Source of the DNA: a virus
IMG/VR virus record: IMGVR_UViG_3300021338_000064
Location: 1 to 47,269 of that record
Strand: one strand, 5' to 3'
DNA: 47,269 nt
A model generated the notes under the pieces. That model did no database searches, was not told where the DNA came from, and worked only from the letters and a program-made list of their open reading frames with translations. Shown piece by piece: positions 1 through 47,269 of this stretch. How positions within the stretch are numbered: the first letter of the stretch is position 1; the number at the start of each line of letters is the position of its first letter. The position numbers and the translations under genes were made by a program.

Positions 1-414
1 ATGCTTGACGGACGCACTGCCCCGCAACGCGCCCTCTCCCCGCTGCTCCTCGAACTGCAGTCGCTCTTCGGACTCTGCGTTCCGGAGAACATGCAGCTGG
101 CATGTGAGGGCGTCGACGAGCCCGAAGCTGCGCTCCACCAGATGAGCCACGCTTCTCTCGAGACCCTGCTTCGCGAGTTGCGTCGCGACAGCGACAGCTA
201 CCGGCACGAACTCGGTCGAGTGGACGAGGCGTACACGCGCGTCTCCGAGGCGCTCGACGAGTACTTCCGACTCTCCGATCTGGACAACCCCCAGAACGAG
301 GCGTCTCTGCGGAGCATCCAGGACCAGCTGCTCGCGACGAATGGGCGACAGCGACGAGAGGTCTGCATCGGCTCGATCGTCGACAGCGACTGGTGGCGGG
401 AGGTGACGCGATGA
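1..414 (+). CDS. Hypothetical phage early protein
   Basis: The 137-aa frame opens with ATG at the first base of the window, so a longer upstream start cannot be excluded. I do not recognise the family. The second half (about residues 50-120) is rich in Leu, Glu and Arg with heptad-like spacing, suggesting a helical or coiled-coil protein; no catalytic motif is seen. Its stop codon overlaps the start of the next gene as ATGA, so it is the first visible member of the early operon. Confidence 0.75.
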   Translation: MLDGRTAPQRALSPLLLELQSLFGLCVPENMQLACEGVDEPEAALHQMSHASLETLLRELRRDSDSYRHELGRVDEAYTRVSEALDEYFRLSDLDNPQNEASLRSIQDQLLATNGRQRREVCIGSIVDSDWWREVTR

Positions 415-707
415 ACGTCATCACCCAAGCGTTGCCCCCGCTGCCCGGGGAACACATCGAGGCGGTCGAGCTCGACCTCACCACGAGGGACGGGCGGAAG
501 GTGGTGGTCTCCGGACGCGTAAGCATCTGGGAGGGAACCCGCCGGATGTTCGTCGAGGCCTCCGCATGCCTGCGAGAGGTGGACCGCTTCACCGCATCCG
601 AGTTGCTGCAGAACGCCATCCGAGACCGACTCATCGGTTCGGACAAGGTCCGCTCCGCGGTCGACCGTGGATTCGAAGTCTCTGGGCTCTCGGGAGGTGC
701 ATCGTGA
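411..707 (+). CDS. Hypothetical phage early protein
   Basis: A 98-aa protein. ATG at 411 is chosen because GGGAGG lies about seven bases upstream; an in-frame GTG at 393 has no such site. The ATG overlaps the preceding stop (ATGA), and its own stop overlaps the GTG of the exonuclease gene. The N-terminal half looks like a small beta-rich domain (alternating Val/Thr/Arg), followed by a helical segment. No family is recognised. Its position before the exonuclease suggests a role in phage DNA metabolism, but that is only context. Confidence 0.75.
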   Translation: MNVITQALPPLPGEHIEAVELDLTTRDGRKVVVSGRVSIWEGTRRMFVEASACLREVDRFTASELLQNAIRDRLIGSDKVRSAVDRGFEVSGLSGGAS

Positions 708-1567
708 GCCTTTTTCAGAACGCGTCTGCGGTTGAGATGACCGTCGGCGAATACAACGCAGCGCCGCGACTGCGACGCACAGCCGCGTGGGAACGCTACG
801 ACGAGGGCCCCGAAGTCTTCGAGGGCAAACATGTCTCCCACACGATCCCCCAGGAGGAGACCGCGGCCATGCGGATGGGGACGTGGATCCACTACTCGAT
901 CCTCGAGCCGCAGGTTTGGGCCGAGCTCGCCTCTCCGATCGCAGCGAGCTCCCGCCGCGTGAAGAAGTGGCAGGAGCACGATGCTCAGTGCGCGCTCGAT
1001 GGCCGCATCGCGCTGCTGAAAAGCGAGCACGACCAGGTCGCCCGGATCACGGACGCCTTCCGTGCTTGCAAGCGGGCACAGCACTGGCTCGACACCGCCG
1101 ATGCGGTAGAGCGTACCGTCACCGCGGAAGCGACCGTCGGCGGCCAAACGATTGGGACGAAGGCCCGACTCGACATCCTTCGAGGGCGGCTTGTCGCTGA
1201 CCTGAAGTCGACAAGCGACCCCACACCCAGGGGGTTCGCGAAGTCGGTCGCCGACTATGGCTACTGGTACCAGGCTGCCTGGTATCTCGGGCATGAGGCA
1301 GCCCTCCGAGGTTGCGACATCGCGGATCTGGCCTTCGCCGCCATCGCGGTCGAGAAGACGGCACCGTTTCGGGTCGCCATCTACGAGCTCGGCCCTGACT
1401 GGTGGGGCCCGGGCGTCGATGCTGTGCGATGGACGCTCGAGCAGCTCGCGCACGAACAGGAGACCAACACGTGGGCGAGCGAGTGGAACGGGCGACCGAC
1501 GATGCTCATCCCGCCGAACTGGCTCAAGGCAAGCGTGCAGGAGCGGATCGGAGGCGCGGGATGCTGA
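704..1567 (+). CDS. PD-(D/E)XK exonuclease, RecE/exodeoxyribonuclease VIII-like
   Basis: A 287-aa protein starting at GTG 704 behind GGGAGG; the GTGA overlap with the upstream stop supports this start over longer in-frame ones. Motifs seen: GTWIH with His63 (the G-x-x-x-H element of RecB/RecE-type nucleases), Asp157 in KARLDIL, VADLKS giving Asp166 and Lys168 (the PD-(D/E)XK core), and a YQAAWY element near residue 179-184 like the Q-x-x-x-Y motif. Family knowledge: such enzymes (PDDEXK-like domain formerly DUF3799) resect duplex DNA 5' to 3' for single-strand annealing recombination. The usual RecT/Beta annealing partner is not evident next to it; the following gene may have that or another role. 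Confidence 0.8.
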   Translation: MSLFQNASAVEMTVGEYNAAPRLRRTAAWERYDEGPEVFEGKHVSHTIPQEETAAMRMGTWIHYSILEPQVWAELASPIAASSRRVKKWQEHDAQCALDGRIALLKSEHDQVARITDAFRACKRAQHWLDTADAVERTVTAEATVGGQTIGTKARLDILRGRLVADLKSTSDPTPRGFAKSVADYGYWYQAAWYLGHEAALRGCDIADLAFAAIAVEKTAPFRVAIYELGPDWWGPGVDAVRWTLEQLAHEQETNTWASEWNGRPTMLIPPNWLKASVQERIGGAGC

Positions 1568-2523
1568 AGATCATCCAGCCGAGCCTCGCGGAGGCAGGCA
1601 AGATCAAGATCGGGCGCCTTGGTGCAGAGCGCACCTCCAGACGGGGCGATCCCTATCGTCTCCCCGAGAAGCTCGACCACTTCCTGATCACGTCGACGCG
1701 CCGCTCCCCAGCGGGCGACCTCGAGGTCGACTCGAGCCTGATGGAGGCGCTCGCGCCCGAGTACGCCGACGAGGACGGCAGAATCCGCCGCATCCCCATC
1801 GTCGTGCACAGCGACGATATCGACGAGGTTTTCCCCACGACCCTCGCGATGTACGTCGGGCGCAAGCTGGCGTGCCGTGGCGACGGGGAGGAAGCGACCC
1901 GTTACCAAATCCAACAAGGCAGGCGCACTGGCGCGAGCAAGCAATGCTCGTGCCCCTGCCCCTACTTCGGTGCCGATACGGAACCGAAGTGCAAGGCACA
2001 TGGCGTCCTGAACTGCTCCATCCTCGCGCCAGGTCGTGGGGTCGCAGGCTCCGTCTACAAGTGGCGGACGACCAGCGAGATCTCGCTCAACCGGATGGTC
2101 GCGTCACTGCAGCAGATCCGGGCCCTCACGGGGTCGCTGATGGGACTGCCCTTGCTGCTCTGCATCGAGCCGATCCTGGTGGAGACCGGGACGGTCTACT
2201 GCTGCCACGTCGAACTCCGCGAGAGCATCGTCGAGGCCCAGAACCGGCTGATCGGGCTCTACGAAGCCCGGCACCGGGTCACCGCGATGGCCTCGCCGGT
2301 CCGCCTCTCCATTCCCGCCCCCGCGGGTGAGTCGGAGTCCGACGAAGAGCAGGCTGACGTCTCCGACGAGTTCCACCCAGACGGAGGTTCCGAGGCGATC
2401 GACGTCGACTTCGACGAGACGCCCAACGAGCAGCCCAACGAACAGCCCAAGCCAACACCCAAAGAACCAAGAAACAAGCGGCTCCGCACTTCGAGCCTGG
2501 ACGAGGAGGACTTCGATGTTTGA
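1561..2523 (+). CDS. Zinc-motif phage protein, Gp3-like (PF18897-type)
   Basis: A 320-aa protein starting at ATG 1561, overlapping the exonuclease by seven bases. Around residues 122-152 it has a Cys-rich stretch (CSCPCP, then KCKAHG, then NCSI) that looks like a metal site. This layout resembles proteins annotated as hydrolase or metal-binding protein of the Gp3-like family, which includes the phiC31 recombination directionality factor. The last 80 residues are acidic and low complexity (repeated NEQP, then a basic KRLR patch and a DEEDFD tail), as in single-strand-binding or partner-recruiting tails. Function is inferred only; a role with the upstream exonuclease in recombination is plausible. 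Confidence 0.6.
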   Translation: MLKIIQPSLAEAGKIKIGRLGAERTSRRGDPYRLPEKLDHFLITSTRRSPAGDLEVDSSLMEALAPEYADEDGRIRRIPIVVHSDDIDEVFPTTLAMYVGRKLACRGDGEEATRYQIQQGRRTGASKQCSCPCPYFGADTEPKCKAHGVLNCSILAPGRGVAGSVYKWRTTSEISLNRMVASLQQIRALTGSLMGLPLLLCIEPILVETGTVYCCHVELRESIVEAQNRLIGLYEARHRVTAMASPVRLSIPAPAGESESDEEQADVSDEFHPDGGSEAIDVDFDETPNEQPNEQPKPTPKEPRNKRLRTSSLDEEDFDV

Positions 2524-2887
2524 CGTGAAAGACACCTGCCTGAAGCAGCTCGAAACGGAGGGCGGCGATCCCCCGCCCGGACTCGTCGAGCTCGAGGTGA
2601 CCGACAACATCGGCGACCTTGTGCTCACCGACGCCCTCATCACGATGGGATACCGGGCCGTCGGGCACGACTTGAACCGCGACGTCGTCGATGAGCACAC
2701 CGGAGAGGTAGTGGTCCCGGAGATGCGGCCGTGGTCGGCCGTTGAGGGGCTGCACCTCGCGGTGCGGGAACGGCAGCGCGCACTGGTCCTCGTCGATGCG
2801 CTCGAGCAGATGGGCGGCAACCCGCTGGCCAAGTTTGCGCTCCGTGAATACGAGGACGCTTGCAACGCGAAGGGGGGTGTGTCGTGA
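2516..2887 (+). CDS. Hypothetical phage protein
   Basis: A 123-aa protein; ATG 2516 follows GAGGAGG and overlaps the preceding gene by eight bases. It is acidic with a helical C-terminus and no recognised motif. Its stop is overlapped by a GTG at 2884 whose frame runs into the tRNA-like gene; that downstream frame was not accepted as a gene. Confidence 0.7.
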   Translation: MFDVKDTCLKQLETEGGDPPPGLVELEVTDNIGDLVLTDALITMGYRAVGHDLNRDVVDEHTGEVVVPEMRPWSAVEGLHLAVRERQRALVLVDALEQMGGNPLAKFALREYEDACNAKGGVS

Positions 2888-2991
2888 GCCGTCGCCTCTT
2901 CGCAATCGGCGGCCGGATCCACGGCCGCTCTTTCCGACTTCTCACCGCCCAGGTGGCGGCTCAACCCGAGCGGGTGGAATGCCCGCATCTT

Positions 2992-3070
2992 GCTCCCGTA
3001 GCTCAGTTGGTCAGAGCGGGGTCTCGGACGCGAGACCCGAATGTCGCAGGTTCGAGTCCTGCCGGGGGCG
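2992..3070 (+). tRNA. tRNA-like gene, undetermined anticodon, aberrant anticodon arm
   Basis: A 79-nt cloverleaf. The acceptor stem GCTCCCG (2992-2998) pairs with CGGGGGC (3063-3069) with one G-U; the D arm is GCTC/GAGC; the T arm is GCAGG-TTCGAGT-CCTGC (3046-3062). All are canonical. The anticodon arm is not: after the D stem comes GGGTCTCG-GACG-CGAGACCC (3019-3038), 20 nt instead of 17, pairing as eight base pairs around a 4-nt loop, followed by a 7-nt variable loop. No standard 7-nt loop with U33 can be placed, so no amino acid is assigned. CCA is not encoded. Protein genes on both sides belong to the same phage operon. Confidence 0.7.
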
Positions 3071-3092
3071 AATGTCGCTTGCGAGGCATGGT

Positions 3093-3120
3093 GTCCGGGG
3101 AGATCCCGGGACGGGGTTTT
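3093..3120 (+). terminator. Possible tRNA-gene terminator
   Basis: GTCC plus GGG pairs with CCC and GGAC around a short GAGAT loop with one bulge (3093-3112). Four T follow at 3117-3120. It lies 22 bases after the tRNA-like gene. The T tract is short, so it may be a processing hairpin instead. Confidence 0.35.
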
Positions 3121-3167
3121 CATGACGCCCCCCTTGAAACACCTCGCAACGCGACTCCTTTTCGCGA

Positions 3168-3227
3168 CGCGCGGCCCCTGTGGCCACAATCATGTGTCAG
3201 CCCGTCAGCTGCCACAGGGGTTGCGCG
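3168..3227 (+). promoter_or_regulatory. Long stem-loop (terminator or structured leader)
   Basis: CCCCTGTGGC (3175-3184) pairs with GCCACAGGGG (3211-3220). The stem continues outward through two G-U pairs and CGCGC-type pairs to 3168/3227, about 17 bp in all. The 26-nt loop holds a smaller CACA/TGTG hairpin. Five T occur about nine bases further on, just before the GGAGG ribosome site of the next gene. It could end transcription after the tRNA-like gene or fold in the leader of the methyltransferase-clamp segment. Confidence 0.5.
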
Positions 3228-3251
3228 CTCGCACCTTTTTGGAGGTGGGTC

Positions 3252-3470
3252 GTGAAGACGGATCAGAAGTACGGGCGCGCGATGAAGCTCGCGCTGGACC
3301 TCCAGCTCGAGGAACCGATCGACGTAGAGGCCGCCACTGCCCGCCACCCCAGGGCCCCAGCCGACGCACTTGACCGCGTCCTCGCAATCCTCCTGCCCAT
3401 GCTTGAGGAGCTGAAGGAACCCCTCGCCGAAGGGCAGGAGTGCCCGCTCTGTGGAGGCACGCCATCGTGA
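3252..3470 (+). CDS. Small phage protein with CPLCGG zinc-knuckle half
   Basis: A 72-aa protein starting at GTG 3252, six bases after GGAGG (3241-3245). The body is helical; the C-terminus carries C-P-L-C-G-G, half of a zinc ribbon, so it might bind metal as a dimer or with a partner. The stop overlaps the methyltransferase GTG start. No family is assigned. Confidence 0.6.
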   Translation: MKTDQKYGRAMKLALDLQLEEPIDVEAATARHPRAPADALDRVLAILLPMLEELKEPLAEGQECPLCGGTPS

Positions 3471-4171
3471 CCCTCATACAGCGATCGATCCTTCCCGAGT
3501 TCGACGAGCTCGCCGAGCACGAGCGACTCGACGAATGGGAGGTCTGGCGGACGCCGCTCCCCGTGGCAATGCAGCCACTGCGGTTCTGCGTGGACCGAGC
3601 CTTCATCGCATGGCGCCCCTCGCCGCTGCGCATCCTCGACCCGTCCGCAGGGTGCGGCGTCTTCGGAGTCGCCGCGCGCCATGTGTGGCAACGCGCCGAG
3701 CTTACGGCGGTGGAGCCTCGGCCCGAAGAACGGCCCGGACTGGAGCGCATCTACGACACGGTCATCACATCGCGGTTCGAGGACGCCGCGCTCGACGGCC
3801 CCTTCGACCTGATCGTCACCAACCCCGCATTCAGCACATGGGGCGATGTCTGGGAGAAGGCGATCGGCCTCCTCGCACCGGGAGGCCTGCTTGTCCTCTA
3901 CCTGCCCAGCACGATGGGCCACTCAGACGAGCCGGCCGAGCGCGGCGACATCTTCGACCGCCACCCACCGATCGCCCAGCTGCGCGTCATAGGTCGTGTC
4001 GCGCACCGCACTGGGACCAACCCGAAGACCGGCAAGAAGTACGGCCGGGACAACCGAAAACACTCGTTCTGGGTCTGGCGGCAGGGCACCTGCCGCGGCG
4101 CCTGGCGAACACACAACCTGCCTCGCCTCTCGAAAGAGGACCTCACCTACCGCCCCCTCGGAGCCGCATGA
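3467..4171 (+). CDS. DNA adenine methyltransferase-like protein
   Basis: A 234-aa protein; GTG 3467 overlaps the upstream stop (GTGA). It has the class I methyltransferase AdoMet loop DPSAGCGVFG at residues 58-67 (motif I) and NPAF at 119-122, which corresponds to the NPPF/NPPY catalytic motif IV of N6-adenine enzymes, with Ala in the third position. A hydrophobic strand (GGLLVLYLP) follows, as in motif VI. There is no separate target-recognition domain of note. Likely role: methylation of phage DNA, perhaps against host restriction, or methylation of another substrate. No partner endonuclease is adjacent. Confidence 0.7.
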   Translation: MTLIQRSILPEFDELAEHERLDEWEVWRTPLPVAMQPLRFCVDRAFIAWRPSPLRILDPSAGCGVFGVAARHVWQRAELTAVEPRPEERPGLERIYDTVITSRFEDAALDGPFDLIVTNPAFSTWGDVWEKAIGLLAPGGLLVLYLPSTMGHSDEPAERGDIFDRHPPIAQLRVIGRVAHRTGTNPKTGKKYGRDNRKHSFWVWRQGTCRGAWRTHNLPRLSKEDLTYRPLGAA

Positions 4172-5304
4172 TCGACATCTCCATCGACACGAAGACCCTG
4201 CTCGCGGCCGTGAAGGCCTCGATTCCCCACCTCACCACGGAGGTCCACCTTCCAGCCATGAGTCGCCTGTGCCTCAAGGCGAAGGACGGCCATCTCAGCA
4301 TCATCGCGTGGAAGGGCCTTTCCGGCCGTCGGCAGGACCTTGAGTGCGAAGTTCACGGCGAGGGCAGCATCGTCTTCGGAGGCAAGAGCTTCGCCAGTCT
4401 GCTCTCGAACCTCCGGGGCGACACGGTCCGCCTCACCGCTGACGAAACGACCTTCTGGGTCACGATCAAGTGCGGCCGTAGCAAGACGAAGCAGGCGGCC
4501 TACCCGGTCACTGACTACCCCGACGTTCCTGATCTTCCGGGGGATGCGGAGATGCTCGAGGTCGACCCCAGCGAGCTCGGCGAAGCGCTTCGGCACGTCC
4601 TGTTCTCGGCATCGTCGGATGACGCGAGGGTCAACATCTTCGCCGTACACATCGCCAAACGCGACGATGCCGTGGACGTAGTCACCACCGATGGGCATCG
4701 CATGGCTGCGTACACGGTCAGCGACGGCGCTTGGCCGCTCCCGACCTCCACCATCTCAGCTCCGGGAGCGAAGAACCTTCTGCAGGAGCTCGACGGCGAA
4801 CGCAGCGTGCGGCTCGGTGTAGGGGTGGATGGCCGGTACCTCATCGCCCAGGTCGGGAACTCAACGTGGACCGCAGCGCGCATCGTGGAGGTCACGTTCC
4901 CCCCCTATGTGCAGGTGATCCCGAAGAGGAAGAAGGGAACCCTCACCGTCCCCCGAGAGGACCTGCTCGGCGCGCTGCGTGTGGTCCTGCCAACGGCGGA
5001 GCAGAAGGCCCCATCATGCAGTCTCATCCGGGACGGCGACACCATCGTCGTCCACGTGGACTCAGAGCGAGGGCTCGCGTCCTCCGAGGTAGACGTCGAA
5101 ATCGACGGTGAGGCTCCTGCGGTGATCGGAGTCAACATCCGGTATCTCGCCGACGCGCTGGAGCACGCGAGCGACGACAAGGTCCAGATCGACGTCGAGA
5201 CCTACCTCGACCCGATGGTCGTTCGCGAGGGCGCGTACCGGGCGGTCGTCATGCCGATGCGAACCTCAGCCGCAGACGCGCAAGGGAAGGCCAGCCGTGC
5301 GTGA
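4168..5304 (+). CDS. dnaN: DNA polymerase III beta subunit (sliding clamp)
   Basis: A 378-aa protein, close to the usual length of about 366, starting at ATG 4168 (ATGA overlap with the methyltransferase). Diagnostic elements: TTDGHRMA in the second domain, FPPYVQVIP (family consensus FPDYxxVIP), VNIRYLADAL and the C-terminal PMVVREG...VVMPMR, matching the family's PxVxxxG...VVMPMR ending. Known role: a ring-shaped dimer that tethers the replicative polymerase and other enzymes to DNA. A full bacterial-type clamp inside a phage early operon is uncommon. It implies that the phage supplies its own clamp to the host polymerase or to phage DNA-processing enzymes. No phage DNA polymerase is visible in this window. 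Confidence 0.93.
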   Translation: MIDISIDTKTLLAAVKASIPHLTTEVHLPAMSRLCLKAKDGHLSIIAWKGLSGRRQDLECEVHGEGSIVFGGKSFASLLSNLRGDTVRLTADETTFWVTIKCGRSKTKQAAYPVTDYPDVPDLPGDAEMLEVDPSELGEALRHVLFSASSDDARVNIFAVHIAKRDDAVDVVTTDGHRMAAYTVSDGAWPLPTSTISAPGAKNLLQELDGERSVRLGVGVDGRYLIAQVGNSTWTAARIVEVTFPPYVQVIPKRKKGTLTVPREDLLGALRVVLPTAEQKAPSCSLIRDGDTIVVHVDSERGLASSEVDVEIDGEAPAVIGVNIRYLADALEHASDDKVQIDVETYLDPMVVREGAYRAVVMPMRTSAADAQGKASRA

Positions 5305-6209
5305 GCCACGTCCGACTCAGTCCACGGTGGTACGCGGCAGACCTCGGGTTGAGCTGGGCTGCGCGCAACCTGGCCCCCTGGCTCCTCTGCGCGGCAGCCG
5401 AGAGCCCCGACGAGCGCTGGCTGCTCACCAAGTCGGGCTGCCCCGTCGACCTCACCGTAGGTCCGCCGGGGGCCCGCGCGGCGGTCGAGGAGCTACTCCT
5501 CGCGGGACAGCTCGAGCGCCGGGAAGACGGTGCACTCGGGTGGACCTGGGATGCGTGGGGGCTTCTCCTCGGCCTTACAGCGGGGGCGCTACGGCAACGC
5601 CGATGGCGGGCGAAAAAGAAGCCCAGTCAGCCCGCCTCTCCGGCGCCAGCCTCACCACGCATCGAGCCTCCGCCGCCACGCGTCGTCCCAGGCTTCGCTC
5701 CCAAGGCGCCGCCGGTCCGGGTAGCACCGCCGCCAGAGGTCGGTGTCCCGGCCGGTATCGGCGTGGAGACGGAACGCATCAAGGAGGCGCTCATCTACGG
5801 CCGCCTGCAGCCCGACGGGACAACGCAGAAACCGCCGGAACCGCGGGGAATGCCGCGCCTTCGACCTCCAACGGCAAGCAAGCTCCACGAGCTGCTCTCA
5901 CGTGGCTACACGGCCGACGAGGTGCTCGATGCGGTGTGGGGGCTCGCCGAGATGATCGAGCGGCGGGACGCGGATCCCGTCGAGTGGTGGAGAGCCTCGC
6001 GCATCTTCTCCGGGTACTTCGACACGCTTGTCGTGATGGTCACAAAGTGGCGCGCAGACAGGCAGGCCAAGGCTGCCGCCCGCCTCGAGTCGTCAGGCGC
6101 TCCCGCAGCGAACGAAGGCCCGGCCCACATGGGGGACCTGGACATCGCACGCATGTTGCAGGGCACCGCGTACGGAGGGCCAACAAGTGAACGAGCTGCG
6201 TCCGATTGA
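5301..6209 (+). CDS. Phage replication-initiator/helicase-loader-like protein
   Basis: A 302-aa protein from GTG 5301, overlapping dnaN by four bases. Residues 1-90 look like a winged helix-turn-helix similar to the N-termini of phage replisome organisers. Residues 110-150 form a Pro/Ala-rich linker. The C-terminal segment (about 190-245: LLSRGYTADEVLDAV...EWWRASRIFSGYFDTLV) resembles the conserved phage C-terminal domain (Phg_2220_C) of initiator proteins. Placement straight after the clamp supports a replication role. The assignment rests on domain layout and not on a catalytic motif. Confidence 0.6.
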   Translation: MSHVRLSPRWYAADLGLSWAARNLAPWLLCAAAESPDERWLLTKSGCPVDLTVGPPGARAAVEELLLAGQLERREDGALGWTWDAWGLLLGLTAGALRQRRWRAKKKPSQPASPAPASPRIEPPPPRVVPGFAPKAPPVRVAPPPEVGVPAGIGVETERIKEALIYGRLQPDGTTQKPPEPRGMPRLRPPTASKLHELLSRGYTADEVLDAVWGLAEMIERRDADPVEWWRASRIFSGYFDTLVVMVTKWRADRQAKAAARLESSGAPAANEGPAHMGDLDIARMLQGTAYGGPTSERAASD

Positions 6210-6444
6210 CCTCCCGCCCACCAAGCGACAGCTCGAAGTGTTGCGGTTCGTGGCAGCTCACCGTCGTTCGGAGGGCTACGCACCGACCTGCCGAGAGATC
6301 TGCGACCACTTCGGGTGGGCGTCCACCGTCGCCGCGGTGTCGCATCTCCGCGCCCTTGAACGGCGCGGCCTGGTGCAGCGCGTCGTCGGCATCGCCCGCG
6401 GCCTTCGGCTGACTGCGAAAGGAGAATCCCTGTGTCCGGCGTAG
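6187..6444 (+). CDS. LexA-type winged-helix DNA-binding protein (no protease domain)
   Basis: An 85-aa protein from GTG 6187, overlapping the preceding gene by 23 bases. Almost the whole length matches the N-terminal domain of LexA: LPPTKRQLEVLRFV, then GYAPTCREICDHFGW (recognition helix-turn-helix), SHLRALERRGLVQR (wing) and RGLRLT. There is no Ala-Gly cleavage site and no S24 Ser/Lys catalytic part, so it cannot self-cleave on RecA activation. It may compete for SOS-like operators or act as an SOS-independent regulator. Target sites are unknown. Confidence 0.8.
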   Translation: MNELRPIDLPPTKRQLEVLRFVAAHRRSEGYAPTCREICDHFGWASTVAAVSHLRALERRGLVQRVVGIARGLRLTAKGESLCPA

Positions 6445-6638
6445 TCGTGTTCTCTTGGGTGTTCGCGATCACGGTCTCGCTCGTGATGTCTGCCCGTCGG
6501 TCTCGCATTCGGGATCACGCGATGCGGGAGTTCGTCGAAGAACTCGCCTGCGACCGTCGCCGCGCGCTCGCCCGGCGGGCTGAAGTGGAACGGTGGAATC
6601 GGCGCTCCATCGCCGTGGCAGGGGAGTTCGACGCATGA
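6432..6638 (+). CDS. Small single-pass membrane protein
   Basis: A 68-aa protein from GTG 6432, overlapping the LexA-like gene by 13 bases. Residues 3-20 (VVVFSWVFAITVSLVMSA) form one hydrophobic helix. The remainder is a highly basic, Arg-rich cytoplasmic tail. It has no known family. Such proteins in early phage operons are often superinfection-exclusion or host-takeover factors, but nothing here shows this. Confidence 0.6.
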   Translation: MSGVVVFSWVFAITVSLVMSARRSRIRDHAMREFVEELACDRRRALARRAEVERWNRRSIAVAGEFDA

Positions 6639-7105
6639 GCGCGCTCGCCCTCACCATCCACCAACCTTGGGCCTGGGCAATCGTTTGCGGGCACAAGCAG
6701 GTCGAGAACCGGACGTGGATCCCGCCGCGCGCATTCGTAGGCGAGTGGCTCTTCATCCACGCGGGGAAGACCCTCGACCTCCCTGCCGTCGCCAAGGTTC
6801 GGGCGGAGGTTGGGATCGGAACACTCCTCAACCCGGAGCGGGATTTGGCAACCGGGGCCATCGTGGGCTGTGTCCGCTACCAAGGCACGGCCACCGAGGA
6901 CCCAACGCTACGTGTCCCGGGCATCGAAGTCGACGACGCCCATAAGCACATCGCCTCGCCTTGGTACCAGGGCCCATTCGGATGGGTCTTGTCCGACGCG
7001 GTGAAGTTCCAGACCCCCGTGCCCGCGCGGGGAATGCAGAAGCTGTGGCGCCCTCCAGGTGAGGTCGTCGAGGCATGCCGAAACGAATGGAAGCGATCGA
7101 GATGA
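6635..7105 (+). CDS. ASCH-domain protein
   Basis: A 156-aa protein from ATG 6635, preceded by GGGGAG and overlapping the previous gene (ATGA). The N-terminal ALTIHQPWAWAIVCGHKQ followed by VENRTW is characteristic of phage ASCH (PUA-like fold) proteins, which are thought to bind modified or unmodified nucleic acid. FIHAGK at about residue 41-46 is the conserved second strand. The C-terminal half (GPFGWVLSDAVKF) also fits. The exact substrate is unknown. Confidence 0.8.
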   Translation: MSALALTIHQPWAWAIVCGHKQVENRTWIPPRAFVGEWLFIHAGKTLDLPAVAKVRAEVGIGTLLNPERDLATGAIVGCVRYQGTATEDPTLRVPGIEVDDAHKHIASPWYQGPFGWVLSDAVKFQTPVPARGMQKLWRPPGEVVEACRNEWKRSR

Positions 7106-7479
7106 GCACCACCAAAGACCCCACCCGACTCGTGATCCTCGAATCCCCGTACGCCGGAGCGACCGCGGCGAACGAAGAGTACGCCCGCGACTGCATGCGC
7201 GACTGCCTGCTTCGCGGCGAGGCTCCATTCGCCTCGCACCTGCTCTACACGCAACCCGGAGTCCTCGACGACAACATCCCCGAAGAGCGTCAGCACGGAA
7301 TCGCCGCGGGCTTCGCCTGGCGTGCAGTGGCTCAAGCGACCATCGTCTACACCGACCTCGGCATCTCCCGCGGGATGGAGCTCGGCATCGCCGACGCGAA
7401 GACTCGGGGGGTGCCCGTCGAGTACCGCCAGCTCCCCGAGTGGGCGCCGCTTCGAGCACCGGAGGTCGCGGATGGCTGA
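7102..7479 (+). CDS. DUF7768 (nucleoside 2-deoxyribosyltransferase-like) protein
   Basis: A 125-aa protein from ATG 7102 (ATGA overlap). It matches the phage DUF7768 pattern closely: VILESPYAG near residue 11, YARDCMRDCLLRGEAPFASHLLY, VLDDNIPEER, and VYTDLGISRGMELGI. The family is related in fold to nucleoside 2-deoxyribosyltransferases and is common in phages, but its reaction is not established as far as I know. With the ASCH and nucleotide-hydrolase-like neighbours it suggests nucleotide or base salvage during infection. Confidence 0.75.
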   Translation: MSTTKDPTRLVILESPYAGATAANEEYARDCMRDCLLRGEAPFASHLLYTQPGVLDDNIPEERQHGIAAGFAWRAVAQATIVYTDLGISRGMELGIADAKTRGVPVEYRQLPEWAPLRAPEVADG

Positions 7480-8035
7480 GCTGTCCAAGGCCGAGCTCAA
7501 CCGGCTGATCGAGAAGGGCTTCAACGCCCGGGACATCGCCGAGATCTGCGGGTGCTCCCCCGCGACCGTGCGACGCCGTGCCCGGACCTGGGGGCTCACC
7601 GTTCGTCGGCACCACCAACCCGAGAAGCTGCTCCGGATGTACCGGGAGCTCGGCTCGATCGAGGCCGTCGGCAGCAAGCTGGGACTCACTGGCTCTGCGG
7701 TCTCCCGCATCCTCCGGCAACACGTGCCCGGCTACGCCGGGTCGAAGAGTGGCGTCCGCTACACCGACGAGGATCGCGAGAAGGCGCTCCAGATGTACAT
7801 CGACGAAGTCCCCATCGACAGCATCTGCGCGGAGCTGGGCTGCTCGCGGTCGACGGTCACGGTATGGGCAGCCAGGGATGGAGTTGGCCGTGGAGCGGGT
7901 CGTCGTCGCTCCTACGAGCCGCAAGAGGCGGCCGAGCTGTACGAGAAGCTCGGCACGCTGAAGGACGTCGCAGAAGTCCTCGGGGTCTCGATCTCATCGG
8001 TGGGACGAGCGCTGCAGGAGGTCACGCCGTGCTGA
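7472..8035 (+). CDS. Regulator with four tandem helix-turn-helix units
   Basis: A 187-aa protein from ATG 7472 (preceded by GGAGG, eight-base overlap with the previous gene). Four HTH-like repeats can be read in series: about residues 5-40 (ARDIAEICGCSPATVRRRA), 50-85 (IEAVGSKLGLTGSAVSRIL), 100-140 (IDSICAELGCSRSTVTVWA) and 148-183 (LKDVAEVLGVSISSVGRAL). Each has the A/S-x3-G-x5-V spacing of a homeodomain-like or resolvase-type HTH. There is no ligand or catalytic domain. A string of HTHs would contact an extended or repeated DNA site. The target is unknown. Confidence 0.7.
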   Translation: MAELSKAELNRLIEKGFNARDIAEICGCSPATVRRRARTWGLTVRRHHQPEKLLRMYRELGSIEAVGSKLGLTGSAVSRILRQHVPGYAGSKSGVRYTDEDREKALQMYIDEVPIDSICAELGCSRSTVTVWAARDGVGRGAGRRRSYEPQEAAELYEKLGTLKDVAEVLGVSISSVGRALQEVTPC

Positions 8036-8370
8036 CCAACGAACAACTGCGCTCAGAGAAGCGCTCCAAACCGCGGCCTGACCTGTTCCCTCCCGCGGTC
8101 CGCTCCGCCGTTGGCCGTGTTCTGGGCCAAGCGATGGAGAAACACGGTCACCCAGACGACAGCGCTCGAAACCCGGAGCACCCGAACGGCACTCGCGAGG
8201 CTCACATCGCCTCCGTTGAGCGTCACTGGCTGGCCTACCTGAGCGGAGAAGTCGCCGACCCTGACGATGGAGAGCACCCGCTTGTCCACGCAATCGCTCG
8301 GATGGCGTTCCTCGCTGAACGCGACGAAACCTGCCGCCTGCAGAAAGATGAATATGCCGACCCCAAATAG
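8029..8370 (+). CDS. Nucleotide diphosphohydrolase-like protein (DUF5664-type)
   Basis: A 113-aa protein from GTG 8029, overlapping the regulator by seven bases. The segment HIASVERHWLAYLSGEVADPDDGEHPLVHAIARMAFLAE resembles the RH..A.L.GE..DPD.G..HL.HA....FLLE core of phage dATP/dGTP diphosphohydrolase (DUF5664, MazG-like all-alpha) proteins (residues given in consensus form). The N-terminal VGRVLGQAMEKHG fits the family's first helix. If correct it would cleave purine dNTPs to monophosphates or shape nucleotide pools. The resemblance is partial, and some metal-binding acidic residues cannot be confirmed by eye. Confidence 0.5.
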   Translation: MLTNEQLRSEKRSKPRPDLFPPAVRSAVGRVLGQAMEKHGHPDDSARNPEHPNGTREAHIASVERHWLAYLSGEVADPDDGEHPLVHAIARMAFLAERDETCRLQKDEYADPK

Positions 8371-8626
8371 CAGCAAGAAGGCTCACGGCGTCGTCGCGCG
8401 CCTCGTCGAGGAGAAATCCGGGGCAGGGATCCAAGTGAGTCCCGAGGCTCGCGAGTTCGTCGCGTGCGTACTCGAGCACAACGACACCCAGCCCCGAGCG
8501 CTCCGAATCTCCCGGGTCAAGGCCGCCGAGACACTCGAATCTGAGTTCGGCATCGCAATGTCGCCCCAAACCTTGGAGCGCTGGGTCCGGCGCGAGCTTG
8601 AGAGGTCTTCATGGGGTCGAAAGTAG
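8348..8626 (+). CDS. Hypothetical DNA-binding-type phage protein
   Basis: A 92-aa protein; ATG 8348 is inside the end of the preceding gene (23-base overlap). The C-terminal half (SRVKAAETLESEFGIAMSPQ then TLERWVRRELE) reads as a helix-turn-helix with a basic recognition helix. No family was recognised. It overlaps the phosphoesterase gene by 16 bases. Confidence 0.6.
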   Translation: MNMPTPNSSKKAHGVVARLVEEKSGAGIQVSPEAREFVACVLEHNDTQPRALRISRVKAAETLESEFGIAMSPQTLERWVRRELERSSWGRK

Positions 8627-9711
8627 ACGACCTCGTCGGAGGCCTGGCCGCCGAAGCGGCCCTCGACGCAGAGCGCGAGGCGGCTCTGCAGCAGCGCCGC
8701 GAGCTCGCGAAGTCCGAGCACTTGCGGAAGGTTGAGGAGGGACGACGCAAGGACACCGAGGCCAAGCTCGAAGAGGTCCAGCGTGCTCTCGATGTCGCGC
8801 TGGCCACCTCGGCCCCAAGAGCGTCCGCCTACTCGATCGAGAGCCGCGAGCCCAGCTCTTCACACGAAGCGACGGCGGTGCTGCTCTGCTCCGACCTACA
8901 CCCGGAGGAGGTGGTCTTGCCGGCCACGGTGTCCGACCTGAACGAGTTCAACCTCGAGACAGCGCAGCAGCGCATGTCTCGGCTCTTCGTCGGCGCCAAG
9001 TGGATGGTGGACGCCTTGCAGGAACGTGGCGGGCCCGGGTTCGTGATCCGCGACTTCATCCTGGCCATCCTCGGCGATCTGATCACCAACACGATCCACC
9101 CTGAGCTGCTGGAGAGCAACGCGCTGGGCCCCGCCGACGCCACCATCTACGTCACCGAGCTCCTTCGTGGCGGCATCGACTACCTACTGAGGGAGACCGA
9201 CCTCGAGCGCATCTACTGCCCTTGCGTCCACGGCAACCACGACCGGATGACGAAGCGGACCCGGCACGCGACGAAGGCAGCCAACAGCCTCGCCACGATC
9301 GTCTACCACCAACTCGCGCAACTCTACGCCGACGAGCCTCGTGTCGAGTTCGACATCGCCCGCGGCTCGCTTCTCTACACCGAGGTCTACGGGCACACCG
9401 TCCGGTGGACCCATGGGGACGACGTGCGCTACTGGGGCGGCGTCGGTGGGATCACGATTCCGCTGCGCAAAGCCATCGACAGTTGGGACGCGAGCCGGGA
9501 CGCGCACCTGACCTGCCTCGGGCACTTCCATCAGGTCACCGACCACCGCGACTTCGTCGTCAACGGGTCGCTCATCGGGTACTCGGCGTTCGCCCAGGCG
9601 ATCAAGGCCCGGTTCGAGCCGGCGGCGCAGGCGTTCTTCCTGCTGGACCGACGCCGGGGCAAGCGGATGTTCTCGCCGATTCAGGTGCAGGACACCGGGG
9701 GGTGGTCGTAA
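8611..9711 (+). CDS. Calcineurin-like metallophosphoesterase
   Basis: A 366-aa protein from ATG 8611. Residues 1-70 form a charged coiled coil (EREAALQQRRELAKSEHLRK). The catalytic domain follows with the full metallophosphoesterase set: CSDLH (Asp95, His97), LGDLI (Asp156), HGNHDR (Asn209, His210, Asp211), THGDD near residue 269, and GHFHQ near residue 305-309. These are the dinuclear metal ligands of the Mre11/SbcD/lambda-phosphatase superfamily. Substrate is unknown; in phage genomes such enzymes are usually presumed to act on DNA or nucleotides. It closes the early operon; no gene overlaps its stop. Confidence 0.85.
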   Translation: MGSKVDDLVGGLAAEAALDAEREAALQQRRELAKSEHLRKVEEGRRKDTEAKLEEVQRALDVALATSAPRASAYSIESREPSSSHEATAVLLCSDLHPEEVVLPATVSDLNEFNLETAQQRMSRLFVGAKWMVDALQERGGPGFVIRDFILAILGDLITNTIHPELLESNALGPADATIYVTELLRGGIDYLLRETDLERIYCPCVHGNHDRMTKRTRHATKAANSLATIVYHQLAQLYADEPRVEFDIARGSLLYTEVYGHTVRWTHGDDVRYWGGVGGITIPLRKAIDSWDASRDAHLTCLGHFHQVTDHRDFVVNGSLIGYSAFAQAIKARFEPAAQAFFLLDRRRGKRMFSPIQVQDTGGWS

Positions 9712-9928
9712 GCCTCCGGAGAAAAAGGACGTCCGGCCCCGGCTGCTGGGGTTGCTCGCCACGCGTCGCGTGGCGTTCGACTTAGGGCTATCGGACCAGA
9801 AAGCAATCAAGCGCCGCTCCGGTAGTGAGGGCCGCGGCGATGGGGTCGAAGAAGCTCCCGGAGTGTCTGCGCCGCGGTGGGTCACCTCGATGGGCTGAGG
9901 CACGGATTCAAGAGAAAGGCCCTCTTCG
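9712..9928 (+). other. Intergenic region after early operon
   Basis: Holds no gene with a recognisable start. One frame (9701-9898) reads as protein-like, Lys/Arg-rich text for about 60 codons but has no start codon and is out of frame with the phosphoesterase, so it could be a decayed or frameshifted gene end. No convincing terminator was seen. Confidence 0.4.
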
Positions 9929-9933
9929 GTGAC

Positions 9934-9948
9934 GGAGAGCAGCTCTCC
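9934..9948. promoter_or_regulatory. Palindromic operator candidate upstream of the PadR gene
   Basis: GGAGAG-CAG-CTCTCC is a perfect 15-bp interrupted palindrome directly upstream of, and abutting, the proposed -35 element of the PadR-type gene. PadR proteins bind dyad-symmetric operators as dimers and commonly repress their own gene, so autoregulation is the natural reading. Confidence 0.5.
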
Positions 9949-9976
9949 TTGCTTTTGTCGAAATTCGTCCTATTCT
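9949..9976 (+). promoter_or_regulatory. Candidate sigma70-type promoter of the PadR gene
   Basis: The -35 TTGCTT (9949-9954) and -10 TATTCT (9971-9976) are separated by 16 bases. Transcription would begin about at 9983, the GTG start itself, implying a leaderless mRNA. No Shine-Dalgarno sequence is visible before GTG 9983 or ATG 10004. Confidence 0.4.
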
Positions 9977-9982
9977 CACGAA

Positions 9983-10294
9983 GTGGGGCTCAGCCCAAGA
10001 ACAATGCTCCTCCAGGCGCTCACGAACGGCGAGAGCTACGGGGTGGAGTTGGCCGAGCAGGTCGAGACCTTGACGGGGGTTCGTCTTGGGCAGGGGTCTC
10101 TATACCCTGCGCTGCGAAGCCTTGAGCGAGACGGCCTCGTGGAGTCGTATCGAGGAAAGCCACTGAAAGAGCGGGGTGGCAGGCCGCGCAAGTACTACCG
10201 CATCACTGCGAGCGGTATGCGAGCTGCCGACAAAGAGATGGACTCGATGCGGAAGCTCCGCGGACTGCCCGAATGGGAGCTTGCAGGTGCATAG
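9983..10294 (+). CDS. PadR-family transcriptional regulator
   Basis: A 103-aa protein, a typical PadR length. GTG 9983 gives LSPRTMLLQAL, the usual family opening; a longer frame from GTG 9929 would run through the palindromic operator and is less likely. The winged helix shows GESYGVELAEQV, LGQGSLYPALRSLERDGLV and GGRPRKYYRIT, all signature PadR features (the YP-L-LE-GL recognition helix and the R-KYY-T wing). It overlaps the next gene by eight bases, so the two are co-transcribed. Effector and targets are unknown. Confidence 0.88.
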   Translation: MGLSPRTMLLQALTNGESYGVELAEQVETLTGVRLGQGSLYPALRSLERDGLVESYRGKPLKERGGRPRKYYRITASGMRAADKEMDSMRKLRGLPEWELAGA

Positions 10295-10727
10295 CGGCTG
10301 GGACGACCACCATGGCTTCGAAGCCGAAGTCATCGGGCCTCCTAGGGGTCAGATCGTTGCGGATCAACCGATCGTGACAACTGACACTCGTGTCGCGATC
10401 GTCCCGGAGACGAGGATAGCTGAGACGTTCGAAGCTGACGATGCGCCGCCTCTCGAGGTCTCAAGTCTGGCTGATGGGGAGGTGTTTCAGCCGCCTCTCG
10501 AGGTCTCAAGTCTGGCTGATGGGGAGGTGTTTCAGCCTCTTGCTCTCTTCCTGCCACAGGACATGTACGACGAGGAAGTGGGCGACGCGCTTGAGGTCCT
10601 TGACCGACTCGTCGCGAAGGGGGCGCCTGGTTGGCAACTGCGGGCAAAGGTCGTCAGCACGTATTTTTGGTGCTGCATCAACGCGATCCGCTACATCATC
10701 GGGAAGTCTCGCCGCAAGGTGAAGTAG
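10287..10727 (+). CDS. Hypothetical protein with exact 15-residue duplication
   Basis: A 146-aa protein from GTG 10287, preceded by GGGAG and overlapping the PadR stop. No family is recognised. Residues about 54-83 are two identical copies of PPLEVSSLADGEVFQ, encoded by an exact 45-bp tandem repeat. The C-terminal third (LPQDMYDEEVGDALEVLD, then LRAKVVSTYFWCCINAIRYI) is helical, with a hydrophobic segment that could be buried or membrane-associated, and ends in a basic tail. Confidence 0.65.
   Translation: MHSGWDDHHGFEAEVIGPPRGQIVADQPIVTTDTRVAIVPETRIAETFEADDAPPLEVSSLADGEVFQPPLEVSSLADGEVFQPLALFLPQDMYDEEVGDALEVLDRLVAKGAPGWQLRAKVVSTYFWCCINAIRYIIGKSRRKVK
10446..10535 (+). repeat. Exact 45-bp tandem duplication
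   Basis: Unit 1 is 10446-10490 and unit 2 is 10491-10535; all 45 bases are identical. The unit length is a multiple of three, so the reading frame of the surrounding gene is kept. Lack of any mismatch, even at third codon positions, points to a very recent duplication. Confidence 0.95.
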
Positions 10728-10751
10728 CATAGGCAGGCGCCGGCCGCCGAC

Positions 10752-10946
10752 CTACGCGCGCCCGGGCCGGCCAAGTACAATCAGCACGGCCTGCTGCTCG
10801 GGCTCGGGGTGGTGCGGACACTTTTGCACCACCATCCCAGCGGCCATGTCGATCAGCTCAATGGTCAACATGGGGCATCGGGTGATCCATCGGATCGGAG
10901 GGCGGTCGAGGGCGTCCTGGAGGTCCACGTAGGCCGGGTCGGCCAC
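10752..10946 (-). CDS. Possible small protein with CPHH motif
   Basis: A 64-aa frame from GTG 10946 on the minus strand. The text is protein-like (YVDLQDALDRPPIRWITRCP, then LIDMAAGMVV) and contains C-P-H-H, a possible metal site. It sits alone between two plus-strand genes and has only a weak ribosome site, so it could be spurious. Confidence 0.35.
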   Translation of the reverse strand: MADPAYVDLQDALDRPPIRWITRCPMLTIELIDMAAGMVVQKCPHHPEPEQQAVLIVLGRPGRA

Positions 10947-10977
10947 AGCAAGCGATCCGTTGCACCCTATTCGCGGG

Positions 10978-10987
10978 CCCCCCCCCC
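10978..10987 (+). repeat. Ten-base cytosine tract
   Basis: An uninterrupted C10 run lies 56 bases before the fibre gene ATG at 11044 and outside any confident gene. Homopolymers of this length are prone to slippage. Confidence 0.9.
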
Positions 10988-11043
10988 GAAACAGCCCGAT
11001 ATCCGCCTTTTTCCGCACGCCTATGCTGATGAGCGAGCTCGCC

Positions 11044-11442
11044 ATGCCCATCAGCAACACCGAGGCAGACGCCATTCTCAACCGCATGCGGGGCGTCGCT
11101 GCTCCCGCCTTTGACGCCCAAATCGCGCTCTACAACGGCGACCCGCTTGGCGCGGGTGTCGAGCTGAGCGGCAGCGGCTATGTTCGGTACGACCCCGCGG
11201 ACGGAGACTGGACCGCCCCGACAGCAGGGACACCGAACGGTCGCATGATCGAGAACACCGCAGAGTGGCTGTTCGGCGAAGCGACTGCGGACTGGTCCCC
11301 GGCGGACTACTACGCCGTGGTCGACGCGAGCGGCACGGTCCGCTACTCGGAGGCGATCACCGGTGGTGCCGTGACGGTGCTCAGCGGCAACCGGGCTCGC
11401 ATCCCCGCGGGGTCGATCCGGGTTCGCATCGGCAACTCGTAG
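11044..11442 (+). CDS. Phage tail fibre-type protein (short paralogue)
   Basis: A 132-aa protein. ATG 11044 is chosen because MPISNTEADAILNRMRG aligns with the start (MISNVEADAVLNRLRG) of the 514-aa fibre protein at 23182-24726; in-frame ATGs at 11023 and 11029 are possible. Both share YNGDPLGAGVELSG and a layout typical of small phage tail fibre proteins (LALYxGDP...GxELSGxGY...W...). Here the protein ends after that domain, whereas the paralogue continues into an esterase-like domain. Likely part of the virion's adhesion apparatus. Confidence 0.7.
   Translation: MPISNTEADAILNRMRGVAAPAFDAQIALYNGDPLGAGVELSGSGYVRYDPADGDWTAPTAGTPNGRMIENTAEWLFGEATADWSPADYYAVVDASGTVRYSEAITGGAVTVLSGNRARIPAGSIRVRIGNS
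11125..11171. repeat. 47-bp inverted-repeat copy A (with 24602-24648)
   Basis: A near-identical inverted copy lies at 24602-24648, 13.4 kb away, inside the long fibre paralogue. The rest of the two genes is far more diverged at nucleotide level, so this block stands out. Confidence 0.9.
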
Positions 11443-11455
11443 GCGGTAGTCCGCC

Positions 11456-13363
11456 GTGCCCGAGCTCCAGGCATACACCACACAGGGTTCGCCCGCGGGC
11501 ACGACCTCGGACGCGTGGGAAGACGCGCCGACGACCCCCGCCGCTGGGACGTCGGCCGCGCTCCCCGACTCCACCGAGATGATGGTCCTCGCCATCGGCC
11601 AGGCGAGGAACGACGGAGGGTCGCACCAGGGCGAGCTCGAGGCGCGGGTCGGCTCGACACGCATCGGGCTCGTCGCACACCGAAGCACGTTCAACGGCGG
11701 CAACGGGGCAACCGGCGGAGGGCAGCTCTTCGCAGCTCGCAGGATCACCACCGGGGTTGGCGACGCACTGAACTTCCGCCGGCGCTCGAGCTCCGCGGGA
11801 AACGGGACTCTGCTCGGCTCCCTCCGCGCGGTGGCGTGGCCCCTCACCAACATCCCGGCGTCGCTGCGACACCACAGCGAGAGCCCCAACGACGACGCCG
11901 CTGCGTCTCAGCCCCCGGACGTTGCAGAGTGGGCACCAGTGGGCGCCGAAGGGGCCGGCCAGCTCCGCTTCACGCCTACCGCTACTGGGGACTACCTCGT
12001 GCTCGCCAGCTGCGAGTTGTTTCCGCTCGCTGGGATGCCGGCGTTTCGCAGCCTCACGGCGCGGTTGGCATATCGCGAGGTGTCGACGCCGACGTGGACG
12101 TTCGTCGACGCGAACGACTACTACCTCCGAGACCCTGACCCCTCCATCGGCACGAGCCGCGCCTGCCAAGGGTTCGCGGAGCGCGTCACGCTCACCGCCG
12201 GCACCGAGTACGTGATTGCGATCCTCGCCGACGGCGAACAAGCGAACGGCCTCATGGGCGTCGGCAGAATCGGCGTGCACGCCTTCGCCCCAGGGACGTA
12301 TGAGTCCGTCGTAGACGCCGAGGTGGGCGCGACCGCGGTCGGAGGTTCGGCCACGCTTGACGTTGGCGGCGCGGCCGTTACCGCCTCGCCATCCGGAACG
12401 CGGAGCTTCGTCGCGCTGTCGACATTCGCGACCGCGGGCGCCGGCATCGGCTTCTGGACCGACCACTTCCTTCGAAGTGACGAGGGGACGCCCGGTGACA
12501 CGGGCGACGACGACGATGGCGACGCGTATGGCCACGGTGGAGACAACTTCGACGGAGACCAGAACCTTCGTGTGACCGCGATGCGGTTTCTCGGGGGAAT
12601 CTCCGCCGACCACGTCCTCACGCCGCGCATCACCACGCTCGGTGGCAGCGGCAACAACTACGACCGCATCTCAACGGTCGCGTTCTCGCTGTACGCGCCC
12701 GATGCAGGGGGCTTCGTGGACGTGGAGGGGGAGGCTGCTGGCGTGGCCGCCACGTCTGCCATTCTGGCGCTCGACCACCGCCTCGAGGCCGAAGCGTCGG
12801 CGGTCGCGGAAACCTCCGCCACGGTCTCGACAGCGAGCACAACCGTCGAAGTCTCGGGCCACGCATCGGCGGTCGCCGAGACGTTGGCATCAGTAGCCCT
12901 CGACCAGCGCCTCGAGACCGAAGAGTCCGGCGGGGTCGCCGAGTCCCAGACTGTGCTCCGCCTCGACATCGCGATCGGCGGCGAGGCCCCCGCTGTCTCG
13001 GAAACCTCGGCCGGTCTCGCGTTGGACCTCTCCGTCGGGGGAGAAGCTGCTGCTGTAGCCGCAACGTCTGCCACTGTCGTCGAAGCGATCGAGGGCCTGA
13101 TCGACATCGCGGCGGACATGGTGGCCGTCATCGCGACATCGGTGTCGCTGGCCCAAGACGTCGGCGTCACGGGCACGGCCTCGGGAGTCGCCGGCACAGC
13201 CCTCGCTCTGCGCCAAGACGTGGCGGTGGGCGGAGAGCTCAGCGTCGTCGTCGACACCTCCGCAACCCTTCTCGGCTCGAGTACCGTCGACCCCCAGTGG
13301 CTGGAATCCATCCTCTCCGAATCGACCCCCTTCACGACAAAGATCCCCGATGGCACGACCTGA
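11456..13363 (+). CDS. Virion fibre/decoration protein with C-terminal repeats
   Basis: A 635-aa protein from GTG 11456, 13 bases after the short fibre gene. The N-terminal 430 residues look like two beta-sandwich-type domains rich in Thr, Gly and Ser, with an acidic Asp-rich stretch near residue 342-368 (DDDDGD, possible calcium site). From about 423 to 615 there are some eight degenerate repeats of 22-26 residues with the pattern GEAxAVAxTSAxLALD, which suggests a beta-solenoid-like or fibrous shaft. No enzymatic motif is visible. It is probably a tail or capsid surface fibre. Confidence 0.65.
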   Translation: MPELQAYTTQGSPAGTTSDAWEDAPTTPAAGTSAALPDSTEMMVLAIGQARNDGGSHQGELEARVGSTRIGLVAHRSTFNGGNGATGGGQLFAARRITTGVGDALNFRRRSSSAGNGTLLGSLRAVAWPLTNIPASLRHHSESPNDDAAASQPPDVAEWAPVGAEGAGQLRFTPTATGDYLVLASCELFPLAGMPAFRSLTARLAYREVSTPTWTFVDANDYYLRDPDPSIGTSRACQGFAERVTLTAGTEYVIAILADGEQANGLMGVGRIGVHAFAPGTYESVVDAEVGATAVGGSATLDVGGAAVTASPSGTRSFVALSTFATAGAGIGFWTDHFLRSDEGTPGDTGDDDDGDAYGHGGDNFDGDQNLRVTAMRFLGGISADHVLTPRITTLGGSGNNYDRISTVAFSLYAPDAGGFVDVEGEAAGVAATSAILALDHRLEAEASAVAETSATVSTASTTVEVSGHASAVAETLASVALDQRLETEESGGVAESQTVLRLDIAIGGEAPAVSETSAGLALDLSVGGEAAAVAATSATVVEAIEGLIDIAADMVAVIATSVSLAQDVGVTGTASGVAGTALALRQDVAVGGELSVVVDTSATLLGSSTVDPQWLESILSESTPFTTKIPDGTT

Positions 13364-13703
13364 CCACATCCGAGCTGGCGACTTCGCCCCAGTGATCCGC
13401 CGAGAAGCACGGCGAGGCGGTGCTGCTGTGCCGCTCCCTGTCGGGACGGTCGTGCGGCTGCGACTCCGCAGGGACGGGCAGTCCACGGTCACCGAGTACG
13501 TCGGCGAGGTTGAAGACGCGAACGCCGGCTTGGTTCGCTACGCGTGGCGAACCGGAGAACCCCTCTCGGCCGAAGAGGTTGCCGCGCTGACCGAGCCGGC
13601 CACGTTCTGGCTCACCTTCGAAATCGAGGTGCCCACCGTCGGCCACATCTCCATCCCTACCGTCGGCGAGGACGTCCTCGTCGTGCACCCGCGAGGCCCG
13701 TGA
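13350..13703 (+). CDS. BppU-like phage baseplate/tail accessory protein
   Basis: A 117-aa protein from ATG 13350, overlapping the preceding gene by 14 bases. It shows the layout of the N-terminal domain of upper-baseplate proteins: an AGDFAPVI opening, a VGTVVRLRLRRDG strand pair, DANAGLVRYAWRTGE and a final beta strand pair with PTVG...VGEDVLVVHP. These domains usually anchor fibres or receptor-binding proteins to the tail. It is followed directly by the endolysin gene. Confidence 0.6.
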   Translation: MARPDHIRAGDFAPVIRREARRGGAAVPLPVGTVVRLRLRRDGQSTVTEYVGEVEDANAGLVRYAWRTGEPLSAEEVAALTEPATFWLTFEIEVPTVGHISIPTVGEDVLVVHPRGP

Positions 13704-14485
13704 TGCTCGTCATTCCCTCCAACGCCACCCTGCTCGAGTACATCCAGTCGCGCTTCGGTTTGCTCACCAGCAAGCTGGCCGAGCTCGACGCCGAGGACGA
13801 GCGCCTCATCGACGCCGACGGTGACGGAGTTCCAGACGAGTGGGTTGACCTTCGAGGGCAGCCTCGACCCTGGAGCCGCCGGCGGGGCCGCCCGATGGGG
13901 AAGCGCCCCATCACGGACGTGAAGGCCCTCCTGGTGCACCAGGCAGCTTGCGTCATCCCGTCGACTGACGAGCGACTCTTGGCTGTGCCCGCGCACGACT
14001 GGGTCGACCAAGAGGGGCTCGTCGCGCTCCTCCACTACGCGACCGACTACATGGCCCACGCCGGTGCCGCAAACCGGTTTTCGACCGGGCTCGAATGTGG
14101 GTGCCGAGACAGCGGCCTCATCGACGAGGAGAAGAGCTTCTGGCTCTCGAAGAAAGAGAAGCGCCGCGGCTTGACGATGGCAGACCTGATCCAACCGCCG
14201 ACGCAACACCTCATCGACGGGGCCATTCATGTTGCGGAATGGCGCATCGAGAGAATCGGGAGCCTTGGTGGGGAGGTTTCCGAGGTGTGGACACACCGCC
14301 AGTCGTCATCCAGCCGCGTCGGTGATCCCGGCGAGCGCATCTACAAGCTGCTTGTGCAACACCTCGTTGCGAAACACGGGTTTCGCGAGGTCGTCCTTGT
14401 GACCGTCGGCAGCGGCAAGCCGGTGCCAGACAGGTGGAGCGGTGCTGCCAATGGCGAACGGTATTCGTGGCGGGTTGCGCGATAA
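13703..14485 (+). CDS. N-acetylmuramoyl-L-alanine amidase-like endolysin
   Basis: A 260-aa protein from ATG 13703 (GTG 13700 also possible). Features match phage amidase_2/PGRP-type lysins: WVDLRG near residue 47, KALLVHQAAC with His79 (the first zinc ligand position), HYATDYMAH in the middle, and THRQSSSSRVGDPGERI near residue 196-212, the conserved C-terminal block with the second histidine. The predicted role is cleavage of the MurNAc-Ala bond of peptidoglycan at lysis. There is no signal peptide, so export would need a holin; candidates lie at the far right of the phage. Confidence 0.7.
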   Translation: MLVIPSNATLLEYIQSRFGLLTSKLAELDAEDERLIDADGDGVPDEWVDLRGQPRPWSRRRGRPMGKRPITDVKALLVHQAACVIPSTDERLLAVPAHDWVDQEGLVALLHYATDYMAHAGAANRFSTGLECGCRDSGLIDEEKSFWLSKKEKRRGLTMADLIQPPTQHLIDGAIHVAEWRIERIGSLGGEVSEVWTHRQSSSSRVGDPGERIYKLLVQHLVAKHGFREVVLVTVGSGKPVPDRWSGAANGERYSWRVAR

Positions 14486-14562
14486 CCGCGATATGTGTCA
14501 CCTCACGGAGAGGTTGCAAAGACGGAGATCTCTTCATAAGTTCTAGTTAGATTCAACGAAAG

Positions 14563-14586
14563 AGCGCGCCCAATGAAGGGCGCGCT
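14563..14586. terminator. Hairpin downstream of endolysin
   Basis: AGCGCGCCC pairs perfectly with GGGCGCGCT around the 6-nt loop AATGAA. It is 77 bases beyond the endolysin stop. The T-run is poor on either side, so it may be a Rho-assisted or two-way terminator between convergent operons. Confidence 0.5.
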
Positions 14587-14654
14587 TGGGTTGCTGGTCT
14601 GTGCCAGCTGGCGACAGGTCTCCACACCTCTAGCGTCGCCACGGTATCTGGCTC

Positions 14655-14684
14655 GACCTCCAATCCCAACTGGGATTGGAGGTC
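14655..14684. terminator. Near-perfect 30-bp palindrome between convergent operons
   Basis: Two 14-base arms (14655-14668 and 14671-14684), fully complementary, are separated by only two bases. In RNA this forms a strong hairpin from either strand, consistent with a bidirectional terminator. Its symmetry also fits a protein-binding site. Confidence 0.5.
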
Positions 14685-14867
14685 AGCCTCCTAACAGTGC
14701 GGCAAGAATCTCCCGGAGGATCATCAACGAGAGCGTCCACGCTCCACGTGCGAGTAGTCGCCGGAGAAAGGCCGGACGCTGCGCCTTCTCCTTCTTCATA
14801 GGGCTACCCATGGATGTAGTTCGCGAAGTCGGTCCTCAACTTCGCTGGATGTCTGCGGATCCCGGGA

Positions 14868-15644
14868 TTAGCCTGGAGCACCTCCTGGCTTCTGGCCGGT
14901 TCCGTTGAAGAGAAGCTGAAAATCAGGGGGGGCGTCGAGAGCTCGCATGAGAACACGCCGAAAATGCTCTGCGTGACTGGTGAGTTCCACCGCGGGGAAC
15001 GATCCCGGAGGCGCCGCCAGGTGCACCATATGAGGTGTAATTTCGATGACTTCGGTCTGCGACAGCACCGACGCGACGAACTCCTCTTCTCGGCGGATCT
15101 TCCGCAGCAGGCGGTTCCAGCCCGCTGGGTCCATCGTGTGCCGCACGTCATCAGAGTCGGATGCGATTCGCGCACTTCTCTCTGCTCTCGCGTCGCGGAA
15201 TCCTCGCAACATCTTGCGACGATCAAGCCCGGGTTTTTGAAGGGACGTGTAGAGCCCTCGCCCAACTCGATTGATGCGGTCGTCCTTGTACATCCTGGCG
15301 AGAGTCGTCCGAACGCTTCCGGGGCTGTCGACGTCCAAAATCGCCGCGATATCCTGTGCCGTCAGCGGATCCTCGTACCGCGAGAGGACTGACTCGATGC
15401 GCTGAGAAAGACTGTCGTCTTCTCCTCGCAGCTCCTCCGCCCTCTGGACCAACTTCGCCCTCATCGCGAGGAGTCGTTGCCGCTCCTCCTTCATTGCGCG
15501 TTCTCGCGCATCATGCTGCTCAATCTGCGCAGACACCGCCTGCAGGCTGGCGATGACCTCTGCCATCTCTCCAAGCCAACTGGGCAGTGCGTGCTCTCTC
15601 CTCACGGGATGTTCCATACCCCCGCGTCGCCCCATTTGCAACAC
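14868..15644 (-). CDS. Coiled-coil / winged-helix protein, unknown function
   Basis: A 258-aa frame; the start is uncertain (GTG 15644, ATG 15635 or ATG 15617). Residues 25-85 are a long charged coiled coil (IEQHDARERAMKEERQRLL). Residues 88-135 look like a winged helix (LTAQDIAAILDVDSPGSVRT then LARMYKDDRINRVGRGLYTS). The C-terminal third has no recognised family. It follows the large terminase gene on the same strand by 66 bases and is the last gene of that leftward operon. It may be a regulator or packaging accessory protein. Confidence 0.6.
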   Translation of the reverse strand: MLQMGRRGGMEHPVRREHALPSWLGEMAEVIASLQAVSAQIEQHDARERAMKEERQRLLAMRAKLVQRAEELRGEDDSLSQRIESVLSRYEDPLTAQDIAAILDVDSPGSVRTTLARMYKDDRINRVGRGLYTSLQKPGLDRRKMLRGFRDARAERSARIASDSDDVRHTMDPAGWNRLLRKIRREEEFVASVLSQTEVIEITPHMVHLAAPPGSFPAVELTSHAEHFRRVLMRALDAPPDFQLLFNGTGQKPGGAPG

Positions 15645-15710
15645 GATTTCGTTCGACGCATCAAGCAGGGGCGAAAAAGCCCATTGATTGCAACACCAAA
15701 ACCGCGCGCA

Positions 15711-17069
15711 CTACGCCATAGCCTCCAGGTCCCCCAGCGGGTCATTTTCATCAACGAGCAGCTCGGTGACCGCGTAGACGTTCGCATCGAGCCGGTCATC
15801 GTGATCCTTCGGGTCGTTCACGTCGACGCTGACCATCTGCCGCTCCATCTCCGAGAACGGGTACAGCTCGCCGTTGGCGGCGGGGCTGATGGAATCGTCG
15901 GCGTCCCAGACGTGGTGCACCAGCCCCTGCTCGTACAGAACGGCCACCGGCTCCGCGCGTGTCCGCTTCCCCTTCTTGGCGTGGATCAGCCTCACGGGAA
16001 GGTGGGCATTCGCGCTGCGGAGCGTGCTCTCGACCATGTCCCCGCCGTTGTTCTTCTCGGCGACGACGAGGTTTGCCCCCCAGCGCGCGTAGGCGCCTGC
16101 GACTACCCGTGCCCACTCCCCCGGCTTTCCGCGAAGTGAGAGGTCGTCGAGGACGTAGACGTGGCCATCGACTCCGAGTCCCGCGACCACGATGCCGGTC
16201 TCGTCGGACTTGGGTCCGTGGCTGGCAGCGGGGTCGACGGCGATCACGACGCGGACCAGCGTCGGCACGTCCCCTGAGCCACGGCGCAGGCGTGTGATCA
16301 GCTCGTAGGTCCACTGGGCTGCAGGGTTGTCGGTGAGGATCTCGCCATCGAGCTCCTGCCGTCCGACCCGAGTACCCGCGTACTTCTTCTTGAGCTTCGC
16401 CAGCGCCTTCGGGGCCAGGTTGGCCTCGTTCTCGAAGGTCGATCCGTGGGTGACTTCAGTGTCGTCCTCCTTCGAAATCTCGCGGCAGAGCCGCGTCGGA
16501 AGTGGCGTGCAGGTGATCATCACCCGGATGTCGCCCCTCTCCCGCATGCCGAACATGAGGTTGTCGAAGGCCGAGTCTGCTTGCGCCCAGTGGAAGAGCT
16601 CGTCGAGCCAGGCGCCGCCCCCCTCGAACCCACGGAAGCCCTCGGGGGCGTCGCCGTAGCGAATGACCCCCACGACACCGTTGGGCCAGGTCAGCTGCCG
16701 CTTGCTGGGCTCGTAGATGGGCGTGAACCAGGGCGGGCTAGTCGCGAGAATCCCGCTCGGGCCCTCGATCATGATCGATCGGACATCTCCCGCCGTGCGG
16801 CCACCGATGAGGATCTGCTTGAACCGCTTCTCCCACGCCCACTTCCGGACGGTCTCGGCCCCGGTCCGCGTCTTCCCGAAGCCGCGCCCGGCGTGGATCA
16901 GCCATGTGAACCAGTCGCCCGGCGGCTCGAGCTGCTTGTCTCGAGCCCAGAACTCCCAGTCCCAGAGGATCCGCTCAGCCTCAGCCGGGCTCAGGCTGAG
17001 GACCGCCCTCTTCCGCTGCCCCATCGGGAGCGACCGAAGATAGTCGGCTGAGTAGCGCCTGACGGGCAT
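15711..17069 (-). CDS. terL: Terminase large subunit (packaging ATPase/nuclease)
   Basis: A 452-aa protein from ATG 17069. The ATPase domain has a terminase-type Walker A GRGFGKTRTG (residues 61-70), Walker B GGAWLDE with Asp156-Glu157, and a coupling segment MITCTP near 184. The RNase H-like nuclease domain begins VIAVDPAASH near 272 and continues with VVAEKNNGGD and the C-terminal DDRLDANVYAV, supplying the acidic metal ligands. It powers DNA translocation into the prohead and cuts concatemers. Its start lies within the small-terminase gene (89-base overlap), a common arrangement. The portal is 25 kb away on the other strand, which is unusual. Confidence 0.93.
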   Translation of the reverse strand: MPVRRYSADYLRSLPMGQRKRAVLSLSPAEAERILWDWEFWARDKQLEPPGDWFTWLIHAGRGFGKTRTGAETVRKWAWEKRFKQILIGGRTAGDVRSIMIEGPSGILATSPPWFTPIYEPSKRQLTWPNGVVGVIRYGDAPEGFRGFEGGGAWLDELFHWAQADSAFDNLMFGMRERGDIRVMITCTPLPTRLCREISKEDDTEVTHGSTFENEANLAPKALAKLKKKYAGTRVGRQELDGEILTDNPAAQWTYELITRLRRGSGDVPTLVRVVIAVDPAASHGPKSDETGIVVAGLGVDGHVYVLDDLSLRGKPGEWARVVAGAYARWGANLVVAEKNNGGDMVESTLRSANAHLPVRLIHAKKGKRTRAEPVAVLYEQGLVHHVWDADDSISPAANGELYPFSEMERQMVSVDVNDPKDHDDRLDANVYAVTELLVDENDPLGDLEAMA

Positions 17070-17505
17070 CGATCTCCACCTCCACGGGGCCTCCGCCCTC
17101 GCCGGTCAACTCGACTCGCATCGCCCCCTTGCCGTACCGCTTCGGGTGCCGGCGCTCGAGGAACCACCGTTTGTCTTCGGGCCGAGCGTCCTCGTTGAAC
17201 ACGAGACTGCGCACGAGTCCGTTTTCGACGTCGGCCTCGGTCTTCTCCACCTGCTTGCGGAAGCGGGCATGGGGGCCGAGAGCTGCCTCGTCGAGGTCAT
17301 CGTCGGGCCCGAGGTCAGCCTCGGCCGCCTCGAGCTCGAGGCGCCCCTTCTCGAGCCACCGCCGCAACGTGCGGTCGGTGATCCCCGCTCGCTTGCACGC
17401 GGCTTCCCGGAAGTTGCCCATCGAAAGCCAGCTGATGATGTCCTCGCACACCTTCGGGCCAAACCGTGTGTTCGGCTTCTGCCGCGTCCTCTTACCCCGC
17501 GCCAT
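16981..17505 (-). CDS. Terminase small subunit-like DNA-binding protein
   Basis: A 174-aa protein from ATG 17505. The N-terminal part has a helix-turn-helix (FREAACKRAGITDRTLRRWL, about residues 32-51) followed by a helical oligomerisation region and an acidic/Gly-rich C-terminus. Size, HTH and position immediately upstream of and overlapping the large terminase support the small-subunit role of recognising the packaging site. It overlaps the preceding RHH gene by 14 bases. Confidence 0.8.
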   Translation of the reverse strand: MARGKRTRQKPNTRFGPKVCEDIISWLSMGNFREAACKRAGITDRTLRRWLEKGRLELEAAEADLGPDDDLDEAALGPHARFRKQVEKTEADVENGLVRSLVFNEDARPEDKRWFLERRHPKRYGKGAMRVELTGEGGGPVEVEIDARQALLSRLSSVAPDGAAEEGGPQPEPG

Positions 17506-17758
17506 CGATCACCTCCCGGTATTCGCGGAGAAGCCCTCGAACCATGCCCCTCATCACCGAGGCAGGGTTGCTCCCCATCTTGAAGCACAGGTTGTCGAAC
17601 CTGTTCCGCTCGGTTGCCGAGATCGTGGTGTGCGTCCGCGCCAGTTCGCCGTCGCCGGGGTAGAGGTCCGTCTCGTCGACCCCGACTCGCCCGAGAAAGC
17701 GCGTCAGCACCTCGCGCTGTGGGACGGACGCGTGCGGGTCGACCGAGTGACGGGGCAT
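17492..17758 (-). CDS. Ribbon-helix-helix-like DNA-binding protein
   Basis: An 88-aa protein from ATG 17758. The second half reads as ribbon-helix-helix: THTTISATERNRFDNLCFKM then GSNPASVMRGMVRGLLREY. A perfect palindrome GTGACGTCAC lies ten bases upstream of its ATG, as expected for an autoregulated RHH repressor. It is the first gene of the leftward terminase operon, so it may control packaging genes. Confidence 0.6.
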   Translation of the reverse strand: MPRHSVDPHASVPQREVLTRFLGRVGVDETDLYPGDGELARTHTTISATERNRFDNLCFKMGSNPASVMRGMVRGLLREYREVIDGAG

Positions 17759-17767
17759 GCGGTTATC

Positions 17768-17777
17768 GTGACGTCAC
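17768..17777. promoter_or_regulatory. Palindromic operator candidate, GTGACGTCAC
   Basis: A perfect 10-bp palindrome sits between the RHH/terminase operon (minus) and the lipoprotein gene (plus), within the expected promoter/leader of the leftward operon. RHH proteins bind such short dyads. Confidence 0.45.
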
Positions 17778-17840
17778 CGGCCACGGCGCAAAAGAGAACG
17801 CATAGCTAATACCAACCTGTCCAGTACGAACACCCATCGA

Positions 17841-17860
17841 GGGATCGCCGCCGTGATCCC
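17841..17860. promoter_or_regulatory. Inverted repeat upstream of the metallopeptidase lipoprotein gene
   Basis: GGGATC (17841-17846) and GATCCC (17855-17860) form a dyad with an 8-base spacer, ending 15 bases before the ATG at 17876. It could be an operator or a hairpin in the leader that controls the cargo gene. Confidence 0.4.
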
Positions 17861-17875
17861 TGGTAGGCTCTACAC

Positions 17876-18868
17876 ATGCTACCTCTGAGACGGACCGCGG
17901 AACGTCGGCCATCAGGCCGCTGGGCGACCTATCTTCTGATGGCAGCCATCGTCGGCACCTCGTGCGTCGACGAACCCGAGAATCAGAGTCCCGGCGCCGA
18001 GCTCTGTGGAGAGGGGTGTCAATGTGAGTACACCACGGACTGCGACGTGGGCGGATGCCGCGACGGCGTGTGCTCGTGTCACCCCATCGCGAGCACCGGC
18101 TGCCCCTGTCATTCCAACGGCGACTGCGCACTTGGGTGGAGTTGCGCGAACGGAACCTGTGAGTGGGACGTCCCCAGTGGGGGATCCGGCCCCGGCCCGG
18201 GCCCCGCACCTGGTCCTATCTGTGGAGATGGCATCTGCTCACCAACAGAGCTCTGCGCCCTTGACTGCATGCCAGTCTGCCCGACGGTCCAGGCAGGCAT
18301 CGCCCCGACGGGTCCACCGTACTACGAGTGCCTTCCGCCAGACTCGACCACTCTTGAGATCGTTGAAGACCTCAATACCTTCTGGCAGAGCAGCATCTAC
18401 CCCTGTGTCTGCGGCGCAGTGACGCCGCTAGGACCGTATTGCGCAGGAAATGCTTTTGCGCACTCCAGTGCTTACGGATACATCTACTATGACTACAACG
18501 TGCTAGGGCAATTCCAGTCGATCGGAGACGGAAGCTTGCTCGCGCCCGCGTGGCTTCTTGCTCACGAAGCAGGACACTTATTCCAGCTCCGGTCTGGTCT
18601 GAATACAACCTACAACTTCACGATCGAGTCGGAGCTTGCTGCCGACTGTTTTGCCGGTTACTTCATCGGTTGGCTAGCCTGCAATGGAGAAGTGAACGAG
18701 GCGGACGTCTATGCCGCGATGTCGGCCGCGTGCTCTTTCGCAGATCCGCAAGGGCTCCCATGGTTCAATGCTTCGGCACACGGGGACTGTGATATGCGAG
18801 TTGCCGCAACGCTGAGCGGACTCAACTCGTACGTCAGCGGGCTTCCTGCAGTCGACGCCTGCCGGTAG
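17876..18868 (+). CDS. Cys-rich lipoprotein with zinc-metallopeptidase signature (cargo)
   Basis: A 330-aa protein from ATG 17876. The N-terminus has basic residues, a hydrophobic core and lipobox IVGTSC with Cys30, so it should be a lipoprotein. Residues 44-135 are Cys-rich, including a Gly/Pro linker and CGDGICSPTELC, a motif type common in secreted myxobacterial proteins. The C-terminal domain has LLAHEAGHLF (His230, Glu231, His234) and ESELAADCFAGYF (Glu253), matching neutral zinc metallopeptidases of the YpfJ type. The gene is the only plus-strand gene between leftward blocks and appears less GC-rich than its neighbours, so it looks like a horizontally acquired lysogenic-conversion gene. 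Substrate is unknown. Confidence 0.75.
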   Translation: MLPLRRTAERRPSGRWATYLLMAAIVGTSCVDEPENQSPGAELCGEGCQCEYTTDCDVGGCRDGVCSCHPIASTGCPCHSNGDCALGWSCANGTCEWDVPSGGSGPGPGPAPGPICGDGICSPTELCALDCMPVCPTVQAGIAPTGPPYYECLPPDSTTLEIVEDLNTFWQSSIYPCVCGAVTPLGPYCAGNAFAHSSAYGYIYYDYNVLGQFQSIGDGSLLAPAWLLAHEAGHLFQLRSGLNTTYNFTIESELAADCFAGYFIGWLACNGEVNEADVYAAMSAACSFADPQGLPWFNASAHGDCDMRVAATLSGLNSYVSGLPAVDACR

Positions 18869-18886
18869 TTTCGGTCCACAAACAGC

Positions 18887-20197
18887 TCAGAACACGCCAT
18901 CGCAGCGCAGACTCGCCTCCCGGATTGAGATCGTTCCCGACGCGACTGCTGCCGACGAGTAGCGGAGTCGGAACGTGCGAGCGCCAGCGACGGGCAACGT
19001 GTAGTTGGTCTCGATGACGACGTCCCGCGGCACGCCGGCCTGGAACTCAAGTGTTCGCGACACCACGACGGACCCAGCGTTGACGTCGTAGATCTCAAGC
19101 ACGCCGTTGCTCGCCGCGGTCTTCTCCATCTCGGCCACGGCGCGCAGACGCACGGAGCCCGCTCGCTTGGGAGCGTACGACCCGAACGAGGCGGTGATCT
19201 TCGTGAGTGGAGACGTGCTCGTCGTCGAGGACGTGGACCTCGACTCGCCGAAGAACCCTGCGTACCCACCCGCCGTGGCGTGCACCCCACGAGAGAACCC
19301 CCGCTCGCGCACGTACATGCCCCCCTCGTTGTCGCCGACTGTGTCACGGGTCCAGACGTCGCCGTCCTGCATCGTCGTCGGATCCGCATCGATGGGTCTC
19401 AGGTAGAGAGGCGCACGGCGTGGCGTCGCAGGAGAGAGCAACTCGCACGCGTACCCTTCGCCCACAATGGTTGCCCGGAGTGCCGTTGCGCCAGACCCCG
19501 AGGCAGAGCCGCCAGATGCCAGAATCCCGGCACCATCAGTGGTGCCGCTGGGAGCGGCCTCCCCGAGCAGCGCGGTGCCGCCGGCTGCGGAACAGCGTGC
19601 GTACAGGCCGAAGACTCCGGGGATAGCGTCGACGTTGGTGATCGTGACGAGGCCGTGGGAGCTCGCATCGTCGGAGCTTTCCGCCTCAATGCCTGGCGAG
19701 CCGGAGTCGCCGCGAGCCTCGACCCCAGGGTGGCCAGCCCCAGCAGGAGCGAAGATCCCAGGGCCCGATCCGTTCCCGACGGCCTGGATTCCGGGCTGAC
19801 CGTCGCCAGCTTGAACGTAGAGAGACGAGGCTCCCGTCGAGCCGTTGATGACGACCGTCGGGGCTGCGCCACCGCCCGAGAACTCTGCGGCCGCTCCCGT
19901 CGCGTTGGTCACCTCGAGGAGCGCGTCCGGCGTTCCCGAGTTGCCATCGATCTCAAGACCGAGGCACGAGATGTGCCCCGCGCTGTCGGTCTCCACGAGG
20001 TGGGCCGTGGCATCGTTCGCCGCGGTGCCGTCCATCACCCACTGGCACCATTCTCCGGTGAGGTTGGCTCTCCAGTTCTCGTACGAGCTCGACGGGATCG
20101 AGTTCGGAGCGTGTCCCGTCTGCTGAATGCCAAGTGGTGGCGTCACGCGGTTTGAGGCGGCGGTGTTCCATGCGGGGACTTCTGTCGGTTTCGGCAT
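18887..20197 (-). CDS. Tail fibre / tail spike protein
   Basis: A 436-aa protein. The sequence is rich in Gly, Ser, Ala and Thr with short beta-type repeats (GNGSGPGIFAPAGAGHPGVE region, residues about 140-180), typical of fibre shafts. A C-terminal head of about 110 residues (from SPLTKITASFGSY) ends in beta strands. It has no enzymatic motif. It lies four bases after the beta-helix gene and is the last gene of the leftward tail operon, the usual place for a receptor-binding protein. Confidence 0.65.
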   Translation of the reverse strand: MPKPTEVPAWNTAASNRVTPPLGIQQTGHAPNSIPSSSYENWRANLTGEWCQWVMDGTAANDATAHLVETDSAGHISCLGLEIDGNSGTPDALLEVTNATGAAAEFSGGGAAPTVVINGSTGASSLYVQAGDGQPGIQAVGNGSGPGIFAPAGAGHPGVEARGDSGSPGIEAESSDDASSHGLVTITNVDAIPGVFGLYARCSAAGGTALLGEAAPSGTTDGAGILASGGSASGSGATALRATIVGEGYACELLSPATPRRAPLYLRPIDADPTTMQDGDVWTRDTVGDNEGGMYVRERGFSRGVHATAGGYAGFFGESRSTSSTTSTSPLTKITASFGSYAPKRAGSVRLRAVAEMEKTAASNGVLEIYDVNAGSVVVSRTLEFQAGVPRDVVIETNYTLPVAGARTFRLRYSSAAVASGTISIREASLRCDGVF

Positions 20198-20200
20198 TGC

Positions 20201-22027
20201 TCAGCTCTCCAGCGTGTAGGCGTAGAGGCCCTCGTCGTATCCGGGGCCCGAGTCGAATCGGAATGCGTTGGCGGCGTCCTCGACCACGCGGGTTTGCATG
20301 CGGACGCCTTCGGGCTTTGCTGTGCGGAGCAGCGACTCCCACCGCGCAGCGGTCGGCCCGTCGATGTCCTCGAGCGTGTATTCGTAGGCGGCCGGCGGCC
20401 ACTCCTGGAAGCTCCCCGACGAGGGGGAGTCTGTGGTGAGCAACCGGAGCAGGTCCACCGCGAGCTCAGGGCTTCGCGTGCGGAACAGCGCCGCAGCCTT
20501 CACCTGCAGCTCCAGTCGGTACTCGTCGTCAGATAGGCCTGCACGGGGTCGCATGAGCCCGGCCCCATGTTTGTCCAGCTGGACTGCCGTCGCCTCCGAG
20601 AGAGGTGCGTGGGCGCTCACGATGGCCTCGTGGGCCTCCGAGAGCTGCTCCGCGAGCCACTGGGCAACGGCACGCGCCTGCGGGGCCCGCCGCAGCATCG
20701 TGGGCATGCGGCTCTGCAACAACGCGGCGAGCTCACCCATCCGACCGAACGCCGTCAACGTGAGGAGAGCCGGGTCGACTTCGGCGGGAGAGAGCGGCCA
20801 CCCGGGGACAGTGGGAGGCAGCGAAGCGGTGCCATGGTGGTCGTGGAGAACGAGCGGGACTGACGGGTGGAGCAGGAAGGAACAGCTCTCGATGTCCACC
20901 GCGTTCGTGGTCTCGATGGCAGGAAACCCGTCCGGAGGTGGGAAGTCACCGTTGTCGTCGGGGAAGGTGTTGTTGTCGAGCGCCCCGGCGAGCCACGCCC
21001 GCTCGATGCGGCAGCGCCTCACCGTGCAGTTGGCCACCGCGAGGTCGAAGCCGATCCCTACCTTGTACGCCTGTATGTGGGCATCCTCGATGCGGATCGT
21101 GTGGTTGCGCGGAACGAGGGAGTTCTGGTGCGGGTCGGCGTTGTCTTGGTTCCACTCGCAGTTGATCCCTACCTTTTGGTGCATTCCGAAGCGCATGCGC
21201 CGAATGTCGCCGTCGTGGCAATGCTCGCAGTAGAGCCCGACTGACCCGCCTTCGAAGTAGCCCCACCCGACCCGGTCAATGTCCCCGTCCTCAATGGTCC
21301 AGCCGCTGACGCCGTTGATGACCCCGACCCCAGCCCAAGCGCAATCGCGGATGGCGAACCGGCGAAGCTCAAAGCGATGGCCCAGGTACAGCCCCACCTC
21401 GGCATTCAGGCCGCCCGCGGAGCCCGGCACCGGGCGCGACACCCCCTCGACCACCAGGTCCTCGAGGATGATGGTGTCGAAGTCGTCGGGACCGGAGCCG
21501 TTCCGGAATGCACTGATCCCCACGTCGATGAAGTTCCGGAGGACGCACCGACGCACCGTGAGGCCCGACGGGGATGTAGCTTGGATCCCCGAGCCGACCA
21601 CTCCGTTCCCATCGAACTCGCAGTCCTCGATCACCAGGTTCGAGCCGATAGTGAGCGGGGCGACGCTGTCCCACGTGTTGACGATGGCCTCGTTCAGCAG
21701 CGCCGTCGGGTCAACATTGGCGAGGTCGTCGACGTCGAAGACGATCCCGTGCAGAGAGCCCCCGGGGACGCCCCCGTTGCCACGGAATCCAATCCCAAAC
21801 TCGAACGTCACAGCGCCTCGACGCTGTGCCCAGATGTGGTGCCCCTGGGCGGTCTGCAGGCCCGCCCCGGTGTAGACACCATCGGCGACCACGATCACAC
21901 GGGGGCCGGCCAGCGCCATCTCGGCAGCGAGTTCCGCGTAGCTGGTCACCACGGTGCCCGTCGGCGAGGGCGCGGTGTAGTCCGACGGCGGCTGCGGCGG
22001 GGTCGGTGGGATCGGGAGAGTAGCCAT
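20201..22027 (-). CDS. Beta-helix / DUF2612-like fused tail protein
   Basis: A 608-aa protein from ATG 22027. About residues 25-390 read as a right-handed parallel beta-helix (repeats such as LVIEDCEFDGNGV, LTVRRCVLRNF, HTIRIEDAHIQAYKVGI), the fold of pectate-lyase-like tail spikes. From about residue 425 the text changes to helical (LAALLQSRMPTMLRRAPQAR, then QLDKHGAGLMRPRAGLSDDE), resembling DUF2612/gp48-type baseplate tail proteins. One polypeptide thus joins a spike-like domain to a baseplate-joining domain. It overlaps the baseplate J stop by one base. Confidence 0.65.
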   Translation of the reverse strand: MATLPIPPTPPQPPSDYTAPSPTGTVVTSYAELAAEMALAGPRVIVVADGVYTGAGLQTAQGHHIWAQRRGAVTFEFGIGFRGNGGVPGGSLHGIVFDVDDLANVDPTALLNEAIVNTWDSVAPLTIGSNLVIEDCEFDGNGVVGSGIQATSPSGLTVRRCVLRNFIDVGISAFRNGSGPDDFDTIILEDLVVEGVSRPVPGSAGGLNAEVGLYLGHRFELRRFAIRDCAWAGVGVINGVSGWTIEDGDIDRVGWGYFEGGSVGLYCEHCHDGDIRRMRFGMHQKVGINCEWNQDNADPHQNSLVPRNHTIRIEDAHIQAYKVGIGFDLAVANCTVRRCRIERAWLAGALDNNTFPDDNGDFPPPDGFPAIETTNAVDIESCSFLLHPSVPLVLHDHHGTASLPPTVPGWPLSPAEVDPALLTLTAFGRMGELAALLQSRMPTMLRRAPQARAVAQWLAEQLSEAHEAIVSAHAPLSEATAVQLDKHGAGLMRPRAGLSDDEYRLELQVKAAALFRTRSPELAVDLLRLLTTDSPSSGSFQEWPPAAYEYTLEDIDGPTAARWESLLRTAKPEGVRMQTRVVEDAANAFRFDSGPGYDEGLYAYTLES

Positions 22028-23172
22028 CAGACGAAGCTCACCGAGGTGCGAGAGGCATCAAAGCGCGCCACCGTGCGGTCCGACACGGTCAGGATCCCCG
22101 CGGTGCCAGATGGTGGAGCCGAGGCACCGACCGTGATCGCGACCGAGAAGCGCCCCGGCACGAGCCGCGCAATCTCTCCGCGGAAGAGGTCGGGTGCCAC
22201 GTCGTCTCCATGTGCATGCGCCTTGTTGGCCCACGCGACGAGTTCGTCCCGGAGATAGTCGGCTGTGGAGGTGTCGAACCCCTCGCCCGCCGTGATCTCG
22301 ACAGTGAGCCACGTGTCCTGCTCGGTGCCGCGGGAGTAGGCCACCGGGTTGCCGTCCCCTGAAATCAACTCCGTCATTGAGGAGTCGCCCACGGTGCCGG
22401 TGCCCTTCGGCTTGTACCGCCAGACGGTGTCGGCCACTTCTTGGTCGTCCCCACCCACGACAAGGGCCTCCACCCAGTGGGTCCGGTTGTAGAGGGGGTC
22501 GGGGGTGTCGGTGTCGTTCTCGAAGATCGCGACGGTGTCGACGCCGTCGAGCTTGAGAAGCGCACGACCCATTGCGCCAAGCTGGATCGCGGTCCGGTAG
22601 CGGGCTTTGAAGGCTGCGTCCGACTCGATCAGACGGCCAGGCGCCGCGGCAGCAACATTGGACGCGCTCGCCCAGCCGGCAATGACGGTCTCGATCACCC
22701 ATGCCGAGCCCGCGGATGCCTCGAGAGGCCCCGTCGTCGCGCACGTGAACACTGCATCGACTGTCCCCCCAGCACCGATCGTTGCGTCGGCATCGGTAGC
22801 CCATGAGGACTGCGCGACCGCGTGGCGCACTCGGGATCCGGCCGGCACGACCGAGCCGGGTGTGCCCGACAGCGTGAGCGTCACGGTCGACGCGAGCGCC
22901 GGCCGGCGCGCGAACAGGCGGTCCGCCATCCAGAGGTCGAGAGACGCCCCTTGCACAGTGTCGAAGAACTGGGCGTTGTAGGTCGACTCTCCCGCCTCCA
23001 GCATCAACACCACGGCCTCCGCGGCCCAGTCGACCATCATCCCGTCGGGCGTCTCGTGTGCGGTGTCCCGGTCTGCGCCGAAGCGACCACGGAAGCGAGA
23101 CTCCAGCTCGTCGCGAATCTGCCGGAAGGTGGGACGAACGAATCCCGTGTTATCGACTCCCCAGATCGTCAT
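22027..23172 (-). CDS. Baseplate J-like protein
   Basis: A 381-aa protein from ATG 23172. Recognised by the opening GFVRPTFRQIRDELESRFRG, the FFDTVQGASLDLWMADRLF region, GTPGSVVPAGSRVRH (the TG-x-VPAGT element of baseplate J) and AAAPGRLIESDAAFKARYR. Known role: wedge protein of contractile and R-type baseplates (P2 gpJ, Mu gp47, T4 gp6). It lies between the SGNH fibre gene and the beta-helix protein in the leftward tail operon. Confidence 0.88.
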   Translation of the reverse strand: MTIWGVDNTGFVRPTFRQIRDELESRFRGRFGADRDTAHETPDGMMVDWAAEAVVLMLEAGESTYNAQFFDTVQGASLDLWMADRLFARRPALASTVTLTLSGTPGSVVPAGSRVRHAVAQSSWATDADATIGAGGTVDAVFTCATTGPLEASAGSAWVIETVIAGWASASNVAAAAPGRLIESDAAFKARYRTAIQLGAMGRALLKLDGVDTVAIFENDTDTPDPLYNRTHWVEALVVGGDDQEVADTVWRYKPKGTGTVGDSSMTELISGDGNPVAYSRGTEQDTWLTVEITAGEGFDTSTADYLRDELVAWANKAHAHGDDVAPDLFRGEIARLVPGRFSVAITVGASAPPSGTAGILTVSDRTVARFDASRTSVSFV

Positions 23173-23181
23173 GGCGGTTTC

Positions 23182-24726
23182 CTAGTCAAACTCCGTGCTG
23201 CGGCCGTAGTAGTCGTCGAGCGCAGCTACGATGCGCTCCTGAATCTGGAGTTGGGTCGTGGCCGACCAGTCGAGGTCGAGCTCTGCATCGGGCGGGCCTG
23301 CCGGGTTGATCCCCGTGTCGTACGGCCAGTTCCCCGCCCCGGTGGCGTGCCCCCCGTAGATCCGCGAGCCATCTGGCGAGATCAGGTCGTCGAACGGGTT
23401 TGGCAGACCCGCCGGCGACGAGAAGGTCATGTCCCCGCGCGGGTCAACATCCCAGAGCGCGTACGCCCAAGCCCATGTGTGGATGATGGTCGCAATCGCG
23501 TTCTGGTGCGAGTTCCTCGGGAACCACGTTGGCCCGTCGGGGTCCTCCGGGTCGATGGGAACCGCAACATCCCCCTGGCTTCGCATAGGCCACGCGAGGT
23601 TCGCACCGCCGGGCTGGAGCGAGTTCGAGTGGGTCAAAGCCGCATACGAGGGCACGGGACTCGTAAGCCCAGACCCTACTGATCCGGAGGCCCCTCTGAC
23701 GCAACGAGACAAGACGTAGTGGTCGGGAAGGACTGCCCCCACCACGCCCTCGTTCTCAAGTTGCCGAGCTCCGAGGACTTGGAGTCGAACAGTTCGGTCG
23801 AAGTCGGAGAGGTCGAGATCGGCGTTCGGGTTGAACCCCTCGTGGGTCATCCGCAGTACGACACCGTTGACCCCGCCAGCACGGAGCTCAGACGCGACCC
23901 TCCGCACAACTTCCAGAATCACACCATGGGTGTTCGGGTTGGTTCCTCCGGCACCCGGAAGCACCTCCCAGTCGATCCCGGCGCCGGGGTTCAGATCCTG
24001 GTTCCGGCGAAAATCGGACGTCAGGACAACCTGGTCGTACGTGTTCGAAGGAACCGAAAGCACGGCATCGACAGCGTCGGTTGAGCCGACCCCTCCTGAC
24101 TGGTCGATGGTGGGGTGGAGGGCCATCCCTCCGAGTGTCATTGACGTGAACCAACCGTCGTTGTCCCCGATCGTCGTATCCAAGTACGGGGGGGGGCCAA
24201 GGGAAACGGAGCTGCCCGCGAGACGCTGCCCAAGGTAGTAGGCCAGAAGCGCGGGGATCCCCCCGAAGTTTTGAGTGTAACTGTTCCCGACGAACGCCAC
24301 CGACGCGTCGAGGCCGAGAGAGGGCACGACGAGGCCAGAACCACCGAGCTGTAGGGACACCGCGCCGGTTGGCACGACGACGCGGTAGCCATCGGCGATG
24401 GAAATCGGCGACGGCAAGGCGCCTGCCCACCGAACGCCAGAGGGGTCCTCGACGGCCCAATGCGTCGCAGTGCCCCAACTTCCGACTGCGCCAGGTGTCA
24501 GCTCGAGGGCCTGGGCGTTCTGCATCTGCCGGCGCCCACCTGCACCCGCGGTTGGCAACGCCCAGTTGGCCGGGACAAGGGCCAGCCGGGAGTAGTCCCC
24601 ACCGCTCAGCTCGACGCCCGCGCCAAGCGGGTCGCCGTTGTAGAGCGCGAGCTCGCCTGCCACCGCAAGCGCAGTGATGCCGCGCAGGCGGTTGAGGACA
24701 GCATCCGCCTCGACGTTGCTGATCAC
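23182..24726 (-). CDS. Tail fibre with SGNH-hydrolase-like domain
   Basis: A 514-aa protein from ATG 24726, overlapping the gp25-like gene stop by four bases. Residues 1-135 match the short fibre protein at 11044-11442 (MISNVEADAVLNRLRG, YNGDPLGAGVELSGG). After residue about 138 an SGNH-like domain begins: VAFVGNSYT (block I nucleophile Ser position in G-N-S) with a far C-terminal FPRNSHQNAIAT (Ser-His before a helix, block V His position). Such domains are esterases or deacetylases, in phages often acting on acetylated surface polysaccharide. The oxyanion Gly/Asn blocks are not certain by eye. Likely a receptor-recognising or receptor-modifying fibre. Confidence 0.7.
   Translation of the reverse strand: MISNVEADAVLNRLRGITALAVAGELALYNGDPLGAGVELSGGDYSRLALVPANWALPTAGAGGRRQMQNAQALELTPGAVGSWGTATHWAVEDPSGVRWAGALPSPISIADGYRVVVPTGAVSLQLGGSGLVVPSLGLDASVAFVGNSYTQNFGGIPALLAYYLGQRLAGSSVSLGPPPYLDTTIGDNDGWFTSMTLGGMALHPTIDQSGGVGSTDAVDAVLSVPSNTYDQVVLTSDFRRNQDLNPGAGIDWEVLPGAGGTNPNTHGVILEVVRRVASELRAGGVNGVVLRMTHEGFNPNADLDLSDFDRTVRLQVLGARQLENEGVVGAVLPDHYVLSRCVRGASGSVGSGLTSPVPSYAALTHSNSLQPGGANLAWPMRSQGDVAVPIDPEDPDGPTWFPRNSHQNAIATIIHTWAWAYALWDVDPRGDMTFSSPAGLPNPFDDLISPDGSRIYGGHATGAGNWPYDTGINPAGPPDAELDLDWSATTQLQIQERIVAALDDYYGRSTEFD
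24602..24648. repeat. 47-bp inverted-repeat copy B (with 11125-11171)
   Basis: The reverse complement of this segment matches 11125-11171 at 46 of 47 positions (one C/T difference). It encodes the shared YNGDPLGAGVELSG part of the two fibre paralogues. Confidence 0.9.
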
Positions 24727-25091
24727 ACTCCCCCCAGCGGACGATCGAACACAAGCTCGCCCAGGTCCGTGTCAGCGCGGAACCACACACCGAGGCGGCG
24801 CGTCTCCTGGTCGTAGGTGAGCCGAGGCCCCTCCAGCATCGACCGCACACCGGGGCGACTAAGGATGGCCTCTCGGTAGACGGCCTCAAGCCGCGCAACG
24901 GGAGTGCCGGCAGCCGTGATCTCTTCGATGAAGGGCATCCCCCTGTCGACCGCGAACACAAGCTCGCCGCGGATGAGGCTGAGGTAGACCCACACCCCCT
25001 GGGCGATTTCCTCGATGCCCGAGATGGACACCCAGGAACCGTTCTCGACCGCGAGGTCACCGGTCGCCATGTCGATCTTCAGCACCGTCAT
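24723..25091 (-). CDS. Baseplate wedge protein, gp25/Mu gp46-like
   Basis: A 122-aa protein from ATG 25091. The pattern GDLAVENGSWVSISGIEEIA, QGVWVYLSLIRGELVF and DRGMPF is that of the gp25-like/DUF2634 family (W in P2, gp46 in Mu), which initiates sheath assembly on the baseplate. Overlaps of four bases on both sides, with the spike and fibre genes, show tight co-translation. Position just before baseplate J-type genes is as in other contractile phages. Confidence 0.8.
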   Translation of the reverse strand: MTVLKIDMATGDLAVENGSWVSISGIEEIAQGVWVYLSLIRGELVFAVDRGMPFIEEITAAGTPVARLEAVYREAILSRPGVRSMLEGPRLTYDQETRRLGVWFRADTDLGELVFDRPLGGV

Positions 25092-25744
25092 CCGATCGTC
25101 ACCCTCTCCGAGCCAGAGGCGATGAGCCCCGCCGTGGTGGGCACCGCAGGCAGCGTCCCGGGGGCGAGCCCGTTCACGTACGACGCGACCTGTCCGAGCC
25201 AGCTGCTGAGGTCGCCCCCAATGGCCACCTCGTCGCCGACACGCGCGGCCGGTTCGGTTCCTTCTGCAATCTGGACGTCACCCTCAGGACCGACGCGCAG
25301 CGCGTTCATCAGAGGCCCACGAAGTACGAAGTCGGCTGTCTCTCCGGGGTTGGGGTCGACGTCGGCAGACGGGGCCTGCGGCAGGACCATCACGTCGCTG
25401 AGGTTGTGCATGCGGGCCGAGTTCGGGACGTAGGTGGGCTCTCCACGCAGCCACCGGTCGATGGAGCGGTCGAAGACGACGAGCGTCACGCGGTCGTTGG
25501 ACGCCAGGGGCCACACCAGCTCGAAGCCACCTCCACCTGGGAACATCACCGGCACGTTCGGAATCGGCGGGAGCACTCTCCCTTCTCGACCGTGGGTGAT
25601 CAGGCTCGGCGCCGGCTGGATCGCGGCGCGACGCGTGGTTGGTTCGTAGCCGACCACCGTGCCCGGGACCGTGGTCCGGATGCGCTTCTGCAGGTCGCGC
25701 TGAGCAGCCTCTGTAGCCGCGACGAAGCCTCGCTGGCGGGTCAC
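25088..25744 (-). CDS. Central spike / Gp138-type baseplate protein
   Basis: A 218-aa protein from ATG 25744. The N-terminal OB-like domain matches the Gp138 N-terminal family: PGTVVGYEPTTRRAAIQPA, then PPIPNVPVMFPGGGGFELVW, VTLVVFDRSIDRWLRG and ARMHNLSDVMVLP. The C-terminal part is a short Gly/Thr-rich beta segment fit for a trimeric spike. Known relatives (Mu gp45 type) form the membrane-piercing tip of contractile tails. Confidence 0.82.
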   Translation of the reverse strand: MTRQRGFVAATEAAQRDLQKRIRTTVPGTVVGYEPTTRRAAIQPAPSLITHGREGRVLPPIPNVPVMFPGGGGFELVWPLASNDRVTLVVFDRSIDRWLRGEPTYVPNSARMHNLSDVMVLPQAPSADVDPNPGETADFVLRGPLMNALRVGPEGDVQIAEGTEPAARVGDEVAIGGDLSSWLGQVASYVNGLAPGTLPAVPTTAGLIASGSERVTIG

Positions 25745-26793
25745 AGCCCCACCGCCTTGATTGGGTGTAGCTCAGCGGTCACCGCGTGGCGGCCCTCGGC
25801 AAGCGTCGAGACTTCGAAGAGCGCACGATGGCATCGCGCCACTCCGGTGTAGTCACGGCTTCGTACGGCCGCCGCAGCACCAGGCAGCAGCCGGGGCTCC
25901 ATCAGCGTCGACACCTCGACCACGTCCCCCTCGCGCTGGCGTGGCCGCCCGATCATCCCGGTCTCAGGCGAGATCACCACCGGGGGCCCGGGGCTCACAT
26001 CGCGTGGTCCGTACACAACGAGCTCGCCGTTGACGATGGTCCAGCTGACCTCATCCTCGGTGCTGGTCCCGATGCGCTCGAGTACGGACTGATCGCTGAG
26101 GTACAGCGACCACCGCAGCAACTCGTCGAGCACCGCCCGGGCATCTCCCGTCGCGGTGTAGCCGTACTCGTGTACAGCCGGCCCAAGCCACGCAGCCAGA
26201 CGCGCTTGCGTGTCCGGGAACATCGAGATCCCCGCCGTCCGGGCCGTATCCACGATGGTCGTGAGCACGGGCGTTCCTGGACCCCACGATTTGGAAACGA
26301 TCGCCTCGCGGAGGCGAGCGGCAGCGTCCCCGCAGTCGATGTCCGTCCGCCAAGTCGTGTTGTCCGGGCGCCAGTGCTTGATGATGTCCGGCGAGCCCTC
26401 GAAGATCTGCTGCAGCTGCTGCCCGTAGCCTGCGAACAACTTCAGGTGGGAGACACCTGCGAGGTGATCGAGCACGAGCGAGCTGCCCCCGCCTTTGAGC
26501 GCCGCAGCTTCGACGGCTGTACGTTGCACCTCGGAAGCCGAGGTCCGGGGCTCGACCATCGACGCAAGCCACTCTCGCGACCTCCGGTTCAAGTTGAGCA
26601 GAGTGACCGTCGCACGGTTGGCGTCGGGAGACAGCGAGTACTCCACGCGTGCCTGCATCGGGATCGGCTCGCGGACAACCTCGACCGGAGTCCCGGGAGG
26701 CGCCACGCCAACACCTCCGATGGAGCTCAGCATCAGCAGCGGAACGCCCTGCCCCCACACCTCGAGCCTCGCGCTGCGCCCCTCCTTACGCAT
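25741..26793 (-). CDS. Baseplate hub protein
   Basis: A 350-aa protein. ATG 26793 is selected; a longer frame begins with low-complexity antisense text. It opens RSARLEVWGQGVPLLM and contains LLNLNRRSREWL and a C-terminal MIGRPRQREGDVVEVSTLME, RDYTGVARCHRALFEVSTL, typical of phage hub proteins (Mu gp44/T4 gp27-like, late control D superfamily). The hub links tube, spike and wedges. It overlaps the plug protein upstream by eight bases and the spike gene downstream by four. Confidence 0.75.
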   Translation of the reverse strand: MRKEGRSARLEVWGQGVPLLMLSSIGGVGVAPPGTPVEVVREPIPMQARVEYSLSPDANRATVTLLNLNRRSREWLASMVEPRTSASEVQRTAVEAAALKGGGSSLVLDHLAGVSHLKLFAGYGQQLQQIFEGSPDIIKHWRPDNTTWRTDIDCGDAAARLREAIVSKSWGPGTPVLTTIVDTARTAGISMFPDTQARLAAWLGPAVHEYGYTATGDARAVLDELLRWSLYLSDQSVLERIGTSTEDEVSWTIVNGELVVYGPRDVSPGPPVVISPETGMIGRPRQREGDVVEVSTLMEPRLLPGAAAAVRSRDYTGVARCHRALFEVSTLAEGRHAVTAELHPIKAVGL

Positions 26794-27127
26794 CGCTGAC
26801 CTCCGACGCTGGGATGTAGACCAGCTGCACACGGCCAGAGAAGAGGTCGCGCCGGCCCGCCCTTTGGCCCAGGCCGCTCGTGTCCACCGCAACCAGGCGA
26901 CCAGGAGGGAACTCCTCCCCCACGAACTGACGGAGCATGTTGACACCCAGCGTGAAACGCAGACCACGGAGCAAGTACGACCCGTCGTCGCGCTTCAGGT
27001 CGAACGTCCAGAACTCGCCTGTGGTGTTCCACGCGAAGGCAAACCGATACGCGCGGCCGTCGAGCACTGCTCGCAGGTCGTCGTCACGGGCGCGCTCCGT
27101 GGAGATGGGCAGGTAGACCGCCATCAC
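26786..27127 (-). CDS. Baseplate plug protein, Pam3 gp18-like
   Basis: A 113-aa protein from ATG 27127. LDGRAYRFAFAWN, EFWTFDLKRDDGSYLLRGLR, LGVNMLRQF and FPPGRLVAVD reproduce the pattern of small baseplate proteins of Pam3-like myophages. It probably seals or positions the spike within the hub. It is translationally coupled to its neighbours. Confidence 0.7.
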   Translation of the reverse strand: MMAVYLPISTERARDDDLRAVLDGRAYRFAFAWNTTGEFWTFDLKRDDGSYLLRGLRFTLGVNMLRQFVGEEFPPGRLVAVDTSGLGQRAGRRDLFSGRVQLVYIPASEVSDA

Positions 27128-27687
27128 ACCGCTCCTGCGGCAGCGGCCGCGGTGGATGGGTCAACCGGGAGCGGCGTCTGCAAGCCCGACGCGGCTTCGG
27201 CCTCGGCAAGGTCGCGTACCGCAGCGGCCACTGCCGCTTGCGTCGTCGTGTATGCCACTCGGTCACGGACGAGGTGCGCCCGAAAGCGGAGCGTCGTCGA
27301 TGTTCGGGCGTCTCGCTCGACCACGAGCGACTGGCCGTCGGCGAAGACCATCCGCGGATAGACGTCGAGCGACGTCACCACAACGAACGGCTCGTGGCTG
27401 CGCTTCAGAGCGACGAACTCCGCCCACGCGGCGGCTGACCGGGCGTCCGAGAAGAGACCGGTGACGAAGTCGACCCCCGCGAAACCGACCGGAGCGACAT
27501 CCGAGATCAGCCCCTCAAGCACCAGCTCGGGAGGAAGGTCTTCCGCGTGATCGCTACGCTCGGCTCCATCCTCAACCGGATACGGGGATCGGCGCACGCC
27601 CTCCGCGTGCTGCTCGGCTACTGTGCAGTCGAGCTCGATGTGCCCGAGCTTTGGCCGGTTGGCCAGGAAGAGGTCGACGAGGCCCAT
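27124..27687 (-). CDS. Dit-like distal tail / baseplate protein
   Basis: A 187-aa protein from ATG 27687. The beta-rich N-terminus with IELDCTVAEQHAEGVRRSPY, PVEDGAERSDHAEDLPPELV and LEGLISDVAP is the conserved core of the Dit-like phage tail proteins (DUF-type relatives in Pam3/XM1 phages). The C-terminus is Ala-rich and helical. Known role: ring joining tube to baseplate. Confidence 0.75.
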   Translation of the reverse strand: MGLVDLFLANRPKLGHIELDCTVAEQHAEGVRRSPYPVEDGAERSDHAEDLPPELVLEGLISDVAPVGFAGVDFVTGLFSDARSAAAWAEFVALKRSHEPFVVVTSLDVYPRMVFADGQSLVVERDARTSTTLRFRAHLVRDRVAYTTTQAAVAAAVRDLAEAEAASGLQTPLPVDPSTAAAAAGAV

Positions 27688-27693
27688 GGCTTC

Positions 27694-28104
27694 CTAGTCG
27701 ACGCCGGTCCAGACGCACTCGGCTTGGAACACGTTGCACGCCATCTGGTGCAGCGTGAAATGGTCGACGAAGACTGCATCGGAACCCTTCGTCTCACGAG
27801 GCCGGCTGACGACGGTGATCGGGCCGACGCTGCAGCCAACCGACTTGAAGCCGTGCCCCCGCGCCATCTCCTCGAGGCGCTCGAAGATGACGCCCGCAAT
27901 CACAGGCAGCACAACCACGGCGACACTCGCCGTCGGGTTGTCGACGGCGTGCTCCAGGGCGGCCCGGAGCATCTTCTCAGTCCGGCCAGACCCGCGACCA
28001 CCAGCGATGCGACGCTCCGTCGCGCGAGCCTCCTTCAAGGCACCCGCGTCGACCACGATCTCCCCGATGCTCAGCCCTTGGCTGATGGTCTCCCCGGAGG
28101 ACAT
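27694..28104 (-). CDS. Small tail-module protein with P-loop-like motif
   Basis: A 136-aa protein from ATG 28104, with GAGG just upstream. Near residue 34 it has RIAGGRGSGRTEKMLRAALE, which looks like a Walker A loop (GxGSGxT) except that the usual Lys is Arg, followed by a helix and a hydrophobic strand VAVVVLP. It then reads like the first alpha-beta-alpha part of an ATPase but stops before a clear Walker B. It could be a degenerate or regulatory nucleotide-binding protein, or the resemblance could be chance. Not recognised as a standard tail family. Confidence 0.6.
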   Translation of the reverse strand: MSSGETISQGLSIGEIVVDAGALKEARATERRIAGGRGSGRTEKMLRAALEHAVDNPTASVAVVVLPVIAGVIFERLEEMARGHGFKSVGCSVGPITVVSRPRETKGSDAVFVDHFTLHQMACNVFQAECVWTGVD

Positions 28105-28165
28105 TCCACCTCAGCATGCAACCCGACTACAGCAACGAAAATCGGGACATCGCGAGGCGAGAAAG

Positions 28166-28196
28166 AAGGGCCGCCGCGATGTGCGCGACGGCCCTT
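28166..28196 (-). terminator. Intrinsic-type terminator after the 49-aa gene
   Basis: AAGGGCCG (28166-28173) pairs with CGGCCCTT (28189-28196), with further CGCG/CGCG pairing inside. On the minus strand the hairpin begins six bases after the TAA of the 49-aa gene and is followed by CTTTCTC, a moderate T-rich tail. It would separate the inserted segment from the downstream tail genes. Confidence 0.55.
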
Positions 28197-28201
28197 CCGG
28201 G

Positions 28202-28351
28202 TTATGGGGCTGACAGACCCAGGACCGCGCTGAGGTAGTCCTCAACGTGGTATGCGACCGGTCGTCCCGCGGTTTCGCGGATTACGACCCTCCTGGTGCC
28301 CCCGCAGGGGCAGTCGCGCTTCGTGCATGGATACGTCCGGAAATCGGACAT
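28202..28351 (-). CDS. 49-aa Cys-rich small protein
   Basis: ATG 28351 follows AAGGAGA at good spacing on the minus strand, and TAA 28204-28202 is followed immediately by a terminator hairpin. The protein has CTKRDCPCGG near residues 9-18, a compact Cys cluster that could bind zinc, then a short beta/helical tail. Below usual annotation length limits, but start, ribosome site, stop and terminator agree. Function unknown; it sits in the ImmA/XRE segment. Confidence 0.65.
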   Translation of the reverse strand: MSDFRTYPCTKRDCPCGGTRRVVIRETAGRPVAYHVEDYLSAVLGLSAP

Positions 28352-28524
28352 GACGTGTTGTCTCCTTGCAACTGGCCAGCCTTGACCCTGCGCGGCTCGA
28401 CGTGCATATTTCTTGGGCTCGGGAGAGCACCAATACGCACGACCGTCTAAGCACGGACTGGCGTTTTGCCTGGCTCCCCGTCGAGGCGGCTACCTCGGCG
28501 GTGGGGTCGGCGAAGTCTAGAGGG

Positions 28525-29184
28525 CTACCGGGTGATGTAGAGCCGCCCCCCGTGCAGCTGGATCGGGTAGTGACGCGAGCGGGAGAGCAATCCAAGGTGG
28601 GTCTCCACCATTTTCGTGCTCACGCTGAAGAGTGCCGAGAGACGGTGAACGGCCTGCCCTCCGAGCTGCAACAGTGCTTCCAGCGGCATCAGCAGCTCCC
28701 CTGCGAAGGCCCACGCTTGCCACTCAGGGTCCTCGTATGAGGGGAGGTCCTTTCGCCTGTGCAAGACAGCGGTTGCCACCTGCCCGCTAGGGTCATGGTG
28801 CGAGAGGACCCGAAGCACGTTGTGGTGCAGGAGAGCATGACCACACTCGTGCGCGGCTGTGGTTCTCGCGATCTTGAAATTGGAGCCACCGCTTGCGAGT
28901 GCTTCGAACAGGGAGTTGCGCATGATGATGACGCAGTGCCCCCGCTCATACTTCGTCACCGCGAAGCTGCCCCCCATCAGGCAATCGTCTTCGCTATAGA
29001 CCTGACACCCGAGTCGCGGAAGGTCCTCGTCAACCAAACGGAGGACATCCACCGGCTCGTCGGGCCGGTAGCGCAAGTAGCGACGCAGCGAGGCTGCTTC
29101 GTTGATGATCGACACGAGAGACCGACCAGGCACGCGGAGAACTTGTTCGGAGAGAGATTTGCTCATCGGTCTACTCGTCGACAC
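28525..29184 (-). CDS. ImmA/IrrE-family metallo-endopeptidase
   Basis: A 219-aa protein from ATG 29184, overlapping the XRE gene end by 14 bases. AAHECGHALLHH (His112, Glu113, His116) is the zinc-peptidase site, and EWQAWAFAGELLMP with Glu163 is the family's second signature, giving the third zinc ligand and the LLMP turn. In ICEBs1 and related elements ImmA cleaves the partner repressor (ImmR) after DNA damage to induce the element. The adjacent overlapping XRE gene is the natural substrate here. This is a non-RecA-coprotease route to prophage induction. Confidence 0.9.
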   Translation of the reverse strand: MSTSRPMSKSLSEQVLRVPGRSLVSIINEAASLRRYLRYRPDEPVDVLRLVDEDLPRLGCQVYSEDDCLMGGSFAVTKYERGHCVIIMRNSLFEALASGGSNFKIARTTAAHECGHALLHHNVLRVLSHHDPSGQVATAVLHRRKDLPSYEDPEWQAWAFAGELLMPLEALLQLGGQAVHRLSALFSVSTKMVETHLGLLSRSRHYPIQLHGGRLYITR

Positions 29185-29536
29185 CGAGAAGGCGCAGAAG
29201 CTCGTTCAAGGTGGATTCATCAAGGCTCCCCTCCTGCGCACGGCGCTGGAAGGCGAGTGCCGCCTCTTGAAACGTCGGCGCCTGCCCCTGCAAAGGGATC
29301 GAGACGCCTCGAGACAGGACGGCCAGTCGTTGCAATTCGCCGAGGTCGATGCTGGGCAGCGCTTCTTTGAGCGTGCCCCAGTGGCGCTCGGCGAGAAGCG
29401 TCGGATGCGGGCTGCCTTTCCCGCGCTCGACGTTGCTGAGGAAGACGTGACTCACCCCCAGCATGCGTGACAGCGCGCGCAGGGAGACTCCCTCCCGCTC
29501 GCGTGCATCACGCAGATATGTTCCAAAATTGGCCAC
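29171..29536 (-). CDS. XRE-family repressor (ImmR-like partner of ImmA)
   Basis: A 121-aa protein. GTG 29536 is selected since it opens MANFGTYLRDAREREGVSLR, the normal start of an XRE helix-turn-helix; the longer frame runs through the promoter. The HTH reads LRALSRMLGVSHVFLSNVERGK (split here: recognition helix SHVFLSNVE). The C-terminal 60 residues (from LQRLAVLSRG) are helical and may be the ImmA-sensitive or dimerisation part. The stop lies inside the ImmA start region, so the two are co-translated. It is the best candidate for the lysogeny repressor in this window. Confidence 0.85.
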   Translation of the reverse strand: MANFGTYLRDAREREGVSLRALSRMLGVSHVFLSNVERGKGSPHPTLLAERHWGTLKEALPSIDLGELQRLAVLSRGVSIPLQGQAPTFQEAALAFQRRAQEGSLDESTLNELLRLLGVDE

Positions 29537-29541
29537 GCCAC

Positions 29542-29570
29542 ATGTTAACCTCGCGTGGTTACCGGCGCAA
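29542..29570 (-). promoter_or_regulatory. Promoter of XRE-ImmA operon with operator in spacer
   Basis: On the minus strand -35 TTGCGC (29570-29565) and -10 TAACAT (29547-29542) are exactly 17 bases apart. The dyad GGTAACC-ACGCGA-GGTTAAC (29563-29544; 6 of 7 arm positions symmetric) fills the spacer and reaches into the -10. Transcription would start at about the GTG codon, giving a leaderless message. An operator inside the promoter suggests the repressor controls itself. Confidence 0.5.
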
Positions 29571-29777
29571 CCCAATGGTACAAAATATGGAGTTTTGACC
29601 CAGGTATCGGCGGACAACCACAAGATGTTGTGGCGTCAGGCGTTCAGCCCTGCCGACTATAGGATTCCGGCCATTCGGCCGAAAAGGACCTATTCGGGCA
29701 GCGACGTGCGACGCGGGTCAGGTCGCGCCACACGAGATCGAAAGATCGCCACCAGGGGAGGAGCCCCCCACACTTCG

Positions 29778-30008
29778 TCAACTCTCAGTAACTCGGACCG
29801 TGTTGCGCGTGGCCGAAACTGCGCAAGGGCTCTCCGCACGAAGCAGCTTCAGCACCTCTCGAGCTTCGGAGTCAGCCTGCGCCTCATCCGGAAATCGCTT
29901 CTGCCACTCGCCCCTGCCGGTCATAGTCCAGTTTCGGTTTTCGAGCAATACTCGATGGCCCTCGGATTCGCCTACAGCAAACGCGATCTGGGCGACGACC
30001 GTCTTCAT
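29778..30008 (-). CDS. Hypothetical small protein
   Basis: A 76-aa protein from ATG 30008, overlapping the upstream 90-aa gene by four bases (ATGA). Acidic/basic mixed helical text, no recognised motif. It is the last gene of a short leftward operon beside the XRE/ImmA pair. Confidence 0.55.
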   Translation of the reverse strand: MKTVVAQIAFAVGESEGHRVLLENRNWTMTGRGEWQKRFPDEAQADSEAREVLKLLRAESPCAVSATRNTVRVTES

Positions 30009-30277
30009 ACCGACACCGGCTCTGGGCAGATCACGACTGCGATGGTCGAAATCTGTCTAATCGCCGCCTCCAGCCCCCTTGCCGCCTTCTCAGCAGCCGC
30101 CGGGTCCTCGAAGTCCTGGGAGTACAGTTGCCTCGTAAGCATCTTGCCCTCCGACTCATCGAAAACTCTCTCCTCGTCGACGACCCAGCCGCCGGATTCG
30201 CCGACACGCCGGCAATGCCCCCGGATGTCGAGCTCATCGTCGCCGTGGATCTTGATGGTTAGCTTCATCTTCCTCAT
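30005..30277 (-). CDS. Hypothetical small protein
   Basis: A 90-aa protein; ATG 30277 follows GGAG at about eight bases and gives RKMKLTIKIHGDDELDIRGH as the start, a beta-type opening. The C-terminal half is helical (DPAAAEKAARGLEAAIRQI). No family recognised. Coupled to the next gene by an ATGA overlap. Confidence 0.6.
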   Translation of the reverse strand: MRKMKLTIKIHGDDELDIRGHCRRVGESGGWVVDEERVFDESEGKMLTRQLYSQDFEDPAAAEKAARGLEAAIRQISTIAVVICPEPVSV

Positions 30278-30321
30278 CGCGCTTGCTCCAGTCTGTGTTG
30301 AAACGAATACTCCCACAGCAT

Positions 30322-30660
30322 TCAGATGCGCTGCTTCCTTCTTCGGAAGCGTTCCCGCAGCAGCTTTTTGAGAACAGCGTTATTCCCCTCAATGACCTCG
30401 CTGCGTTTCTTCCGGAAGAGGGGCCCCGCCTTTGCCTTTCCCTTGGTCGTGACCTGATGAATGAACTTCCGCGTGATTTCCTCATGCCCCATACGTGCCT
30501 TGCGACTGTTGCGCACCAGTTTGACCAGGCCCCGCTCGCGAAGGGCTGTGACAGTGCGGTTCTTGAAACTCAGAGGGCCCGGGGACCCCGCATAGATATC
30601 CAAGAGCATGTTCTTCATGGAACTGCTCAGCTCTTCGCTTTTCTTCTTTCTTCTTGTCAC
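30322..30660 (-). CDS. Basic winged-helix-like protein
   Basis: A 112-aa protein from GTG 30660 with GGAG about ten bases upstream. It is strongly basic at both ends (RRKKK; RFRRRKQR). The middle (EELSSSMKNMLLDIYAG, then NRTVTALRERGLVKLV and a short wing ending TTKGKAKAG) looks like a winged helix related to small MarR/phage-type DNA-binding domains. It is probably a DNA- or RNA-binding regulator in the inserted segment. A longer frame upstream was rejected as non-protein-like. Confidence 0.6.
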   Translation of the reverse strand: MTRRKKKSEELSSSMKNMLLDIYAGSPGPLSFKNRTVTALRERGLVKLVRNSRKARMGHEEITRKFIHQVTTKGKAKAGPLFRKKRSEVIEGNNAVLKKLLRERFRRRKQRI

Positions 30661-30780
30661 GCTACGCCGTCTCCGCGGCGGAACCTGAGTCTCCAGCCTA
30701 CGGGTGTCAATACGTGGGCGGAAGCCATTGAGATGCGCCGGGTTGACCCCCGCCTCGCCTCGGCTGGAAACTCCCGGGCG

Positions 30781-31284
30781 ATGACGCGCACCGCGACGCT
30801 CCTCGGGCTCCTGCTCACGGTTTCCGCTACGGCCTGCGACAACGGTTCGGGCAGCGCAGACGCGGCCCCGGAGTCGAAGGCCGAGCCGAAGCTGACCGTG
30901 GAGGAGCAGGCCGCGAAAGACGTCGTTGCGCTCGCGAAGGCGACGGGCGAGTACTTCAAGCGGACGGGCGAGTGCGTCAAGAGCATCAGGATGACTCCGC
31001 CCAACACCGAGACCTGTCGTGAAGGCTGCCTGCCGAAAGAATGGGAAGGCGATGAGTGGTCCGAACTCGGCTGGAAGCCGGATGGTCCCCGGACCACTCA
31101 CTTCGGACTCGACGTGGAAGACACCGGGGAAACGGACCTCGGAGAGCCCTATTGCATCTTGAATGCCAGCGCGTGGCTCGATGCCGACGGTGACAAGCAG
31201 TTCCGGGAGTTCTACGTGGCGGCAATCGCCGACCGTACCGGCATCTCGTCCATCAGCGCGCTCCGAACTGAGGGCGGCGACTAG
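30781..31284 (+). CDS. Putative lipoprotein (cargo in tail operon)
   Basis: A 167-aa protein from ATG 30781. MTRTATLLGLLLTVSATAC is a signal peptide with a lipobox-like end at Cys19, followed by an Asn/Gly/Ser/acidic linker. The mature part has two Cys pairs (ECVKSI...TCREGC) and a beta-rich C-terminus (HFGLDVEDTG, YCILNASAWLDADGDKQF) ending two bases before the tape measure stop, convergently. It is on the strand opposite to the surrounding morphogenesis genes, so it must have its own promoter and is likely a lysogenic-conversion gene. The function is unknown; it somewhat resembles host-type exported proteins. Confidence 0.65.
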   Translation: MTRTATLLGLLLTVSATACDNGSGSADAAPESKAEPKLTVEEQAAKDVVALAKATGEYFKRTGECVKSIRMTPPNTETCREGCLPKEWEGDEWSELGWKPDGPRTTHFGLDVEDTGETDLGEPYCILNASAWLDADGDKQFREFYVAAIADRTGISSISALRTEGGD

Positions 31285-31286
31285 GA

Positions 31287-33110
31287 CTACGCCGAGGTTC
31301 CGCCCTTGAAGTGCAGGTAGCCACGAGAGAACACCTGCCCAAGCTCGTCGGAAACCAGCTTCGAGACGCGCTGGGCGAAGTCACCCGTTGACTCGCCCGC
31401 TCGCTGCTCAGCCTTGATCTCGACCTGCACCTTCGGCTCGTAGGTGTTCGTGATCTTGTTGATCGTGGTGCCGAGTGACGGCCGCACGCCGGACAGCTTG
31501 CCGGCTTTCCCGAGGCCGGCACCGAAGTCTCGTTCGAGCAACTCAAGGGCCGTGAGGCTTTTTCCGTTGGCCGGCTTCTTCGTGTACTGGGCGCGGAGTT
31601 TGGCCTCGTCGACGCTCATCTCCATCGAGCGATAGGCATCGAGCGCGCTCTGGTAGCCCTTCTCATCGAACTCCCCAGCCTCGTCGCTCCGCCGAGAACG
31701 ACGCCGCCGCCCTCGTCGTCCGGACGACGTCGTTGACTCCTTCGCCGCCTCCTCGGCCTTCTGCCGCTTCATTCGATCGACCTGGGTTCTTCGAAGGAGC
31801 TCCCTCCTGATGATCGCCTTGGCTTCATCTCGAACTCCTTTGTCGGCGACCCAACCTCGAAGAGTGTCCTCGTCGGTCTCACCCACGCGCGTCTGGAAGA
31901 CTCCGGAGTTGAAGCCCGAGGTGTCCTTGCCAATCAGGGTCCGAGTACTGCGGTGCTTGTTCTGCGACTTCCCTCCGTTGCGCTCGTCGAGCTGGTCCAT
32001 GAAGTCGGACAGCCCTGTCATCCGCGACATGACGTCACCGAGGTGCCCCCCGACTTTGATGAGCGCGGGGATGGCCGCGATGATGGCGGCCGCGAGAACC
32101 CCCCACGGCCCAGCGGCCGCGATGGTGGCTGTCTTCATAGCCGCGAGGGCGGGCAACAGGATGAGGATGGCATTCTCCGCGCCGCCCATCGCATCCGCTG
32201 TCTCACCTAGCACCTCCGTGAGCTTGAGGATGAACTTCATCATGGTGGCCACAATGGGAGCGAGTTGCTTCCCAGCCCTGATGATCCGGTCGATCCACTG
32301 GGCAACGCCCTGCCGTATCAGCCGGTCGTTCGTCCGAATCAGCCGTCGAAGCCGCTCCATCCACTTGCGGATCATGGGCATGAGGCCAACCGCAACACTT
32401 TGAACTAGGCCCCTCACCATCGCAGTGGTGCGCTCGAGGTCGTCGTTGAAGTTCTCACTCTCCGCCGCGGCCTCGTTCGACATCACGAGACCCAAGTCGC
32501 GGGCCTCCTGTCTCATGGCCGCCATGCCCTCGCTGCCCTGGTTCAGCAGCGGGATCAACTCCGCGCCCGACCGGGAAAACAGCTTCATCGCGAGGGCGGT
32601 CTTCTGCGCCCCATCCGGCATGATCGAGAACTTGTCCGCGACCAACGACATCACCTCGCTCAGGTCGTTCGACTGAACCCTGGGATCGTCGAGCGAGACC
32701 CCCAGCTGCTCGAACGCCTCCGAGGCGGGTCCGACTCCCTTCGTAGTGGCGTCGTTGAGCCCCCGGGCGAGCGCCTGGAGGCCGGTCTTCATCGTCCCGA
32801 CGTCGCTGCCGGAGAGCTTCGCCGCGTGGCTGAACTCCTGCACGGCCTCCGCCGTGAGCCCGAGCTTGCGGGCATCTTTGGCGGCCTGATCACCAATGTC
32901 AGCGACCCCCTTCACCAGGGCGCCTGCGCCGGCCGCAGCACCAACAGCGGCAACCCCAACCGTCTTGAAGGTCCGTCCCAGACCCTGCCCCACAGCCACC
33001 GCGCGCTTCATGTTCCGGCGCGCGCCGGCGATGCGCTTGTCCCAACGGGCGAGCGCGGCGTCGTCGGTCTTGAATCCCAGGCGGGCGATGAGTTCTCGGA
33101 CCGTGGTCAT
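31287..33110 (-). CDS. Tail tape measure protein
   Basis: A 607-aa protein from ATG 33110. The N-terminus (VRELIARLGFKTDDAALARW, then helical KRAVAVGQGLGRTFK) and the segment GDQAAKDARKLGLTAEAVQEFSHAAKLSG are typical of phage tape measures (residues in two parts in the family). Two hydrophobic stretches (about 280-345) are expected for the membrane-channel role. A basic RRGRRRRSRR tract occurs near 463. Length suggests a tail of moderate length, by the usual rule of about 0.15 nm per residue. It follows the chaperone frameshift pair, as expected. Confidence 0.88.
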   Translation of the reverse strand: MTTVRELIARLGFKTDDAALARWDKRIAGARRNMKRAVAVGQGLGRTFKTVGVAAVGAAAGAGALVKGVADIGDQAAKDARKLGLTAEAVQEFSHAAKLSGSDVGTMKTGLQALARGLNDATTKGVGPASEAFEQLGVSLDDPRVQSNDLSEVMSLVADKFSIMPDGAQKTALAMKLFSRSGAELIPLLNQGSEGMAAMRQEARDLGLVMSNEAAAESENFNDDLERTTAMVRGLVQSVAVGLMPMIRKWMERLRRLIRTNDRLIRQGVAQWIDRIIRAGKQLAPIVATMMKFILKLTEVLGETADAMGGAENAILILLPALAAMKTATIAAAGPWGVLAAAIIAAIPALIKVGGHLGDVMSRMTGLSDFMDQLDERNGGKSQNKHRSTRTLIGKDTSGFNSGVFQTRVGETDEDTLRGWVADKGVRDEAKAIIRRELLRRTQVDRMKRQKAEEAAKESTTSSGRRGRRRRSRRSDEAGEFDEKGYQSALDAYRSMEMSVDEAKLRAQYTKKPANGKSLTALELLERDFGAGLGKAGKLSGVRPSLGTTINKITNTYEPKVQVEIKAEQRAGESTGDFAQRVSKLVSDELGQVFSRGYLHFKGGTSA

Positions 33111-33112
33111 GG

Positions 33113-33864
33113 CTACGTGAGGAGTGCTGCGAACTCTGGGTCAATGGGAGGAGGGCGATTCGACGCTTCGGCCTGCTGGGCCGCCTGGTAGTCGAGGAGG
33201 TCGTTCGCCGTTGCGACCTCTTCGAGCGTCCAGCTCTCCTTGATCTCGGCGAGCTGCGCGTACTTCTCCGCGACCAGCCTCCAGATCGGGTAGTAGTCGG
33301 GCCCGCCCGGAACCGTGATCGACGGAGGGGGCTCTAGGCTGGTGAAGCCTCCGCCGCCGGGTCCCCGGTAAGGAGCCCGGCGGAAGTAGGGCCCAGGTTG
33401 ACCATGACCACCCTCCACAGCAGCTCGAGCTGGTGCATCGGATGCTTCTCCATCCGCGGCCCGACGATGTCGAAGTAGGTCTCCACGTCTTCGATGGCGA
33501 CGCGTTCGACACCCGGCGTCGGGGTCTCCACGTGTCCAATCACGGCGATACGGATCGCGCGTTCGAGGTCCTCCGCACTCACGGACTCGACCAGGTCGTC
33601 CAGCGTGACGCCGAGGATGGACAGCACGGTCGTGACCACCTCGGCGTCGCCATGCTTCTCGAGGGCGCTCTTCACTCCCCCCTCTTCTTCGCTGAGCATG
33701 CTGGCAACGAAGTCCCGGGCGGAGTCGGACGACGCCAACGCCTTGAACAGAGGACCGAGAACCCGCAGTCCGAGGGTCTTCAGGCGCAGCGCCACAAACG
33801 GGTCTACGCGCCGAATCCAATACTTCTCGCCGTCCACTGTGACGGCGTGCGTCTTCTGAGCCAT
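33113..33864 (-). CDS. Tail assembly chaperone, -1 frameshift long form (GT-like)
   Basis: A predicted 250-aa fusion: residues 1-159 are those of the short form, then after a -1 slip at 33394-33388 reading continues as YFRRAPYRGPGGGGFTSLEP to the stop at 33113. The downstream frame has no start codon of its own near the junction. Its tail (GGPDYYPIWRLVAEKYAQLA, EEVATANDLLDYQAAQQ) is clearly protein-like. The product stops two bases before the tape measure ATG. The arrangement is that of lambda G/GT. Confidence 0.75.
33334..33864 (-). CDS. Tail assembly chaperone, short form (G-like)
   Basis: A 176-aa protein from ATG 33864. DGEKYWIRRVDPFVALRLKT and a helical body are typical of contractile-phage tail chaperones encoded between tube and tape measure genes. 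Codons 158-159 form a canonical -1 slippery heptamer, so part of translation should continue into the longer form. Known role: binding the tape measure before tube assembly; not in the virion. Confidence 0.8.
   Translation of the reverse strand: MAQKTHAVTVDGEKYWIRRVDPFVALRLKTLGLRVLGPLFKALASSDSARDFVASMLSEEEGGVKSALEKHGDAEVVTTVLSILGVTLDDLVESVSAEDLERAIRIAVIGHVETPTPGVERVAIEDVETYFDIVGPRMEKHPMHQLELLWRVVMVNLGPTSAGLLTGDPAAEASPA
33388..33394 (-). promoter_or_regulatory. -1 ribosomal frameshift site GGGCCCT
   Basis: On the minus strand the zero-frame codons are CTG-GGC-CCT, so the heptamer is phased X-XXY-YYZ (G GGC CCT) exactly as required. After slipping, the tRNAs re-pair with GGG and CCC. It lies 18 codons before the zero-frame stop. 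Confidence 0.75.
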
Positions 33865-33866
33865 GG

Positions 33867-34331
33867 CTACTCTCTGTTCTCCGCTGCGAGTTCGAGGCCC
33901 ATCAGGACCCCGGTGACGCCCACCAGCAGCAGGCGCCAGTTGTAGAGGGGTTCACCGCCACCAATGGCGGGGACCTGCGCAGGCGCTGACATGATGCAGG
34001 CCTGAGCGGATGCCATCTTCGAGCCGCGGTGCGACGCGACGAATGGCGCGAACGGGATGCCCGCGGCGTTCTTCTGCGTCGTCCTCACACCCCACAGGTA
34101 TGTGTTGGACTTCGAGCCGCGGGTGAGGACGAGGTCGACGGTGTAGACCTCTTTCGAGTTGCGCGTCACGAGCTTCGTGACGCTGACGTTGCCGTCGATG
34201 CCCTGCTCGACAGCGACGTCGTCCTCCTGGTGCTTCGACGGCGAGAAGAACGCCTGGCCCGCGGGGAATCCCTGGATCCGGTGGGCACCGAAGACAAGGA
34301 ACAGCTCTCTGGGGTCGGTGACTGTAATCAT
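33867..34331 (-). CDS. Tail tube protein
   Basis: A 154-aa protein from ATG 34331. Beta-rich, with FGAHRIQGFPAGQAF, EDDVAVEQGIDGNVSVTKLV, TVDLVLTRGSKSNTYL; this is the pattern of DUF3277-type structural (tube) proteins of XM1/Pam3-like phages. It sits between sheath and chaperone genes, the standard place for the tube. Confidence 0.75.
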   Translation of the reverse strand: MITVTDPRELFLVFGAHRIQGFPAGQAFFSPSKHQEDDVAVEQGIDGNVSVTKLVTRNSKEVYTVDLVLTRGSKSNTYLWGVRTTQKNAAGIPFAPFVASHRGSKMASAQACIMSAPAQVPAIGGGEPLYNWRLLLVGVTGVLMGLELAAENRE

Positions 34332-34346
34332 GGTCCGTAGCTCCTC

Positions 34347-35648
34347 CTAGACGACGCCGCCGATGGTCAGCTGGCCCGCCGTGTCGACCTCGTTGACCGG
34401 CGTGCGGATCGAGGCTTTCCATTCAATGCCCAGCACACGCCGGGCGGAGATGTCGCTCTCTGGGACTTCGGCGGGGAGCGTGACCTCCACCGAGTCCTCG
34501 AGCACAAGGCTGGTGTTGCGACGGATCTCGACCTCGATGCGGTCGGCGATGATCTGCAGCTCGTCGAAGCCGACCTTCTCCATCCCTTGGAATAGGTCGA
34601 GCTTCCCGGCCTCGATGTCGTTGTCGATTTTGTCGCCCCCGCGCACGAGGTCGACCCACATACCGGCCGCCGACATCTTGCCCTCGAACGCCGTGGGCTG
34701 AACGCCCATCGTGATGAGGTGACCGACTCGCTTCGCACGCATGGCCTCGACCTCGTCGTAGGAGAGCGAGTCCGACGGGACGTCACGAAGCGTCTGCCAT
34801 GCCCAGTTGGTTGAGCCGGGCGTCTTCGGGAGCTGCTTGCCCAGGAGGGCCGCGTCGAAGTAGTCCGCGTCGCTGCTCTTGTAGAGCAGCATGGTGCGCG
34901 AGCGCTGGAGGGCGAGCAGCTGAGACGCAATGTCGGTGTCGAGCGCCGGGTTGAGGATGTCCGCGTCGTCGGTCTGCCCGACGAAGATCGCCCGGGCGGA
35001 CTGCACCCACCGCGATGCCTCGAGAAGGTCCGGGGTGGTGCGGTCGTCGCTGAGGGCGGCATACCAGCTCTGGTCGTACTCGCGAATCGCCTGGAGCTCG
35101 GTGTAGGCCCCGACGTTCGCCGTGGTCTCCACGCCCGTCAGGACGTCGCTCGGGCTCACGAGAGTCCCTGTGGTGAAGGCCTGCCCGCTGTTGTCGGCGG
35201 TCACGGTGTACTGGTCCGTGCTCACCGGCGCTGCGGTCACGGGCTCGCCGAGAGCGTTGATCGCCGCGACAAGCCCATCGCGAATGGCCGTGGCAGTATC
35301 CCCAGACGCGCTGAAGGTTGCGGCCGCGCCGTTGACGGGATGCGTGTAGGCGCCATCCCCCGCGCCACCGACCGTGAAGGTCTCGACCTGGGCGACCGCG
35401 ACCTCTCGACGACCGACGACCAGCGACGGAGGCCGGAACTCCTGCCCCATCATGACGTCGAACATGCCGACCACGGCGGAGCTCGAGCTGAAGCCAACGT
35501 CGAGCAGAGCCTGCCTGGTTGAGAATGTCCGCGTGCGCTCCGGATAGAGACTGTGCTCGCTCATGAGCATCGGCTTCCCGAAGCTGTCTCGCGGGGTGCG
35601 AGACGTGTCGAAGGCGATCGCGTTGCGGATGTAGTTCGCGTGGGTCAT
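34347..35648 (-). CDS. Contractile tail sheath protein (DUF3383-like)
   Basis: A 433-aa protein from ATG 35648. It has a beta-sandwich insertion (EVAVAQVETFTVGGAGDGAY through residue about 170), then the alpha/beta core with SWYAALSDDRT, SRAIFVGQT-like text, TMLLYKSSDADYFDAALLGK, and the C-terminal EIRRNTSLVLEDSVEVTLPA; these are features of the DUF3383 sheath family. Presence of a sheath shows that this is a myovirus. A single tube gene follows. Confidence 0.85.
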   Translation of the reverse strand: MTHANYIRNAIAFDTSRTPRDSFGKPMLMSEHSLYPERTRTFSTRQALLDVGFSSSSAVVGMFDVMMGQEFRPPSLVVGRREVAVAQVETFTVGGAGDGAYTHPVNGAAATFSASGDTATAIRDGLVAAINALGEPVTAAPVSTDQYTVTADNSGQAFTTGTLVSPSDVLTGVETTANVGAYTELQAIREYDQSWYAALSDDRTTPDLLEASRWVQSARAIFVGQTDDADILNPALDTDIASQLLALQRSRTMLLYKSSDADYFDAALLGKQLPKTPGSTNWAWQTLRDVPSDSLSYDEVEAMRAKRVGHLITMGVQPTAFEGKMSAAGMWVDLVRGGDKIDNDIEAGKLDLFQGMEKVGFDELQIIADRIEVEIRRNTSLVLEDSVEVTLPAEVPESDISARRVLGIEWKASIRTPVNEVDTAGQLTIGGVV

Positions 35649-35655
35649 GTGGTCC

Positions 35656-36465
35656 TCAGCAGAGCGAGCCAGTCACCTGGGCAGTGCGGACCCACGGGAC
35701 GTTCGCCGCAGCGGTGCCCGTGAGACCAAAAAAGAAGTCCTGCGCTACGCGACTCGCGTGGGCGTCGCCGATGAGCGCGGTGATGTCGTTGGGCGCGGCG
35801 CTCCGGGTGCCGACCACGCCGCCAGCACGAAGCGTCGCGCGCGTTACCCTGAAGCCGAGGGAGACCTCGAGGCGGTCCGCGTAGCCGCGGGCGTGCTCGT
35901 CCGGGAGCTGGGAGTCGGTCTCGACCTGCACACGTAGAGTCAACTCGCGAGGCAGGATGACGGTGTCGAGGATCGCCTCGCGGAGCGTCTCCCGTTGAAG
36001 CCCCTCGGAGACCTCGACGTGGAAGTGTTCGCGCCCTGCGACGCCGTCGACGAGCAGAGCCGCATCCGACTCGGGGTCGTTCGCGATGGTGAGACCTGAG
36101 CTGTTGAGCGTGGCCCGCATCGCGTCGCGGATCTCGGTCGGCGTTGCGCCGGGAGCAGGCTCGACGGTGTAGGGGGTGCCCTCGTCGTCTTGTGCCATCG
36201 CGTCGAAGATGCGCACGTCGTACGAGGAGAATCCGGCCTCGAGCACGGTCAGCCGGTCCTGCATGACCTGCGAGGAACGGCGGCTCTCGGGCAGTCCAAG
36301 CGCACGCGGTCCAGACGTGATCTTCAGAACCGCGAACGGGCGCGCGGGCTGAGGGGCATCGGGCGCGGCCCAGTAGACCTGCCCGTCGGGGAGCTCGGTC
36401 ACGTCGCGCACCCACACCCGGAGCGCTTCCTGAATCGTCGCCCAGTCGTGTACGGGAGCGACCAT
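35656..36465 (-). CDS. Neck/tail-completion protein (LIC_12616-like)
   Basis: A 269-aa protein from ATG 36465. It begins DWATIQEALRVWVRDVTELP and PARPFAVLKI, typical of tail terminator/neck proteins found directly before the sheath in this phage group. A central region with a repeated beta domain (about 100-175) appears inserted. Functional assignment is by position and N-terminal pattern. Confidence 0.6.
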   Translation of the reverse strand: MVAPVHDWATIQEALRVWVRDVTELPDGQVYWAAPDAPQPARPFAVLKITSGPRALGLPESRRSSQVMQDRLTVLEAGFSSYDVRIFDAMAQDDEGTPYTVEPAPGATPTEIRDAMRATLNSSGLTIANDPESDAALLVDGVAGREHFHVEVSEGLQRETLREAILDTVILPRELTLRVQVETDSQLPDEHARGYADRLEVSLGFRVTRATLRAGGVVGTRSAAPNDITALIGDAHASRVAQDFFFGLTGTAAANVPWVRTAQVTGSLC

Positions 36466-36824
36466 CAGCGACCCCTCCGCACGGCAAGGCCGCTGTAGTA
36501 CGCGCCCTGGTCCAAGGACGGGTCGACGCGGCGAACCTCCCAGTCTTGCCCCTCGTGCTCGATGATGTCGCCAGGCTGCGCGCCATCAACGGTGGCCACG
36601 GCCATCGGAGAATCCGCCCACCACTGGATCGCGCCCCTTGTCCGGTCGCCCTCCTTGAGCCGCACCACCTCGTTCGCCGGAGCAGCCCGCACGACCATGC
36701 GCACGGTTCGTTCCTCCTCGGGCCCGTGCTGTGGGAACCCGTTGACGTAGGTGGTCGAACCCGGGCGCCGGACGGTCTTGTCCTTCCCGAGTCGGCGGAT
36801 CGTGCCGCTGAGGTTGATGTTCAC
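36465..36824 (-). CDS. Head-tail connector / neck protein
   Basis: A 119-aa protein. GTG 36824 overlaps the preceding stop (GTGA); the longer in-frame extension is not protein-like. The beta-barrel-like text (TVRMVVRAAPANEVVRLKEG, then PGDIIEHEGQDWEVRRVD) resembles small head-closure proteins. It is placed between the gp10-like protein and the tail completion protein. Confidence 0.6.
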   Translation of the reverse strand: MNINLSGTIRRLGKDKTVRRPGSTTYVNGFPQHGPEEERTVRMVVRAAPANEVVRLKEGDRTRGAIQWWADSPMAVATVDGAQPGDIIEHEGQDWEVRRVDPSLDQGAYYSGLAVRRGR

Positions 36825-37330
36825 GGCACGCCTCCGATGTGGACCTTGTGTCGAATCGAGGCCAGCAGTTGCCCCGTATCGATCAGCGGGTTGCCGTCCC
36901 CGCCGACGAATGAGGCCGCCTTGTCCCCGCCGAGGGTGCTCGCTTTCTTGCGCTTGGTGCCCTCGGCGAGAGGCGGCCAATCTGAGCGGCCATCGCGGAC
37001 CGTCTTCTGCACCTTCTGTTGGGCGAACTCTCCCAGCAGTCCAAGACCACGACGAGCATTCGCGCGGCCCTCGAGGATGGGACCGAAGTAGACCTTGTCC
37101 GCAAACTTGGCGATCTCGTTGGCCTGCTCGTCGATGGTCGTCGAGAGGAACGGGCGCGACGGAACACCGAGGCCGAACTCATGGAACGCGCCAACCTGCG
37201 CAGTGGAGAGCCCCCCATCGTGCTGCTGGTCGTCGTGGATCCCCACCGTCACGTGGCTGCGAGCCGCGAGCTTGAGCTCGGCGCGGATCTTCTTCCACCC
37301 CAGGTCCCGGTCTTCGACGCCGTCTCTCAC
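36821..37330 (-). CDS. HK97 gp10/virion morphogenesis-like protein
   Basis: A 169-aa protein from GTG 37330 (GTGA overlap). SHVTVGIHDD, GAFHEFGLGVPSRPFLST and a C-terminal PLIDTGQLLASIRHKV are the hallmarks of gp10-like/phage virion morphogenesis proteins, which act in head-tail joining or tail completion. The family consensus E(F/Y)G..PaRPFl and D-TG-L--Si are visible. Confidence 0.85.
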   Translation of the reverse strand: MRDGVEDRDLGWKKIRAELKLAARSHVTVGIHDDQQHDGGLSTAQVGAFHEFGLGVPSRPFLSTTIDEQANEIAKFADKVYFGPILEGRANARRGLGLLGEFAQQKVQKTVRDGRSDWPPLAEGTKRKKASTLGGDKAASFVGGDGNPLIDTGQLLASIRHKVHIGGVP

Positions 37331-37677
37331 AGGGTGAGCACTCCCCCCACGAACTGCCCCTGGCACAAAGCCAGGTAGCGCTGCCCGTAGATCGTGGTCT
37401 GCAGTTCGGTGACGGTCGGAGACACCGCGTAGGCGACCTCGACGTCCCCTACCTTCTCCTTGGTCACGTGGCCCTTGTCCCCGTCCTCGCCGGTGGATCG
37501 AGGCGCTCGCTTCAGGTAGTGAGCGGCCAGCATCGCGTGCGCGTCGCTGGCATCGTCACCGAAGGCCTCGAGGCCAATCTCGCGCTGACTGTGCCGCAAC
37601 CAGTACTGCAGGTCCCGAGCATCGAACGCGTCGAACTCGGGGGGCAGGTCAGCAATGGTTGCGTAGCGTTGGGCCAT
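37327..37677 (-). CDS. DUF4054-type head-tail adaptor
   Basis: A 116-aa protein from ATG 37677. LPPEFDAFDARDLQYWLRHS and GDDASDAHAMLAAHYLKR match the DUF4054 pattern of neck adaptor proteins that bind below the portal. Four-base overlap with the gp10-like gene. Confidence 0.75.
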   Translation of the reverse strand: MAQRYATIADLPPEFDAFDARDLQYWLRHSQREIGLEAFGDDASDAHAMLAAHYLKRAPRSTGEDGDKGHVTKEKVGDVEVAYAVSPTVTELQTTIYGQRYLALCQGQFVGGVLTL

Positions 37678-37680
37678 GAT

Positions 37681-37956
37681 TCAGCCTTCGCGGTCTTCGG
37701 TCTCGTCCGGAGGGTCGTTGGCAGCCTCTTCGTCGGCGCTCACTTCGATGCGGCCAGCGTCCGCGACTCGAAACACCGACTCGGCGCCCTCCCAGATGTC
37801 TCCGGACTCGAGAGCAGCCTTCACAGGGGGAAAGCGCTTGGCCTTCTCCCAGTCCTGCCCCTCGAGCTCGCACTCGCCTGCGATGGTCTTCGGTGAGCCA
37901 TCGCTGCCAGTGAACCCGTGGGAGAAACCCGGACGGCAGTAGAGCGAGACCAGCAT
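37681..37956 (-). CDS. Hypothetical structural-module protein
   Basis: A 91-aa protein from ATG 37956, overlapping the upstream gene by one base (TGATG). N-terminal beta text (MLVSLYCRPGFSHGF) and a very acidic C-terminus (DEEAANDPPDETEDREG). Not recognised; located between capsid and neck genes, so possibly a small head or adaptor component. Confidence 0.65.
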   Translation of the reverse strand: MLVSLYCRPGFSHGFTGSDGSPKTIAGECELEGQDWEKAKRFPPVKAALESGDIWEGAESVFRVADAGRIEVSADEEAANDPPDETEDREG

Positions 37957-38396
37957 CAGCCCGCCATCTTCAGCGGCCGCTGCGGGGCCGGCTTGCCGTC
38001 GACATCGGTGGTGACGTCATGCAGTTGCTCCTCGAGCGCCTTCACAACGTGCTGCCAGTCCTCGCCCGCGCCCTTGAGCTGGGTCTCCCACTGGCGCAGC
38101 GGGCCCACCTCGGTGGTTCGCTTGACCAGCGACAGGGCCTCGCGGGGGTTGGAGTCCTTGACGAGATGGAACTCGCCTTTGCCTCCCTTGCCCTTGATCT
38201 CGCTGAGCTGGCCGGTGGAGATCAGGTGCTTGGTCCCCGCCGAGTCTTTGACCGCGGCCCACTCGTCGTCGGTGAGCGTGTTGACGCCTGGCCGCAGCGC
38301 GACCTCCTTGCCCCGTTCTTTCGAACCGAGGATGCGAATGCCGATGTGCTCTCGGCCGAGCTTGGGGTCGACGGTTCCGTGGTAGTCGAGCTGCAT
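37956..38396 (-). CDS. Hypothetical structural-module protein
   Basis: A 146-aa protein from ATG 38396 (MQLDYHGTVDPKLGREH start). The longer frame upstream is not protein-like. The N-terminal 50 residues resemble a small beta domain, and the rest is helical and charged. No family assigned. It follows the major capsid gene by about 100 bases and precedes neck proteins. Confidence 0.65.
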   Translation of the reverse strand: MQLDYHGTVDPKLGREHIGIRILGSKERGKEVALRPGVNTLTDDEWAAVKDSAGTKHLISTGQLSEIKGKGGKGEFHLVKDSNPREALSLVKRTTEVGPLRQWETQLKGAGEDWQHVVKALEEQLHDVTTDVDGKPAPQRPLKMAG

Positions 38397-38500
38397 GGTG
38401 GGTCTCCGTGAAAAGGTGGCCCCGCCGTCCGCACACACGGGGGGCCGAGAAAGGAACTTGGTGCCCGGGGGTGTGCGCCTCCCCGGTCAGGTGTTCGGAC

Positions 38501-39529
38501 CTACGAGTCCGAAGGGAAGTCGCAGCGAATGAGCGCCTGCGGGTACGGGGTGATGACCCCGCCCGTGCTCGAGCGGCCAATCTGGTTCCAGCTGAGGCCG
38601 TCCTGGAACGGACCGTGGACCTCGTAGGCGATGGGCGCCTCGATCCAGATGTCCTCGGGACCGGTGATGGCGCTGGCCATGATGCACGGCCCGTTGTAGG
38701 TGCCGGCCGTCTCCAGCTCATCGAGAACGTCGAACCGAATCTCGGGGAACGTCTCGCGCAGGAACTGCCGGGCAGTCTTCGAAGTCCCGGAAATGACGAC
38801 CGAGGTCGTACGCTCCCAGAAGGACGGGGGTAGCCAGATGCGGGTGATCTTCTCGACGTTGTTCGTCGCGAGTCGCATCGTCCGGATGAGGAGGTCGATG
38901 TCCTCCTTCATCTGCAGCGCGGTCTTGGCGTTGGCGGTCGTCGACCACCGATAGGTGCCGCTGCCGTTCGGCGCAGCATCGATGACGGTCATGTTCGGCA
39001 GGTTGAGGAACCCGTGGATCCCCACCTTGTCGTCGCCGTGTGCCGCCACGTGGTTGAGGAACTGCTCCGAGCCACGTCGAGCGGCATAAGCCTCCTCGGC
39101 AGCAAGCGGACTCCCAGTGGCCTGGGCCTCTTCCATCTCGCCCAGCTCCCAGCCGTACCCGATCGCGTACTCGCGCACCTCGAAGTAGGCACGCTTCGCT
39201 TCGACGCTGGCGCGGGGGATGTCTTTCCACGCCCCGGTGGTGAGCCACTTGGCCACGCCCCGGTGGGAGAACATCTTGTACGAACCGGTCTTCTTGCCGC
39301 GGCTGATCGTCGCACGGATCGGAATCACGAGGCCGGCGGCGAACTTCAGCTGCGCGTACTTCTTGCGATAGACACGCTGGTTCTGCTCCTCGAGCTCGGT
39401 CTCCAGCCACATGCCCGCCGCGTCAGCGCGCTCCGAGCTTCCGCCACTGGCTGTGGCTGCGTACGAGTTGATCGCGTCACGTCGCATGACGGGCATCGCG
39501 GAGCCGAGGGAGTCGAAGGTCACTTTCAT
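38501..39529 (-). CDS. Major capsid protein (DUF2184 family)
   Basis: A 342-aa protein from ATG 39529. Features of DUF2184 capsid proteins: RVYRKKYAQLKFAAGLVIPI, KMFSHRGVAKWLTTGAWKDI, YGWELGEMEEAQATG, GFLNLPNMTV, and the C-terminal PFQDGLSWNQIGRSSTGGVI. These map on an HK97-type fold. The order protease-cement-capsid is that of Mu-independent myophages such as XM1/Pam3. Intergenic space of about 50 bases separates it from the cement gene. Confidence 0.88.
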   Translation of the reverse strand: MKVTFDSLGSAMPVMRRDAINSYAATASGGSSERADAAGMWLETELEEQNQRVYRKKYAQLKFAAGLVIPIRATISRGKKTGSYKMFSHRGVAKWLTTGAWKDIPRASVEAKRAYFEVREYAIGYGWELGEMEEAQATGSPLAAEEAYAARRGSEQFLNHVAAHGDDKVGIHGFLNLPNMTVIDAAPNGSGTYRWSTTANAKTALQMKEDIDLLIRTMRLATNNVEKITRIWLPPSFWERTTSVVISGTSKTARQFLRETFPEIRFDVLDELETAGTYNGPCIMASAITGPEDIWIEAPIAYEVHGPFQDGLSWNQIGRSSTGGVITPYPQALIRCDFPSDS

Positions 39530-39579
39530 CGTCGTGTCTCCAGTTGGTGGAACTTGGGTTCAGGCAGGGCGGGCTTGGA

Positions 39580-40407
39580 CTAGGGACGGATGCTGATCAG
39601 CGCGGGCTGCCCCGACGACGGCCCGCCTGCTTGGAGGACGCGCCAGCTCGCCATGAGCACCGCATCGCCTCCATCTGCGTCGTTTCGCAGCGCACCAGCC
39701 TGCTCGCTGCCGGCCGCGACAGTGCGCACATAGATCTGGTCCCCGACGGCGAGGTCGGTCTCCAGCGTGTCGAGCAGGTAGACGTCGACGTCTTCGAAGA
39801 CCTCGAGCACTGCGCCCGGGGTGTGCCCCTCGGGCGAGCCATCGCGGTGCGCTCCGACCTGCTTGCCTCGCGCGAGGATGCCCAGGACGTTGCGGGCGGC
39901 GTCGCCTGTGGTGGGGAGTCGGGCCTCCTCGCCATCGACGTCGACCATCGCCAGTCCGAGCGGTAGCCGAGACTGGTCCGCGTTCAGCAGGGTCGTCAGC
40001 GTGAAGTCGGAGCCGGGGTTGGCGACGAGTTCGATGGTGAAGACCTCTCCGGACCGTGGAGCGACAAAATCAACACGGTCGTTGCCAGTGTCTCCGGTTG
40101 CCCGAAGCACGTTCCGTAGGTCAGCGTTGGCGTTCACCGCATCGGCGAGTGCGGTCGTCAGCGCATCCGCCGAGCCTCCCGAGACGGTCACCTCGACCGG
40201 GTTCACCGGAAGCTGCCCCTGTGGGGTCGAGATGCGCACCGTGTGATCGCCAGCCGTTGCGCCACCGACTGCAATACGCAGAGTGTGGCGGAGCTTGGCG
40301 TAGACCCGTGCACGCTTGGTGTAGGGCCGCGTGGTCGCGATGTCGCCGTGGATTCCTCGGCCGAGGGAGTCCTTGTTGCGGCCGGTGTAATCGAGTTGCT
40401 GTGCCAT
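39580..40407 (-). CDS. Capsid cement/decoration protein (DUF2190-like)
   Basis: A 275-aa protein from ATG 40407. A beta-domain insertion (about residues 30-130: HTLRIAVGGATAGDHTVRI, FTIELVANPGSDFTLTTLL) precedes a core with EVFEDVDVYLLDTLETDLAV, GDQIYVRTVAAG, GRVL-type text. Its placement immediately before the major capsid gene and the last 100 residues fit structural cement proteins. The insertion is larger than in simple family members. Confidence 0.65.
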   Translation of the reverse strand: MAQQLDYTGRNKDSLGRGIHGDIATTRPYTKRARVYAKLRHTLRIAVGGATAGDHTVRISTPQGQLPVNPVEVTVSGGSADALTTALADAVNANADLRNVLRATGDTGNDRVDFVAPRSGEVFTIELVANPGSDFTLTTLLNADQSRLPLGLAMVDVDGEEARLPTTGDAARNVLGILARGKQVGAHRDGSPEGHTPGAVLEVFEDVDVYLLDTLETDLAVGDQIYVRTVAAGSEQAGALRNDADGGDAVLMASWRVLQAGGPSSGQPALISIRP

Positions 40408-40454
40408 GAGTCGGGTCTTCTGTGGGGTCCGGAGTTACGGCTCGAGGTGAGGGA

Positions 40455-41627
40455 CTACGCGGCGGGCTTGTCCGGGTCGCCCTTCCAGGCGTCGGCGCGC
40501 TCTTTCTCGGCTTCGGCCTTCGCCTTCATGGCGCCGGTTGGCTCGCCGCTCTGGTCGTGGCGAGCCGCCTGAAGACCGAGCTGGAGCAGCCGGGTGCCGG
40601 AGTCGATCCGGTTCTCGAGGGCGATCTCGTAGCGGGCACGGATGTACTCGGGAGAATCTTTCCGGGCCTCGAGCTTCGCCTTCGCGTCGGGGTCGAGCGC
40701 GAGGATGACGGCTGCCTGGACATCGGTGTCCGACATGCCATCGGCGCGGAAGTTGGGGATGACGGAGCGCGCGGTCGCCAGCAGTTCGACGCGTGCGTCG
40801 ATGCGGTCGTTCTTCTTCTCGCCGTCCTCGCGGAGTCGGCGGTTCTCCTCTTCGAGCGCATCGAGGCGGGCCGCGACCGCGGGGGGCACGTCAGCCGAGT
40901 CGTCCTTTTGCTTCTGCTCCGGGTCGGGCTTCGGCTCGGGCTGACCGCCTTCGCTGCCCTTGCTGTCGGACTTGTCGGAGTCCTTATCCTTGGCGGACAG
41001 CTTGGAGAAGGCCGCAGCAACGGCATCCTCGACCTGGAACTCTTTTCCGTCGATCTTGATCGTCTTCATCTCGGGTTGCTCCGTGTGAATCTCGACGGCG
41101 GCGCCGTCCATGCGGAGAGCGACCTCGGAGCCCTGACGCCCGAGACGGACGAGGGCCACGTGGTTGGCTCGAATGTTTCGTTGGACCGCGTCGTAGCGCT
41201 GGCCGTCCGGGGTGGTGCCTGGCGTGCGGTCGAGGGTCACCGTGTAGCCGGGGCTGAGCTGGCGCTTGCCCTGTTCGATGTCGGTGAGCGTGGCCGCGTC
41301 GGTGATCAGGAGCGGTGCCACGACCTTGCCGCCTTTCGCCTTGGGCTTGCCGACTGAGCCCACGGCGTATGCGCGGGTGTTGGCCGCGTCGAGTCGCATC
41401 GGCGGGTGGTCGTTCGTCATCGGGACGAGCGAGAAACTGTCAACCGAGTCCGCCCGCTCGACCTCTTCGGGCGGTCGGTACTCGCGGGTGACCTTGCCGG
41501 CTGCGTCCTGGTACTCGAACACGCCGGTGCGGCCGATGACGGCGTCGACGCGCATCCAGCCGTTGGCAAGGCGCTGCGCCTTGTCGGTGCGGAGCTCGGA
41601 TGTGTCGTAGCGCAGGACGTCGTTCAC
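40455..41627 (-). CDS. DUF2213 prohead protease/scaffold
   Basis: A 390-aa protein. GTG 41627 overlaps the upstream stop (GTGA) and gives the family start LRYDTSELR...NGWMRVDAVIGRTGVFEY. NDHPP near residue 78-82 carries the His expected in the active site, and SPGYTVTLD, RANHVALVRLGR follow. Residues 205-300 are a charged coiled coil with poly-Lys/Asp/Pro stretches, a likely internal scaffold. Known role: capsid maturation protease fused to scaffold. It is first in the head gene block before cement and capsid genes. Confidence 0.85.
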   Translation of the reverse strand: MNDVLRYDTSELRTDKAQRLANGWMRVDAVIGRTGVFEYQDAAGKVTREYRPPEEVERADSVDSFSLVPMTNDHPPMRLDAANTRAYAVGSVGKPKAKGGKVVAPLLITDAATLTDIEQGKRQLSPGYTVTLDRTPGTTPDGQRYDAVQRNIRANHVALVRLGRQGSEVALRMDGAAVEIHTEQPEMKTIKIDGKEFQVEDAVAAAFSKLSAKDKDSDKSDSKGSEGGQPEPKPDPEQKQKDDSADVPPAVAARLDALEEENRRLREDGEKKNDRIDARVELLATARSVIPNFRADGMSDTDVQAAVILALDPDAKAKLEARKDSPEYIRARYEIALENRIDSGTRLLQLGLQAARHDQSGEPTGAMKAKAEAEKERADAWKGDPDKPAA

Positions 41628-41857
41628 CGTTTGCGCTCCACGTAGCGGGTGGCCATCCGGCGCCGGGCTTTGACCACCTTCTCCAAGGCGTCGTCGCTCA
41701 CCACGTCCCGACGCTGCACGCCGTCGGCGAGACGCTCGCGAATATCGCTGGCCATGAAGCCTGCCTTCGCGAGTTCTTCCGCCTGGTCGGCGAGAGGGCG
41801 TAGCCAGTCGCGGTTGCGCCAGAGGGTTCGAGCGACGCGGAAGATTCGCGGCACCAT
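41624..41857 (-). CDS. Hypothetical small basic protein
   Basis: A 77-aa protein from ATG 41857 (GTG 41860 also possible). Helical and basic (RIFRVARTLWRNRDWLRPL...ALEKVVKARRRMATRY). Not recognised. Coupled to the protease gene by a GTGA overlap. Confidence 0.6.
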   Translation of the reverse strand: MVPRIFRVARTLWRNRDWLRPLADQAEELAKAGFMASDIRERLADGVQRRDVVSDDALEKVVKARRRMATRYVERKR

Positions 41858-42057
41858 CACGCTCCCCCTGTCTGTTCCAGCACCTGAAGAATGCTGCTCG
41901 CGAGTGCAAGGGACTGCTTCCGACCGAGGACGACCACGCTGGTCATTCCGGTGGCGTTCTCCCGAAACTCCAGACCGACGTCGCCGTTGTCGAACGCGCG
42001 CGTCGATGTGGTGAGCGAGGCAACGGAGCTCGGCTCCACGCTCCTGACAGTGACCAT
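41857..42057 (-). CDS. Hypothetical small protein
   Basis: A 66-aa protein; ATG 42057 is seven bases after AGGAGG (GTG 42060 is an alternative). MVTVRSVEPSSVASL..., a short beta-type protein ending in a helix (SLALASSILQVLEQTG). Not recognised. Part of the overlapping series from 42404 down to 40455. Confidence 0.6.
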   Translation of the reverse strand: MVTVRSVEPSSVASLTTSTRAFDNGDVGLEFRENATGMTSVVVLGRKQSLALASSILQVLEQTGGA

Positions 42058-42404
42058 CACTGCACCTCCTGAATCGCGGCCTCGAAGTCCTTGGCAGCCT
42101 GCAATGCGTCGAACCCAGCCGCCTGTGCGGTCACCAGCTGGCGGAGCGCAGACTCGGCTTTCGAGAGCGCGGCATCTGCCGGAGCGATGCACTCGAAGTA
42201 CTCATCGCGCGTCCGGCTGCGCTCGTTGCAGATCTCGATGGCCGCGTCCGCTGTGGATTCGAGGCGCTCGGCCGCTTGGTCCACGTAGACGTCGAGAGCG
42301 ACCGCTGCCGCCTCCACCCCCTCGATGGGGCGCACATGACCACAGCCACAGAGCGAGAGCCCCGAGACCGTGGTCAGACATGCGATGGAGAAGAGGCGAC
42401 GCAC
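42057..42404 (-). CDS. Phage lipoprotein, possible spanin-type
   Basis: A 115-aa protein from ATG 42404. MRRLFSIACLTTVSGLSLCGC is a lipoprotein signal (lipid anchor at Cys19 or Cys21). The mature part is one long amphipathic coil (VALDVYVDQAAERLESTADA through the end). An outer-membrane lipoprotein with coiled coil next to a membrane protein resembles Rz1/u-spanin-like lysis factors, but the order differs and no Rz-like partner is proven. Confidence 0.55.
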   Translation of the reverse strand: MRRLFSIACLTTVSGLSLCGCGHVRPIEGVEAAAVALDVYVDQAAERLESTADAAIEICNERSRTRDEYFECIAPADAALSKAESALRQLVTAQAAGFDALQAAKDFEAAIQEVQ

Positions 42405-42405
42405 G

Positions 42406-42609
42406 CTACTCCTTCGCCACCTTCAGCTGGGTGAGCTTGCTGGCTGCGCCGCGAAGACCTGCAGCAGTAGCGGCTGCCGCGGCGAGGGTTTGAGCCGACA
42501 AATCGACCCACCCTTGGTCCACTGCGAAGTAGACGCCGGTGGCAACCGCTGCGCCAATCCAGTCGATGTTGGCCCCGAGGAATCGGATGACCTTGGTTGC
42601 CCGTTGCAC
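42406..42609 (-). CDS. Small membrane protein, holin candidate
   Basis: A 67-aa protein if GTG 42609 is used; a TTG at 42657 would add 16 residues. It has two hydrophobic segments (IDWIGAAVATGVYFAVDQ and LSAQTLAAAAATAAGL) and a basic C-terminus, typical of small phage holins. It is first in the leftward head operon and adjoins the lipoprotein gene. No family match is certain. Confidence 0.5.
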   Translation of the reverse strand: MQRATKVIRFLGANIDWIGAAVATGVYFAVDQGWVDLSAQTLAAAAATAAGLRGAASKLTQLKVAKE

Positions 42610-42633
42610 GCTTTCAAACGTGACGGGCCCGGC

Positions 42634-42653
42634 TGTCCGTGTATAGGCGGACA
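42634..42653. promoter_or_regulatory. Inverted repeat TGTCCG-N8-CGGACA
   Basis: Perfect 6-base arms separated by eight bases enclose a TATACA (-10-like, minus strand) upstream of the leftward head operon. No good -35 is seen, so an activator may be required. It lies between the divergent head-gene blocks. Confidence 0.4.
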
Positions 42654-42716
42654 ACAATGTCCCGATTTTGCGGGTGTCGGCTGTGCGTAATCGTTGGGGT
42701 TGTTTGGTGGGTTATC

Positions 42717-42726
42717 GGGATATCCC
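42717..42726. promoter_or_regulatory. Palindrome GGGATATCCC upstream of portal gene
   Basis: A perfect 10-bp palindrome around a GATATC core, 43 bases before the portal GTG. The same GATATC core recurs in the non-coding array at the right end and upstream of the fibre gene at 11044. Confidence 0.4.
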
Positions 42727-42768
42727 CATTCGCGACGACGACACGGCGCGCGTCGATACGGTGAGAGG

Positions 42769-44145
42769 GTGATTCTCGACGCGTCCGAACGTCCAACCGA
42801 CCACGCCGACGGCATGTACAACGTGCTCACAGGGCTGGGAGACCCGTGGAAAGACAAGGCCACGGCCGGACGCTTCACCCGCGAGCCTCAGCTGTCCTCC
42901 TACGCGCTCGACTCGATCTACGAGCAGGACGGGTTGGCGGCGAAGCTCGTCGACTTCCCTGCTGACGAGCTGGTCCGAGAGGGGTTCGAGCTGGAGGACG
43001 TCGATGGAGTGGACCTCGGCGACATCTACTCTGCATGCGAGGACGCGGACGTCTTGCCCAACCTGGCGGACCTGCACCGGTGGGGCGACCACTACGGTGG
43101 GGCCTTGCTGATCGCCGCTGTCGATGACGGGCTGCCGGCGTACATGCCTCTGGACCTCTCCCGGGTGAACGCGGTGCGCGGGTTCTTCGTCCTCGACCGC
43201 TGGGCGCTCCAGCCTGTCTCCGACGGCCGGCGGCCGCCCGAGGGCTACCGCATCGTCACCGCCGACGAGACTCCACTGGGGGAGTCCTTGGTGCATGCGT
43301 CTCGAGTGCGCCGGCACGTGGGGATCGAGGTCACCCGCCGGAGGCAGCCCGACCATGACTGGTGGGGTGTGCCCGTGATGCAAAGGGTGTGGTCGAGGCT
43401 CCGCTCACTGCTGGCCGCCTACGGCTACGGGGAGAACATTCTGCAGGACGTGTCCGTGGACGTGTTCATGCTCCAGGGCATCGTCGAGGCGTTCAAGCAG
43501 GGCAAGGAAGAGCTCGTCCGCAAGCGCCTCGCCACCCTGCAAATGGGGAAGTCGGTGATCCGCGGCTTCGCCCTCGATGCGGGAAGCAAGGACCGGGCGG
43601 GAGAGTCCTACATCCCGACGAATCGGAACGTGTCCGGGATCCGGGAGCTGATCGACCTGTTCCTGTCGGCCTTCGTCAGCGCTGGCCCGCTTCCGCGCAG
43701 CATCCTGCTCGGAGAGACGGTTGGCGGTCTCAACACCGGCACCAACAGCGGCGAGCACCGGGCGTTCTACGCCCAGCTTGCGGCCGAGCAGAGCCGTTGG
43801 GGCACCTCGGCGCTCAACTGGATGCTCGAACTGCTGCTGGCAGCCAAGGCTGGACCGACCGGTGGACGCGTACCGCCGGCGTGGACGGTCAAGTGGCGGC
43901 CGCTCATGCAGGCGACCCCGGCCGAGGCGGCTGACATCAGGCTGAAGCGTCTGCAGGGGGACAAGGTCCTCCACGACATGGGGGCCGCCTCGAGCGTGGA
44001 CGTCCGGGTGACTCGGATGGAGCACGGCGGGGAGGGCGAACTCGAAGCCGTCGAGGAGCCTGAGGACAACCCGGCCGACCTTGAGCCGCTTCCGATGGAC
44101 GATGATCTCCCGGTGATCGAGGTGATGGGTGGCCCGGAGGCGTAG
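42769..44145 (+). CDS. Portal protein (DUF1073-like)
   Basis: A 458-aa protein. GTG 42769 is chosen; ATG 42814 is a second possibility and the upstream 25 residues of the long frame are not protein-like. Recognised by NVLTGLGDPWKDK, SIYEQDGLAAKLVDFPADEL, VREGFELED, WGVPVMQRVWSRLRSLLAAY and LLGETVGGLNTGTNSGEHRA (consensus GxSPxGLNaTGeaD region). It forms the dodecameric DNA gateway of the head. It is transcribed rightward, away from the other head genes. Confidence 0.88.
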   Translation: MILDASERPTDHADGMYNVLTGLGDPWKDKATAGRFTREPQLSSYALDSIYEQDGLAAKLVDFPADELVREGFELEDVDGVDLGDIYSACEDADVLPNLADLHRWGDHYGGALLIAAVDDGLPAYMPLDLSRVNAVRGFFVLDRWALQPVSDGRRPPEGYRIVTADETPLGESLVHASRVRRHVGIEVTRRRQPDHDWWGVPVMQRVWSRLRSLLAAYGYGENILQDVSVDVFMLQGIVEAFKQGKEELVRKRLATLQMGKSVIRGFALDAGSKDRAGESYIPTNRNVSGIRELIDLFLSAFVSAGPLPRSILLGETVGGLNTGTNSGEHRAFYAQLAAEQSRWGTSALNWMLELLLAAKAGPTGGRVPPAWTVKWRPLMQATPAEAADIRLKRLQGDKVLHDMGAASSVDVRVTRMEHGGEGELEAVEEPEDNPADLEPLPMDDDLPVIEVMGGPEA

Positions 44146-45010
44146 GACGGCTCGCCTTCGTAGCCCGGAGCCATCCGCGGCATCGGCTGCGCGGTACCAC
44201 CGAGCCCTCGTGCGTCGCGTGGTGCGCCCGGTAGAGCGACTGGCCCGGGCCGAGCTCGACACGGTGCTCCGGAGCGAGCTGGCCGCCAACGCCGATCGGA
44301 TGCGGCGTGACGAGATGTCCGACCGGGTCCGTGCGGCGCTCCTGTCCTACGCCGGGCGGCTGAGACGCTTCGTGGACGACGAGAGCCCCGCCGCGAACTC
44401 GGCGGGCGCAGTGGGGGCGGAGGTCGACCGGAGGCACAAACGAGCCTTCTACGGTGCCCTGAGCCGGGCCGTCGGGGTGAACATCCTCGCCACCGAGCCC
44501 TTTCGCGGCGCGGTGATGGATCAGTGGGTCCGCGAGAACACCGGGCTGATTCGCTCTCTCTCCCTCTCCACTGTCCGGGGGATCTCCCGGGAAGTCGACG
44601 AGGCCTTCGTGGCCGGGCTGCGTCACGAGGAGCTTGCCAAGCGCTGGCGCGAGCGGGGCCTCCCGGTGGAGTTCGGCACGCTGCGCGGTCGCGCCAAAGT
44701 CATCGCGCGCGACCAAATCAACAAACTAAACGGCCAGCTGACTCAGGCCCGCCAAGAAAACCTGGGGATCACGCACTACGTCTGGCGAACGTCCGGCGAT
44801 GAACGTGTGCGTGACCGGCACGCCGACCTCGACGGCCAGCGCTTCGCCTGGGACAGCCCCCCGGATGAGGGACACCCCGGGCACGCGGTCCAATGCCGCT
44901 GCGTCGCGGAGGCCGTCCTGGACCTGAGCTCGATCGGCCGGCGCGCGGAAGCGTTCGCCGTGCAGCGACGAGCCTTGCAGCAGTTCGGGCGCGCAGCGGC
45001 GCGCCTGTAG
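44129..45010 (+). CDS. Minor head protein, Mu gpF-like
   Basis: A 293-aa protein from GTG 44129, overlapping portal by 17 bases. The C-terminal domain is diagnostic: LTQARQENLGITHYVWRTSG, DERVRDRHADLDG, then PPDEGHPGHAVQCRCVAE (the conserved D-R--H..lNG...P...HP-CRC motif of the phage Mu F-like family). The helical N-terminus interacts with capsid/portal in relatives. Known role: head morphogenesis, few copies per virion. Confidence 0.9.
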   Translation: MARRRRTARLRSPEPSAASAARYHRALVRRVVRPVERLARAELDTVLRSELAANADRMRRDEMSDRVRAALLSYAGRLRRFVDDESPAANSAGAVGAEVDRRHKRAFYGALSRAVGVNILATEPFRGAVMDQWVRENTGLIRSLSLSTVRGISREVDEAFVAGLRHEELAKRWRERGLPVEFGTLRGRAKVIARDQINKLNGQLTQARQENLGITHYVWRTSGDERVRDRHADLDGQRFAWDSPPDEGHPGHAVQCRCVAEAVLDLSSIGRRAEAFAVQRRALQQFGRAAARL

Positions 45011-45021
45011 GAGACACGACC

Positions 45022-45306
45022 ATGCTCGAAGCCCTCTTCTCACCCGAAGCCGCAGACACGGCGGCCGAGTTTGTCGGCGGCGCGTCCGACATCAGCATCA
45101 CCGGCCTTGCGCTGTGGGTGGCGTACAAGATCGTCCGGCTGTGCGAGGCCGGGAAAGAGTTCCTCGAAGCCCAGACCAAGGCCGTCCAGTCCGTCACGAA
45201 GTCCGTCGAGACCGTGCGCGACGTGGCCAAGGAGGCGGGACGGCACATGCGCCGAACATCCGAGCACCAGAGCCGCCTCGAGGCCATCTTCGAGTCCGCC
45301 GCGTAG
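45022..45306 (+). CDS. Small membrane protein, possible holin or lysis accessory
   Basis: A 94-aa protein from ATG 45022, preceded by GGAG at proper spacing. Hydrophobic helix ISITGLALWVAYKIVRLC (about residues 27-44) is followed by a long amphipathic coil (AQTKAVQSVTKSVETVRDV...). It has no family match. Location after the portal/F genes and before non-coding DNA leaves holin, lysis accessory or ejection roles open. Confidence 0.6.
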   Translation: MLEALFSPEAADTAAEFVGGASDISITGLALWVAYKIVRLCEAGKEFLEAQTKAVQSVTKSVETVRDVAKEAGRHMRRTSEHQSRLEAIFESAA

Positions 45307-45388
45307 TCGACGCATCGACGCTCGACGCCTGGACGACCGAAGAATCGGTCGATCGATTGTTGGCAGGGGTGGGACTCCCGCACCCCCG

Positions 45389-45423
45389 AATGTGCACACC
45401 GCCACGCCGCGGCTGTGCACATT
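45389..45423. terminator. Hairpin after the last rightward gene
   Basis: AATGTGCACA (45389-45398) pairs perfectly with TGTGCACATT (45414-45423) around a 15-nt GC-rich loop that can itself pair. It is 83 bases beyond the stop at 45306 and may end the portal transcript, or serve as a protein-binding dyad. Confidence 0.4.
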
Positions 45424-45457
45424 GTATTGCCGTCTCAGATTGTAGTGACGCCCACGC

Positions 45458-45503
45458 TGACCGTCTCGCCGGAGACGGTGGGCGTCTCGCCGCGAGACGG
45501 TCA
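45458..45503. repeat. Double palindrome unit (copies 1 and 2)
   Basis: Copy 1 is CGTCTCGCCGGAGACG (45462-45477) and copy 2 is CGTCTCG-CCG-CGAGACG (45483-45499). The outer sequences also pair: CTGACCGTCTCG (45457-45468) with CGAGACGGTCAG (45493-45504), so the block can fold as one long cruciform arm or two small ones. Confidence 0.9.
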
Positions 45504-45601
45504 GTGTATGTCGACCTCACAAAGATATCAGGCTCGTTTCCGCTCAACTCGTGCGGTGGCGCACGGATTCTCGGCCGGAATGTGAACGGGCTTACACCGA
45601 C

Positions 45602-45630
45602 CGTCTCGCCGGAGACGTTCGGCCGATATC
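45602..45630. repeat. Palindrome copy 3 with GCCGATATC
   Basis: CGTCTCGCCGGAGACG (45602-45617) is followed after four bases by GCCGATATC (45622-45630). The core is identical to copies 1 and 4. Confidence 0.9.
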
Positions 45631-45689
45631 AGCGAGCTACAGGGTGCTATCGGCCAGTTTTCGCCTAATGTAGCGCCGCACACATTGAG

Positions 45690-45719
45690 CGTCTCGCCGG
45701 AGACGATTGTGCCGATATC
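45690..45719. repeat. Palindrome copy 4 with GCCGATATC
   Basis: CGTCTCGCCGGAGACG (45690-45705) is followed after five bases by GCCGATATC (45711-45719), so copies 3 and 4 share a two-part unit. Confidence 0.9.
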
Positions 45720-45757
45720 GTGGTGCTAGACCCTGCTGCGGTGCCCAGCCTGCGGGC

Positions 45758-45774
45758 CGTCTCGCGGCGAGACG
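45758..45774. repeat. Palindrome copy 5
   Basis: CGTCTCG-CGG-CGAGACG, a 17-bp dyad; its centre is the complement of copy 2 (CCG/CGG), so it is copy 2 in the opposite orientation. Confidence 0.9.
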
Positions 45775-46040
45775 CCTCCCCCCACACCCCCCTCAGACTG
45801 AGATTTAACTTAGGGGCTGGATGATCTCAGGCCATGTAGCTGGCTGGTGGTATGCCGAGAGGGGGCGGGCGTCGACCGCGCGGCGGGGCCGGGGCCCGGG
45901 ATGTGGGCGGATGTGGCCAAGAAAAAATATCGCCGAAAGTCCTTGCGCCTCCTTGCCCCCGGTCCTAAGCCGGATATCGACGAGCTGACACATGGAAAAC
46001 GAGCACACCACCTCCAACGGTGTGCCCTGCGAGCAGACAC

Positions 46041-46114
46041 GAGGCGTTAGTCAAGTTGGTTATAACGCCGGCCTGTCACGCCGGAGGTCGCGGGTTCGAG
46101 CCCCGTCCGCCCCG
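46041..46114 (+). tRNA. tRNA-Asp (GTC) with degenerate 5' half; probable attachment site
   Basis: A 74-nt tRNA-Asp. From the anticodon stem on it is canonical: CCGGC-CTGTCAC-GCCGG (46068-46084, anticodon GTC at 46075-46077), AGGTC, T arm GCGGG-TTCGAGC-CCCGT, acceptor CCGCCCC-G. The 5' half is poor: GAGGCGT mispairs with CCGCCCC at positions 2 and 7, and the D stem GTCA/TAAC has a C-A mismatch. Such a pattern fits a prophage end in which the host tRNA 3' part is joined to phage sequence that only imitates the 5' part. Whether it is still charged is unclear. Confidence 0.75.
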
Positions 46115-46118
46115 CTCA

Positions 46119-46145
46119 AAGCCCACCGCAAGGTGGGCTTTCTGT
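46119..46145 (+). terminator. Intrinsic terminator of tRNA-Asp
   Basis: AAGCCCACC-GCAA-GGTGGGCTT (46119-46140) forms a 9-bp stem with a GNRA-type loop followed by TTCTGTTT. It lies five bases after the tRNA 3' end, the expected chromosomal arrangement, and marks the host side of the junction. Confidence 0.85.
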
Positions 46146-46216
46146 TTGGTTTTCGAGTGGCGTGGGATGGGACGGTTCCGCCGACGCGCACTCGAGTGCG
46201 GTCTTGCCGGCAAGAG

Positions 46217-47269
46217 CTACGAAGTCGCCTCCACGCAGGCTTCGGAAATCCGATGTGTCCCTCGCCACAGAGCACGCACCATCCGCAGCCCTGCATGTGG
46301 TTGCGTCTCGATGAGAACGTGTCCCTCTGCGCGCCCGAATCGCATCGGGACCTTCGAGACGAGGATCACAACCGCGTGATCCATGAGCACATGATAGCCA
46401 CCTGGCAACTGCCAGACCTGCAGGCCGCCCTCGCCGACAACCTCTCGCAGTGAGACTGGCGCATCAAGCCTCGTGGGGAGTTCCCCCTCGAGCTCCTGTA
46501 CCGCATCCACAGCTCGCGCGAGAGCGTTCTCGTCGGACCACCACCCGGTGTACTCCCGTAGGTTCGCTTCTTGGAAGGACGTCGGTTCGAAACGACCGAT
46601 CGTCGCGCACTGCGGCGCCGGCGGAGGAGACTTGAACACGGGGCATCCGTGTCCGCAATCCCATCCGGCTTCCGATGCGATGCAGGCGTGACGCGTGTGC
46701 CGCGTTTTCGGATGGCTCTCTTCAGACTCGGCAAACTCCTCGCGAACATCCACCGAGACTTCGGACTCAGTCGCAAGAAAGGCCTGCAACTTCGGCGGCT
46801 CCGAGTGAAGGCGCGTGTCCCAGCCGGCAATGTGCTTCAAGATGACCCTCGTTTCGTCCTCGAGCAGGAGAACGAGGTAGAGATCCGCGTTGCTGGAATA
46901 TCCAGATCCAACATAGGTCTTGATGAAGAGTTCCGCCCGACCTCCAAAAGCCGCAACCGCGTCGGGTCTCACCTCGAACGGCTCGCCGTGGACCTCCGCA
47001 CCGTCCACCAGCCTCTTGCACTCGCCGAACGGATGGTTTGGTAAGATCCCGTGGTCACAGATGTCCTCTGCCGAGTCGTATCGCGCCAAATCGCACGATT
47101 CAGTCGCTTCCAGAGCGAGCTGTTCTGTGGCCTCGCCCTTCTCTTCCTCGAGCGCCTCCGAAACTCGTGGTTCGTCCAACCTGGGCGCCGGCTTGCAGCC
47201 AAAAGCGGAGTAGACAACGCTCAATGCCGCGAGCCGTAGGCCTCTCACCCTCGACACCGTAGCACCCAC
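46217..47269 (-). CDS. Putative host lipoprotein, 5' end at window edge
   Basis: A frame of up to 350 aa. The likely start is GTG 47257 (or further upstream, beyond the window): VSRVRGLRLAALSVVYSAFGC gives a signal peptide with lipobox SAFGC. The mature protein is acidic with several Cys (ESCDLARYDSAEDICDHG, HACIASEAGWDCGHGCPVF) and beta-type text; no catalytic motif is recognised. It resembles exported proteins of unknown function in myxobacteria. It converges on the tRNA terminator and has no phage relation, so it probably belongs to the chromosome. Confidence 0.65.
   Translation of the reverse strand: MGATVSRVRGLRLAALSVVYSAFGCKPAPRLDEPRVSEALEEEKGEATEQLALEATESCDLARYDSAEDICDHGILPNHPFGECKRLVDGAEVHGEPFEVRPDAVAAFGGRAELFIKTYVGSGYSSNADLYLVLLLEDETRVILKHIAGWDTRLHSEPPKLQAFLATESEVSVDVREEFAESEESHPKTRHTRHACIASEAGWDCGHGCPVFKSPPPAPQCATIGRFEPTSFQEANLREYTGWWSDENALARAVDAVQELEGELPTRLDAPVSLREVVGEGGLQVWQLPGGYHVLMDHAVVILVSKVPMRFGRAEGHVLIETQPHAGLRMVRALWRGTHRISEACVEATS

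Follow-up and report, generated by a model that had tools for sequence, protein, structure and literature searches.

The window analyzed here is the whole stretch of 47,269 nucleotides of the virus record IMGVR_UViG_3300021338_000064. It was assigned to a tailed phage, with terminase, portal, Mu F, protease and capsid families found in it. It belongs to a lineage remote from every described phage, as the closest capsids among 50,697 phage records in GenBank are ~28% identical to that of the window. The last phage gene (45022..45306, + strand) encodes a protein of 94 aa with no assigned role. It is followed by a gene-free right end of 735 bp, running from the end of this gene at 45306 to a tRNA-like sequence that begins at 46041. 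All five perfect CGTCTC/GAGACG dyads lie within this gap (no strand assigned): copy 1 at 45462..45477 (16 bp, with 8-bp arms including flank), copy 2 at 45483..45499 (17 bp), copy 3 at 45602..45617 (16 bp), copy 4 at 45690..45705 (16 bp) and copy 5 at 45758..45774 (17 bp). A preliminary description of this DNA had given these positions and placed them in gene-free DNA between the last phage gene and the tRNA; a direct pattern search of the window bore out the five dyads, and the gap is as described.

Copies 1, 3 and 4 share one identical sequence, CGTCTCGCCGGAGACG, whereas copy 2 is a 17-mer of which copy 5 is the reverse complement. The three exact 16-base cores and the two 17-base variants in opposite orientations had both been described before and were found again. 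Half-sites are separated by a palindrome center of 4 or 5 bp. Copies 2 and 5 together form a perfect inverted repeat of 20 nt (45481-45500 / 45757-45776). Copies 1 and 2, with centers 21.5 bp apart, are indeed nested in a larger dyad, as claimed: a compound dyad at 45454..45507 encloses both, and its arms (45454-45469 / 45492-45507) match at 94%. The upstream flanks of copies 1 and 4 have 15 of 21 bases in common, and a one-sided flank, ACAYTGAS-CGTCTCG, is repeated in slightly altered form at copies 1-4. On the + strand, the box GCCGATATC(N5)GCTA comes after copy 3 (45622..45643) and again after copy 4, where it reads GCCGATATC(N5)GCTAGACC (45711..45732). A second palindromic element, GATATC, is also clustered, with four of the window's nine sites in 45524-45978 in a post hoc computation; a search for the pattern GATATC-GCTAGACC returned chance matches in coding DNA only.

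Clustering and excluded repeat classes

The perfect pattern CGTCTC-N3..6-GAGACG occurs at five sites in the 47,269 bases, all of them in the array, and the reversed control pattern at none. There are no further perfect copies elsewhere in the window, and copies with two mismatches all fall in coding regions. The largest number of palindromes sharing one 6-bp arm within 320 bp is five. The corresponding maximum was four, reached once, in 200 Markov sequences as long as the window, and three, likewise reached once, in 5,000 Markov simulations of the local region. The five-copy cluster is far beyond chance. Among viral contigs the exact core was recovered in 89 stretches, and more than one copy was present in none of the 80 loci listed.

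Several common classes of repeats were tried and rejected. The array lacks the regular direct repeats and spacers of a CRISPR array; start-to-start distances are 21, 119, 88 and 68, and orientations are mixed. A terminator scan called none of the window palindromes, and no T-run follows any window copy. The earlier statement that the dyads are neither CRISPR nor ordinary terminators, made from their irregular spacing and missing T-runs, is confirmed. A restriction or methylation reading of CGTCTC was also discarded: the rest of the phage contains 40 hexamers against 48.6 expected, with no strong depletion or enrichment.

A related prophage and the attachment site

Portal or capsid queries of viral contigs found no relatives, and a MuF query yielded distant relatives only, from which the palindrome is absent. 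Searches with the integrase and a four-HTH protein in 318 genomes of the class retrieved a single relative. It resides in a 10.7-Mb MAG (record CAJXVA01, L114) and, along most of 17 kb, is ~75% identical in nucleotide sequence. Its pieces are on separate contigs of one genome and were compared piece by piece. The evidence for conservation comes from two phages only.

One contig of the relative (L139), homologous to the start of the window, holds attL: the tRNA-Asp is intact here and preceded by a promoter-like leader of its own. The tRNA is followed by ~318 bp and then by a tyrosine integrase gene that reads into the early genes. Since the relative's left end has this intact tRNA-Asp and integrase, the tRNA-Asp-like sequence at 46041..46115 (+) was identified as attR, in agreement with the tRNA attachment site described earlier. 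Its 5' part is derived from the phage, with broken acceptor and D-stem pairs, and is joined to a tRNA 3' part that comes, together with the terminator, from the host. The host flank with the tRNA terminator hairpin spans 46116..46145 (+). From the attL/attR layout it follows that the window begins inside the prophage and that its left end is missing; the window's own int lies outside the record, and the integrase evidence is that of the relative. The order deduced for the phage circle is portal-MuF-small ORF-array-conserved block-att core-int-early genes, with the int side taken from the relative.

A second, unrelated element in the relative's genome (G001:C405, also labelled L140; G001:C120 and C182; L137) uses the same tRNA-Asp gene. 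Its right flank, seen in G001:C405, equals the host flank of the window, and it has a different integrase, which carries Arm-DNA-bind_3.

We also noted a tRNA-like phage RNA (window 2991-3071, +; L139:3049-3129, -). Its anticodon arm consists of an 8-bp stem and a GACG tetraloop in place of the usual 5 bp and 7-nt loop, while the other arms are intact. The relative shows compensatory changes in this arm (GGGTCTCG-GACG-CGAGACCC versus GGGCACCG-GACG-CGGTGCCT). Judged by this predicted fold, the RNA seems to be a tRNA mimic unable to decode, and it is possibly of more interest than the palindrome array. Two further repeats were seen: a perfect 45-bp tandem duplication at 10445-10534, in a region absent from the relative and beside a PadR-type gene, and a 131-nt inverted repeat, 79% complementary, whose arms (11050-11180 and 24593-24723) lie in regions 13 kb apart.

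Conservation of the palindromes and the neighboring block

The right end of the relative repeats the layout of the window. When the core was sought in the same place there, two palindromes, CGTCTCGCCACGAGACG and CGTCTCGCCCGAGACG, were present in the same interval instead of five. The second (copy B, L114:8920-8935) is orthologous to copy 4 and is followed by the same GCCGATATC-N5-GCTAGACC tail, whereas copy 5 is absent in the relative. Non-coding DNA can be aligned over 420 bp (45688-46107, 73%), starting in the flank of copy 4 and ending at the att core. Left of 45688 there is no alignment, yet this part holds three palindromes in the window and one in the relative. All seven copies have the same 12 arm letters, an invariance that is partly built in, because the copies were found by searching for those letters. 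Identical arms amid DNA that cannot be aligned around copies 1-3 make sequence-specific recognition by a phage protein likely.

The alignable block contains further conserved elements, all on the + strand. CTCCCCCCACACCCCCCTCA (45776..45795) is identical in the relative at 20 of 20 positions, and a conserved A-rich block, AAGAAAAAATATCGCCGAAA, lies at 45919..45938. At 45943..45971 follows TTGCGC-N17-TAAGCC, which is promoter-like though below the threshold of a sigma-70 scan, and whose spacer has kept its length while its letters diverged. A hairpin at 46002..46026 is kept in structure in the relative with wholly different stem letters. As this hairpin kept its structure with new letters and the palindromes kept their letters, it is the letters that matter at the palindromes, and this comparison of two phages likely favors protein recognition over pairing alone. 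The relative's 10.7-Mb genome has no second palindrome cluster; besides the pair, the pattern occurs at seven scattered places, compared to two for the reversed control. With these single places only, host REP/BIME repeats were rejected as an explanation. What appears to have been retained beside attP, in both sequences, is a specific sequence in more than one copy.

Another idea is that the palindromes act as nucleic-acid hairpins, in RNA or in extruded single-stranded DNA, for example as RNA-stability or processing elements. Every copy can form a hairpin, 99 of 100 shuffled versions of the region fold less well, and a loop of 3 or 4 nt is a variation that hairpins tolerate. However, there are no compensatory changes among the seven copies, and the stem of copy 4 in the window measures only 6 bp. 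Moreover, in the relative a terminator-like hairpin with a T-run precedes the array, which is therefore probably outside the late mRNA. We regard functional hairpins as unlikely.

Possible roles of the array at attP

The array is probably a place where a protein of the virus binds in order to act on viral DNA. Tentatively, and with some reserve, we favor the reading that the palindromes are cis-acting sites for a phage protein in the attP control region, where they would steer recombination and/or transcription through attP. A phage-encoded DNA-binding protein would recognize them as accessory sites, comparable to the ArgR/PepA sequences beside cer, and the array would be active when the phage DNA is circular. 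Once bound, this protein could decide when or in which direction an integrase without arm-binding domain recombines the DNA, and/or could regulate transcription that crosses attP and enters int and the early genes. Indeed, the Int of the relative (328 aa) comprises core-binding and catalytic domains and no arm-binding domain; Phage_int_M matches from residue 10, and the PHROG integrase profile matched only from position 165. As this Int starts at the core-binding domain, its directionality needs other sites. Two copies of the half-site GAGCGTCTC, inverted relative to each other, bracket the att core of the relative, one 14 nt to the left of the tRNA sequence and the other 7 nt to its right; in ~53 kb the half-site occurs four times outside palindromes (computed post hoc), these two included. 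They give a hint only, as flanking GAGCGTCTC half-sites are absent at the window's attR. Two observations count against accessory sites at attP: half-sites are 4 or 5 bp apart, an unusual freedom if a rigid dimer reads them, and the array is ~265-580 bp away from the tRNA-like att sequence.

The best candidate for the binding protein is the four-HTH protein (7472..8035, +), which is shared with the relative at 52% and was modelled as four trihelical domains; its pairing with the array is a guess. A fold search with this model gave no confident match, the weak scores including a CRISPR-repeat-binding protein and paired-domain/mariner types. It is conceivable, albeit improbable, that an integrase without arm domain is steered by distant palindromes and a dedicated protein with four tandem HTH domains, which would make this attP unlike that of lambda or of plain Xer-type phages.

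Among the roles proposed in the preliminary description, arm-type sites for the integrase are now disfavored; a site for the four-HTH protein and one for replication are still candidates. The array does adjoin attP, but it is palindromic and far from the core (~265-580 bp from the att sequence), and no full palindrome was found on the int side of the relative, where single half-sites flank the core, which is not so at the window's attR. We consider arm-type sites highly unlikely, since an arm-binding domain is missing from the relative's Int. By contrast, the element with the second integrase, inserted in the same tRNA, combines Arm-DNA-bind_3 with short GTGTTCCC repeats beside its core.

Operators of the immunity repressor (29171-29623) fared similarly. 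The palindromes could serve the repressor of the HTH_31 + M78 pair (28525-29623) or another lysogeny regulator, and phage repressors with palindromic multi-copy operators and variable spacers are known, e.g. BPs gp33 (PMC4557955). Yet no further copy is located near any other promoter of the window, and nothing in the relative's contigs corresponds to the immunity region at 27.7-30.3 kb, although the palindromes are kept there. Because the HTH_31/M78 module is absent in the relative while the palindromes stay, such operators are very improbable. The block 27694-30316, with its ImmR/ImmA-like pair (HTH_31 + M78 peptidase) and without counterpart in the relative, is in itself an example of a swapped immunity module.

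The main and strongest rival to accessory sites is a replication origin. In this reading the palindromes would serve an initiator as iteron-like sites, with a G-rich element and short AT-rich stretches behind them and the early replication genes downstream. The long gene-free stretch adjoins the early operon in the phage circle, and the copy number differs between the relatives, as in iteron arrays. The fully conserved CTCCCCCCACACCCCCCTCA was met again in three unrelated phages, in linkers of replication-initiator-like genes, while a control string of the same composition fell in such genes in 0 of ~10 independent places. Finally, the gene at 5301-6209 is laid out like an initiator, and its own linker DNA is without iterons. 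On the other hand, its product has no Pfam match and its model is poor, so that there is no confident initiator. The poly-C/G motif is not commoner than the control (19 versus 16 stretches) and may merely encode a glycine linker, and GC skew has no clear switch point. On balance, we rate an origin as possible but rather doubtful.

Some observations on these genes stand by themselves. CTCCCCCCACACCCCCCTCA or close variants are found in EGGVGG linkers of initiator-like genes of unrelated phages and in non-coding DNA of others (L126-L130, L161-L174). The 302-aa product of 5301-6209 has a compact N-terminus, a proline-rich linker and a C-terminal pattern that recalls phage replication initiators, with no family match. 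Immediately after a methyltransferase-like gene (3440-4171) comes that of a phage DNA polymerase III beta clamp (4180-5304); no polymerase, helicase or primase was recognized.

Terminases use repeated sites, and a packaging (pac) site might be built in this way, but the terminase genes sit at 15.7-17.5 kb. A plasmid-type centromere would likewise match the architecture, as N15 and F centromeres consist of arrays of short palindromes (PMC7205306). However, ParA/ParB were not found among the window proteins scanned, and the element is an integrating prophage. Either function is, in our opinion, most improbable.

Discussion

Should the array prove to be an accessory site, it would reveal by what means a phage integrase lacking an arm-binding domain is directed, and would aid the construction of integration tools for hosts of this kind. 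Should it be an origin instead, the phage group would gain a first replication handle.

The comparison with known systems yields partial likenesses. Like lambda-type attP arm sites, the array lies beside attP, but it is palindromic and distant, and the relative's Int lacks the domain that reads such sites. With iteron-type origins of phages and plasmids it shares repeated sites, a variable copy number and a position in the main non-coding region; here, however, palindromes take the place of direct iterons, and initiator and melting region are at most candidates. The F sopC and N15 IR centromeres are also arrays of short palindromes with spacers (PMC7205306), whereas in our case no partition genes were found, the prophage integrates and the spacing is irregular. 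The repressor operators of mycobacteriophage BPs resemble the array in being several short palindromes with a variable half-site spacer near attP (PMC4557955). BPs sites, however, are spread over five genome regions and the BPs attP is inside the repressor gene (PMC4557955), while the array sites are confined to a single region, and the relative does not share the immunity genes. In the cer/XerCD system, ~180 bp of accessory DNA contain one Arg box (PMC2409434); by comparison, our array is ~265-580 bp from the tRNA-like att sequence and has two to five phage-specific palindromes. Nevertheless, as in cer/XerCD with its ArgR and PepA sites (PMC2409434), candidate protein-binding DNA is located on one side of the core with no full sites on the other side, and the relative's tyrosine recombinase is also one without an arm-binding domain.
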